DNA of 64,000 nt, taken from positions 19,831,827-19,895,826 of the forward strand of contig OZ035998.1 in NCBI GenBank assembly GCA_964035015.1. Reading direction: 5' to 3'. This document shows, one piece after another, positions 1-64,000 of this stretch. The position numbers and the translations under genes are program-made. The notes below the pieces were generated by a model. The model did no database searches. It was given only the letters and a program-made list of their open reading frames with translations, and was not told the origin of the DNA. Each line of letters starts with the position of its first letter. The stretch's first letter is position 1. Source of the DNA: Corallium rubrum. Its lineage: Eukaryota; Cnidaria; Anthozoa; Scleralcyonacea; Coralliidae.

Positions 1-1063
1 CATGTATGTACCCTGAAAGCGTACATGTATATTTCAAACCCCACTTATTCAAACACTTTCAAGTTTTGCATTCCTACTAATTTTCAGGTGCGTTTTCCGA
101 TCGTTGTCTTTTTTCTTAATTCTATTAGTTGTTAACACTCGGTCCCAGCCCTTTCCTCAAGATCTTAATAGTTCAGTAACACGTCTGTTTTAAAGACATA
201 GCTACGCGCTGCGTACATGCGTCTACAGGTTTTAAGGTGCTGCGTATTACACGGTGGACGTGAAACTACAATGGTTTGTGAACCAAAGGAAGCGAGAACA
301 GTTTCACGAGTATTGTTACACGGCGCATATGCATGTATATGGTCCGTGAAATTTGACACGCAACGGCGTTTAGTGTATGAGGCTGACATAATCTTATGTT
401 TCTCGGTCGCCGCGCAAAACCCGTAAGGTCCTGAGAACGAGCTTACTGGGTGCTTGTCATATTACACGTCTGGGACATAATAGAAACATCAATGCATGCT
501 CCTGACTTAGCGCTACATGGTTGCGATATGGTTGCATGAACACAACATGTAACGGCAAAAAACCGCCACTTTTCGTGTCATTATTTCTGCCACTTTATAA
601 TAAACGAATAAGAGGTGACTTTTTAATACACTTTACTATAAAAATCTGCGATAAAAGGTTACTTAAATGCATGTCAAAAAAACTATAAAAAACCCGACGA
701 CGTTTCGACGTTAACTGAACGTCATTATCAAGTCAAAGTAAATGAAAGTATACAAGTTCGAATGAAGAGTTATAAATACTAAATACAAACAATAGGTTAA
801 TATGAAAAGAAAAACACAATAATAAAAAGGTTATGTTAAACAAAGAGTTTCGCACGAATAGAGTCAGATTGTGTACAGATTTAAATTAGGATTAAGTTAT
901 TTTATGAACAACATTTCACACATCAAATTTCGCTTGGCACTTTCTCAATACAGGCAACTGGCTTTCTGAGGAGGCTTTTATCCCCATGGACTTCCAAGAG
1001 TAACACTTTATAATAACCAGATAACAATATTTTTTAACAGTTCTATTTTTTGTTTGTTTTTAG
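1..1063. other. Upstream intron of the CHERP-like gene, no exon recognised
   Basis: The interval precedes the first recognised CHERP exon and ends in a pyrimidine-rich tract followed by the acceptor AG at 1062-1063. That exon starts in phase 2, so at least one coding exon lies upstream. I found no RS-rich, SURP-like or CID-like coding piece here. A short open stretch near 217-426 has no recognisable content. Confidence 0.5.
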
Positions 1064-1171
1064 GTCTCGTTCCCGTTCCCGTTCCCGTTCGCGATCTAGA
1101 TCACGTGGTCGCTCGAAATCTTTGTCTCCCAAAAGACGATCTCGTTCTCGTTCGCCACGACGCCGGTCAAG
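1064..1171 (+). CDS. CHERP: CHERP exon: RS-repeat exon 1 (108 nt)
   Basis: The exon follows TTTTTAG and ends CAAG|GTCAGC. It is phase 2 to 2 and encodes repeated RS dipeptides, then RGRSKSLSPKRRSRSRSPRR. A second possible donor GT lies 5 nt upstream, but only the donor after 1171 keeps the frame into the 4710 exon. Confidence 0.85.
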
Positions 1172-4100
1172 GTCAGCTTTTTTTTTGCGGTGTTTTGCTT
1201 TGTGTGAATACATTTGCTGTAGTATCCTGGTAACAGTGGTGAAGCTAAGGACAGCTACTGATCATGCTATGCCAATATACAATTATCCAAGCATAGCAAT
1301 AGGTTATGCTATTAGAATTCACAATTGCGGTGCCCTGACGAGTAGCCGCTGAGCAGCTGGCTCGTTAGGTATAGCTTTATCTTCCGAGTGTCACTTTTTT
1401 GTGGCAGTCGTAAGTCACGGACACAGAAACGTGAAACATGGGCTCTGGGAACGAGAATATAAGCGATATTTTGGACGCCAAGGATTTTGGCGGTTTTTTG
1501 TGAAGAAAAGCACTGAGCATTTCGCAGGTAGATACTGCCTGACGTGCTAGCGACTAGAGGTTCAGAATTTTGCTTGACTTTTGTGCAGAATTGATAGCCA
1601 CAGCCACAAAAACGTTATGAGCTCTGGCATTGTCGCATTGAAAATGGATGTTTTTGACGCGAAAACTTTTGACGATCTTCGTGAAGCAAAGCGTTTGGCA
1701 GACTAGTTAGCGGTTAGATCGTTAGGCAGCTTTATACTACGGCGCCCTGATAAGCTTGTTAGGTAGCTTTATATTCTGGGTGTTTGATGGGATCGTACAT
1801 TTTTTGTGGCACCCGTAGCCACGGACACAAACATGGGCTCTGGGAACGAGAATACAAGCGACATTTTTTACGCCAAACAGGGAACCGCTTTTTAGCACTT
1901 TGTCTGGTTACCAATAACATTCAGAAATCAAGCAAAATATATGCAATAAGACAATAATTATGATTTAAAAAATGCATTGACTTAAAAGCTTTAGTAGTCA
2001 AGCTAGCGGTCGTGCTAAACATAACCTAATATTTCCAGAGGCATCGGAGCGAGAAAAAAGTAGGTGGGTAGCGACATCCCAATTTCCACATATCTATGCT
2101 CCTGCGGAAAATTTTTGAAATTTGAGTTTCTGAAATGGCATTTCCCGCGATCTGACAGGACATTTGGACAAAATTTTGAACGTTTTAAAGTGCCTATGAA
2201 GCGAAAATTATTATTGTCTTAAATGAAAGAACTCTCAAAACGACAAAGTAACATCTTTTGCAGATCTTCGTTTCCGTGCCTCGTTGAGATATTTCAATTT
2301 TTTTGATATGCAAATTAAACACTTTGACGTCACACGTGTATAATGAGTTATCAGAGAAGGTTCGGTATCTTTGCTATTATCAAACGAAATCAATTAAAAA
2401 TCTGTATGTCTAATGCTGTATGCGAAATAGACGCATGCATGATCGGATTCGAAGTGATTTCGTTTGATAATAGCAAAGATATAGAACTTTCTCCGATAAC
2501 TCATTATACACGTGCATGTGATGTCAAAGTGTTTAATTTGCATATCAAAGAAACTGAAATATCTCAACAACGAAGCACGGAAACGAAAGTTCTTTCATTT
2601 AAGACAATAATAATTTTCGCTTCATAGGCACTTTAAAACATATTTTTAATGACACATTTTATCATTTTTACAAAAGATTTTGTCCGAATTGGACGGTTTC
2701 TTTTCTTTATTGAGGACACTGCAGTATTACAATTACATACTTATAAAGACAACTAGAACAGTGGTTACCCAAATGGGAGAAGCTTTAATAATTTGATCAC
2801 ATTTGAATATAGCTATAAGGGAAAATAATGTTTAAAATCAGCAGTGATTTCATTTAAAGTGCCTATGCAACGAAATTTCCAAGTTGGACGGACAATTAAA
2901 TGGAAGTATGTTTATTTAGCGTTTTTATTAAAACCGTGCTTTTCCCCTTAAAAATTGAGACATCATTTAAATAGTTGGCATAGTTGCACAACTACCGACA
3001 TCACTCGACCCCAAATTCTGATTGTCTCCTAAATGCCTCCTCTTGCCGCAATGGCGTGTACTTAACGAGAAAATAAAGGGATTTTGTCGTTCATTTTGTG
3101 GTTAGAAACTTCGAATTTCATAAGTGAACTATTCACGAACGTGTTTTAGTTGTCGAAAATCGACAGTATATTCTTAATTACTCATAAGATACGCGGCTTC
3201 GACTATCTATATTTTAAAACAAATAACTTGGTATGAGTAATTGTACACACCTTTGTGAACACTTTCCCACGAGAGTTCAGTTTTCTAAAGAGTGTTTTGA
3301 ACAGTCTGTTTAATAACAATAAGAATTCATGTAGATCATCATTAGTTCATAGATAATGGAAGAGGAACTGGATAGGAAACTTACGAAACCGGAAACGATG
3401 TTTGCACAAATTGCTATGGTAATTATACACTTATAAGTGGCTAATGCACTTAACGGGTGGTCCCACATGGCCACGATCAGCTATTGCTGAAATTAAACAA
3501 TAGTGTAATATACTTAAGTTCAGCAATGTCTGGTGTTAACCATGTGGGGACCACCCGTTAAGTGCATTAGTCGTTTATAAGTGTATAATTACCATAGCAA
3601 GTTGTGCAAACATCGTTTCCGGTTTCGTAAGTTTCCTATCCAGTTCCCCTTCCATTATCTATGATTAGTTGTGGAATAAAATATGTCTCAACTTTTTGGG
3701 CCAAAAGCCCATTTTTCAAACGCTAAAAAAAATACTTTCTTTAATTATTCGCCCTGAAACTTTCACAATCGAAAGAAGTAATCTCAAACTTTACTTTAGT
3801 GTTATTTTCTCCAACTTGAAAATTTCGTTGCCAAAGCACTTTAATATTTTCTTGTTATTTTGCATGGTAATCATAAGCATATCTTGAGCTTTGTCCACAC
3901 GTATCCGTTTTTGTTTAAAGTGCCACTAACCCCAAAACGTGTTTTGCACGAATAAACATCGCCAATCCAAATGATGAAGAATGCAATATAAATTAACTAA
4001 ATTGGTAAAATCCTCTTGATTTGAGAATCGATTGAAGTGGCGATAATGACGGACACGACGGAGCACTTGGGAGACTGCGTCGAGAAGGGTTTGTGACGTA

Positions 4101-7100
4101 ATACCAGGAATTCTATATTTTTTTTACTGTAAAGTAAATAGGAAAGAACGTACCCAGGTTATGTTTATAGCCAGTTTGGCGATATTTTTCATTTAAATTA
4201 TTTTATTATAGTTCCAGTGTACTACACTTTATAGATTTTTGAAGACGAATTCCTGGTATTACGTCATACGCGTCCTATACCCATTCCCCTCACTGCTCCG
4301 CCATGGGACAAACAGATGCGAAATTTTGCAAGTTTGAAGGTGCATAAAAAATGAAAGCAGTGTTCAATAACGGAAAAGATATGTTGGTGCTAATATACTC
4401 AACAAGGGCTATTTGAATCACGAGAAAAAAATTAGGGGGGGCGGGGGGGGGGGGGGTTGGGGAGGTTAGTGGCACTTTAAAAACACAACTTTTTCTCCGT
4501 TATAATAAGAAATTCACTTCCACACGACATTTCCAAAAAGTTCCACTTTGGAGACCGTCTTCGACAAGTTTTGTTCTTGATGACCGTTTCATCGTTTACG
4601 TGTGGACGGAAGGCTGATCTGTAGAAAAATCTGTTTTCAAAAAAATCCGGATACGTGTGGACGGGGCCGTTAAATTAATTTGGTTTCTGTTGTGTGTGTT
4701 TTTTTCTAGATCAAAGTCAAGGTCGAGAAGTCGATCTCCTAGGCGACGAAGGTACGTTTGTTTTGGTTTTCTTTTTCTTTTTTTTCGTTTTTTTTCCGTC
4801 TTTCAGTGTAGCAGTGGAAAAGTATCCTTGGGATAATAATGTGCAAAGTACAAGAGTACAAAGGACAACATATTTACCAGTGGCGTGGTGGTAGAGGGGC
4901 AGGGTTCAAGTCCCCCCAGCTGGCGTTGCACCAGGAGCGCCAAAACTTAACAAAATAAATGTGGTTAAATGTAATTTAAGCAAAGTTAACGGCCGATGTA
5001 GTTAGCCAGAGGTAGGCCCCTTGCGATCTAGGGGAGTTCCAAGTTCTTGAGGAGGCCCAAGCGCGCACACGCACGTTTGCCAGTTGGCGGGGCTTGTCTC
5101 TGCAGCGTTGCTGCTATCTTTGCTGGCTTTGCTCGCTAGCCTGTTGTTCAGCTCCAGTTTTTGAATTTTGGATTGTCGCTTGTTTCCCCCTTTCACCCTT
5201 ACGCCACCCATTTCAGGTGAGTAGAATTATATAGACTAGTACTATACGTAATACATTTTCCTCTGATTACTCAGTGTGACAGGTGCCGGGAGGTCTGCCT
5301 TGGCAGAGTTGTCATGGTGACATCTTACTGCTTCCAATCTTGTCCCGAAGTCGGGATTGCTCAATTGCTTGCTATGTTGCTTGACTCATTGCTTATGGAT
5401 AGATTGCTTAGCCTTGACCATCTATAAGGTACCTACCTCCAACCAACAACGAATACGGAATATCTGGCACAGGGTCATTCCTGTAAAGCGCTCTCTATTC
5501 GTCAGAATTTATGCCACAAAAATAAAATAGATATCGTTAGAAAGCCATGAATTTGTAGAATACAATGGTGTCTTTGGTTTTGCGATAAACACAAACCGTT
5601 AATAGTTTTGATTTTTTTATTTAAAACCAGAGGGCTTCACTCGGGGCGACTCGAGTAAAAAGCGTTTTATTTTGTGTTCAAAATATTTTTTGTACTTTGA
5701 TTCGAGATAAATTTCCAGCAAAACGGTGTCAGCGTTTTTTGATATGTCGAGTTTTACCCATTTTACTGACGACCAAAGTTAAAAATGCTGTTTTTCGACC
5801 AACATTCGGACAAAATAAGTCATAAAATCGAAACCAGGCGATATATAAAAAAAACGCTGACACCGTTTTGCTGGACATTTATCTCGGTGTCGAACTGCGA
5901 AGAATTTTTTTGAACAAAATGAAACGCTTTGTTCTTAAGTCGCCTCGAGTGAAGCCCTCTGGTTTTAATAAGAAAAATCAAGTCTGTGTTTATCGCGAAA
6001 CAGACACCATTGTATTCTGCAAATTCATAGCTTTCTAACTATATATATTTTATTTTTGTAGCACAAATTCTGTCGAATTGACCCTGTAAACCTTAACGAA
6101 GACCTTAAACCCATTTCTTTCTTAGCTAGGTCTCCAAATTAATATTTAGATTCTGGTCTTTGCCCGAAGAGATCGTGGTGACGCATGCATGCAGTCATAC
6201 GCTAATAAGAGTACATTGCTGTGAGCAATGAGTAAAGTATGTGAGCTCGCGTCGCCGGTTTGTTTTGCTGTGTTACTCGTTGTTTGTTGTAATATTATTT
6301 TTCGCTACTTGAGTTATTTTAGAACAAAACTTGTGATCTTGTCAGGAATATTAAAGCCCAGCATATAATTTTAAAAAGACCCATATTAAAAGAGACATAA
6401 GTTATTTCAAATTTTTTTTATTAAAACTAACGTTTCGTTGCTAATCCTGCAACATCTTCAGAGTGAATAATTATTGCTGCCAGCCGTAAGGCGAAGTCTG
6501 GGCCGAGTTTATATGCGTTTACAAACTCGATTCTTAGGATTTCGATGATCTTCGGTATACGCAATGTCCATCGATCAGCGGCAGGCATTATTAAATTGTG
6601 CGCTACGCTACACCACGTTGTCTTTCTTCCTCGAGGACTTTTCTTGGCAAGTTGGCATTGTTTGGCGCTGGAATATATTGATTTATTTTCGTCAATAAAT
6701 TTATTTTCGTCAATATATTTATTTATTTTCTTCTTTAAAAAGAGAAGTAAGTGTGACGTCCATGTTGAGGAAAACGTCGCATGCTTAAGCTCTTTAATTG
6801 AAAATGCTTCGGACGATAACAAGTATTTTATTACTAAATAGTAAATGGTTGCAACTCGCAGCACTTCACTTTTGATAAAAACTTCTAGTTTACAAGGTTA
6901 TCTCGACTTATATGCTAATCTATTTACAATAACAGGAAATGAGTAACTGAGAGAGTGATAGAAGTGACAGTGAATAATATACACTTGTTGACTGGCGCCG
7001 AGGGAAACATCGAGTTTTACGGACCCGAAGGCTTCAATGTCACCCGAGGGCTTTAGCCCGAGGGTGACATTGAAGCCTGAGGGACCGTAAAACTCGATGT

Positions 7101-8758
7101 TTCTCGAGGCAAAAGTCAACAAGCGTTTTGTTATATACCAAAGACTTTTAAAATACAAAATACCAAGTTGACTCGAAACTTACAAAAGGCAAAAAGACTT
7201 ACCAAAACACTTTGACTTTGTCTTCGTAATTTCAATTCAACTAAACAAATACACCAGACTCAACAAGTACAAAGAACAGCTTTAAATTTATCCAGGTTTT
7301 CTTTAGACCCTCTTTGAAGAGATGTATAAATATTCTTTCCTTTGGAAAATGGACTATTTCGTACCAAACAAGCTCGAAACAGCTCTTGTTTTCAAAATGT
7401 TCCGAAAAGTCCAAAGTTCCTGATCTGATGCAATAATCATTGTGTATTCATGTGAACAACGCATGGTTAAAGCTGACGTCAGAGGGAAACATTGCACTGT
7501 TTCCTTCTTCGTTGTTGACGTCAGAGGGAAACAGTGCAATGTTTCCCTCGGCAGAAAGAAACATTGAGTTTGTTGAACAACACGTGACCATGATTTGACC
7601 AATAGGATTTCATTATTGGCAAACGAAAGTCTTTGGTATATAACAACTGTCACTTATTCACTGTCACTTCTACCACTCTCTCAGTTACTCATTTCCTGTT
7701 ATTGTAAGTAGATTAGCATATAAGTCGAGATAACCTTGTAAATAATTATTCACTCTGAAGATGTTGCAGGATTAACAACGAAACGTTAGTTTTAATAAAA
7801 ATATTGAAATAACTCGTGTCTCTTTTAATATGGGTCTTTTTAAAATTATATGCTGGGTTTTAATATTCCTGACAAGATTACGCTTTCCGCCTGGTTCGTC
7901 TATTGTTACAAAAATTGTGATCACTTATAATGGTTCAAAAAACAATGCATGTGAGTGATTTAACAACAATTGGGTTTCACCAAATACAGTAATGTCACCC
8001 TAGACCACCCTAGACTGAAACTTTTGCCACTACGCCACTGATATTTACCCTCTCATAACGTCTTGCGGAGAGTAAAATCGTCTGGCGTTACAGTTAGACA
8101 GCGCAAGAAGTTAAAGTTGTCGTGCAACAACAATGTGCATGAAATGGTTAAGTAACGGCGTGTTTAATTCAGTGATGGATTTACAGGGAGGTGCGCACCC
8201 CCCTGACCTTGGCCAAGGGAGGTGCAGGGGGGTGCCAAGTGCCTTGTCAAATCCAAGTACATTAAAGGACACATTCATTCAATGTCTGTAAACTTCATAG
8301 GACCTAGCTATTAGGTATCATAGCTATCTGCTATCATATGATTCATAGGTATTAATAGGTATAAAAAAATTTTTCTGGTGGGCTTCGCCCCCCTACCCCC
8401 CAGCCCCACCACCAGCCTGCAGACCCCTGCCGTAGCGGCGCTCAGCGGCGCTCCACCCTGCCTCTGTCTCGCTCCACGCCGCAGGCCTGATCTCACTTCG
8501 GATCAAGCTGGATCCATCACTGACTGTATTTATGATCCTTTCATGCGTGGCTTGCCGAGAGGTCTCACGTAAAATAACTGCCTAAGCCGATGTTCAAATT
8601 TAAAAATATGCGAACCGTGGTTCGAATATTGTTGGATAGCATTATAAAGAGTGTAATTCTTTTTTAGGTCGAGGTCAAAGTCCAGATCCAGATCAAGAAG
8701 CAGATCGCCTAAACGTAGAAGGTAAAAATTTCCTCTGCCTTCTGCACATCTATTTTAC

Positions 8759-8839
<81 letters not shown>

Positions 8840-11800
8840 GCAGCAGCAGCAGAAACAACAACAGCAGCAACAAAAACAACAACAGCACTACCACTACCAG
8901 AAGTTTAATCAATTTGGACACTGAATTTTGTTCGTAACGAGCAAGATTTTAAAATGTGTTTTGTTTGCAGTTATTATGCTTTAACTCTCTCCTGTTCTAA
9001 TCGGTCTTTGGTATTTTATTCTGGTTAACGCCAGACGATTTTATTCACCTCTGGGGAAGCCTCGGACAGGAATGAGTTAACCAACGAAAGCAAGTTATCT
9101 AATTATCATCGCCATTAATAACTTCCTTCTCAGTCGTTCACCAATGCAACTGTTTTTGTTCGTTCAGAAACTTAAATGTTCAAGACGACTTTGTTTGTTT
9201 GTTTGTTTGCTTTGTCCTCTGGTTTGTTTGTTTGTTTGTTTGTTTGTTTCGTTTGTTTGTTTGTTTGTTTGTTTGTTTGTTTGTTTGTTTGTTTGTTTGT
9301 TTGTTTGTTTGTTGTTGGGTTTTTTTTGGGGGGGAGGGGGTGTTACGACTTTGCATTTTTGCCTATTTTACTTCCGCTAATATTCATACTTCCGGTGAGT
9401 TGTTTGTCGAATGGATGGATGTTCGTATTCCTATTCATTTGTTTGTTTGTTTTCAAGTATACCACTAATCAACTATATTAATCAAGTTACTTGAAAAGTT
9501 GCTAACACTTCGAGTGTTAGAATACAGAATACAGAATACAGATTTTAATTACTTCTTCCCACAAGGGGGTTTTCAAGAGCAATTTACATTACTAAATTTC
9601 AAGTGGCCGAGTCGAAGGCATATTAAAGGCGCTCGAAGCAGCCGCCCTACGACACATTTATGACACACATGTCAGACCACGAATCAAAGACCTAGGTGTT
9701 GATTTTATGGAGGGAGGAAAACCGGAGAACCCGGCGAAAAACCCTCGAAGCACTGGAGAGACCAACTAAACTCTACTCACATGAGTGTTCCAAGCTCGAG
9801 AACGGGGTTATTCCCAGACGGTCACCCATCCAAGTACTAACCCCGTCGAACCGGGCTTAACTTTTGGTGAGAGGCAGCGCCCTAACAGCACACGGCCACC
9901 CGGGTCCGCGAGATATTATGGGATTCCAGGGGTCCGCGAAGACCTTCCCAGTTGATACATTGGTTTTGACAAAAATTATAAATTTTAAAAGTTTAAACTC
10001 TAAAGTTTTAGGTTTTGACTTTAGACTCAAAAACATAGAGTATAGACTAAAGAGTCTAATTTAATTTTCACTATGTATTTCTTAAAAATGACGAGATACA
10101 CCGTAAAAAATGTGATTTAAAAAGAAAATAAAATCTTTAAGATTTTAAGACCCTTATATTTTGCTCAAAAGTGCCTTCAAAGTGCAGGAAATTTTATTTT
10201 AAAGTCCTAAGATTCAAAAATCTTCTGTGGCATGCCCTATACCTCCTCTAGAAAGGCGTTGTTACCGAATATGGGGGTCCATGAATATTTTGAGCATGTC
10301 CTGAGAAGTTCTCGGATGAAAAATGGTTGGAAACCACTAACATATAGCCTAGTTTCTAGGCCTTCCTCGGTTGACACGTTTCGGAAGTGATCCGAACGGC
10401 CCCGCTGGGGAAGGCAACATTCGTAAACACTTTCACTTTACAGCTCAGTTGTTTATTGAGGAAGAATTGTGATGTTATGACGTCCTAAGTGTTTCCCGAC
10501 ACTTACTATTCCATCTGCATAAAATAATACAAGCCTACTCCACCTCGGATCGACGAAGGTTCACTGTCCTAGCTTCTTATCACTAGCTTTCCTTCTGCAA
10601 CCGCCAAATTTTCATTTCAACCTCCAATTGGATTATATTCCTAATTTCCTTCTTTCGATCGCCAAGTCTTTGGTAAAATCTTCGCAGACATCCTTATGCT
10701 TTTTACTGTCGCTACGCTAGATCCCAGGAACACTCGAAGGGCCAGAACGATTCTGGGCAGGACCTTTTTGCGAATGTTGCCAGGCCTTCTCGTTTCCCGC
10801 CTCTCCCCAGTCTTCCCACGAACCCAAACCGACTATGCGGCCAAACTCATGGCGGAAACGAAAGGCCTAGAAACTAGGCTAACTAACATAATGGTTGAAG
10901 AGCTAGTGAGTGAACTCAGATTATTTGTACAAAGCGCTTATGCCACTGATCTCTATATAACTGGATTGCTTATCCGGCTCGAAAAAGGAAGCCAGGGGAG
11001 ATGACGAATTTGGAGTACCAAGATGGCCGCCACGGAAAATTGTATGTTTTCGAGCACGAAAAGAGACGAAAAAAGCCACATTAAAAATATTTCTGCCATT
11101 TGTATCAAAAAAAGAACACTGTAAAAGTTTTAGAAACTTGGTTTTTGCATTTGTTGGTATTATTTAGCAGTTAAACGTGCTATCTCGTAGTTTTTTACTC
11201 TGCCCAGTAATCGATAAACTTGCCTATATCACAAAACTCGTAGAAACCAACGAAATCAATCAATAACTTCATAAAACTATCTATATACCTTTCGTATTAA
11301 AGCATAAGTCTTTACAAAGCCTTGAAGTATGTAGGTGACAATTTCGCACGGTATTTCCCTTCTGTTTTTCGGTATATAGTAACAGTAAATTGCCATGTGA
11401 GAATTGTTATGCGGCTTTTCCGACTCCCCCAGCTCCCCCGGCAAACTCTTACTACTCTTAAGCCCTCAAGGTACACTGGACCTGGAGTACCAATATGGCC
11501 GCCAGTGGCTTCAAAATATTTACCGCTGGCCATAAAGGATGAGCAATTCGGTTATATATAGATCAGTGGCTTATATACTGTGTTATTTGTACTGTCTGGT
11601 TTTGTGAATTAATAGATTGTATATTTGCTCGGCAGTGAGTTTCCAAGCTGTATGGTTTACGTTACTTTATACAAATGTGTTTCTTATGAACAGAGGAAAG
11701 AATGACTTGAAGTCTTTTCTCACTTGTCACTTATATATGAAGTTATTTATTGTTATTTGTAGGTCTGGTTCAAGAGAACGTACCCCGCCACCGGCCAGAC

Positions 11801-14800
11801 GAAGAAGTCCTACACCTCCTAGTTTTGCGTACGTATATATCATATTTGCCGTATATTTTCTTAAGCCTGGCGCACCGACGCCACGATTTTAGTCGGCAGA
11901 TTTTTATCGGCTGGTCAACCGATAAAAAGCTGTGTTCTGGAAGAATAGTGAGTGATCAACGAAGGATAAAAATTGGTAATCGCCACACGCACGGCGTGAT
12001 GCGATATTCTGACTGATTTTAGTTGGGCAATTATCTGTTGGCGATATTTTGACTGATTTTAGTTGGGCAATTAAACTTGTTGGGCAAGTTTATCGTAAGC
12101 TCTAAATTTAGTCGGCCAATAAAGATCAGCTGGCTAAAATCGCAGCGTGTGTTTTCTCATGAGCTGATAATCAACGAGGCGAAGCCCACGAGCGCAAATT
12201 GTCTTATTGTTTTAGTATCAACCATAAACAACTTTCCTTTAATGTAAAGAAGTCTTATCAAACATTGTTCCAAATTTTCAGACAATTTACCTTTCTGTTT
12301 CCAGAAGCCTCCCCATACAAGATATATAGAGTTTCAAAATTAACTTTTTTAAGAGGGTATACATTATTACTAGTTCAAATAAAACAGCTGGTCGATACCA
12401 GTTGAAATAGTGGTTGGAAAACCATCTAATATAATTTATTTGTGCGAAAAAGGTGCGACGACTCTAATTTTTCTAAACTTTTTTAAATGGGTAATCACCA
12501 GCAAAAGAGTTTTTCTTTTTTAAGAAATGGATTAAAACTTTGAAACGTCATTATTGCTATAGCAACTACGCTGTATGTATTATTGCATTCAGTTTTGTTA
12601 CTCATCCAACATATTTAAGGTTATTGTAGACCTTCGGGTTACGTTTCAGGGAAAACATAGCGCTCCTCCCGCTCCGTCCGTTTATTGCATATGCCAAAAC
12701 CTACACATTATTCGAAAGCTGATATAACTGGCCACAAGATTGCAGTAAAACATTTAGTCAAACCAAAATATAGCGCTTCTATTTATTAAAGTTTTCATTC
12801 CAATTCGAAATGCTATAAGTCAACAACTATTCACTATAATCCTCTGAAAATTGGCAGTTTGGTAGATAAATATCACAGCAAAAAAGTGTGTCTGGGTTTG
12901 TAAAAATTCCAAATATACTTTTAGAGTTATCGATTGAATTTTTACTATTACAGCTAAAACACAATCTCACAAGAGGTCGAATGGGCTTGCATAAAAGGAC
13001 GTAGAACGACAAGACACACTTTTGTCACTAGAATATTAATTTACTCGAATATCAATTTTTAGATGATTCTGATAAATTCGTGTTCAGCTTTTTAAGTTCT
13101 TATACTTTAGCTCAAAACATTTCTTTGAGAAAAAGCCGCCGTGTGAAAGAAACCTCTTGTCACTTATTCACTTATTCACACAAAGTAAATATATAATGGT
13201 GCGCTTTTTCCTTGTTTAGAAATAAAACATAATTTCCTTTCCAGAATCTGAAAACCTCATAAAATGCTTCACTTTCAGCGAATAAAAATAAAATCAAAAA
13301 AAATTATATGGTTTGAAGGTCTACAGTAACCTTAACTGCAAATTTCTTGGTCTTAAATTCGTATTCCCCACTTTTCAGAAATTATGGAGATCCACCTTAA
13401 CATCGAAATGAAGTGCTTATATTTTCTTTTATTTTGTATTTACAGTGGAGCGTATCTTCAGCAGTCCCTTAACACAAGAATCGATGAAACTAACGTTGGT
13501 CACAAATTGTTAAAGAAGATGGGTAAGTGCACTAAAAAGTTGTTTCTGCCAGTGCAGGGTGGGGGTGGGCTTCCATTCCCCCTGCCTCTTGGTTGCACGC
13601 CTGAGATATTGACATATGTACAGGGTATTCCAAACAAAAATGCCCCCCATCCATTTATGAGGTGCACCTTCTTTAACTATGGTGCAAGAAGTAAATTTTT
13701 ATATCACGCCGAAAGCCCGTCCCTCCTTCTTTGTTGTCTGAAATTTTCAGAGATAAGTAGTTATCTACTCGCTTCCTGTAGTCATTTAAAGAGGCGACAT
13801 CAAAATTTGTACTTGTCCAAATTATGTATGCTACGTCAAGATTTGGAAATCTTCTCCTAAAGGCTTCCCTTGTTCCTTGTTGGGCTTCTTGTTTCATGAT
13901 AGGAAAGTACCATGAATGCTCTTTTCTCGGGAGTGAATTGTTGTCCAACCATCTTAAGACGGATGAAGTAAAGTGCACTTCTGCCTACATGGCAAACATG
14001 TGCATGGAACGCTCATGAGCATTGTTATTACCCCAAGGAACCCCCACATGATTTGATGCCGTATTGCTTCATTTGGAATCAAACTTTATTTCCCTGTGGT
14101 CAGTTTTCACATGCATATGTATTCAAACTTGTATTCCGCACTCAAACAAAGCTGTGGTCAAAAACGGGATGTGCGACATTCGTTTGGGACACCCTGTATT
14201 TTTCCAAATCTGTAGGTAGCATAGGTAATTTGCATAATTTGGACAAGTTCAAATTTTGATGTTGCCCCAGGAAGCGAGTAGATAACTATTTAGCTCTGAA
14301 AATTTCAGACGACAAAGAAGGAGTGATGGGCTTTCGGCGTGATATAAAAATTTACTTCTTGTACCCCAATTAAAGAAGATGCAGTATAAAAACGGATGGG
14401 GGGCATTTTTTTGGGAAACCCTGTATAATAAATGCGCGAATGAGGCTTTTATTTACGTAAGATTTGATCATAACAAGCGAATAAAATCGTAACATAACGA
14501 CGACCATAACGTAAACACTACTGCAATAATAATTACAGTTCTTGGCATGCCACGCATTTTACAAAGCCTCAATAGGGGGGGTATTGGAAGGTACCCACAA
14601 CCGCAATACCGCGAAAAAAATCGTCAAAAACCGCAATACCGCGAAAAAATTAACGGAATACCAAAACCGCATTTAGTAAACGCCAGGTGATTATAGGTAT
14701 TATTGGCCACGCCTTGCACAGAACTTAATGTGACTGATGGTCAGTGGCGTAGCGAGAGAATTAGTGACGCCAAGGCCCATAGGAAGCAGAGATTCTGGGG

Positions 14801-17800
14801 GGGGGGTCGGGGGCATGCCTCCCGGAAAGTTTTTTTAATTTGGGGTCTCTGAAACAGCATTTCCTGCATTTTGAGGACGCTTTTCTCGTATTTTCGGTTA
14901 CGGAAATTTTTATTTTGGTCTCGCATTATTTAAAATTTATCATAATTATATTCAGCCTAGCTGACGCTCGGGCCCAGGCCCGGGTTTGGCTACGCCACTG
15001 CTTATGATATAATACTGCTTGCTTCGCTAAATGACCTAAAAGTCCTAAAATCCTCAGAAATTAGCATGCGTATAATCCCGGCTGTGTTGCTTTTCTCTTG
15101 TTTATTTCGTATTTTTTTATCAAAGCCTCGCTATGGATTATATGGGACTTTTGGGAATTAATAAAAGTCCACAAAGATCCACAACAGTCCCAAACATGTT
15201 CAGCTAGAGTCTTGCGCAGCTCACAGTTAATACATAACTTATAAGACTTTATGGGCTTTATATAGCGTGTGTTTTTCTCAGGCCCTCAGGACTTTCACAG
15301 ACAAAAAAACCCTGGACAAACTGGAAGTCTGGAATACCGGAAAAACATCTAATTTCTAACAATCTTTTTCTACCAAATAGCGTCATTAAAACGCAGAAAA
15401 CCGCATACCGCATGGCTGAATAAAACCGCAATACCGCACCTCAAGCGTGAAATTACCGAAATACCGTATGAAAAAAAAGCCGAAACCGCAACACCGAAAA
15501 CCCCAATGTCCCCCTCCTCAATGCATGAGAACTAATATGGCGATGTCGGAATATCATCATTGTCGCCGTCTTAGGCCTGCGCTAAACGTCGCACAATCGA
15601 CGAATTTAATTGTTTGAATTTTACTCGACGAAACTGCGACGTATAACTCGATTAAATTCGACTCACGAATTAAATTCGTCTGGGCAATTAAATTCGTCTG
15701 AGTCAGACGGATAATGCGACGATAATGCGTGTTCGAGTTACACGACGAATTATCGTCGCGTCGAACTAAATGTTTCTCTTCTATCTATCTGTGACAATTC
15801 GCCACCCTGTTTTCAAGAAATTGTTTTCAGGCTCCACGAGTTCAAGTAAAAACCATTAAATTCGATTGAAATTCGACGTTTAACTCGACGACGCATTTAC
15901 GTCGCATTACCGACGAAGTTAATTCGAATTAAATTCGTCTGAATTAAATTCGTCTATTTTGCGTCGTTTAGCGCAGGCCTTAAACACTTCACAACACACT
16001 GTTTGTCAAAAGTGCACTGTTTACAGTGCACAATGTATACAATGGAGCATTATATCTTAATTTTATGATTGTAGAAGTTATACTGCTGACAACTCTTTCT
16101 TGCAATAACCGACTGTCGAAGTTTGTTTATTAGAACAGAGTGTTATTAACTGTAAGGCACATCCGCGGCCGCGAAGACCACTTTGAATTTGTGCTTGTTT
16201 TCATAGGTTGGGAAGGAGCTGGATTAGGAAAGGCGGAACAAGGTATACAAGATCCCATCAAACAAGGCGATATCCGGGATAAACAAGACATGTATAAGGT
16301 GACAGATGCTAATGTTTTGTTTGTTTTCAACAGCGGTAAACTGAAACTGAAACTTTACTTACAGAGGGTTAAAATCACCTTGTTAGCATGCAGAAGCTAA
16401 TCTTAGGGGGTGATTACGTGGACCGGGCTAGCCAGGTTAGCCGGGCAGCTCGGTAAACCAGACTAGCTATAGCCCGCATCCTATATAAATTGTATGTTTT
16501 TTCATGTAATCGTTTCGTCCCGGCATAGTCGCGGGCTGAAAAACTGTTGAACTCGCTTCGATACGCGTTCGTTTACTTGACTGTGTGAACAAATAGTGCT
16601 GAAAGAAACTAAAATAGAACATCAAAACATTGTTCGTGTGTTTCGTGAGCATAGCGAAGACTTAATAAATTAATTAGTCTTCGTGAGGACGCTTCCGTGG
16701 GTTAGCTAAGACAATAACTTACAATCTTTTTAGTAACCAATGGCTTACGAAAGATTGCGTCCACATAAATAATAGACTAATTAGTGTAAAACTGAAGTAA
16801 AACTAACGCAACTTTGCTCTTATTTACTTGATAATAATATACATGAAAAAATTTCTCAATTCTGATTGGCTGAGAGGAGTGCAATTTTAGTGTAATTCAG
16901 TGCAGAAAAATAAAATACAGTGCAAATTTTGTAATTTTTTTTATTTGTATAGGTAATAGCCTGATTTCGAGTGCAATTTGGAAAAAACATGCACGAGTGA
17001 GTTTTTCAAAGACTGTCAAAATTGCACGAGTCCGAGGGACGAGTACCATTTGGGGTCTTTGAAAAACTCACGAGTGCGTGTTTTTTTCAAATTGCACGAG
17101 AAATCATGCTATTACTTATTAATAATATACATGAAAAAGTTATCATAAAGAGAATCTTTCTAATCAAAATGCTTTGTTCAAATAACATACATGAAAAAAA
17201 AAATTAACAGGAAGAGCTTTTTTTCTAGTAAAAAATGATTTTTGTGCAAATTTAAAAAATTACAAAATTTGCACTGTATTTCATTTTTCTGCACTGAATT
17301 GCACTAAAATTGCACTCCTCTCAGCCAATCAGAATTGAGAAATTTTTTCATGTATATTATTAGCATAAAAATCATTTTTTACTAGAAAAAAAGCTCTTCC
17401 TGTTAATTTTTCTTCTTCATGTATGTAAGCATTTTTATTAGAAAGATTCTCTTTATGATAAATTTTTTCATGTATATTATTAATAAGTAATAGCATGGTT
17501 TCGAGTGCAATTTGAAAAAACACGCACTCGTAAGTTTTTCAAAGACCTCAAATAGCACTCGTCCTTCGGACTCTTGCAATTTTGATAGCCTTTGAAAACT
17601 CACTCGTGCATGCTTTTTCCAAATTGCACTCGAAACCATGCTATTACCTGTACTAATTGCAAATTTCGGCCTGAAATCATCCACGTCAATTCAAAACCCA
17701 TCCCGGCATCCCAGCTTGTCGGACTAGAATCGCAATTAAAGTCACACCGGTTAACTGGGCTAGCTCGGTTAACCGGGCCAGCTCGGTCCATATAATCACC

Positions 17801-20800
17801 CCCTTACCCATGTTGGTTTTACGGAGTGGGAAAACCGGAGAACCCGACGAAAAACCCTTGAAGCACAGAAGAGACCAACTAAACCCTACTCACATGCATG
17901 AGTCTCAAGCTCGGGAACGGGGTTATTCCCAGACGGTCACCCATCCAAGTACTAACTCCGTCCAACTGGGCTTAACTTTGCACTGCAGTGGTGAGAGGCA
18001 GCGCCTTAACAGATTTTCAGATTTTTATTAATTCCACAATATTAAGATTAGATACAAAGTAAAGAGTTACATAATTACGAAAAGTACAATTAATTACAAT
18101 ATTAAATAGGGAATTATCAAAAACAGTATTTGTTTTGGTTTTGGAAGTATTTTGACGAAAGACAGCGTGTTGTCCGCCATCTTGGAATTATTTTCGATAT
18201 GCAAAATTATGCATGTGATGACATAACTAGGGTAAAGTGAAATTTTTATCTTGCCAACATTATGAGCTAGAAACTCGATTTTTTGTTGCACTATTTCCAT
18301 TTTAAATTGACCTACAACATTTAAAAAGCCTTCCTTAGAAATTTGGTCACCCACGGAGTAGTTTCATCAGGTTTACCCTGCTTGTGACGTCACCAATTTC
18401 CTAGTTAATTAGACCCAATATTACAACAAGATGGCGGACAGCACGCTGTGTTTGGTCGAAATATTTCCAAAACCAAAACAAATACGGAAAAATTGTAAAA
18501 GGTCTTCTTATACCATTTGACGAGTTCTTTCAAATGAGATAAACTTATTTTTTATTGCCAATACCCTTTAACGACGAAAAGCACATTGATTAAATCATAA
18601 CATTATTATGTGCTGTGCATAATATAATATAAGGTAAGGTAAGGTAAGGTAAGGTAAGGTAAGGTAAGGTAAGGTAAGGTAAGGTAAGGTAAGGTAAGGT
18701 AAGGTAAGGTAAGGTAAGGTAAGGTAAGGTAAGGTAAGGTAAGGTAAGGTAAGGTAAGGTAAGGTAAGGTAAGGTAAGGTAAGGTAAGGTAAGGTAAGGT
18801 AAGATAAGATAAGATAATAAAATAATGATTTTGTCGTGGTGACAAACGTTAAGATTGATTTGAAAAACGCATTTACCATAGTGAATGGCAATGTTAGAAA
18901 GCTCGTAGAAGAACTGTGAGGAAAAGTAGGCGTTTTCTAGAGCATTTTTATGTTCCTTCCGTTTTTCATTTTATTGCGGTGCCCTGACGAGTAGCCTCTG
19001 AGCGGCTCGCGTTAGGTAGCTTTATATTCTGGTGTCATTTTTCTTGTGGCAATCGTACGTATAGCCCGCGGCCAAGCCCGCGGAAACCGTACGCCACGGA
19101 CACAAAACCTGGGCGGGCACCGCTCTTTAGCACTATGCCTGGTTAAAATAACTTCCCGTCGCTTTCTTCAGGGCATTGGGATCGATCTCAACGATGCTTT
19201 CTCTCAATACCGCAAGAACATGAGCTACTCCTTCAACCGACGTAAGTAACACAACATTATTAAGGTAGCTCGAAAGTGTTTGTATGTTTGTTTTTGTAGT
19301 GCAAATTATTTGAGATTAGCGACATCATTGTCCTTGTCCATCATTGACCCAACCAAAACGGAAAATCAATCCAATTTCCCCAGCGTCTCCCCCGCGCTCA
19401 CCCGCAGACAAAAGCAGGGAGACTATGAGCTTGGGGTTGTCTCCTCCTAAGAAGTAACGATCCTTTTTGTCTACGCCAAGAATCACGAACTTTGGCCTTT
19501 GTCGTAGGGATGAATGACCTCAGTGGTGGATAACCCGTCAGTCATTCCTCCCTAGTTATCAGTGACCTTTTAGAGTTAAAACAAGACGCCTGGGTCAGGC
19601 GTTCACTCGCGCTACCTACTGGCAAGTACTTGGGGTATGAGTCGAAGGGTGAATGTGTTGCATACTTCACAAAGGTGAACATATTAACAATCAAGAGGGT
19701 TGTCAGCTGATTTCTGCAAATATGCGTAGGCCTTAATTGGCGCTCGACACAAATTCTCTATATATGGTCTTATTCGAAGTACATGGTTCCATGAAGCGAT
19801 TTGGTGTAAACAAGCTTATTAGCCAAAAAATTAAACGATCTTAATACTTTCAGTAGACTAGACAAAACCACAAAACCTATAGTGCTGAATTCGTCAGATT
19901 CAAGCGATGGTTCCGATATAGAATCATGTAAATCGTACCAACAGAAAATATTTAAACATGTTTTGAAACACATTTTCCAAATGAAATACGACACCTTCAT
20001 GATAGGCAACTTGTAGATGACTAACATATCTAAACATATTTTTTGCATTATTCGGTGCCTACCAGGCTGGACCAGGCAGAAAGGCGTTTAATACTAGGTA
20101 AACATGTATATGTTCTTTGATATTCTGTGGCTCTTTCTTGTATCTCTACTAGTCCTCAAGTCAAGGCTTCGGCCTAGGTACTGATGTCAACACGGCATTT
20201 TCTCGCGTCTGTAATATACTCGTCAATTCTGTCTTCATGGACAAACCTTGTCAGCAACATTACTGATCAACTACTGATGAATTCACCAATACCGCGGAAA
20301 TCACCTCAACCCTGCTATTAAACACTCGAAATCTTCAAGAAACACACCAACGCCAAGATGTTGTCGAAAAGGAAGAGCAAGCTATATACTCGCTATGGCC
20401 GTCGCGGCCGCAAAGCTTTATCGGAAGTAAAATGTGCAAAAATGCAATTTTGTGACCCGAAAACTAAAAAAAACAAACAGAAAAGCCGAAACCTAAGACT
20501 GGTCGACCACAGATTGCCCAAGTAATAAGACGAACTTAATTTTCATGAACACTTTAAGAGTTTCACAACGTTTCTACAATCTTCGACGCTCCATTCGCCA
20601 GGTTGACGATTACTTGACGAAGTCATAAATTATTTGAAACTGCAAACTTTAAACTACGACCAGTGCGAAAATTCATTCTGCGGCGTTTGGTAATCAGTGG
20701 AAACTGCGCAGAAATACCGGATGTCCGCGAGACGTAGACTCGAAATTGGGGCCAGCCGGAGGTCAAGGTGTTAGCGCTGACCGAAAGGATCGTGGCTTCT

Positions 20801-22709
20801 TGGGATGAAAATATAATCTATATAGACCCTTTTAATAAGTGCAGAGTACGTCATTTTCTGCACTTGACGTCATTTTCAGCCTCATGAATGCTATTGAAAA
20901 TATACAAAAGTTAAGACAATAAACGAAATTGAAAAGAATTCAAAAGAAAAATTGAAAAGAAATTGAAGGGTGAAAATTACGTATTCTATACTTATTAAAA
21001 AGGTCTATACAAAGCTGCTTAAAGTGCTTATGCAGCGAAAAAATCACTTCAAAATAAACATATCTCACTTGAAAGAACTACAGAAAGTATAAAGAATGCT
21101 GTTTACAACTGTTCCAAATCTCATGTAGTTCATGAGATATTAAGATTTGTTTGATATGCAAATAATCCTCACTGTGACGTTACACTGCATAATGACTTAC
21201 TAAAAAAGCCTGCTTATCTTTGAGATTATTAAACCATGGCACTCGAATAGTAAGCTAACGTTTTAGTATCATTGGGTACGCTCTCACACGCACATGCACA
21301 GTTTCACAATTTCGTTATATAATCCATATATACAGGCTTTTTTAGTAAGTCATTATGCAGTGTGATGTCACAGTGAGGATCTCATGAACTGCATGAGATT
21401 TGGAAGAGTTGTAAACGCCATTCTTTATACTTTCTGTAGTTCTTTCCAGTAAGAGAGATTATTTTGAAGTGATTTTTTCACTGCATAAGCACTTTAACAG
21501 TACAGGAACCGGGATCGGAAGTCCTGAGTTTGACGGTAAATCTAACTCATTAATAATTCATAAGATAAAAAACAAAGGAAATTAGTACCGAGATGGATGT
21601 TTGGATATTCGAGGAAGAAATTCCGTAAATTAAGCCAACTTTCACCTCGATTTTCTCATTAAACACTGACTCGTTTGAGAAGCAATATCAAACATTCGAA
21701 AGAGTGTTCATCATCCTCGTCACCGAGTCACGCTATGTCTAAAATCGTTCGATTTTGAAAGTTAAATGACGAAACTCATTGTAGTTCCGACTCGCTTTAG
21801 GAATCCTACTTTGTCGTCCTTATTCGTAGACTTTTTTGGTGTTGTCTGAGCGCTAAGCTTCACTCTATTCACAGCGTTGTTTGACAGTTAAAAATATATT
21901 TGCTCACTTCCTGTTTTAGACAATAACCTTCGTCCATTAACCATCTGACCGGGGTCTCCAACACTGATCTCAAATAATAGACTCATTATACTGGATAGAG
22001 CATCCGGTACTCGCTGTGAAGTCGGAATAAATTAGTGGCAGCCATTTCAGGTGGGACCCACTTGGTTTTCATACAGCCAATTTTAAGTTCTCCCATAGCG
22101 ACAGATACATGTTACAAAAATTTAGCTGGTTTTCGTTAAAAACCCGATCATTTAAAGCGAAAACCAGAGGCGAAAACTATGATTCAGCAATATTGTGGGT
22201 CCCACCGGATATGGTGGCCGCGAGATGTTTAGCCTCACTTCCGACTTCAATTTTTGCCACGCGCGAAACAACAGATGCTCTATCCAGTATAATGAGTATA
22301 TTATTTGAGATCAGTGGTCTCCGATTTTCCAGTATCCCGAGGAGGCCCTGGGAACGAGGATAACCCACTTCTTGGGTTTGGATATCGGATGAAACACTCC
22401 AAGATCTATTATATCAAACACGAAAAGGACTGTTTCATCGGGATGTCCAAACCGAAAAGTGAGGTTGAAAACGAGGCAATAATCGAGCATCTAGGTGTAT
22501 TGGATATCTGATGGAACACTCATGAGTATTTTGATATAACACCTGAAACAAATCAAAATTTTAAGAGAAGTTTCTATACGATATCCAAGTCACCGTCTGT
22601 GTTTTAAGCTCATGAATTATTAATGATTTGAGATGCAATTTGTGAATACATTGTTTCTTTTGCTATATGTTTTTTTTGTGTGTTTTTAGCACGTAGAGAA
22701 CGAAAGTAA
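1064..22709 (+). CDS. CHERP: CHERP-like protein, C-terminal half (spliced gene, 8 exons seen)
   Basis: CHERP (calcium homeostasis endoplasmic reticulum protein) is a nuclear U2 snRNP-associated splicing factor with SURP, CID, RS-rich and C-terminal G-patch regions. The exons seen are 1064-1171, 4710-4751, 8668-8721, 11763-11828, 13446-13522, 16207-16298, 19172-19241 and 22690-22709. Reading phase is continuous across every junction. They encode an RS/SP-rich stretch, then a linker with RIDETNVGHKLLKKMG, the G-patch core GWEGAGLGKAEQGIQDPIK, and a tail with QYRKNMSYSF before the stop. The order and the GIQDPIK...DIRDK block match the CHERP C-terminus. The N-terminal SURP and CID exons must lie left of the window. 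Introns run from about 1.6 to 4 kb and are full of foldback elements. The identification is firm; exact splice sites are inferred from GT/AG and phase. Confidence 0.88.
1327..1910. repeat. Dispersed repeat, two copies (1327-1475, 1739-1910)
   Basis: Both begin with GCCCTGA(C/T)AAG-like sequence and share GTTAGGTA..GCTTTAT, CACGGACACA and GGGCTCTGGGAACGAGAATA. A third related copy lies at 18975-19140. No terminal repeats were seen, so the class is unknown. Confidence 0.6.
2189..2632. mobile_element. TTAA-flanked foldback element (Kolobok-type MITE)
   Basis: A 444-bp near-palindrome beginning AGTGCCTATGAAGCGAAAAT and ending in its reverse complement, with TTAA at 2185-2188 and 2633-2636. The arms extend about 200 bp each. 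Terminal AGTGCCTAT and TTAA duplications match the 8.2-kb element at 28489. It has no coding capacity. Confidence 0.8.
2858..3840. mobile_element. TTAA-flanked foldback element, 983 bp
   Basis: It starts AGTGCCTATGCAACGAAATT at 2858 and ends with the imperfect complement at 3840, flanked by TTAA on both sides. An inner, nearly perfect palindrome at about 3350-3665 (both arms contain GGTGGTCCCACATGG-like sequence and AACGATGTTTGCAC) suggests a nested foldback. No coding content. Confidence 0.72.
3890..4672. mobile_element. TGTCCACACGTATCCG element with nested TTAA MITE
   Basis: TGTCCACACGTATCCG at the left and CGGATACGTGTGGACGG at the right form inverted termini of one element. It is split by the 558-bp element 3919-4476, which starts AGTGCCACTAACCCC, ends in the complement, and is flanked by TTAA (3915-3918 and 4477-4480). 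The inner element has its own palindrome (GTAATACCAGGAATTC near 4098 and its complement near 4247) and a poly-G run at 4435-4456. Confidence 0.65.
4710..4751 (+). CDS. CHERP: CHERP exon: RS micro-exon (42 nt)
   Basis: A T-rich tract and CTAG precede it and GTACGT follows. It encodes SKSRSRSRSPRRR in phase 2-2. At 14 codons it is a micro-exon whose skipping would not shift the frame. Confidence 0.83.
5470..6086. mobile_element. 617-bp palindromic element
   Basis: Termini CAGGGTCA and TGACCCTG enclose two long inverted arms. Shared blocks include AAACCAGAGGGCTTCACTCG with its complement, and ACGCTGACACCGTTTTGCTG with its complement. No ORF. Superfamily not assigned. Confidence 0.7.
6336..7878. 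mobile_element. 1.54-kb foldback element with ~140-bp inverted ends
   Basis: ATCTTGTCAGGAATATTAAA at the left is matched by its complement at the right end. Homology continues through AACTAACGTTTCGTTG and the ATATAAGTCGAGATAACCTTG block. The interior holds a tight palindrome at about 6990-7125, built on CATCGAGTTTTACGG. Open stretches inside (for example 6427-6864, - strand) have no recognisable protein content. Confidence 0.68.
7879..8667. other. CHERP intron, nothing recognised
   Basis: Ordinary intron sequence with a short inverted GGAGGTGC/CACCCCCCTG region near 8190-8240. No coding, RNA or mobile-element signature was found. Confidence 0.4.
8668..8721 (+). CDS. CHERP: CHERP exon: RS micro-exon (54 nt)
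   Basis: Acceptor TTTTTTAG and donor GTAAAA bound an exon coding RSRSKSRSRSRSRSPKRR in phase 2-2. The downstream intron opens with a CAA/CAG trinucleotide tract about 40 bp after the donor. Confidence 0.83.
8762..8889. repeat. (AAC)n/(CAG)n microsatellite
   Basis: About 26 uninterrupted CAA units, then CAG and mixed CAA/CAG units. It lies just 3' of the 8668-8721 exon within the intron. Confidence 0.95.
9190..9313. repeat. (TTTG)n microsatellite
   Basis: Around 28 tetranucleotide units with two short interruptions, ending in a G-rich run at 9327-9341. Confidence 0.95.
9525..9892 (-). mobile_element. 5S rRNA-derived SINE (SINE3-like), minus strand
   Basis: Read on the minus strand, about 9862-9800 matches the 5S rRNA internal promoter: AAGTTAAGCCCGG, then GGGGTTAGTACTTGGATGGG and TGACCGTCTGGGAATA. 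A common non-5S body follows (GAGTAGAGTTTAGTTGGTCTC, CGAAAAACCC-like), and the tail is a short GAATACA repeat. The 5S core keeps the A-box, IE and C-box regions used by TFIIIA and Pol III. A second copy is at 17803-18013. Confidence 0.78.
10345..10881. mobile_element. Composite foldback element, arm order A
   Basis: Outer inverted ends are TAGCCTAGTTTCTAGGCC and its complement. Inside, a second inverted pair (GCAACATTCGTAAA and TTTGCGAATGTTGC) brackets a roughly 375-bp core. The open frame over the right arm (10696-11004) has no recognisable domain. The copy at 25953-26494 has the same core but exchanged outer arms. Confidence 0.7.
10882..11762. other. CHERP intron, nothing firmly recognised
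   Basis: Two short GGCCGCCA-bearing segments, near 11020 and 11495, look like fragments of one repeat. No coding or RNA features were seen. Confidence 0.35.
11763..11828 (+). CDS. CHERP: CHERP exon: SP/TP-rich exon (66 nt)
   Basis: The acceptor is ATTTGTAG and the donor GC|GTACGT. The exon encodes SGSRERTPPPARRRSPTPPS and then SFA, in phase 2-2. Proline-directed SP/TP sites replace the RS dipeptides. The donor after 11828 is the one that joins in frame to the 13446 exon. Confidence 0.8.
11868..13445. other. CHERP intron with a decayed MITE
   Basis: About 11868-12170 contains TTTTAGTCGGC/TTTTAGTTGGGCAA iterations and a terminal TAAAATCGCAGCG that pairs loosely with CCACGATTTTAG at the left, so it is probably an old foldback element. 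From 12170 to 13445 I saw only AT-rich intron sequence. Confidence 0.35.
13446..13522 (+). CDS. CHERP: CHERP exon: linker before the G-patch
   Basis: A 77-nt exon after TTTACAG with a consensus donor GTAAGT. It encodes GAYLQQSLNTRIDETNVGHK and then LLKKMG. The last G opens the codon completed by the next exon, giving the MG|W junction typical of a G-patch start. Confidence 0.87.
13621..14423. mobile_element. TA-flanked foldback element (Tc1/mariner-type MITE candidate)
   Basis: Termini CAGGGTATTCCAAA and its approximate complement (TTTGGGAAACCCTG) are flanked by TA at 13619-13620 and 14424-14425. The outer arms match for over 200 bp. Examples are AAATTTTTATATCACGCCGA against its complement, and the GATAACTA..CTCGCTTCCT region. 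The TA TSD is the basis for the Tc1/mariner suggestion; no transposase is encoded. Confidence 0.7.
14560..15520. repeat. Element with iterated CCGCAATACCGC at both ends
   Basis: The left end carries ACCGCAATACCGCGAAAAAA at least twice. The right end repeats AACCGCA(A)TACCGC variants in the same orientation. The middle (14700-15360) is unique AT-rich sequence with TCAGTGGCGTAGC near 14740 and its complement-like GGCTACGCCACTG near 14988, suggesting another nested foldback. Confidence 0.55.
15574..15979. mobile_element. PIF/Harbinger-type MITE, 406 bp, TTA TSD
   Basis: Perfect inverted termini GGCCTGCGCTAAACG are flanked by TTA at 15571-15573 and 15980-15982. The arms carry many TTAAATTCGTCTG and TCGACGAAT iterations. 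A 3-bp TWA duplication with a GC-rich terminus fits PIF/Harbinger MITEs. A relative with TAA TSDs is at 52168. Confidence 0.75.
16207..16298 (+). CDS. CHERP: CHERP exon: G-patch core
   Basis: A 92-nt exon between TCATAG and GTGACA. It encodes WEGAGLGKAEQGIQDPIKQG and then DIRDKQDMYK. The spaced glycines and the GLGK..QGI pattern define the G-patch, which in this family contacts and activates DEAH-box RNA helicases (family knowledge). It ends in phase 0. Confidence 0.9.
16827..17655. mobile_element. Palindromic repeat cluster (AATTCTGATTGGCTGAGAGG)
   Basis: ATAATATACATGAAAA..CAATTCTGATTGGCTGAGAGG at the left is met by its complement at 17325-17363, forming a roughly 540-bp palindrome. A partial inverted repeat of the same family follows to 17655. 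The same sequence recurs at 38885-39215, so it is a multicopy family. Confidence 0.65.
17803..18013 (-). mobile_element. 5S rRNA-derived SINE, second copy, minus strand
   Basis: On the minus strand the 5S-like core GTTAGTACTTGGATGGGTGA and CCGTCTGGGAATAACCCCG is present, preceded by AAGTTAAGCCCAG. The body matches the 9525-9892 copy, but the 3' part is truncated. Confidence 0.75.
18115..18510. mobile_element. Foldback element around CAAGATGGCGGAC
   Basis: AAACAGTATTTGTTTTGG with TGTCCGCCATCTTG at the left is mirrored by CAAGATGGCGGAC and CCAAAACAAATAC at the right. The arms are about 80 bp. Confidence 0.55.
18632..18815. repeat. (AAGGT)n pentanucleotide microsatellite
   Basis: About 34 perfect AAGGT units, ending in three AAGAT variants. 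It is not the TTAGGG-type telomere repeat. Confidence 0.97.
18975..19140. repeat. Third copy of the GCCCTGACGAGTAGCC repeat
   Basis: It matches 1327-1475 and 1739-1910 over GTTAGGTAGCTTTATATTCT, CCACGGACACAAA and CTTTAGCACTATGCCTGGTT. It ends about 30 bp upstream of the CHERP 19172 exon. Confidence 0.6.
19172..19241 (+). CDS. CHERP: CHERP exon: post-G-patch tail
   Basis: Acceptor TTCTTCAG and donor GTAAGT bound a 70-nt exon coding GIGIDLNDAFSQYRKNMSYS and then FNR. It corresponds to the conserved region just before the CHERP stop. Confidence 0.87.
19242..20820. other. CHERP intron with old dispersed repeats
   Basis: Segments near 19580-19740 (ACGCCTGGGTCAGGCGTTCAC) recur in diverged form near 26526 and 46415. 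20240-20520 resembles 47480-47690. No coding feature was recognised. Confidence 0.4.
20821..21009. mobile_element. 189-bp MITE with TATAGACCCTTTTAATAAG ends
   Basis: Left terminus TATAGACCCTTTTAATAAG and right terminus CTTATTAAAAAGGTCTATA are inverted. The flanking bases are T/A-rich, so a TA duplication is possible. Confidence 0.6.
21023..21493. mobile_element. TTAA-flanked foldback element (Kolobok-type MITE)
   Basis: A 471-bp palindrome with termini AGTGCTTATGCAGCGAAAAA and complement, and TTAA at 21019-21022 and 21494-21497. The internal arms share ATCTCATG(T/C)AGTTCATGAGA-like and CAGTGTGATGTCACAGTGAG-like sequence. Confidence 0.77.
21955..22320. mobile_element. Palindromic element with GTGGGACCCAC centre
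   Basis: GATCTCAAATAATA..CTCATTATACTGGATAGAGC and its complement form the outer arms. AGGTGGGACCCA and TGGGTCCCACC form the inner arms. It sits inside a larger sequence related to 39.9-41.0 kb. Confidence 0.6.
22690..22709 (+). CDS. CHERP: CHERP terminal coding exon and stop
   Basis: After TTTTTAG, the phase-1 join gives PRRERK and TAA at 22707-22709. The basic end resembles the basic C-terminus of CHERP. No strong polyadenylation signal was recognised nearby, so the 3' UTR end is open. Confidence 0.7.
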
Positions 22710-23091
22710 AAAAATCCAGTTGAAAAAAATAATTGGATAACATACCACAGTGGCTTGCAGTTGGAGCTACTCTTTGGTTATAGCTACATCGAACCACACT
22801 GAAGCTGCTCAGGAACCATAAGACCGTCGAGTTTTAGCCCATGTAATTAATATATATATATATATATATATATTAGGGCCATTTAAACGGGAGAAAATAA
22901 GTCGCGACTTAACTAAGTCCTATTTAAGTCACGAAAACACTCGTATAAACGGTCAATTTCAAATAAGTCGCGACTTATTTTGGACTAGCCTTCAACCTTC
23001 TTCTTATTTTAGTCTTACTTTGGGTCAATAAGAAATTTGTCCATTTATACGATCGAGTGTGTTCGCGAGTTACATGATGCGTCTTAATTAA
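22710..23091. other. CHERP 3' flank with MITE left half
   Basis: (TA)n lies at 22849-22872. From 22876, AGGGCCATTTAAACGGGAG opens an element that carries AATAAGTCGCGACTTA. It is interrupted by the TTAA element at 23092. A decayed relative brackets 39.75-41.08 kb. Confidence 0.5.
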
Positions 23092-23568
23092 AGTGCCTAT
23101 GAAGCGAAAATTAAGTTTGTCTTATTTGAAAGAACACTTAAAATGATAGAGTAACATCTTTTGCAGTTTTTCGTTTCCTTGCTTCGTTCTTGAGATATTT
23201 CAATTTGTTTGATATGCAAATTAAACATTTTGACGTAACACGTGCATAATGAGTTATCGAAAAACGTCATATATCTTTGTTATTATCAAATATAATTACT
23301 TGAAAATCTATCAACATGTTTAGTGTTGTGGGCGAAACACACGCACATGCTTCGTTCAAACTAATTTGGTTTGATAATAGCAAAGATATCTAACCTTCTC
23401 TGATAACTCATTATGCACATGTGACGTCAAACTGTTTAATTTGCATATCAAACAAACTGAAATATCTCAAGAACAAAGCAAGGAAACGAAAAACTGCAAA
23501 AGATGTTACTCTATCATTTTACGTATTCTTTCAAATAAGACAAACTTAATTTTCGTTTCACAGGCACT
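23092..23568. mobile_element. TTAA-flanked foldback element (Kolobok-type MITE)
   Basis: A 477-bp palindrome starting AGTGCCTATGAAGCGAAAAT with TTAA at 23088-23091 and 23569-23572. It is close in sequence to 2189-2632, for example CATCTTTTGCAG..TTTCGTTTCC and TGATATGCAAATTAAAC in both. Confidence 0.8.
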
Positions 23569-23572
23569 TTAA

Positions 23573-24069
23573 GTAGCGACTTAATTGTCCTGTATATAAA
23601 TGTCCCTATTGATGTCGTATCGACAGGATAAACGAACTGCAGCCGCTATCTTTGGAATACTACTGGTTAAACTGTTCACTGTAGTACAACCTATTTAAGA
23701 CTGCAGCCGTGCAAGAAATCGAAAACAGATTTTCATGAAGTGTCAAAGACCCGAAACCTAAACGTTTGTGCGAAGTCGGTCACGGTCATATAATCTGGAG
23801 TATCGTCGTTTGTAGTTTAATTATCCCGACCCTGTACCTGTTGATTTTTTGAGACTTTTACATTTCCTTGTTTTCAAATGCATGAGAAGTTTCGGACAGG
23901 AATATGCGATAACTTATGAGGCGCTATGAGCGCCCAAAATACCAATCATTATTGCAGATTACAGCTTCATATTGACACATTGGTAACCAATGTGTCAATA
24001 TGATGCTGTAATGTGCAACTTCGATTGGTTGGTGTGGTGTTTCAATGTGGCGTTTCGCCCAGGAGATGT
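23573..24069. other. Intergenic, no gene recognised
   Basis: It holds the right remnant of the TAAGTCGCGAC MITE and, near 23965-24005, a short palindrome CATATTGACACATTGG / CCAATGTGTCAATATG. Nothing else was seen. Confidence 0.35.
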
Positions 24070-24345
24070 AAAAATGTGCCATCATTTCGTCGTTACGTCG
24101 TCATTTCGTCAATGCGTTATCATTTCGTCAGTACGTCGTCATTTCGTCGATATAATTTGTCATTTCGTCAATACGTCGTCATTTCGTTGATGCATCATAA
24201 TTTCGTCGATATACGTTGTTGTTTCATCAATGCATCGTCATTTCGTTGATGCGTCGTAATTTTATTGATGCGTCGTCATTTCGTTGATCGTCGTCATTTC
24301 GTCAGTACGTCGTTATTTCGTTGATGCGTCGTAATTTCGTTAGCA
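24070..24345. repeat. Degenerate CGTCATTTCGTCGATG minisatellite
   Basis: About fourteen imperfect 18-20-bp units of the form CATTTCGTC(A/G)(A/G)TGCGTCGT, drifting to TTTCGTTGATGCATCATAA. Frames crossing it are by-products of the repeat. Confidence 0.85.
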
Positions 24346-24738
24346 AAAAATGTGCAATGAAAAGGGAGCAATGGTACTGGGAACGAGATTTTAAGTCCTT
24401 CACGAAAAAACACAATCAAACGTCGAACTTTTCATGTACTGCATCCAATAGACCCTTTTACGGTTAGAATTGCATGCTGGGTAATCAGGGCAAACTTGAT
24501 AATATAAACAGACAAGAATAAGGCGTTTGATGAGTCAAAGAAGATACTAAAAACGAGTTTTATCGAAGAAATTTCAACAATTTATCATCAGTGGATAAAG
24601 GGAAAGGTAATTAACAACTCCGGAATGTGGTAACCGAGCGATATTAAATTACATTTTAAGCTACAAATGAACACCAAAACGACACAAACGACGCATATAA
24701 AATTAAAAAGCGGGTAAAGTTCTGCTAACCTGTAGTTG

Positions 24739-24881
24739 GCCGTTGCTCGACTTTGTATCCCCTGCCTGTCATCATTTGACAGCGACTGCGTAATTATTTC
24801 AGTTTCATTGCTTGCATTTGTTGTTGTTTCTCTTAGTATATCTACAGATCTTTCGAGTAAACTCAACGCTCGTGAAAGCAT
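24739..24881 (-). CDS. Candidate first coding exon, unknown protein
   Basis: An ATG-led frame encodes MLSRALSLLERSVDILRETT and on to ..RATANYR, where a consensus-like donor (ACAG|GTTAGC) follows. The leucine-rich, helical N-terminus before a donor resembles first exons of multi-exon ubiquitin-ligase-like genes common in cnidarian repeats, but that is an impression only. No second exon was found to the left, so it may be an orphan or a chance frame. Confidence 0.25.
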
Positions 24882-25514
24882 CGATTACGACTGCTCTCCA
24901 AGAAACACCATGTTCTTTGCCCGCCGTGTTGAAAATTACGCGTCATTACCGTTAGTTACCAGACTCCAAGGCGGAACATCGTATTATTTTTTACCCTTTC
25001 ACCGGCGTGTTGATTTGTGTTGATGGCCCGACAGTTCAAGTAACACACGATTTCGTGTTCAGTGCTCTCGGAATGTCCTCTCGTGTAGGCCGAACGTAAT
25101 GTTATTAAGACGTAATGCCTAACAATGTCGTGGTAACATTACTAGGGACCTTAAGATACTAGGACGACGACGGTGGTTAAAAAGCAATTCAAATTTTAGC
25201 ATTAAAAAGAAACCACGGTTAACTACTGTATTTAATATTTGAAGCTTGTTTTATAATTTTCAAAGTGTTAAAACGGTTGCAGTGTCTGTGTTAGGGCAAT
25301 CTCAGACAACAGCTTCTCATCACCCCACGAGTCAACGTCGCCCTGAAGACGTGAAAATGCTCTGAGTGGCGTTGTATACAGAGCGAGGACGGTGTTCAGA
25401 TCACACTTGGGACTAGAAATTATTCATTATCTTTGTTTTGCAAGAATACTGCTTTTGTTTGAAGGACGTCGTCCTCGAACTTGCCGTCGTAGATCTTAAG
25501 GTCCGTACTTTATG
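24882..25514. other. Intergenic, nothing recognised
   Basis: No coding, RNA or repeat structure beyond short AT-rich sequence. Confidence 0.35.
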
Positions 25515-25660
25515 AACCGCAACGTCGTGTTGTGAAGCCACAACGTCGCGTTGTGAAGCCACAACATCGTGTTGTAAAGCCACAACGACGTGTTGTGAAG
25601 CCACAGTGATGTGCTGTTAAGCCACAACGACGTGTTGTCAAGCCACAAGATCGTATCAAA
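25515..25660. repeat. 21-bp minisatellite, CCACAACGTCGTGTTGTGAAG
   Basis: Seven imperfect 21-bp units. Each unit contains the short dyad CAACG(T/A)CGTGTTG, so transcripts could fold into a row of hairpins. It is in phase as a 7-residue protein repeat on the minus strand, but no gene was recognised. Confidence 0.88.
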
Positions 25661-25952
25661 CAGTTCGGCTTATGTTTTTGACCCGAATACCGTTCCATAG
25701 GAATGATCACTAGTTAGTTGCGCGTCCTGCATTGTGGTACGTTTGAGGGGACGTTGTATCAATGTCTCAGGATGGCACTGGAAGACGCCTGTAATTGTTA
25801 GAATGGCACTGCATGGAAGACGTCTGTAATTGTTAGAAAGTTTCTGAAATTCATTTAAAGCGACTGCCTGCCTAGCTTCATGCATGCAGCGACGGGATGT
25901 CGTCTTCGCCACTTTGCCAACCGGTTTTGGCAAGTCGTTCGTTGACCATGGT

Positions 25953-26494
25953 TAGCCTAGTTTCTAAGCCTTTCGTTTCCGCCATGAGCTTGGCCGCGTA
26001 GTCGGTTTGGTTCTTGGGAAGACTGGGGAGAGGCTGGAAACGAGAAGGCCTAAGGCCTAGCAACATTCGTAAACACTTTCACTTTACAGCTCAGTTGTTT
26101 ATTGAGGAAGAATTGTGATGTTATGACGTCTTAAGTGTTTCCCGACACTTACTATTTCCATCTCAAATAATACAAGCCTACTCACTGTCCTAGCTAGCTT
26201 CTTATCACTAGCTTTCCTTCTGCAACCGCCAAAAGTTGAAAGTTAAACAGTTAAATTTTTATTTCAAGCTCCAATTGGAATACATTCCATAATTTCCTTC
26301 TTTCGGTCGCCAAGATCTTTGGTAAAATCTTCGCAGACATCCTTATGCTTTTTATATAAGATACTGTCGCTACGCTAGATCCCAGAAACACTCGAAGGGC
26401 CAGAACGATTCTGGGCAGGACCTTTTTACGATTGTTGCTCCGTTCGGATCACTTCCGAAACGTGTCAACCGAGGAAGGCCAAGAAACTTAGCTA
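25953..26494. mobile_element. Composite foldback element, arm order B
   Basis: It has the same core as 10345-10881 in the same window orientation (CATTCGTAAACACTTTCACT, TTGTTTATTGAGGAAGAATT). The left arm here is the complement of the other copy's right arm, and vice versa. Outer ends are TAGCCTAGTTTCTAAGCC and GGCCAAGAAACTTAGCTA. Confidence 0.7.
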
Positions 26495-28484
26495 TACCAT
26501 GGTTATGTTTATTCTTTATAAAGATAAACAACGCCTGGTCAGGCGATCACAGCCTGTGCACAACTAGAAAGCCTGCGGAACAGCGTGCACAGCGTTTGCT
26601 AAAAACCTGGAAAGTTGTCAGAGGCAATAATAATTAAGCGGTGCAGTTATGTAAAACCTTACTGAGACTGTGAAAGTTATTTTGATTGTTGTGTTAGAGA
26701 TAACTTTAATTCTAGATTTGCCAAACTAAAATTACAATAGTACGGTATACGTAATCTAGCAAGACTAGCAGAAGTTTTGACATTTCAAACAAGGTCTTCT
26801 ATATATAGTCTTATACGAAGTACAAACGTGCACGAAGAGATTGCTGATGTAACCAACAAGCCCATTATGTTTCAAATAATAACGTATCTTAATATGTTCA
26901 GGAAGTATTTGAACAACGAGACCAAGTGTTTCACCGGGATATCCAAACGGGTTAGGATAAAACGTTGATGCAGATGGTGGACAGAGGGACGGACGGATAA
27001 AGGGATAAAACGCGGTATGAGGATAAAACGCGGATATGAGGATAAAACGCGGATATGAGGATAAAACGCGGATATGGGGATAAAACGCGGATCCCTTTCA
27101 ATTCTTGCAAGAGACGGCTAACTTTGAGATAGATAAAAAGATCACATAGATAAAAAGATCACAGTTTACAGTTGCTGTACCATTCCACACACCGTGTATT
27201 AGGAGATGTATTGAGCACTTTAAAAAATAAGACTTTTGATCTCTTATATATTTGCTTCACTCACTTAAAGGCCAATTTCCACTTAAGAGATTATTTTTTG
27301 GTTTTTATTTCCCAGAACGTACGAGGAACAATATGTAAAAACTGTTATCGTAGTGAGATCTGATTCTCTCGGATAGCTAGGTTTCAACAAAATGGTGGTG
27401 TCGGCACTTTCGTCCGCATGCCATCAAAAACGTTTTCATTCTTTACATGAATATTCCGTCAATATCACTCAGGTGTGTAAGCCAGCCATCATGGACAATT
27501 CTGTTGTACTTTTTGTTACTTATTTCTGCAATCTGTACCCTCTTACGCTTAACATAACACGCTGTAGTGTATCCTCAATATATTATTTTTCACAAAACTT
27601 CACATGCTGGAACACACCTTACACACTTGTCCCGTCAAATTTACCACGTGACCAAAACAGGACATCACGATCGGAAATGGCGGCTGTCGAGGCTCGCGAA
27701 ATACGGGCTAACCCATATTAGCTACGTATGCGTAGAACCAATATCTTACGTGTAAACGGTCATCAATACACGGCCGACAACTCACTTGAGCCAGCACGCA
27801 CGTGGACTGCGAACTGCCCCATGAAAGTGGCCGATTTTCTATGCGATTTCCGATCGTGTCTGCTGACCAGATATTTGTATTTACATTTGATTACAACTGG
27901 GATTTAAAGAACGCAGAAAGAACTTGTGACTAGCCCATGGCAAGGCAGGCTACTGACACGGCAATATGGCATCGGCATGCATCTTTTAAAAACAATCACC
28001 CAGGCCAAGTGAAAGGTATTTTTTTTCATTTCTCTGTCGGCCTCACCTAAGGTTCACACTTTTTCCGGATAAGTCTATGAAAAGCTATGTGGAATGGTGT
28101 GAAATGGCTCAAACTTATCAGCTACGCCGACGTCAACCTTTTTAACGTTTTCGTGACGCACTACACAAGCTTCACACTCTTGCTGTAGCTGTAATCGCAC
28201 ACCTGCTTCAGCCAATGGAAATCAAGCTAGCTATCAAAATTGTCCAATCACAATTCAGCACCTAAGCTGTAGGATTTTCTGGGATTTTTCAAAAAATTAA
28301 AAAATGGAGGATTTTAAATATTAAAATATAGAATTTAAATTTGTATTTTTCTGTATACGTTTTGAAAACAGTGTCGTGTCCCCAACAAGTTAAAAACAAA
28401 GTATTACCCAGATTGGCACTCGGGTATTTCTTAAATATTTCAGTCAGTAAAGTAGCAACGCTCGGTGAAATACTGCAGTAAAGC
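26495..28484. other. Intergenic with an 18-19-bp minisatellite
   Basis: At 26998-27095 five units of GGATAAAACGCGGATATGA are arrayed. Related units in inverse orientation lie at about 39360-39430 and 39590. An open frame at 27392-27721 (+, 109 residues) has no domain or splice context and is not called a gene. No other feature seen. Confidence 0.45.
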
Positions 28485-30057
28485 TTAAAGTGCCTATAAC
28501 CCCTAGAATTTTTTTAGTTTTCCAAGTAGTAGAGCCGAAATTAGCTGAATAGTTCTTTTACAGTTTTGCATTTGGTCTTTTCGTTTCGAAGATATCTCGC
28601 TTCAAATATTGCAAGAAATCGCTATTTTGAATATCCCGCTAGAAATTTCTGCAAATTGCAAAGAGCCTGGTACCTACATGATGTGACGTAGCTTAAGGGA
28701 CGGAATTTTCTCAGTGACAGTGTTGGTTCTGTTTCAGTGTTGTATACACTGTCATCGAAGCGAAAAAAATGCCAGATAGATGTGTTGTTTTTGGGTGTTC
28801 TAACGAATCCGACTTGACGAAAGGAATTTCACTTCATCGTATTCCATTTTGGAATGACGATCGGGCTGAGGCGAAACGGAGAAGAAAGGTATGGGTCAAT
28901 TTCGTGGCAAAGAGGCGTGATAAATGGAAACCAACAAAGTATTCGGCAGTATGCTCGGCTCACTTCAATTCAGATGACTACGCTATATATGCTATAGAAA
29001 TACCTGGAACTAAAGACTATACGCCAAGACTTAAGAAAGATGACATCGGTGTAATGGTCTTTCCAACAATCTACAAAATATGCGATCCCGTAGAACCATC
29101 CCCTCGAGATAAACGACAGGTGCGTGTTATAATTCAATGTTTGACTTTATTTCGTGAAGAAAGCGTTATTTACCATGCTTTCTTGGTCCGTATATATGTG
29201 TTGATCTATCTTTGTTTAACTAGGCTGCTAAAGAACGAGCGCAGTTAACAAGAGACGATACCTCAGTGGCTAGTCTGTGCCAACCCAGGGAAAAAGACTC
29301 CGAGGAAAACCCTTCAATTGGTGTTGATGTTGATCAATTTCAAGAAATCACAAAACGTAAAAATCAGGTTAGTTTTTTCAGTTTTCTAACTTTCTTTTTG
29401 TTTTACATCTTTTTGTTGATGACGATTAGTATCACGTAATCTGGACATCTTTAGTTGATCAGTGGTTGGTCTTGAGAAAAATGGTTGTTGAACGATTTGC
29501 CGATTTCAACAAAGACGAAATCCAAATGTTAATATATGAATTTATATGTAACCCTACTATTTGCATCTCTTTCAGTTTATCGATGCAGAAAGCCAAACAT
29601 ACCCTGCACCATGTATAGAATGTGCAAGTCTTAAAAATATAAATAAGAAGCTGAGGAACAATTGGGTTGCAACTAAGCATAAACTAAAGTTATGTCGACA
29701 TGAACTCAAATCATCAAGCCTGTCGAAAACTGGTAAGTTACAATTTTTTACAGATTATCTTAAATCCAAGCAATTAAGAAATTTAGGTTGTGTGGAAAGA
29801 TCTTGCATCATTGTCGAATTGCTTACTATTGTTACAGATTATCATAAACTGAAGCAGCAGAAGATACCATCTGGGGAAAGTCAACCACCAAAAGAAGCTA
29901 CTGGTAATCTAGTACATGTACCTGTGGTTGACTGTGAGATGGATAGTGATTTATCAGATGATGAAGAAAGTGAAGATGAGGATGAAGAGATGTATGTTGA
30001 AGAGACAGATGAAGATACTATTTCACAGACAGATTCTGATGATGAAAAGGATGCAAG

Positions 30058-31079
<1,022 letters not shown>

Positions 31080-33606
31080 CTAAAATATATTTTTTTCATA
31101 TTTTTAGAGTGTATGTCAATAATAACGACAATGTTCGTGTACAGCCAAAGTTTATTGTGTTCCTGTCACAGTTACTCATTTTATTCAAGTTCTGTCCATT
31201 TTGTAATGAAAGCAACCCCCAAGTGGAGACTCGGCAGTTGGGAACTATGGCAGTGATAAAAACAACCTGCACAAATTCAAATTGCCGAAAAGAGTTTTCA
31301 TGGAAGAGCCAGCCAGTAATGCCAGGAACAAAGATTCCAGCTGGAAACTTTTTGTTATGTTTTGCTGTTTTGTTGGCAGGGTCATCTGCAAGCAAAATTA
31401 TTCAGATTTTTCAACCACATGGGACTAGCCTGCATCTCACTCAACACTTACTTTAAGCACCAATGGGTTAGTACAGTACTTACTCTGTTAGGATTCTTGT
31501 ACATGATATGCCTGTTATATTAATTGTACAAGAATCACAGGATAACATTTAGTGTGTTGTGAGATATGTTAGTATTTTAAAGGAACCTTTTCTAGCAATG
31601 TAATACTTAGAGAAACTTCTGAGAAATGTGTCATTCCAGAAAAGATCCATACCTCCCCCACAGAGGAAATTTGTGTCATCCAGGGAGGGGAGGGGGGTAA
31701 ATCTACTTCTGATAATAGTAAAATGTACTAGGACATCCGAAGGGGGGAGGGGGTCAACTTCACATTTCCTCCGTGGGGGAGGTGTGGATGTTTTCTGGAA
31801 TGACCCAATCAGGTGGCAACCAAACCCCCAACTGGTGGTTTATACAAGATGACGATGTATTTCTGTCTACCATCTGAGACTTAGAAACTTTTGTGAAGTG
31901 TTACTAGTATAGCTTGAAGAACTTTGTCAGAAAGACATGTAAACCCTAATAATTTTTTTAACAGAAGATCCTTTTGCCCTCTATCCTGCTACATTGGAAA
32001 AAATATCAGCAAGAATTGCTTGACAAGGCAAAGGCTGCTGGGTCAGGATTGGTTATTGCTGGTGATGGGCGCCATGACAGCATGGGCCACAGTGCAAAAT
32101 ATTGCTCGTATACAATATTTAGCTGCACCGCCTCTCTGATAATTCACTTTGCCCTAGTTCAGGTAAGCTAAAAATCACATATATAATTTTACTGTACAGA
32201 TGTAAAAAAATAATACATATGCACGGTATATACATGTACTTTATATAAAACAATATATCCAAAAATAATTCATTTACTGTTTTTTCTTTTGTTACTAACA
32301 GAGAAATGAAGCAGGAAGCAGTCCTGCAATGGAATACATGGCTTTTGAGAAATCCATGACATTTCTGCTTGGAATTGGATTGACCATATCCACATTTATT
32401 TCAGACAGGCACCTATCTATTGCAAAGCATATGAAGGAAAAGCTTAGTGGTATTAAACACTACTTTGACCTGTGGCATTTGAAAAAAAGTGAGTAATATA
32501 ATTGTATAATTTAGTGTTGGTTATTTTGAAGCAACCAGGAGATATGTTAGAACAAACATGAATAAATAACATTCTCAAGGTGCTCTAAAATAACCAATAC
32601 CACCCCTCAAGTAAAAAGAGGAACCAAGCCATGTTGAATCAAATAGTGTAAATACAATTTCCTGGTTAATGCTACTTGATTACAGGTACTACATGTAGAT
32701 TCTAATTAGACTGTCTAGAATATTATTTTAAAAAGGCATGTTAACTTACATGTAGTACTGTATACTTCTGTGTTTTTTAGAGATAACAAAAATAGTAACA
32801 ACTATTTCAAAAGAAAGTGGGTGCCAAGCTGTGTTAGATTGGATAAAGCCATGTGGTAATCATTTGTATTGGAGTGCATGTTCAACTCATGATGGCAATG
32901 GTCAAGTGATTTGGGCTAAGTTCAAATCTTTCCTTAGCCACATAGTGAACAAGCATGAGAATCTAGATGATCCATTATTCAACAGATGTGCCCATGCTCC
33001 AACCATTTCTCATAGAGAATATCTAGTAGAAGGTACAGTTTAATGTACACTGCCATACTGTACTATAAATTATCACTTATGTCATCCAGCAAAATGCCCT
33101 TTAATTTCAAATGCATCTAGGTCAAGATAACAAAAGTCTTTTTAAAAAAAATTTTTACAATGGCATTTAATGTGCCTGATGATTTTTTGGGTTAGCTAAC
33201 CGAACTAGAACCCCTAAACCTTTGTCAGAAACTGGATTTATGACTTAGCTTGGTTTACTCCTACAGTAGTAGTATCAGGTAGGGGTTATAAATTTTAGTT
33301 CTTTACGAAAGGCTTATTGAAAGAAGAGAACGTTTGGGAGGCAGAGGGTTAATAAAATTTCTTAGGTAAAAGGAAATAATTATGATAATGTATTTCAGTA
33401 TTTATCTTTTTGATACTGCAGGTTCTGTGGCACACGAGAAGCTTTGCACCAACCTCACCAAGTCTCGACTGGTCAGTGCGATACAGAAGGCCTCACCTAT
33501 TTCCCAAACTAGTTGCCTAGAAGGCTTTCACTCAGTCTTGAATCAATTTTCACCCAAAATGATAAATTACTCTTTTCCAGGAATGTATTGCAGGTTTGTT
33601 ATGTTT

Positions 33607-33789
33607 ACAACAATCGAAATATGGTAAGGTTAGATATACTGCCGAAACAGAGAACGTAGGAGTCTAACGTTTCGAGAAGGCCCTTCATCAGAGAAACTTT
33701 ACATTTCTCTCTGATGAAGGGCCTTCACTCGAAACGTTAGACTCCTACATTCTCTGTATATCTAACCTTACTATATTTCGATTGTTGTT
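33607..33789. mobile_element. Palindromic insertion in transposase intron 9
   Basis: About 80-bp inverted arms: AACAATCGAAATATGGTAAG at the left and its near complement at the right. Both arms include AGGAGTCTAACGTTTCGAG-type sequence and a GAAGGGCC(T)TCATCAGAG centre. It begins a few bases after the exon 9 donor at 33593. Confidence 0.65.
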
Positions 33790-34878
33790 TCTACACTGCC
33801 TATGCAGCACGCTACTTTTATTGTTATGTTTACATGTATTTTCATGTATTATAATTTTTCTTACTATGTGATTGTTAAACACATTGAAATTAGATACAGT
33901 CCCTGTATGCTGGTTCACAACTGCTGTATTTTATATGTTTATTACTGGTATGCACATTCCTATGCTATTGTTTAGGCACATTTTGGCTGCAATACATTTC
34001 AATTACAATTTACATCGGAAAATAAAAAACAAGAAAGATGGATCACAGCAGATAAAAGTTGTGTACCCCAAATTCAAAAATGGTGAGGGCACAGTAAGAG
34101 ATATCAGAGTTCAACCAAATTTTGGTAAGCTACATATTCAGCTATTAGTTCATTCTTGTTGAATGTTTTTCTTGTTTCATGTAAACATGAACTTCCGAAT
34201 ACATGTGCCACCAAAATGCCTTACATTACACTTGTTGTAATTTTTCATTTTTATTGTAGATTACGTGGATGAGGTTTTTCAAACAATAGTTACAGCTATT
34301 AAAAAAACGCAACTTGAAAGTGCCTTCCAAGAATTGAAAAGCATGACACCTTCACATATGAACACAATGCTGGAAAAACAATCTAGGGAAGAAGCCCTGA
34401 AGAAGAGAGATGACCGGCGACTTATGACTTTACCAAATGTCCCACCCACAACACCAGGTAGAGTACAGAGATGGTAGATATAGTATTGGAGTGTATTGCT
34501 GTTCGTAGTTTTCTCTTTTGACATGCAATATACTGTATATACATATACAATACAGTATATACTGTATATGCACTGTTCATTGTTCACAACCACTGCAATC
34601 ACCAGTGGTCATAGGGAATTTGTCTCATACCCAATTTGTCTCATTTATTTTATTACAGTCTCAGAGCTGCCTACACCTGTTCCTGCAACACAACCAAGGA
34701 ATGCCTCCACAAGGTCAAAGCCACATTGTGTAGTTTGCAAGCAACCTATGAAAGGCCACAAGAACGTGACTGATTGTCCAAAAAATACACGTGTTTCAAC
34801 TAGCACATTAATTACTGACACTGAGGGAATTACATTGAGAACATTAATTTTAATAAAAATAATGATAAATTACTACTA

Positions 34879-35055
34879 CTTATACTATATATATATATAT
34901 ATATATATATACTATATATATATATACTATATATATATATACTATATATATATATACTATATATATATATACTATATATATATATATATATACTATATAC
35001 TATATATATATATACTATATATATATATACTATATATATATACTATATATATATA

Positions 35056-35123
<68 letters not shown>
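34879..35123. repeat. (TA)n/ACTATATATATATAT microsatellite
   Basis: A TA-rich tract with a regular ACTATATATATATAT period. It lies in the last exon of the transposase gene, so the reading frame passes through it as tyrosine/isoleucine. Confidence 0.95.
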
Positions 35124-35127
<4 letters not shown>

Positions 35128-35272
35128 TAAAGAGTTTGAAGCTGGTTTAAAAAGTTTTAAAAACATACTAAATTTTCGACCACCTTCTGTGGTCTTTAGT
35201 ATGTTTTTTTAGTATGTTTAGTATGTTTTTAAAACTTTTTAGATCAGCTTCAAACTCTTTACTTAATATGAT
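35124..35272. terminator. Inverted repeat between the two convergent transposon genes
   Basis: TAAATAAAGAGTTTGAAGCT at the left and its near complement AGCTTCAAACTCTTTACTTA at the right, plus AAAGTTTTAAAAACATACTA and complement, make arms of about 50 bp. It lies where the + and - transcription units meet and contains AATAAA on the + strand. A role in 3'-end formation is inferred only. Confidence 0.4.
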
Positions 35273-35302
35273 TAACACTGACACCCCAATTCATTAGCAA
35301 TG

Positions 35303-36419
35303 TTATTCATCATCATTGAAACCTGTAAACTGTTCCTTTTCATCTTTGAACTTTTCTCGTATTGCATTATATGCACAAGCTGGCAATGCCCTCCTTTTTT
35401 CACCAAGATAGCCATGAATTAAATAGGTAAATTCCCTATATGCAACACTGCGAAGGAAACTAAAACAAAACAAAATTTTATATTATGTAAAGAAATTCAG
35501 TCAATTAGATGCACAGAAATTTGAAAGATAACGTAAGAAAAGTAAACTAAGTTAAAAAATAACTCATAATATGAAATTCCATGAAATTCTATAAAGAAAT
35601 TTGCTCTTCAATCTTCATATAGAGTTGTCAATAATAAGAGTTTGGATATTTTAATTACGATTCTTACCGCTTCTGAGCCCCTTTGTTTATATAAAGTTGT
35701 CAATAATAAGAGTTTGGATATTTTAATTACGATTCTTACCACGCTTCTGAGCCCCTTTGTTTATATCTCCTTCGATCTCGACTCTTGTATTTATGAGCCG
35801 AAGTTCTCAAAGACCACTTCTCTAAACAGACTGGTTGAAATCCTGGGTGTTGAGTTATACACGATGGCGGTTGTGAGACATCTTGTAAAACCAATTCATC
35901 AGCGAGCGAGGTTAAACAATTGTCTATTTCCTGGCAGCATTTACACTCGTAAGGATTTTGGAGATGTTGGACGGCACAATAACCACACTTGCACCTTAAA
36001 GTAAAATAGCGCTCGTTGATCATCACAAGACATGTATTTAAGTCGTTTTTTATTAAATAGATCTAAATATAAACAGGAATATTGTCATAATTGAGTATTA
36101 AACGTACTTACCACGAATGCTCTGGCTCGGTACCGTCAAGTCTTCGTTGTAACTCCTCTCCCTCCCTTTGTTGATCTCTTATCTGTTTATTATATTCTTG
36201 TATCCATTCGTCATTTGCAAGAGGTTCATCAGCGTATGCATACATAATGGAATCGTCGAAGTCGTCCTCTGTCGCTGTAGACGCTGCTTCTGCCCTGGCA
36301 TTGGAAGTGAGTTGCCTCCGTTCTTGAAGATCATGCTCGTCTTCAATCGCGTAAGTCGGAATATAGTAAAAATCTGAGTCGTATTGACTATTCTCTGACT
36401 CTGAGCTGCTGTCTGACAT
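35303..36419 (-). CDS. P2RX7_C ('ballast') domain protein encoded inside the Kolobok element
   Basis: Three exons (36419-36112, 35994-35740, 35459-35303) join in perfect phase to 239 codons with no frameshift or stop. Residues 1-103 are acidic and Ser/Glu-rich with EEYN-like helices, so probably disordered. The domain starts at C104: CKCGYC, then ECKCC (120-123), C129, C148, HPGFQPVCLEKW (152-163), and after the last splice SVAYREFTYLIHGYLGEKRR and LPACAYNAI...FTGF. This is the cysteine-rich, zinc- and guanine-nucleotide-binding C-terminal module of vertebrate P2X7 receptors, which also occurs alone in many invertebrate proteins. There is no channel domain or membrane segment here. It is convergent with the transposase gene and enclosed by the same TIRs, so it is probably the element's second gene. 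Function unknown. Confidence 0.85.
35615..35762. repeat. ~80-bp tandem duplication spanning a splice donor
   Basis: GTTGTCAATAATAAGAGTTT..TTAATTACGATTCTTACC..GCTTCTGAGCCCCTTTGTTTATAT occurs twice in tandem. On the minus strand it duplicates the end of exon 2 of the P2RX7_C gene together with its donor. The distal copy lacks two bases at the exon/donor junction. Confidence 0.85.
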
Positions 36420-36902
36420 TTTTAAAACGATTTAGAGTACCAGAACCCGGCAAAGAAAACACGTTTTCTGTATATGATGATACTTGTTGCATAATATGCG
36501 TCCCTTAAGCTACGTCATCACGTTGCTCGTCCCAGTTCTCTTTTATTTGCGGTTTTTTCTTGCTAATAGCAGTACTTAAATGTCAATATCTTCGAAACGA
36601 AAAGACCAAATGAAAAACTGTAAAAGAACTATTCAGCTAATTTTGACTCTACTACTTGGAAAACTAAAAAAATTCTAGGGGTTATAGGCACTTTAAACTG
36701 CATGAGTGTGTTTATAAATACATGCGTATAAACACGCTATAAAGTAAAGACAAACAGCACTAAATTACTCACATTTTTGGTTCTTCTCATTCTTTATCAA
36801 TAACTCCCGGTTTTACCTCACATATAATTGCATGAACTCCTCATAAATTCACTTTATTATTAAAAAAAACTCCTCGACGAGTCTCCGTATACTAAAAGAA
36901 AT

Positions 36903-38585
36903 CAGAGGAGGTCCGAACGTCGTCCCATGATGCACTGCGTTTTGGGGGGTCCCTAAACATATTATCAATTTTCAAGGCCTTGTGTGGTCATTCGGTGTTG
37001 AACTGCGAAGCGAAAGCAAAATGGCTGAGGCAATGTCAACAAATAGCACAAATACTAACAGGTTTTTTAAGAAACGGTTAAACAAGTCTGATGTATTAAC
37101 ATCTGACATCTTGTTTTTGTACTGCGTCGGGAAGGGAAGGATCAAGTGTAACAGTCGACATTTCACAGTTTCGATCTAGTTTGTCGCGAAGCCCATGTCA
37201 GCTATCCTGATAATTTGTCGGAGCGAGGAATTGTGATGATGCTGGATTCTGATGCAATCGCAAAGCTTGAGATGGATGAGGCATTGTGCCCAATTCTCAT
37301 AAAGATTGAAAACAGTTGCCTATTCCAGGTAGAACAGTGTAAATTCATTAATATATTTAAGATAGTGTGCTGATAATCGTTGCGAATCAATAGCATTTAA
37401 AAGTGTTTTTAATTTTGCACGTCAAATACATGAAAAATAACTTTTACTAAAGCAGTGTTTATATTGTGGTGATTTAATTAGTTCGCATGCTTCGACGATG
37501 ATGAAAGAATAAGTGAAGCTTTCCTGATCGTCGATTTCAAGGTAATGCCAAGTGCACCTTTGAATTTGGTTGAATGTGATTTTCAACTGGCATCCCAAAA
37601 TTTCGACCCGTCTGATATCGTGCCCTTAGTTCATCCTGAGTAGCAATCTCGTTTGCAATTGTGCCACAAAAGGAACGCATCTTTTTACTTTTATAATTTC
37701 TGACGATGGCGATGAACAACAAAGTATTAGTGTTAATACACAGGATGACGTTGATGAAATTTCTGTTCCTATTGCTTCACTCGATATTGTTGGAAATGAA
37801 ATCGACGAGGATCGCGATCAAGAACAACTAGATGTTGGGGATGACGAGGAAAACCTGAGGGAAAACGAAGGCCAACAGGCCCAACACCAGTATTAAATAG
37901 TCAAGCGTGGAGCTGTCGCTGACGGGATATCTTCGCTGGCGTCGAACGTTGGGGCTAAACTTCGCCGTGTAGCTCGACTGAACGATCGTGATTTAGATCG
38001 AATAATTTTCTGAGCTGGCTTCTCCGGAGTAAGTCCCGAAGGAATATGTGGACGTTTGGTTGATGTTTTTGGCGATGCCATCAGTATTCACATGCTTGAT
38101 TTCGTAATTAATTTAGGCTTGCGAGGTAAATATTGCGTAATACTGGTGGTATTTGAATTGCATAATTTTCAGGGATTTCATGGGTAACTTTGGGTAACTT
38201 TAGTACCTTTCGGTAGTTTTTAACCTATTCTATCCCTATTGTAAGCAAACTGTCCCTTTTATCACTTTATTACCTTTTTATCACTGCTAAAATACATGCC
38301 ACGTTGACCGGAAACCCGAGTCGCAAACAAGATAGCCGTTCAAAACCTTGTCGTAAGCATATTTATTTTTGTTCAAACGAACTGGAAACGTTCTCTACAA
38401 GAGCTACAGACAAGCGTTATTTATTTTGCGAACTCTTTTATCATGAAACCTACGGCTAATGGTATAAACAAAAGATTTCAAATACGGACATATTTACGGA
38501 AAATTCCGACGCCGGCCTTCTTACTTCCTGTTAAGGAAAACAAAAGCACGCGCTGCCTTATGGGACGACGTTCGGACCTCCTCTG
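36903..38585. mobile_element. 1.68-kb DNA element with 9-bp TSD (MULE- or hAT-like)
   Basis: TIR CAGAGGAGGTCCGAACGTCG (26 identical bases in all) is at both ends, with direct AAAAGAAAT at 36894-36902 and 38586-38594. A 9-bp duplication favours Mutator-like and the CAGAG terminus favours hAT, so the superfamily is unresolved. The interior has coding-like remnants: an ATG frame at 37021 (MAEAMSTNSTNTNRFFKKRL) and an acidic stretch at about 37710-37895 (DDVDEISVPIASLDIVGNEI) ending in a stop. These look like decayed exons of an unknown element gene. Confidence 0.7.
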
Positions 38586-38884
38586 AAAAGAAATGGTCGC
38601 CTGACATTTGCATTTTATGCGGGCCATGTTGAGAGGCCTAGGTCTAGAACCCAAAAGTTGGGCTACTATGAAGTATTTGCTGTCGAAAACAAAGAAGACG
38701 AGGACATGACCCGATTACAGAAGGATATATAATTAATGGGTAATAGAACGAATTGAATCGTGCTATTAATGCCAAATCATACTCGTGATTAACCAATCCA
38801 CCTCCCGCTGCGCGGTCGGTCGATTTTGTAATCACTCATATGATTTTGGCATTAATAGCACTCCTCGTCGTTCTATTACCCTCA

Positions 38885-39215
38885 TTAATAATATACATGA
38901 AAAGATTTCTCAATTCTGATTGGCTGAGAGGAGTGCAATTTTAGTGTAATTCAGTGCAGTAAAATGAAATACAGTGCAAATTTTGTAATTTTTTAAATTT
39001 GCACAAAAATCAATTTTTACTAGAAAAAAAGCTCTTCTTGTTAATTTTTTTTTCATGTATGTTATTTAAGCATTTTGATTAGAAAGATTCTCTTTATGAT
39101 AAATTTTTTCATGTATATTATTAATAAGTAATAGCATGGTTTCGAGTGCAATTTGGAAAAAACACGCACTCGTGCATGTTTTTTCCAAATTGCACTCGAA
39201 ACCATGCTATTACCT
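38885..39215. mobile_element. Second copy of the AATTCTGATTGGCTGAGAGG repeat
   Basis: It matches 16827-17655, including CAGTGCAAATTTTGTAATTT and a closing CATGGTTTCGAGTGCAATTT palindrome around 39135-39215. Confidence 0.65.
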
Positions 39216-39354
39216 ATACATATATACTAGTAGTGCATGTCATAATTATTTTACCAAAATGTTACGCATCCTAATTGTTCAAATAACACGTAAGCATAAA
39301 GTATTAAAATGTTTCATAATGCCTTGCCCTATGTTGCAAGTTATAGCCACATGT

Positions 39355-39620
39355 ACTCGGCGTTTTTTCATATCCGCGTTTTATCCTCATATCGGCGTTT
39401 TATCAACATATCTGCGTTTTATCCCATTATCCGTCCGCCATCTAGCCTGCGTGCAGACGCTTGTAGTTCTGGCCAATAAGCACGCTGAACTGGCTGTCCT
39501 AGCCAGTAAACTGGATATTTTTGCATAAAAATACGAGGACACGTTGTACAGCTAAGTGGCCCTTCTGTATAGTCTTTATTCTGTGTCCGCGTTTTACCCT
39601 AACCCATATCCAAACAGAGA
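39355..39620. repeat. CGCGTTTTATC-type repeat, inverse of the 27.0-kb array
   Basis: CATATCCGCGTTTTATCCT recurs with ATATCTGCGTTTTATCCCAT and TGTCCGCGTTTTACCC. These are complements of the GGATAAAACGCGGATATGA units at 26998-27095. GTCCGTCCGC-like flanks are shared too, so both are parts of one element family. Confidence 0.55.
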
Positions 39621-39754
39621 AAACAATGTATGAAAACGCGAAGCCGACGGACAAGTGTTTTTGTTAATTGTTTTCGAGTGTTTGGATAACCCGGTGGGAC
39701 ACTTTGCTCGAGTTGTTTAAATAGCTTCTCTGAATGAACACAAGTATATATTAT

Positions 39755-41085
39755 ATTTGACTGGATAAGAAAATTGGATAGTTTGCATGGGCAATTAAGA
39801 TATTTGAGAAAGTCATCATCATCTCAATTCCCTCAAGTCGCGACTTATTACTAAATGTGACCGTTTATACGAGTGTGTTCGCGACCATCCTCGTTCCCAG
39901 GGCCTCCTCGTTACACTGGGAAATCGGAGGCCCTGGTCAGATGAAAACCGGATGTCCTAGATTCTAGGACATTGAGTCGTTGAATATATCACATCGCCCT
40001 GGGTGCGAGCATGGACATATGATAATATAACGAAACAAACGAGATGCACTCAGATATTTGAAGAAAAGTTGCTTTATTATGACGTCCGAAAGTTTGGTGT
40101 TTACTGTTCTTCCCGCTGGACAAAATAGCACAATTTCGCTTACCGAAATGTTATTGAAAAGTAGGTTGTGTTTACGAACATAATTTGCCGTCGCCGACGA
40201 ATGATTCACCGAGTCACGCTATGTCTAAAATCGTTCGATTTTGAGAGTTAAATGATGAAACTCATCGCAGTCCAACTCGCTTTAAGAATCTTACTTTGTT
40301 GGCTTTATTTGTAGACTTTTCCAGTGTTATCTGAGCGATAATCTTCACTCTATTCACACCGTTGCGAGGGGGGTATCACTCGAAAAAATCTCGTACACCT
40401 TCGTAAAAATCTCTAAAAAATCTTTAAAAAATCCCAAAAATCTTTAAAAATCTTAAAAATCTTTAAAAATCTTAAAAATCATGGAAATCTCTAAAAAATC
40501 TCGAAAATCTTTGCAAAAATCCCACAAATCTCAGAAAATCTTGCAAAAATCCCAAAAATCTTGCAAAATTATTTGAAAATCTTGAAAATCTTAGAGTAGA
40601 TTTGGGAAACATGATATAATATTTCAGAAAATCCCTAAGAATCTTGAGAAAATCCCTAAAAATCATGAGAAAATCCCTAAAAATCTTGAGAAAATCTTGA
40701 AAAATCCTTAAAATCTATGAAAATCCCTAAAAATCTTAGAAAATCCCCAAAAATCTTAAAAATTCCTAAAAATCTCTAAAAAATCCCAAAATCTTTAAAA
40801 AAATCTTGAGATTTTTGAAATCCCAAAAATCTCGTACACTATTTTTCGAGTGATACGCCCCTCGCACCGTTGTTTGACAGTTGAAAAAATAATTGCCCAC
40901 TTCCTGTTTTCGACAATAGCCTTCGTCTGCCCAATCACACGCTTCAATCGTTTTCATCTGACCAGGGCCTACGATTTCCCAGTGTACCGAGGAGGCGCTG
41001 GGAACGAGGATGGTTCGCGACTTAAATAGGACGCATCTTAATTAGGTCGCGACTTATTTCCTCCCGTTTGCATGGCCCTATTCTG
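39755..41085. mobile_element. Nested element complex, outer layers
   Basis: The outermost layer has AAGTCGCGACTTATT and CGTTTATACGAGTGTGTTCGCGA at the left and TCGCGACTTATTTCCTCCCG..TGGCCCTAT at the right. Inside it an element with ATCCTCGTTCCCAGGGCCTC at about 39893 and its complement at about 41012 contains sequence shared with 21.7-21.9 kb (CACCGAGTCACGCTATGTCT, AAAATCGTTCGATTTTGA). That element is split by the 40365-40864 insertion. Confidence 0.6.
40365..40864. mobile_element. 500-bp satellite-filled DNA element, perfect 8-bp TSD
   Basis: Termini CGAGGGGGGTATCACTCG and CGAGTGATACGCCCCTCG are inverted, with ATCTCGTACAC just inside both ends in the same orientation. CACCGTTG is directly repeated at 40357-40364 and 40865-40872. 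The interior is a degenerate array of AAAATCCCTAAAAATCTTGA-like units. The same host sequence at 21871-21879 lacks the insertion (ACAGCGTTGTTTGACAG), which proves a discrete insertion. An 8-bp TSD fits hAT-like transposition, but no transposase is present. Confidence 0.82.
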
Positions 41086-41227
41086 TCGTTATTTTTTTGA
41101 ACTGGCACCGTGTGAACGGGTCTTAACCCATTCACTACCAGACTTCTTCTCTCGACTAGTAAAATCGTCAAAATATTAAAAGGCCCAAACAGTATAGTGA
41201 AAGGGTTAATGTCTTTCTCAACGACAA

Positions 41228-41233
41228 TTTATT
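41228..41233 (-). promoter_or_regulatory. Polyadenylation signal of the GT31 gene
   Basis: AATAAA on the minus strand, about 20 nt beyond the stop at 41252, supports this as the true 3' end of the gene. Confidence 0.6.
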
Positions 41234-41251
41234 CCTATTAATAATATAAAG

Positions 41252-41709
41252 TCAAGGCCGTCGCTCTCTGCCTTTGAAATATTTCCCAAGGTTCCATACC
41301 GGCAAGTCCTTGCACAATTTTGGCACAGCAAACCAAGGGGCACCAAAAACTTTATAATTGTAAAGAGGAGGACGGTTACATGGAAATTGTATTGGAGGAA
41401 TTGAATACGATATATTACCTTCCTTCAAATAAATTTCCCAAAATAACTTCATTTCTTTTGGATAGGTTTGATGCATGCCCAATGCGATTTTGCATATCTC
41501 ATTTTTGTTTTCACCGACCTGAAATTTTCTCCTGTGAAACAGTCTTTTGTTATCTCCAAATGATTTCAAGCCAGAAATGTTCTTCAGCCACATGCCAAAA
41601 GCCTGGCCTCCATACGGATGGCAAAGTAAGGTGCTGTTTTCTCTTCTAAGAAGTGATTCGACGATGTCTTCTGTGATTATGATGAACCCTTCATCAATAG
41701 CCACCACAG
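41252..41709 (-). CDS. GT31 glycosyltransferase, C-terminal exon
   Basis: Acceptor TTTTTAG lies at 41711-41710, and the exon runs to a stop at 41252 (151 codons after a phase-1 join). It encodes AVVAIDEGFIIITEDIVESL, then GGQAFGMWLKN, and a C-terminal block with KIALGMHQTYPKEMKLFW. These correspond to the G-G-x-(F/Y)-(V/I)-(I/L) strand, the (E/Q)D-VxxGxWL acidic loop and the HxxxPxxM..W end of family GT31 beta-1,3-glycosyltransferases. It has the strand and phase expected for the continuation of the 59650-60247 exon. The acidic loop is atypical (GGQ rather than EDV). The assignment is good at family level only. Confidence 0.6.
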
Positions 41710-42043
41710 CTAAAAATTTAAAGAAAACACGCAAAGCAAAAACAAGTTATTTCATGTACAAAGAAAAGAGCATGCCTGCATTTTTAGTTTAAGACCCCTG
41801 TTCAGTCCCAAGCGAGTTAAAAACGAAGTCCCAAAACGCTGATGCGTTCACACGGTACCGGATCGAAATTGTATAAAAACGTCACTCTAACTACATGGAG
41901 AGATTTGAAAACGATTCCTAAACGGTGCGAGATGAAAACGGAACCCTTGCCCTTACTTTTTGCTCTGCTTTAATACCCAATTTCCACAATTTGTTTCAGA
42001 GATAGAAAACTTCTTGCAATTATTTCGGGCAAATTTCAAGTTT

Positions 42044-42092
42044 TGGGGGAGGGGGAGGAGGAGGGGGAGGGGGAGGGGGAGGGGGAGAGAGA
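42044..42092. repeat. (GGGGGA)n tract
   Basis: A purine-rich microsatellite just 3' (minus strand sense) of the LINE fragment; it may be the LINE tail or an independent tract. Confidence 0.9.
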
Positions 42093-42104
42093 GATTTTTA
42101 GAAT

Positions 42105-43020
42105 ATAAAATAAAGAAACAAACTTAATCTAATAGTACTGAAGGTGAGTCATAACATAATTTTACAAGTCCTTTCTTAAAATGTTTAATATTTGTTGAAT
42201 TTCTAATATCACACGGTACTTGGTTCCACAATGTTGCAGCATTATACTGAAAACTTCTTTTTAAATATTCTGTTCTAGGTTTTGGTAAAGATATATTGTA
42301 TTCATTATTTCTCAAATCATATGGTTGGGAGCATCCTCTTTTCGAAAAAATATCAGATAAATACGTCGGTGTCATTTTATTAATGCTTTTATAAATCCAG
42401 CATAACTTATTAATCATTCTTCTGGTAGCAAGGTTATTCCAGCCAAGATCATCAAGTAGATCCTTAGATCTTACCGAGTAATCAGATTGTGTGATAACTC
42501 TTGCTGCTCGATTTTGAGTCTTTTGAAGAGCGTCAGATAGTCCCTTAGCCATATTTCCCCAAACCACATCACAGTAATCAAACTGTGGTTGTATTAGGGA
42601 ATTATAGATTGTCCATAATGTTGCAGGTTCAACAAAATGACGTAATTGCTTTATACCGTTAATAGCAGTATTTACTTTCTTTATTACATGCTCAACGTGA
42701 GCTTTCCAACTTAAAGTATCATCACTTATTACCCACAGACTTACTCTTGGACACTCTTTTTATCAGGTTATCACCCAATGTGATTACAGGGTTATTAATT
42801 ACATTATCAAGCTGATACCTAGAACCCATAATTAAATATTCAGTTTTTGACAAATTTATACTTAGTTTATTGGCTGCAAGCCATTTTCTTACATTGTCTA
42901 GGTCAGAGTTAATAATTGATTGAATAATTGGAAGTGATCCACCTGACTTACTTAAATTAGTGTCATCGGCGAACAACCTTGCTTTCGAATATTCCAGACA
43001 ATGTTGTAAATCATTGATAT
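42105..43020 (-). pseudogene. 5'-truncated non-LTR retrotransposon (LINE), RT C-terminal half
   Basis: Minus-strand translation runs from INDLQHCLEYSKARLFADDT (the FADD catalytic motif of reverse transcriptase) through DLDNVRKWLAANKLSINLSK to the thumb and C-terminal domain (LQKTQNRAARVI, then YDLRN and FQYNAATLWNQVPCDIRN). A one-base frameshift near 42725 separates the two blocks. The order and motifs fit the CR1/L2/RTE-like group of LINEs with an APE endonuclease. It stops abruptly at about 43020, consistent with 5' truncation. Confidence 0.85.
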
Positions 43021-43107
43021 ATTAAAGACTTATTAACCGAGTGCGAGGTCTGTACGGAAAGTATTTGCCTGAGGTTTTCGTACAGACCGAGCGACGAAGG
43101 AGCGAGG

Positions 43108-44401
43108 CGAGGGGCAAATCACTCCAAAAATCTCGTACACTTTGACGAAAAGTCCGCAAAAAGTCCAAAAAGTCCAGCGGAAATTAGAAAATCCTTAAAA
43201 ATCCAAAAATCTGCAAAAAGTCATGAAAATCCATGAAAATCCATAAAAATCCTTTCAAAATCTATTAAAATTCACAAAATCTTACTGAATTGATCAAAAT
43301 CCAAACAAAATCCGAAGGAAATCTGCACTTTCTCCTACAAATTTGTTATGTACTTCATGTAATTTCATCCTGAAGTATTTTATATACATGACAACGAGGT
43401 TGCTTGGTCTTGACCCACACTGGGCCTTCTACTTTTATTTTTCCGGAGAATTCGGAGCTTATTTATACTACGGGAGCCTGGGGACTAAAAAGGGGGCGGA
43501 ACGAAATAGGACGAAATCTCAGCTTCCGTGACGTCACGAAGCGAATTTAATTTGGCGGCCAGCGGCTTCCAGCGGTTTGTGCACGGAAAAGCCTATTTCT
43601 AGGCTGGTCTTGACCATGTGGAAATATGGATTCTCGCGTTTTCGCGCCATTCTACATCCACCATCTTTGGGCCTTCCTTCGCGGCCCTCCTCTTTTTATT
43701 ATATGCGGGAACGTCGTTTCAGGACCTGCTAGCGGGTTAGAAACGTGCCTCCCGGCCATGCTGGAACCGGACGATAACATGGCTCCTTGTTTTTTTTCAA
43801 AACTCGGATGTTTTTTTCAGAACAGGGACTCGGTCGAGATAGCGGACTTAGGCATTTATCTCGTCCCTGGCATTTCTCTTTCCGCACCCGGGTTATGCAA
43901 TTGCTCCCCCAAATTTTCTCCCTTTGACACGAAAACTCTCACAAATCTTTACGAATCACTCAACAAACTCATATCATCGGAGCTCGCCTCATCGCCACCG
44001 GTGCTAAATTCTACTAGACATCAGCGTCGATCTACGTACTCCAATCTCAAGGAAACACAAGTCAGAACATCCCCAATTCTGGACTCCTTACTGCAACAGC
44101 AACAGCAACAGCAACAGAAACAGAATTCACCTCTTCAGAAGAGATTTACTTTAGAAATTAAAAATAAATTATAATTAAAATTAATACTTAATATTTAAAA
44201 CCAATACTTAAAACCACTTCATAAAATCAAACCCTAACCCATGCCATTAATCACAATCACCAGCACAAGTCAGTGGATTCCGATATTTGGACTCCCTACC
44301 ACAACAAAAACATATTTGACTTCGCCAGAAGGATTTATTTTATAATTAAAATAAATTATAATTAAAATAAAAAAATAAATAAATTATAATACTAGCCCCC
44401 C

Positions 44402-44432
<31 letters not shown>

Positions 44433-45405
44433 CATAAAGTTTAAAACTTAAAATCCGCTTCATAAAACCTAAACCTAACCCTGACCCTGACCTTATTCAC
44501 AATTATCAGCCCAAGTTTATTTCACAAATTAAAATAAGTTATAATTAAATGTAAAAATAAAAATAAATTATAACACTAACCCCCCACCCCCAACCCATAA
44601 CTTAAAATCCACTTCTAAACATAACCCTCTTAACCCCAACCCTAACCTCCATAATCTCAATCCCTAACACCTTAAACCTCAAACTATTAACCATTTTCCA
44701 CCACTATTTAACCGACACAATACACCAAGGATGGTAAGACACAGCCAGGATCCAAATACCTGAACCTTATGATTTACTTTTACTTTTATTTTATTTTACA
44801 TTTTACAAAACACAAGTCATATATAATTTACAAAATACAATTTATCACAATGGAGCATTCTCAGCTATTATATTTTGCCCAGCATCTTGTCAAAGACAGC
44901 TTGACAGAGTTGTTTACTTGGCCGTGGCCAAATGCATATGAACTACATTTGCTTAAATTTACTTAAATAACCGTCATGCTTTGCGGTCGCAGTGCAACCA
45001 CCTTGGATGAAATGTAAATATAATTAATCAAGTAGGCGTAGAATATTAATTTTGAGTTAAAGGCGACAGGCTGCAAAGCTATTTAAATTTTGGATTGGGG
45101 TATTACCAACTTTTATTATCGGGATTTTGCATGTTTTTTTACTGTTGACTGTTGTTATCCTAAATATGTAATGGCCCAATTTCTAGTTCTCCTATTCGCC
45201 TCCTGGGCTTATATTCATTCCCAGTTTCACTTATAGCCCGACCAGAACATGAGAAACAATGGGAAAATATCGTTAACAATTTTCACAAAAAGTCCGCAAA
45301 AGTCCGCAAAAAAATCACAAAAGTCCGAAAGTCCAACGAGAAAATACCCGGACTTTTGAAAGTCCGAAAGTCTCGTACACTTTTTAGCGAGTGATTTGCC
45401 CCTCG
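43108..45405. mobile_element. 2.3-kb member of the CGAGGGGC..ATCACTC satellite-element family, 8-bp TSD
   Basis: Termini CGAGGGGCAAATCACTC and GAGTGATTTGCCCCTCG are inverted, and TCTCGTACAC repeats just inside both, as in 40365-40864. GAGCGAGG is duplicated at 43100-43107 and 45406-45413. Arrays of AAAAGTCCGCAAAA and AAAATCC-like units fill both ends. The middle holds an unrecognised 182-codon frame (43626-44174, +, with a glutamine run), a poly-C/CA tract at 44396-44433, and CTAACCCT-like stretches. Confidence 0.75.
43626..44174 (+). CDS. Unrecognised 182-residue frame within the 2.3-kb element
   Basis: It begins MDSRVFAPFYIHHLWAFLRG, continues with a Cys/Phe-rich middle and a Ser/Thr-rich region, and ends in eight glutamines and a basic tail. 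No domain recognised. The polyglutamine is a CAACAG microsatellite, so length alone is weak evidence. It could be a fragment of a captured host exon or chance. Confidence 0.2.
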   Translation: MDSRVFAPFYIHHLWAFLRGPPLFIICGNVVSGPASGLETCLPAMLEPDDNMAPCFFSKLGCFFQNRDSVEIADLGIYLVPGISLSAPGLCNCSPKFSPFDTKTLTNLYESLNKLISSELASSPPVLNSTRHQRRSTYSNLKETQVRTSPILDSLLQQQQQQQQKQNSPLQKRFTLEIKNKL

Positions 45406-45782
45406 GAGCGAGGTTTGTGGGATGAAACCGAGGGCAAATACTTTCCAGTACAGACCGAGCAAACGAGGTTAATAAGGAATTTATTATATGGCTATTGGTT
45501 CATTTTATTTTTAAGCTTCGAGCGTTGTTTTCGTCTTCGGAGCATGCTGTTTACCTTACCTGTTGACTTTTTCGTGTCGCTTCTTGGCCTTCTTATTTAC
45601 ACCAGTTCAGTTCGGCTTTTATTTGTCGTGTTTTTAGATAAACATCTTTAAAGAAAACCAGCAGTGATGTTCCAACACATTTTATTGTTCAGAATATTTG
45701 AATAAAGATACCTATTTCTCTTTTATTTGTATTCAAATCAACTCAGAAATTTTCCCGCCAAAACTTACAGGGCCGAGAATAA

Positions 45783-45950
45783 CTTCTTATTAACCGAACG
45801 CGAGATCTTTACAGAGAAATATCGGACCGAGGTCTTTTTGGTACAGACCGAGCCCGTAGGGCGAGGTTTGTACACAAAGACCGAGGTCTGATATTTCTCT
45901 GTAAAGACCGAGCAAGCGAGGTTAATAAAGAGTTTATTATATGGCATTTT
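45783..45950. mobile_element. Short foldback MITE, CTTATTAACCGAACGCGAG
   Basis: Inverted arms ATTAACCGAACGCGAGATCTTTACAGAGAA and complement, here uninterrupted. It is the same family as the split element at 43021-45480; both are followed by TTATTATATGGC. Confidence 0.65.
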
Positions 45951-47681
45951 AAAACAACAAACCTTACATTTATACCTTGTCATGATACGTACTTTAGTCA
46001 GTTTAGTGTGACCTCGAGCGTGTGACATAAACTCATCGTTTTCAATGTTGTTGCTTTTGTTGTCGTCGCTTTCGGACTCCTAAACTCGCTTCCAGATTGC
46101 TCTCGTCCCAATCATACATAATTTAGTCCTCAGGTTGTTGAATTCACAAAATTCTTGCGGTTTTCTTTCGTTGTTTAGTTGCAAACAACATGGCTGATAA
46201 GAAATTTGTTTGTTTTTTTTCCGTAATGGACCGCTAAAAATGTTTCTAAGCCAATCACAGCGCGCTATTTCACCGGAAGTGACGCTTGCCATATAATAAA
46301 AAAGCGTATTGACCGGTCGCTCAATATCGTAAAAAACCCGACCTCTCAGGAACCAATCAGCGTGCGTCGTTTTGCGTACGGACCGGAAATTAAACCCAGC
46401 CATATAAATAAACAAGACGCCTGCTTAGGCGTTCACTCGGGCTACTGATTTCTGCAATCTTGGCGTAGCCCCCTTGCACATATAGAAAACCTGCCGTGCG
46501 AAACAGTGCAAAATTTTTGACAAACCGAGCGAGGTCTTCCATATTGCCAAACAAGCTGCATTCCCCCCCCCACATCCCCCTCCTGGAGAAATGCGTGTAA
46601 ATTGTAAACAAAGCAATGGGCAATATGGCTTTCAACAGGCAAGGTCGTATTTGTAAATTACAGGCAGCGATTATACACCAGCTGCTTTGCTGTTTTTCGA
46701 AGCCTACAATAATGAGTTTAGGAAAGATAAACCCGAATCAGGAGAGATATTATAATAAGATGACAACAGATGACTTGTAAAGGCTGTCTAAAGGTGTGTA
46801 TTAAAACTCAGGTTTTTCTGCTCCAGCTTCGGTTCTGGTATAACAGCGTCGATTCCTCAGGGCCTTCTGTCCGCTAAAGTGTGAATCTCTTTCATAAGTC
46901 ATAACTGTAAAGTTTACACGGCATTTTCAAACATATCAGACGTTTGCGAGAACGAAGTCAACGCTAGCCTGCGGGCAGGCCCTCCTGTTGCTGGCTAAGT
47001 CAACGCTGAACTGAACGTAGCCTGCATGCAGACGCTCCTTCCCCCTCCTGAACGCAGACAATTTGTGATCACACTATATGATCGAAACTGAATACGAATA
47101 AATGAAGGTGCATTTGTCACTGCGTACTTTGCAGGAGGCAGTGACCGCGCAGTGTGTACAAACAGGGAATTCCCGACTCTGCTTCATCCTGTGTTTAATA
47201 CATGACAATTTCTAGTCCTCAGCCGGGCTGCATTTATTTTCCCATGCACGATACCCAGAATCGCACTTTTGGGAGTACGTTTACACACGAGCAAAGAGAA
47301 CTTGTGAAATACAACGTGTCCAGAAAGAACTTGTATAGACAAACATTGTCGCGTATATGGAGCTGGCCGCTGGCGGACTGCCTCGGTTCTCATATAAACG
47401 CAACATGAAAATTAACAAGAAATTAAATGGTCACAAACGCAGCAATTGTAAGGATTGTGAGCGTATATAAGATCAGGATACTTGCCAGCGACATTACTGA
47501 TCAAGAATTAAGTATATTTCAGTGAACAGCTCCAAGCACATCAGGAAAGCCAAGAAAGAACTTATGAAGATTAGCCTTTTAGCACGCCTCAGTTTCGCAA
47601 AGCCTGACGGGATGACGTAATGTTTGCCATTTCGAAACATAGACAAAACGAAAAACGGAGCCGAAACCTACTAGACTCGTT
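45951..47681. other. GT31 intron, no gene recognised
   Basis: CCATATAATAA near 46290 pairs with TTATTATATGGC near 45945, suggesting an older element between them. 46400-46480 and 47480-47690 are diverged copies of the repeats noted at 19.6 and 20.3 kb. No coding feature found. Confidence 0.4.
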
Positions 47682-48001
47682 CTACCATATGTAGCCCGAG
47701 TAATAAGGAATAACAAAGGGCCTAAAATAGAGCCCACACTTCACAGTACTTAAATTAGATTGACAACCACCAACGAAACAAGATTGTTTACGCTCCGAAA
47801 GATACGATTCAAACCATTTTAGCGAAATTTCATTTACTCCATAAAATTGAAGCTTTTTTAGCAAAATATTATGATCAACCGTATCAAATGCTTTAGCTAA
47901 ATCCAGAAATACTAATAACATTTCTGAGGGTATATTCCAGTCAGAACTGTTTTGTTAAAAATCTTACATATAGTGAAGCAGAAATAACTGGGGCCCCTAA
48001 T
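47682..48001 (-). pseudogene. LINE reverse transcriptase fragment (left of the long-TIR element)
   Basis: Minus-strand reading gives [17 protein letters not shown], then after a stop and probable deletion [20 protein letters not shown] and [19 protein letters not shown]. This is the RT finger/palm including the first catalytic aspartate (FLDLAKAFD). It continues across the 48002-51062 insertion into 51063-51425. Confidence 0.82.
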
Positions 48002-48657
48002 GGGCCAATTGCAGAACTGCAAAGCATCATGGTAGTTTAGTTACACGGCAGAATTTTTCAACATGGCGATTGTATTTTTCGAACGAGGGAAGGTGCTAAA
48101 CACACGAGAATTGGAAGAAAAGTTTTATCATTTTCGCTTCGATTAAAGTTTATATCAAATCTGTACGTCTTGTTTTATATTTTTACCGAATCTTGGGTTT
48201 CTACGAGCGAGTGTAGTTGAAATATTCAACACGGCGTACAGAGTCGCTGAAGCGGGGGATGGCTTCGATTCGAGGTAGTCAGACACAAATTTTGGAATAT
48301 TTCACAATATAAAGGTAAGTACTGCATTAAATTATTTTCAAGATAAGGAACACGTTGTGACTCATTGTTTGCCTGAAAAATTCGGCGATCGATTTAATTC
48401 TAGAGACTTGAGAGACAATTAAAATGTTTGCACACTTGACCGTCCCGAAACAACACATGTTTGATCAAACGTTCTTTTCACAAACCAAAACATTGAGGTT
48501 GTTTTAAAAAGTACTTTTAAGTACTATTCACTGCTGTTCAAGTGTCTTACTGGAGATTTTTAACTACAGCATATTTACGCGAGTCTAATTTAAAGCAACC
48601 TCGCTTGTTTCGAGTATATTTTGGAAAGTTTCGAGCCGTTAGGTTTGGTTTACAAAT

Positions 48658-48975
48658 ATGGAGGAAGGAATACAGTGGACAAGAAACCTCAGTGGTATTC
48701 CCCCATTTACCCATGCATTATTAAAGCAACATTTGATAACTGACGACTCAAGTAAACTTGGAAAACCACCAAATGCTCACAAGCATAAAAAGTACAGGTA
48801 TCAACTTTTCAAAGACAAAATGGTTACCCAGGATGTAGTCAAGGCTAATGTTTTGAAAGGCACAGAAAGGTTTTTCCTGTTTAAAAGTGTTGTGCATGCC
48901 TCCATGAAAAAGGCACACTATGCAGTCTATGTTCACCTACACCAGGACACTGGTAAAATATCTCGTGATAAATAA
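48658..48975 (+). pseudogene. Inverted 5' copy of the SWIM/YqaJ gene
   Basis: It encodes the first 103 residues of the minus-strand gene almost unchanged (MEEGIQWTRNLSGIPPFTHA at its start) up to GKISR. It then ends two codons past the arm boundary (DK, stop), lacking the SWIM motif. It exists because the terminal inverted repeat includes the gene's 5' end. Confidence 0.82.
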
Positions 48976-48989
48976 AATAAAGTGAACTA

Positions 48990-50406
48990 AAAAAAAAAAA
49001 GTTTTGGTAACATTGTTTTGTACCATAATTCATGGTCAAAGTAAATTCTCTCACTAAATACTTCTTTGTTTGTATAAACAATAATGTCTCCCCAATTAAC
49101 TTTGCATGCAGACATAACACCCTGCATTTGGTAAAAATGATGATGGTTTTGCTTTAGTTGTGGTTTTCCATTCAGTTCATGTAAAAAAAACTGCACCAAG
49201 CCATGGAGCTTCTGTGTTAATAATTAACCCACACTGAACACATGCAGTCATTATTAGTTCATTAAAATTCTTTTGTTCCAAATATTTTTCAATGGCAGTC
49301 TGCTCATTACTGTTGCCCCACTGACATGCTTCTGGGGGCTTTGTAACATTACTTGCTGGTAATAGGATTTTGCTAAGTAGTGATGTGGGGAAAACATTTT
49401 CTCTTCATTTCATTACTGTACCAAAATGTGAGGCAGTTAAACGACCTCTTCGTTCATGAAACCAAAGTTTGCTCTGTGACTGACCTCTTGTATTACGTTC
49501 AATGTCAACCATTTGTTCTTTGGTTGTAAAAAGAATGTTTTCAGTATATGGTGTATACTCTGGAGAAGGTAAATGTTTGCACACTTCCGCAAAGTTAGGA
49601 ACAGTAATTTGTTCCAGTATAGATTCCCTTATTTCAGTATTGTACATTTGATTTGCAAATAGGTTTGCATCATTGAATGCCTTTTTTGAAGGCAATTCCT
49701 CAAGAAATTCTTGGTATTGAAATGGTTCACAATTATTGGATGCTGAAAGGCCCTGTAAATAATCACAAGTTCCAACAGTTTTCAAACCACCCTCAAGTTT
49801 TCTTAAGTCATCAACATTTACATGTTTAGCAAAAGCAGGTGCTGGGTTGTTGTAGTCTGCTGTGTAATGTTTTTCTGTCTTGGCAGTTGCCTTGCTTATT
49901 TTAACTTGATCAAAAAGCAATGCAGTATCAAGTTTCTCACTAGTATTAGGAACATGCCACTGTTGTAACAGTTGTGTGCATGTTAAATCATCTGGGACTT
50001 CTGTTAACTCGAGTTGAATATAGTCCAAAATTTGAAATAGCAGGGCGGCTACATGTTTACAGCAACCACCTTGTCCTGCTGTACAAGTGCAACTTGCACG
50101 AGATATTTTACCAGTGTCCTGGTGTAGGTGAACATAGACTGCATAGTGTGCCTTTTTCATGGAGGCATGCACAACACTTTTAAACAGGAAAAACCTTTCT
50201 GTGCCTTTCAAAACATTAGCCTTGACTACAACCTGGGTAACCATTTTGTCTTTGAAAAGTTGATACCTGTACTTTTTATGCTTGTGAGCATTTGGTGGTT
50301 TTCCAAGTTTACTTGAGTCGTCAGTTATCAAATGTTGCTTTAATAATGCATGGGTAAATGGGGGAATACCACTGAGGTTTCTTGTCCACTGTATTCCTTC
50401 CTCCAT
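48990..50406 (-). pseudogene. SWIM zinc-finger / YqaJ-nuclease protein, disrupted
   Basis: The ATG is at 50406, and 333 codons are open to a TGA at 49405. Residues 106-118 form the SWIM motif (CTCTAGQGGCCKH). RRGRLTASHFG near 321 opens a YqaJ/lambda-exonuclease-like domain. Beyond the stop the same frame continues with CQWGNSNEQTAIEKYL and TACVQCGLIINTEAPWLGA. It then jumps to LKQNHHHFYQMQGVMSACKV and WGDIIVYTNKEVFSERIYFD. The segment between (normally the catalytic D..ExK part) is missing, so the gene carries a nonsense codon and an internal deletion. YqaJ proteins of this kind accompany eukaryotic DNA transposons. Confidence 0.8.
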
Positions 50407-51062
50407 ATTTGTAAACCAAACCTAACGGCTCGAAACTTTCCAAAATATACTCGAAACAAGCGAGGTTGCTTTAAATTAGACTCGCGTAAATATGCTGTAG
50501 TTAAAAATCTCCAGTAAGACACTTGAACAGCAGTGAATAGTACTTAAAAGTACTTTTTAAAACAACCTCAATGTTTTGGTTTGTGAAAAGAACGTTTGAT
50601 CAAACATGTGTTGTTTCGGGACGGTCAAGTGTGCAAACATTTTAATTGTCTCTCAAGTCTCTAGAATTAAATCGATCGCCGAATTTTTCAGGCAAACAAT
50701 GAGTCACAACGTGTTCCTTATCTTGAAAATAATTTAATGCAGTACTTACCTTTATATTGTGAAATATTCCAAAATTTGGGTCCGACTACCTCGAATCGAA
50801 GCCATTCCCCGCTTCAGCGACTCTGTATGCCGTGTTGAATATTTCAACTACACTCGCTCGTAGAAACCCAAGATTCGGTAGAAATATAAAACAAGACATA
50901 CAGATTTGATATAAACTTTAATCGAAGCGAAAATCATAAAACTTTTCTTCCAATTCTCGTGTGTTTAGCACCTTCCCTCGTTCGAAAAATACAATCACCA
51001 TGTTGAAAAATTCTGCCGTGTAACTAAACTACCATGATGCTTTGCAGTTCTGCAATTGGCCC

Positions 51063-51425
51063 ATTTGAGAAGCTTTGCTGGTATATTATCTAGCCCAGTA
51101 GCTTTTCCAGATTTTAAGGAACTATAAGCAGTGTGGAAATTCCATCCTCAGAAACTGTTTGAATTGAAAAAACATCCTTAGTTTGTTTTATGTATACCTC
51201 AAGTTGGGTATATCATCACCTACATCAATTTTATCTGCCAACGTGGGTCCAACATTTACAAAATAATTATTTAAATACTCTGCAATTTTATTTGATTCAG
51301 TTATTACTTCTTTAGTTATGGTTGATTTAATGTTTTGAACTGAAACATTTTTTTCTTTACGATGCATTAAAGTATCAATTGTTTTCCACAACATCTTTGG
51401 GTTTCCTGGATTTTGCCTAATCTGT
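51063..51425 (-). pseudogene. LINE fragment, linker and RT start (right of the long-TIR element)
   Basis: The minus strand encodes QNPGNPKMLWKTIDTLMHRK, then IAEYLNNYFVNVGPTLADKI, then LKSGKATGLDNIPAKLLK, the conserved block just before the RT palm. The frame drifts by indels. The copy ends at the AT next to the 48002-51062 element and resumes at 48001. Confidence 0.82.
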
Positions 51426-52167
51426 TTTTGTTTCGTTCCCCACAGGAACGAAACTGTTACTGTGTTAGCTTTCCATTGACGTCACAAAAGAAACTGTCAT
51501 CACAGATGAAAATAGTCCAATCGCAGTGCAGTGATGTTGGCAGCATGAGCAAAACTTCGATCTTATCCAATGAAATCAAAATTCCGCATAAAAAATTTAG
51601 TTGTAGGCGTGGTTAAACGCCAAAACGAAGTGAAATAATATTGCTGATCTAGCATAATTAGCTGAACGACGTAACAATCCGCAATACTATGTATGAACAA
51701 GCGAATGCCGAGTACTGTAGGAACTTTCCCCTCTTTGAATTCTCCGAAATCATAGTGCATTCTAACTGCTCGTTGCCGCTTTGCCTTTAGATTTAATAAT
51801 AACTCTGAAGATTGAGATTGGGCGAATAGCATTCCGAAAGGTCGGGTCGAGTCAGTGGTCGAATTGACCCTTGGCCGTGGAAAAGTAAAGCTACTCAATC
51901 ACTCCAGTATTTATTCCGATCAAATACAAACTTTGAAAGAATTCACACAGATTGAAGATTATTTAATAAATTTTAACTTAAATATCGGTGGCATAAATGA
52001 CCGCTAATGTAGCCGGCTTTCCTAAACAGCGACATTTTATGTATCTACATATAAATAACCGCAAAATTTCCGTCGTATACTGACGCCACATGTACATTTC
52101 CCCTAGGAGGCAAATAAAACGTTAACGTTGCCAAAATAATTTCGTTCTCAAGAACGCCAACAGGTAA
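51426..52167. other. Insertion-derived DNA in the LINE, no gene
   Basis: It starts with the tight palindrome TTTCGTTCCC..GGAACGAAA at about 51431. GGGAACGAAACAG recurs near 52793, so an element of about 1.37 kb may span 51430-52805 with the Harbinger MITE nested in it. Confidence 0.4.
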
Positions 52168-52502
52168 GGCCTGGTTTATATATCGCACAATCGTCGCATT
52201 TAATTAAGACAAATTTATAATTCATATTAACTTCGACGATTAGACGACATCAATGCGACTTCGTTTTATACGAGGAAATTAATTCAGACAAATTTAATGT
52301 TTTGCACATTAAAACACAAAAAATTAAATTAAGAGCAGAAAATTTATACATTTAATTCGTTGCGCCGTGCCGTCGCATTTCAATCTGATCACGGCGGATG
52401 TCACGGATACAACGTCTTAGACGAATTTACTCCTCATTTAATTGATTAAATTACTGTAAATTCGTCTGAAATGCGACGGTTGTCCGACTTACAACCTAGG
52501 CC
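52168..52502. mobile_element. PIF/Harbinger-type MITE, 335 bp, TAA TSD
   Basis: Termini GGCCTGG and CTAGGCC with TAA at 52165-52167 and 52503-52505. Inner CGCACAATCGTCGCATTTAA-like and AAATTCGTCTGAAATGCGAC sequences ally it to 15574-15979; a partial relative lies at 63220-63320. Confidence 0.65.
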
Positions 52503-53900
52503 TAAAAGAAACAGGAAGTGTGACTGTCCCGCTGTATGTTTTGTTGATGATTATCAAGAAAACGACTCCATTGAATGACATCAAGTTCAAAATCAGTTCC
52601 CCCGTAGGCCAAAAACCAATTGTACTTCTGCGCAGAGCGTTTATACCTCTCCGCGACAGCGTTACCATCAAAAATTTTGCTTCCAAAATTGCATGTAGGC
52701 CTTGTCGCGTCAGACCACTGGCGGGAATTGGCGGAGCTAAAATTCATCATTGCCCCCGATCGGCATGCAACAGCCTCTTATAAGAGGCTGACGGGAACGA
52801 AACAGCTATTTCTTTTTTAGAAATAGTTTCTTGTTGATAGTATGTTTGCTTCGCTTTTTGTATCTACTGCGCATACGCGAGTAGATACATTGCTGTCGTT
52901 TATTCTGTGGTCGTGCGTGTAAGTTTAAGTTAACAAAAGAATGCCTTCGGAGCCAATCAAAACATAGAATTAAACGATTGACTGACGACAAACCGCCGAA
53001 GTCAAAATTGTAAACCAAGTACTTCATGTAAGTCAATGCTATGGCAGCATGGAGCGAAATCAGTTCAAGGAGCGTGAATATCAAGAATAGAAGTTTTTAC
53101 AAGTTTGGTAAGTATTTTAAGTCTGAATCGTAGTCATTTTTTAAATGTGATGTACTATAGACGTTGTTGGAATGATGACAAGTTTTTGAATGCCTCCTAA
53201 TAGTCTTTGGACAATTTCATATTCAGACGAGGCCATTTATATGGCCAACATGTTTACACAATTACATGTATTAAAATTTTCTTCTAAGAAAACAAAACTA
53301 GCTTTATGATCAAGCAACAATGTGCAAAACCTGTGGTAGTCCACTAGCGAAATTGTTATGCTATTAAATAATATATTGTACAATGGTCAAAAGTCAGTGA
53401 CAGGCTATGTAGAGAGTGAAACCGAAACGGCAAATCTTTATATTTATATGGGGTAATTAAATTGTATGCTGCAGTTGTCAATGTCATGCAAAAATTTATG
53501 ACATGAATGCCAAATATTTATTCTACCTTTTACTGCATGCATGCATGCATATACAGTATACGTCTACTCTTGAAGAACAATTAATGTATAATTGCTAAGT
53601 TGCTTTCATAATTTTGATGACAATTGCTGGAGATCTTTGTTCACAACTTCATTATTTCTAAGCTTTACAGCAGTCATACTTCAGATGCTTGTTATCTCAA
53701 ATGATTTTCCTTTACCTACCAACTGGATTGCATTATTATTTGACAAATTGTTGGGACAAAGTTATTTAAATACTTTAGTCAAAATTTTGCGAGTTATTGG
53801 TGTACGTACTGTATTAAAATTTGAGTGGCCTACTAAACAATAACCATACTCTATTACCATAGGTTTTAAATAGTACCATAGCTTTAATAGTAATTTAAAG
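52503..53900. other. GT31 intron, no gene recognised
   Basis: Contains TCTTATAAGAGGCTGACGGG near 52778 and a (GCAT)n run at 53535-53551. Otherwise plain AT-rich sequence. Confidence 0.35.
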
Positions 53901-53904
53901 CTAT

Positions 53905-54070
53905 TATCACACTCACCACGAGGATTTGAATGGGTGACCATCTGCATGGGCTTGGAACTCATGCATCTGTGTCGGATATGAGTAGAGTTGTTTAATAGTG
54001 CTCAACCTCCTGTGCTTTGCTGGCTTTACTCTGAGTTCCTTTCTTAAGGTAAAAACACAGCATGGCAAGC
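53905..54070 (+). mobile_element. Diverged 5S-derived SINE-like sequence
   Basis: CTCACCACGAGGATTTGAATGGGTGACCATCTG..GGGCTTGGAACTCATG..ATGAGTAGAGTTG follows the order of the 5S SINE (read on the + strand), with much substitution and a shortened core. It is weaker than the two copies at 9.5 and 17.8 kb. Confidence 0.45.
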
Positions 54071-54202
54071 ATCGCCAAAAATCTTGTTCAGCTCTGAATA
54101 CAAGGTCACTACAAGTACATACAGTAATTACAACATTGTTTTTACCATAGTATAGCTATAGGCATGATTGAACGCAGTAGATACATGCATGTCTGGACAT
54201 GC

Positions 54203-54660
54203 CTATTTTTTAATTATCTTTAACATATTTTCCCGCATAAAAGTTTTAAAGTTTCTCGTAGTAATAAATTTAGCCCTCCTAATCGCGGACGGGATTGCCA
54301 CCTTCCTGGCCGCATAAACAACGGCATGATAAGAAAATCCGACGTGATAAACGCCTGATTTAATTATTTTCTCAGGATCATTTGTTAATATAATATCAAT
54401 TAGTGTTTTAGAATTTTCTAAGATATGCGTTGAATCCTTAATAATTTGAGTCAAATTAAATAGTGAGCATAAATCATGTAATTGTTTAACATGTCTTTCA
54501 GATTTAGTTGACATCTTATCACAATTGAAATCACCAAGCATTATTAACTCTTTGTCTTCACTATCAATGATCCCTATTAAGTTTTCTAATACGTCAACAA
54601 AAAAAGTCCCAGATGAGTTAGGACTGACACACTTAGTAACAGAAATCGTAGAACGCATTC
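54203..54660 (-). pseudogene. LINE APE endonuclease fragment
   Basis: The minus strand encodes DSEDKELIMLGDFNCD, then TQIIKDSTHILENSKTLIDI and ILTNDPEKI, and GFSYHAVVYA. GDFN and the terminal histidine block are the catalytic landmarks of exonuclease-endonuclease-phosphatase domains in LINEs. The usual SDH aspartate is Tyr here, so the copy is probably inactive. With 51063-51425 and 47682-48001 it lies in 5'-3' order on one strand, so all three may be one LINE broken by later insertions. Confidence 0.8.
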
Positions 54661-54832
54661 AAACTAATAAATCGCTTTGCCTTTAGTTATTATTTTGACA
54701 TTTAAAATCGTTCTTTTCATAGCATTTCGAAGTGACTCCTCATTCTATCTTCCTACGAATAAACGAAGCTTTGCTTTGAAATCTACAATTATTAGCCATA
54801 TTAAGACAAAACACAACATTTATACAAGAAAA

Positions 54833-54987
54833 TCATTTATTACTTTCTCTCCAGTAAGAAAGATATCCTAGAATACATTTCGTTTCTGGATTCTCCGCAT
54901 TACTATATAATTGCCACAGTGCATACAATATGGACTCTGACGTGTTTTCTAAATGTCTCAAACGTTCAAGAGCGTCTTTAGACACCT
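54833..54987 (-). pseudogene. 3' part of a small cysteine-rich ORF (split by the Harbinger-like element)
   Basis: From the element boundary the minus strand reads VSKDALERLRHLENTSESIL and YALWQLYSNAENPETKCILG to a stop at 54833. It fits as the C-terminal continuation of 58829-59128. Function unknown. Confidence 0.5.
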
Positions 54988-55184
54988 GGGGCCAGTTGTA
55001 TAAAACTCTTAATCACTATTTAATCACCCGTTTTGTGATTAAATAGTGATTAAAGTTAACAAGGTGATTAAACCCGTTGTATAAAAAAGTGATTAGCGCT
55101 AATCATGATTAAAATGTCGTTAAAGTTAATCGTGGTCCAAAGTGTGATTAACTTTCTTAACTATGATTAAGAAAAAAGTTTAAT

Positions 55185-56404
55185 ATGGCGGCCATAGTAA
55201 GGCACGCCGAATTTCGATGAAGAAATCGCTTACCTCGAGTATTTAAATCGTTATGTTAATTTCGAAGAGCTTGAAAGCTCTTGAAAGATGAGTTTTTACG
55301 TAGAAGATACAGGTTTAGAAAAGACTCCATACGTTTTATAGCAGCACTAATAGCAGAGGAAATCCAGCCAATATCCCACCGTAACCATTCAATTTCTGCA
55401 GAGGAACAGCTCTTGGCTGCTTCCCCTTGTGTTATTGGTTTGGTTGAAGGCAACGCATGTTCGAGTCCAGGGTCCTGTGGCTAATGAAGCTCATTATATA
55501 AGCCGTATTTACACTGCAAGCCTTGGCCTAACTTTGGCCTACGTTTTGGCAATGTAAACATGTCCTGGGCTGGCCTGGCTAGCCAGAATATCTGGGCTTG
55601 CTTCTTTTGTTGGCCTATGCTTTGGCCTTGGCCAGGCTTATGCCAGTGTAAACACGACACATTTACCCCTGGGCCAGTTCAAGGCCAGGCCATGGCTTGC
55701 AGTGTAAACACGGCTTATGTTAACCGGAAGGGAATTCATAGTATCAATGTGCAAGTAATTCATGACGACAAAAGTAAATTAAAATTTTAAAAAATTGAAT
55801 TAAACAATATTTAAGTAATTATATTTTAAAAGGCTAATATATACCTATTTACTGCACTGAATTGATGGGAGGGGAAACCCCTTTCTATGCCCACCCCTGA
55901 CACAAACCAAATACTCTATATAACCCCTTGCTCATAACCTTTTTTGGACACAAGTTAAAATAAAAATAATTGGAAATAGAGTAGGAAATTTTGCCAGTGT
56001 TTTTGTATGATCTATACCTATACCAGTATGTCAACCCCAGGTTATGTGAACCCCCTACGAGGGCATAAATGGACTAGCATGTAAAAGAAGAAATAATAAA
56101 AATATATTAATACCCAAGCATGTTGTTTAAGAGATGATATATTTAATGGAAAAATATAGGTAGGCTAACCAATGTAGTGGCAAAGTGGCCTGGTTCCATT
56201 CACAATTCTTTTATATTCCGAGCATCAATGTTGGGGAGGACATTTGATACAGGAGAGCACACCCTAAGCACAATGGCTTGTTGCTGGGAGATAGTGGATA
56301 TGCCTGTCAACTTACTTGATGACTCCCTATCTCAATCCAGCAGCCAGGCAGGAAAGAAGATACAACCAGCAGGTGCACAAATACATTATTACAAATACCA
56401 ATAA
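55185..56404 (+). pseudogene. HARBI1-like transposase remnant
   Basis: ATG at 55185 (MAAIVRHAEFR) is followed, after a one-base shift, by DEEIAYLEYLNRYVNFEELE. After another shift comes DEFLRRRYRFRKDSIRFIAA..ISHRNHSISAEEQLLAASP, the N-terminal helical region of Harbinger nucleases. A later block at about 56177 (AKWPGSIHNSFIFRASMLG) matches the WPGSxHDSxIFR DDE-region motif, with Asn in place of the usual Asp. The intervening catalytic segments are missing, so the gene is dead. Confidence 0.75.
55501..55715. mobile_element. MITE with AGCCGT(A/G)TTTACACTGCAAGCC ends
   Basis: Inverted termini of 22 bp with one mismatch, and an interior rich in TTGGCC/GGCCAA. It is inserted between the HARBI1-like remnants. 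Confidence 0.7.
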
Positions 56405-57551
56405 AAGTTAAAGCACTGTGGGTAAAATATACAGTATTTTCATGACTGTACTATATAAAATAGACTGTACAATGTGCAATGTACAGTGACACACAATGAC
56501 AATTCAGAATTATACAAATTTTTACAGTATAAAAAGTATTTGTCCTCGAATTGTTATTTATTGAACATATATTCATTCCTATAATACACATTGAGAATAA
56601 TACATGGATGTACGGAAATATGAAATTTATCTTAAGTGCATGAAAAATAAAGTTGATGTTCAAAGCTTCCATGCAATGTTCATTTAATGAACAAAAATAC
56701 AGCTTACAGCAAAAATACATTTAATGAATAAAAAATACAGCAAAAATACATTTAATGAATAAAAAATACAGCTGCAGTAAACTTCAATGTGTACAATAGT
56801 AATCAACACATACAAGAGTATTATGAATACACTGTATTGTAAAAGCTCTATCAAGCCCCACCCAGGTTTTTTTAATTTTTGACCTTGTAGAGGAGGAGCT
56901 TAAGAGCTTTTACAGTAGTCACACATGTCAGATTGATATGAATAGTGGCAGCTAGATCAAAAAAACTTTTTTTTTTATATAATATATATTTAGTTTATAA
57001 TTATAAATAAATAAAAAAACAGACTGCAACAACTGGGAAAGTAAACCCAACACTTGGCATGTAGTTTTCTGGTAAGTCATTCCTGCTTAGGCTCTTAATA
57101 GTACATGGCTCACCAAACCATTCCTTAGTTCATTTTTTGATGCTCCTTTTGCTATACCATTGACAGGGCTTGTTTTGCATCCTTAGTTCCTATGAGATAA
57201 ATGAAAACCATCCTCGTCACCATTTTGTACAAAGTTAAAGAAGTCTAGTTCAAGCATGAAGTTACAAAAAATTATTAATGGTTTATTTTGTATATGTATG
57301 TATAATTAATATTAATATTAGAGAATATCCAATTACAATATCTCATGACTTGTTCATCGTGCCATTAGCTACCAAAACAGTTTCCCTGCTGTTTCTTTAC
57401 AATGACACGGAGCTTCTAAACAGGTTTACTAATAATGAGATAAAATCAAAATGCTGTTCACTAATGCTGTTCTTGTTTATTCAAATCAGTCACCTACCAG
57501 TTCACTGCTTGGAAAACTGATCAAAAGCTATCCTTATCTACCTTTATGTTA
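56405..57551. other. Harbinger-like element interior, no gene
   Basis: AT-rich. GTAAAAGCTCT near 56838 and its complement near 56907 make a short inverted repeat. No myb/SANT-like second gene was recognised. Confidence 0.35.
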
Positions 57552-57714
57552 CAGTAAAAACCCACTAACAAGAACCTACCACTACTGTATTACAAACCCC
57601 AGGCAGAAATTAAGAATTTATTTTAAAAATTATAAGAATATATAAGAAAATAAGAACCTATCCCAGGATGATTTGGTAAAATGTAGCTAGGTTCTTGTTA
57701 GTGGGTTTTTACTG
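57552..57714. mobile_element. 163-bp MITE, TA TSD, CAGTAAAAACCCACTAACAA ends
   Basis: Perfect inverted ends of about 30 bp (CAGTAAAAACCCACTAACAA, then GAACCTA), flanked by TA at 57550-57551 and 57715-57716. Tc1/mariner-type MITE by TSD. Confidence 0.78.
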
Positions 57715-58828
57715 TATTTTATTAATTACCATTATATTTTTATTACCCTTCCCAGGTAGACATTACCATTACCAACATAGACATAATTACATACTGCAGG
57801 CCCAACACAGCTTACATGTAAGACAAAAAAATAGAAGTTTGAAGGAGTAGAGCAAAAAAAAATTCTGTCATTCTCATGGCAGCAGGAGGATGCTGGTATG
57901 CCATCCTCTAGGTTGAACCTTCTTGAGAAGACCCATGCAAATCCACAATTACTAGGCATTGATTCAGAGCACAGCCACAGTGCTATTATAAAATGTTACT
58001 AATTCGTATGCAGTGATTAAAGAAACAAGAGAGTGGTATGACAAAGTGATTGCAATCCAAAGCCAAGCCAAATGAAAGATTTGAGCAAATTACAAGCTAT
58101 GATAAATGCTTACAAAGAACGAGCATAGTTTTAACCACAAAAGCACAAGAACCAGCTGCAAAGGAGAGCTTTGTCCATCAGTGGTTGCTACCATTCAATA
58201 GCAGACGGACCCACCATATGTATTGATTAGAAAGTAAACAAAGATATTTATAACTCATTCACTCCGTTTTACATTGTTAAAATTGTTTGAATTAAAATGA
58301 TTTCTCTAAACCTACCTTGTTTATAAACTGCTTGTTTGAATCTTTTTCCTTTTTCCGTCTGTTTCATCACTTCGATCGCGATTCATTTCATAAGTATTCA
58401 AGTGGTGTCTGAAGTATACTGCATGTCATCATCATCCAGCCAAAATTTAAAATCCGAACCGTTCCAGTGCACACAATCATACATCAAAAGAATCACTGCA
58501 TATTTCAAAAATAATATCTCCTTTTACCATGTCATCCGAACTATTTTCCATCCTTAAATCTCAAGAGAACGCCAGTTGTAAGGTTCCAAAACATGCCCAC
58601 GGTGTTCCAAAAACATCACATGACACCACTGTTAATTTATGTTAATTATGCTAATCACATTTTAATCACTTGTTGGGGAGTTAAAAAGTTGTTAGTTAAT
58701 CACCCGACTAATCACCCTTTATACAACGCAATTTTGCCGGGTGATTAACTAATCATGATTAAGAAGTTAATCACTGCTTAACTTCTTAATCATGATTAAG
58801 TTAATCACTTTTTTATACAACCGGCCCC

Positions 58829-59128
58829 AGATCTTTAGTACTCTTGTCGCTTCAATAAACTCATCCCAAATCAATCGTTTATCGTTTACAAATGCATCTT
58901 TGCAGTACAATTCCCATCTTTCTTCCTCGGTCATCATGAGGCAATCATCCTGGCACTGACTGGGGTGATCAATCTTACAACCACAACAGTTTTCTTCGCA
59001 TAATTTCTCGATTTCAGTGGCGATGGCGTCTGTGTATATGGTCTCTATCAATGGAAACAGCTTTTGGTATTCGACAACGGACACTTCGTCGACATGTACT
59101 TTATTTCCCCAGGCTTCACATTTACGGT
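58829..59128 (-). pseudogene. Small cysteine-rich ORF, 5' part, unknown protein
   Basis: A possible acceptor (TCTAG near 59130) opens a frame reading KCEAWGNKVHVDEVSVVEYQ, then EKLCEENCCGCKIDHPSQ, DDCLMMTEEERWELY and DEFIEATRVLKI, where the Harbinger-like element begins. No ATG starts it, so it is an internal exon. The Cx3CCxC..HPSQ..DCLM pattern looks like a small zinc-binding module. I have no name for the family. Confidence 0.5.
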
Positions 59129-59649
59129 TTCTAGATCATCGAGTATTCATGTCGCAGTTCTAAACGGCTTTGAACAAACGTTCCAATCTTTCTCTAAAGT
59201 CTCGAACAAATATAGATTCATCCAACGAACTTAGCCGACCAGACCAGGTGTAATCCTAACATCGTAATGTCTGAGCGAAAATAGCTTAATGTATACTATA
59301 ATTATCCTAGTCGACTTGCCCAATCATGTCACAGGTGTGAGTCATGCGTGAATCATGCGTGAGTCATGCATGAGTCACGGTACGTGAGTCACACTGAATA
59401 TTAATGAGCGGCATCCCTTTGATACACTGGATGGTGGGGGGTTATCTACCGCTATCTCTTTGAAGATATCGAGCAAATGACGCCAACAATAACATGTAAA
59501 CCGAAAATATAGTAAAATGGTCACGCAGAAGTAGTATGACCCTACAAGAAGAGTTAACCCTGCTACAAGGGTCAAACAAGGGCTATCTTTTGGTCACCCT
59601 AATGAATCGTGTCAGCCAAACGTTAGTAAAACAGTACAATAACACTTAC
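59129..59649. other. GT31 intron, nothing recognised
   Basis: GTGAGTCATGCATGAGTCA repeats at 59335-59385; no coding feature. Confidence 0.35.
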
Positions 59650-60247
59650 CACTTGTGCAATGGAGCCAACCCCATGCCAGCTTTTCTTTCGGTCGATGGG
59701 AAAGCTCCAATAACAATTTCTTGAAACAAACAAAATAGTCATCGTCAACGCGGAGTACATACTTGAACTTGTAGCGTTTGTTTGCCCACTTAACCATCCA
59801 GAGATATCTTCTTGCAAAATTCACTCCACCGGGTGACTGAGCCAACAGTAAGTCTTGGTATGTCCTACTTTCATTGTCAAGTTTCAATTTGACTTCGCCT
59901 TCTAAAGTTTTTCCGTTGACATCTTGTCCATCGGTAATGAACCAGCACACAACGCTCTTTTCAGTTTTACACAGAGTTCCCCAGGTTTGTCGAACCGCAT
60001 TTCTTCGCTCTACATGTTGTGGGGCACTGTATATGCCGACGAATAAAAGAAGATCTGTTCGTTGTTCGACAGTCGTGGTCGAGGCTTTGGTCGGCATCGT
60101 GATCGGAGTCGTTTGTTGAACAGCAGACAAAATAGAAGAGTTTATTTTTGTATAAAATGTTTTGTAATAATTTAAAAGAATTAATACTATTACCAAAACG
60201 CCAGCAAAGGCTATATACCTCTTTGCTACAACTCGCGGAAGTGCCAT
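59650..60247 (-). CDS. GT31 beta-1,3-galactosyltransferase-like, 5' exon
   Basis: The ATG at 60247 is the first in frame; the frame is open upstream only to a stop without another ATG. It encodes a type II Golgi protein: short cytosolic tail, signal anchor at residues 11-28 (YIAFAGVLVIVLILLNYY), a Thr-rich stem (45-60), then the GT31 fold. Landmarks are LLLFVGIYSAPQHVERRNAV, RQTWG (86-90), then RTYQDLLL, MVKWA and VLRVDDDYFV with the metal-binding DDD at 168-170, and WGWLHC. The donor GTAAGT is at 59649, phase 1. The acceptor-side exon at 41252-41709 starts in the matching phase. About 25 residues expected between them are not seen, so a short middle exon is probably missing from this annotation. 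Donor sugar is UDP-Gal or UDP-GlcNAc/GalNAc by family; not resolvable here. Confidence 0.85.
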
Positions 60248-60299
60248 GAGAAACTTGCAATTTGTAACTGAACCACGCAAGGAGATGACAGAGATCAAT

Positions 60300-60410
60300 G
60301 CTTCTGACACGTAATCCCCGAGCCGGGCGACGGGCCGAAGGCCCGGAGCCCGGTGAGGGTGCTAATCTCGACACGCGTGGAGCCATTTTACACGCGTGGA
60401 CAAACGTGAT
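60300..60410 (-). promoter_or_regulatory. GC-rich upstream region of the GT31 gene
   Basis: A CpG-dense stretch (GGGCCTTCGGCCCGTCGCCC, ACACGCGTG repeated at 60371 and 60391) immediately upstream of the start codon, in otherwise AT-rich DNA. A core-promoter role is inferred from composition and position. Confidence 0.35.
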
Positions 60411-61198
60411 ATGCGAACGAATTTCTGTGATCTGAATATTTATTTATTTGTATATATGTGTGGACGGACCATGCGCGGTTAAGATTGTGGGGCACTAGGG
60501 ACAATATAGTTCTTGACAAAAAGATTTGAACTAACAACATAATATATTCTTGACAAAAGACTTGAGAAAGGAGTTTTTGGGAAACGTATATCACTTTTGA
60601 AAGAATAGAAACAAATCAACGTCTACGTATAAAGCAAAACAACGTCTTGAGTAGAAGGAAACCTATCAAACCGAAACTCAAAAGGAGGAGAAAGCAAGAG
60701 TGAAACTTGAAAACCGACGAAGAAATAAGGGCCGGCGAAACGGTTTAAGTTTACGGTAAAAATATAGAGCAGCCGCTCTCAGTAATCACGAACATTTAGT
60801 AGCAAAACTGTTCGAGTTTCCCACTTTCCTTACGTATATCCTATCACTGTTAATTTTGTTGTCTCTTTTGTGTGTCCTTAAAATTTTATCTGTGGCTGCC
60901 GTCTTAATATCGTTTTTCAAATAGTTTTCTTATTGTCAAAACCACTTGTGACTAACGTAGCTTGTCCATAATTTGGCATAAAAATCGGAAAAGGAGCATT
61001 TTTTCTTCTGTAAAACGTACAAATGCTGTTGAAATATTTATTAACATGCAGGTGAAAACAATTTCAGCACTTTGAAATGTCATAAAAGAATATTGCCGTG
61101 GCAGGCAAAAATTTTTTCAGATGCTGTACGTAGCGATGTTTTTTGTAAACATGGAGAGAAAGAAGTGTACAATATAACCCTAATATTTTGACAAAATT

Positions 61199-61600
61199 TT
61201 GCCGCCTGCCTCGGTAGTCTGGTGGTTAACATAGTCGACTTGCACGGTAATATCACAGAATAGTAATACAACCAGAAGTCCAACTCAAGTGAAAACTTGT
61301 CCGCATTTCTTCAATGCGCAGGCGCGATATTTTACGCCATCCGACGCCATTTCTACGCCATCCTACGCCATCCTGGCAAGTTCCCCCGGCAGTTTTAACC
61401 TTCTTTTGAAGGACCAAACTGCCGGGGGAACTTGCCAGGATGGCGTAGGATGGCGTAGGATGGCGTAGGATGGCGAGGAATCCAGATGCGCGAGGCGACA
61501 TGCGCGAGGACATAAACTTCAAAGGTTCCGACGCGAGTTGGACTTCTGGTTGTATTACTATTCTGTGGTAATATGGTCGAGTTCAAACCCTGGAAGCGAC
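61199..61600 (+). mobile_element. tRNA-derived SINE head, interrupted
   Basis: GCCTCGGTAGTCTGGTGGTT has an A-box-like start. After the insertion, GGTCGAGTTCAAACCCTGG is B-box-like. With the insertion removed it matches the head at 62748-62830. Confidence 0.65.
61254..61567. mobile_element. 314-bp foldback element, 7-bp TSD
   Basis: Ends CACAGAATAGTAATACAACC and perfect complement, with GTAATAT at 61247-61253 and 61568-61574. The loop repeats GGATGGCGTA and contains a second palindrome around AACTTGCCAGGATGGCG and GGACCAAACTGCCGGGGGAA. Confidence 0.82.
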
Positions 61601-61870
61601 GTGCAATTTCCTTTATCTCAACATTTTTCACGAAATATCATCCTTAAATTTTTCTTTGTTCCTCGTTACTTTTTCCTTCAAAAAATAGATTTATTAAAAC
61701 TGCAGTTTTTTTTATTTCAAATATTCTACTAGAATTAAAACTATATTTTAATCAACAGGAGTGGCTATTTCCAGTCCCCCAATAAAAAAGAGCGCAAGGG
61801 GAATATCAGGAGGTATTTACAAAAATTCATGCAAAAGCGGGCGAGGGGTTATTGCGTTCATGTATTTCTA

Positions 61871-61920
<50 letters not shown>
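61871..61920. repeat. (TA)n junction between tandem units
   Basis: About 24 TA dinucleotides separating unit 1 from unit 2. Confidence 0.95.
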
Positions 61921-61925
<5 letters not shown>

Positions 61926-63072
61926 GACGGACCACGCGCGGTGAAGACTGTAGGGCACTGGAAACAATATAGTTCTTGACAAAAAAGATTTGAAGTAATA
62001 TATTCTTGACAAAAAGACTTGAAAAAGGAGTTTTGGGGATATGTACATTCATTTCAAAAGAACAGAAACAAATCAACGTCTTGACTAAAGGAAACCCGTC
62101 AAACCGAACCTCGAAAGAGGGAAAAAGATATAGAAAACCAACGAGGATAAAGGCCGAAAAGTTTAAGCCACGGTAAAAATATAGGGCAGTCGCTCTCAGT
62201 AATCACGAACACTTAGTAGCAAAACTGTTCGAGTTTCCCTGTTTACATCTATGACTGTTAATTTTGTTTTATATTATGACATTTTGTGTGTCCTTGAAGT
62301 CCGTTTTAAACGTATCATATCCATAATTGCATGTTTTTTCTTGCCGATGCCCGTTGTATTTTTTACCTGTGGCTGCCGTCTTATCTTCTTTTAAATAGTT
62401 TTCTTTTTGTAAAACTACTTAATATGACTTAGCGGTTGTTTATAATTTAGCATAAAAAATGGAAAAGGAACATTTTTTTAAAATGTACAAATGCTGTTGA
62501 AATATTTATTAAGGCCCATTGGCATTAACATGTATGTGAAAACAGTTTCAGCAATTCAGATTTCGAAATGAAAAACTGTTTTTGTTATATTTGTTTAAAT
62601 AAATTTAAAATATCATAAATGAATACCAGCCAGGCAGTTTGAGTAGTTTTCAAAATGCAAATATTTTTAGATACCAAGCAATGGTCTTTGTAAACATGGA
62701 AAGAAATAACTGTACAATATAACCCTAATGTTTTGATAAAATTTTGGCGCCTGCTTCAGTAGTGTGGTGGTTAACATCGTCGGCTTGCACGCGAACGAGA
62801 TCGGGTTCGAAACCGAGGCGGGAGGCGACATGCAATTTTTTTCATCTCAATATATTTTACAAAATATCATCCTTAAATTTTTCTTTGTTTTTTGTTGCAT
62901 TTTTCTTTAAAAAAATAGAGTTTTTGTTTTTTATTTCAAATATTCTACCAGAATTAAAACTATATTTTCATTCCGACAGGAGTAGCTATTTCCAGGCCTC
63001 CAATAAAAAAAGAGCGCAAGGGGGGTTGCTGTAAAAGCGGGCGAGGGGTTATTGCATTTATGTATTTCTAGT
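61921..63072 (+). repeat. Tandem repeat unit 2
   Basis: It matches unit 1 (GTGTGGACGGACCACGCGCG start; AGCGGGCGAGGGGTTATTGC end) without the foldback insertion. A further copy of the same terminus, inverted, lies at about 63322-63370. Confidence 0.75.
62748..62830 (+). mobile_element. tRNA-derived SINE head, intact
   Basis: GTAGTGTGGTGGTTAACATC resembles a Pol III A box, and GATCGGGTTCGAAACCGAGG carries a good B box (GGTTCGAAACC). There is no complete cloverleaf with an acceptor stem, so it is a SINE promoter and not a tRNA gene. Confidence 0.7.
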
Positions 63073-63751
63073 TATATATTCTTATAACGCAAAGCACTGA
63101 GCACTCTAAGACCACGTGTACTTGTCACGTGACAGCGAAACGTGGCGAGAATTGAGAGTTGACGATGGCGGACGATTTCGGGAAATTAAGGTGGTGTGGG
63201 TAAAAGCAAAATTTATTGATGATTATAATTAAATGCGACGATTGTGCGACGTCTAAAATGGTCTGGGGAGTTAAATTCGTCTAAGACGTTGTATCCATCT
63301 GGCGTCATGATCAGACGGATACTAGAAATACATGAACGCAACAACCCTTCGCCCGCTTTACATGCATTTTTTAACCCCACTCTCCCCTCCCCTAATTTCT
63401 GTTTTTTGTTGTATTAATGGCACTGAGATCAGAAAACATCCAGAAAATTAGTTAGCAAGGTTCATCTGTAGTCATGTATTGACACATCGAAAGAACATGC
63501 AATGTCAATATTAAAAATAAAACCAACGAGATGAACCAAATGACAAATTTTCATTCAAAAATATATATAAACAGTGGCCAAGACAGGCCTGACGAGATGG
63601 GGGGGGGGGGGGAGGGGGTCAGCCTGGTCGTTGACCAGGGGCCCGGGGCTAAAGGGGGCCCATTTTTAAGGAAACAAAAGAATATATTATACATTATCTT
63701 AACCGTGAAACGATAAAATCGATTTTATAATAAACAACTGAAGTTTTACCA
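63073..63751. other. Intergenic, repeat fragments only
   Basis: 63220-63320 is a piece of the AAATTCGTCT/GCGACGATTGTGCGACG MITE family, 63322-63370 the inverted unit terminus, and 63598-63620 a poly-G run. No gene. Confidence 0.4.
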
Positions 63752-64000
63752 TTAATCGTTGCACTCAGTAATGGTTTTATCTGGCTTTATCGTTTCAGTG
63801 AACTCCGATGAAATATCGTCTTTATATTCCCCAGCAAAGACTGCCGCTTGTTTTGACAGCTCCATTTCTGAAAGGTTTGGGTACTGCCATAAAAAGCGAA
63901 ATTTGTTGTTGATATCATTTATTCTTTGAAACCTTCGGTTAATCTCAGCAATGACGTTATCGATAATACGCAAAAATACGTTGACTTTGAACGGGAAAAC
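63752..64000 (-). pseudogene. hAT-like (ZMYM1-type) transposase fragment, runs off window
   Basis: The minus-strand frame is open from the window end to a stop at 63752: FKVNVFLRIIDNVIAEINRR, then WQYPNLSEMELSKQA and EYKDDISSEFTETI. The I-D-x-x-I-x-E-(I/L)-x-R-R-F pattern and following helical region are typical of hAT-derived proteins of the ZMYM1/DUF4371 type. Only about 80 residues are visible, so its integrity cannot be judged. Confidence 0.6.

Follow-up and report, generated by a model that had tools for sequence, protein, structure and literature searches.

The 64,000-nucleotide stretch of Corallium rubrum contig OZ035998.1 analyzed here (the window) contains a DNA transposon that we assign, with a probability of about 0.9, to the Kolobok superfamily as a near-complete member of its KolX-bearing (Kol0) kind, equipped with an element-encoded, putatively accessory protein, KolX. 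The TTAA-flanked unit occupies window positions 28485-36696 and reads TTAA, AGTGCCTATAACCCC..., the inverted copy, and TTAA (Table 1). Exact matches to AGTGCCTATAACCCC occur twice in the window, in inverted orientation at 28489-28503 and 36678-36692. A third site of this type at 3919 carries two mismatches, giving three observed sites with no more than two mismatches where shuffled sequence yields 0.10 by chance. The element ends are alike over ~107 bp; blastn aligns them at 97.3% identity over 111 bp with the TTAA included, and identity is 96.5% over 114 bp when three further flanking bases are counted. The termini, AG...CT, follow the 5'-RR...YY-3' rule described for Kolobok ends (PMC9587614), and the tetranucleotides on either side provide the TTAA target-site duplication that is characteristic of the superfamily.

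Table 1. Features of the Kolobok element in window coordinates.
Feature	Positions	Strand	Remarks
Left target-site duplication	28485..28488	.	TTAA
Left terminal inverted repeat	28489..28595	+	starts AGTGCCTATAACCCC
Transposase exon 1	28769..29119	+	THAP domain (PF05485, E 5.1e-12)
Transposase exon 2	29224..29367	+	
Transposase exon 3	29576..29732	+	
Transposase exon 4	29838..30057	+	acidic
Transposase exon 5	31108..31466	+	one frame-shifting lesion near 3' end
Transposase exon 6	31965..32162	+	first catalytic D, GDG
Transposase exon 7	32302..32488	+	second catalytic D and DxxH motif
Transposase exon 8	32781..33032	+	H2CH zinc-finger motif
Transposase exon 9	33422..33593	+	catalytic E, LEGFH
Transposase exon 10	33976..34124	+	
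Transposase exon 11	34260..34457	+	
Transposase exon 12	34659..34880	+	end coordinate arbitrary: frame open into AT repeat
KolX / P2RX7_C exon 3	35303..35459	-	includes stop codon
KolX / P2RX7_C exon 2	35740..35994	-	cysteine clusters
KolX / P2RX7_C exon 1	36112..36419	-	acidic N-terminal part
Right terminal inverted repeat	36586..36692	-	
Right target-site duplication	36693..36696	.	TTAA

The transposase gene is laid out in 12 exons, each of exons 2-12 being preceded by AG and each of exons 1-11 followed by GT. Pfam identifies the N-terminal THAP domain, in which the C2CH pattern is present, and an acidic stretch separates this domain from the catalytic motifs. Matches of Pfam models to the catalytic half are all sub-threshold, MULE among them, and no model names it; the DDE assignment is therefore made by motif reading. 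With patterns of our own choosing and no profile, the motif order is GDG, SDRH, DLWH, H-x4-H-x10-C-x-H and LEGFH, which reads as the Kolobok arrangement of a DDE triad with C/DxxH and an H2CH zinc finger ahead of the E. In this respect the motifs D, D, DxxH, H2CH and E correspond to the series D, D, C/DxxH, H2CH, E described for the superfamily (PMC6004289; PMC9587614). Translation stays open from the first exon into exon 5 and then through exons 6-12, with the shift falling near the end of exon 5. Because the transposase is frameshifted, this copy cannot be called autonomous. The intron that follows exon 4 contains a TA/TG-rich simple-repeat tract of ~1 kb.

The second gene lies on the minus strand, and its three exons join without lesion to encode a 239-residue protein. 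Support for the first splice junction comes from 36 relatives (of 120 listed) whose open reading frames end in a W matching the end of exon 1, and for the second from the Actinostola protein P0006, which reads GSEACFLR at that point. Alternative neighboring donors and acceptors also keep the frame open and give products of 234-238 residues. A tandem duplication of ~80 bp (35614-35692 / 35686-35766) spans and copies the exon-2 donor, and the frame remains open solely with donors from the first copy. Pfam matches the joined exons to P2RX7_C (PF20478) with E = 2.6e-9 and 37.7 bits, against a curated cut-off of 23.5. The sequence-only reading had described an intact three-exon gene for a 239-residue protein with the P2X7 ballast domain, for which it expected a PF20478 match; it had placed the gene in an element bounded by terminal inverted repeats (TIRs) and TTAA, convergent with a THAP transposase that bears one lesion. 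Each of these points stands: the gene is whole, the domain match was obtained, the inverted AGTGCCTATAACCCC ends are exact with TTAA outside both, the two genes lie on opposite strands of the same unit, and the transposase has the single exon 5 frameshift.

That architecture also bears on the idea that a cellular coral gene came to be surrounded by transposon sequence by chance, through nested insertion or an assembly accident. The opposite strands of gene and transposase could be taken this way, as could the fold-back (self-inverted) repeats inside the element, at 33607-33788 in a transposase intron and at 35120-35269 between its two genes. The gene, however, occupies the space that separates transposase and right TIR within a single TTAA-flanked unit, and the same pairing has been published (PMC9587614), so that we find a chance surrounding scarcely credible.

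The structure model of a homologue predicts a long helix in the second half of the exon 1 part. When this model was compared with Foldseek, P2X7 was the only match among the chains compared, although no row reached E = 0.001 and the TM-scores of 0.35-0.39 refer to the whole homologue model, which is partly disordered. A sequence search of the PDB places P2X7 in the top four rows, weakly (best E = 0.033), and a viral fold library gave no credible match. The fold search supports the link between KolX and the P2X7 ballast. It is through KolX that the element is placed in the Kol0 kind, and the PF20478 match, the fold match of the homologue and the conserved cysteines all point to that placement.

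A single-sequence search returned seven related proteins, and a profile built from eight sequences returned 414 relatives at E = 0.001 or better. The genera named among the best 120 of the 414 are anthozoan: Paramuricea, Acropora, Porites, Xenia, Dendronephthya, Actinostola, Exaiptasia, Montipora and Oculina; one record in the same set (P0077) comes from a gammaproteobacterial MAG. P0082 is 98% identical to exon 1 of the KolX gene described here and is therefore a close relative from a different assembly, which may belong to the same species. Clustering at 90% identity within the best 120 of the 414 gives seven clusters for Paramuricea clavata, five for Xenia, and three each for Porites lobata and Acropora millepora, though these are not gene counts, as some models are partial or variant (P0007 and P0020 begin with identical residues). 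Multiple clusters per anthozoan species fit, but do not prove, a multi-copy mobile gene.

These relatives weigh on the proposal that this single copy of the element picked up a ballast-domain gene of the host on one occasion and carries it as a passenger with no element role. The proposal draws on the fact that one element copy was examined, in which the transposase is broken and the passenger intact, and on the host genes with some conserved linkage described by Rump et al. (PMC7016195). Against it, published work describes KolX as a regular second gene in the Kol0 lineage (PMC9587614), the relatives are many and often several per anthozoan species (among the best 120 of 414), and the gene is well fitted to the unit: its start codon and the inner boundary of the right inverted repeat are 166 bp apart. 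We regard a single capture as highly improbable.

The cysteines of the domain were followed in 35 aligned rows hand-picked from the best 120 of the 414 relatives, with numbering according to P0022 and gaps excluded from the counts. Cys92 (32/32), Cys97 (34/34), Cys110 (34/34) and Cys136 (34/34) are kept throughout, and Cys94 (31/32) and Cys111 (33/34) nearly so. Conservation is lower for Cys108 (29/34), Cys117 (30/35), Cys147 (28/35) and Cys204 (25/30). Expressed by motif, the WC cysteine is kept in 32/32 non-gap rows and the CC cysteines in 34/34 and 33/34. Of the 35 relatives in the alignment, 25 are hit by PF20478 with E no higher than 0.001. Two Montipora proteins (P0062 and P0068) and one from Acropora cervicornis (P0083) form a diverged P2RX7_C branch, in which several cysteines and the HPGF..VCLEKW block are missing and the C-terminal part is retained.

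The same alignment, with its register to P2X7 set by hand from motifs, allows the residues of the P2X7 GDP site to be traced. This site suggests that the 239-residue product could be a guanine-nucleotide-sensing domain and not mainly a zinc scaffold, and the equivalents of rat P2X7 R546 and R578 are Arg in 28/31 and 27/29 non-gap rows. The equivalents of H547 (0/31) and R574 (0/30) are not kept, however, and only R546 and R578 are described as conserved among the GDP residues in invertebrate proteins (PMC7016195). Nucleotide sensing is, in our judgment, an unlikely function for this protein, and a zinc-stabilized accessory domain remains the preferred description.

Searched with four aligned rows, the viral and prokaryotic collections yielded 135 and 124 pattern matches and no confirmed relatives. 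A degenerate HPGF..VCLEKW pattern is found in neither collection and once in the window, in the gene itself. Since these collections are viral and prokaryotic, the empty result is no evidence against recurrence of the gene in other elements. No fusion of transposase and ballast domain appears among 7994 scored candidates, a search whose profile had a padded first row that may have diverted words.

Other features of the window lie outside the element. About 205 bp beyond its right end, a 39-bp inverted repeat (89.7% identity) at 36902-38586 bounds ~1.7 kb of decayed-looking sequence, perhaps another degraded DNA element. Two inverted arms, 47999-48967 and 50097-51065 (span 47999-51065), are 99.1% identical over 969 bp, and a minus-strand open reading frame of 338 codons (50421-49405) starts inside one of them. 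A SWIM zinc finger is recognized in its product (E = 4.4e-5), together with an alkaline-exonuclease match below threshold; NCBIfam assigns the product to no family. SWIM/YqaJ nucleases are accessory proteins of ISL2EU-type transposons. A minus-strand open reading frame at 59612-60361 encodes a galactosyltransferase domain (PF01762, E = 2.5e-9) and is likely a host gene.

The pairing of a Kolobok transposase with a ballast-type protein is not new. Kojima and Bao (2022) described Kol0-lineage elements that encode a transposase and a second protein, KolX, which has the ballast fold and is clearly similar to human P2X7 residues 476-595; they list cnidarians among the Kol0 hosts, regard Nanor as a likely domesticated KolX and derive P2X7 from a P2X4-like gene that became fused to KolX (PMC9587614). 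This was the sole paper that our literature search found to join the P2X7 cytoplasmic ballast with a DNA transposon. The earlier suggestion that a transposon was the vehicle by which the P2X7 tail was captured is thus right, but had been a published conclusion since 2022 (PMC9587614). The present element has in common with Kol0 the TTAA duplication, the RR...YY ends, the DDE transposase and a second protein of ballast fold. The comparison covers the ends, TTAA, transposase and second protein as they are described there, and within that range no difference was established (PMC9587614). With the XKol elements of Xenopus it shares AG ends, TTAA, a transposase with THAP and H2CH motifs, and great length (6,763 to 13,907 bp among the XKol rows seen), but the XKol descriptions drawn on here do not mention a second gene, whereas this element has one (PMC6004289).

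The stand-alone ZCD/Nanor proteins and the P2X7 tail share the zinc-coordinating cysteine domain with KolX. Rump et al. (2020) described this domain as an ancient animal module of patchy distribution, with one to a few genes per species, always fewer than 10, and proteins that are mostly short and free of other domains (PMC7016195). The genes were treated as host genes, in contrast to the KolX gene here, which sits inside a transposon. Domain genes from sponge to mollusc, arthropod and sea urchin were reported to be linked to two markers, read as an ancestral host locus, and nanor-like genes to lack conserved synteny; an Ixodes protein was noted in which a 'TAHP' (presumably THAP) domain is joined to a ballast-type domain, and the main text contains no word beginning with 'transpos' (PMC7016195). 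The marker linkage and the low gene number are a point against a mobile-element reading, as both are more readily explained by host genes than by mobile genes, unless the markers are themselves parts of elements.

The transposase would bind the inverted repeats through its THAP domain and would cut and paste the element into TTAA sites. KolX may be viewed as an element-encoded accessory protein that combines a zinc-stabilized domain with an acidic tail and a basic C-terminal half, and in which no catalytic motif is recognized. The net charge of this one protein, -20 over residues 1-102 and +11 over 160-222, is compatible with contact with nucleic acid or the transposase but is no proof of it. 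KolX probably aids the transposase or the assembly of transposon ends, or tunes transposition. Vertebrate P2X7 would later have taken over the same domain, as published (PMC9587614).

How that transfer occurred may be reflected in gene structure. The P2X7 ballast is encoded by one exon (PMC7016195), whereas the KolX gene here is interrupted by introns in codons W103 and C188. A tentative scenario, which we think more likely wrong than right, is that P2X7 acquired the whole KolX core, the leading helix with the zinc domain (approximately P2X7 411-595, not only the published 476-595), and that within elements the transposase depends on KolX as a partner. The donor would have been an intron-poor or reverse-copied KolX gene, because the core is split over three exons here and the P2X7 ballast lies in one.

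The Corallium element adds to the published account of how a transposon gene became the P2X7 tail a near-complete, clearly bounded example with an intact, convergent, three-exon KolX, and this intact gene could serve in laboratory experiments. The element is likewise consistent with the argument, already in print, that the ZCD genes of earlier surveys, patchy and often duplicated, belong to, or derive from, such elements.
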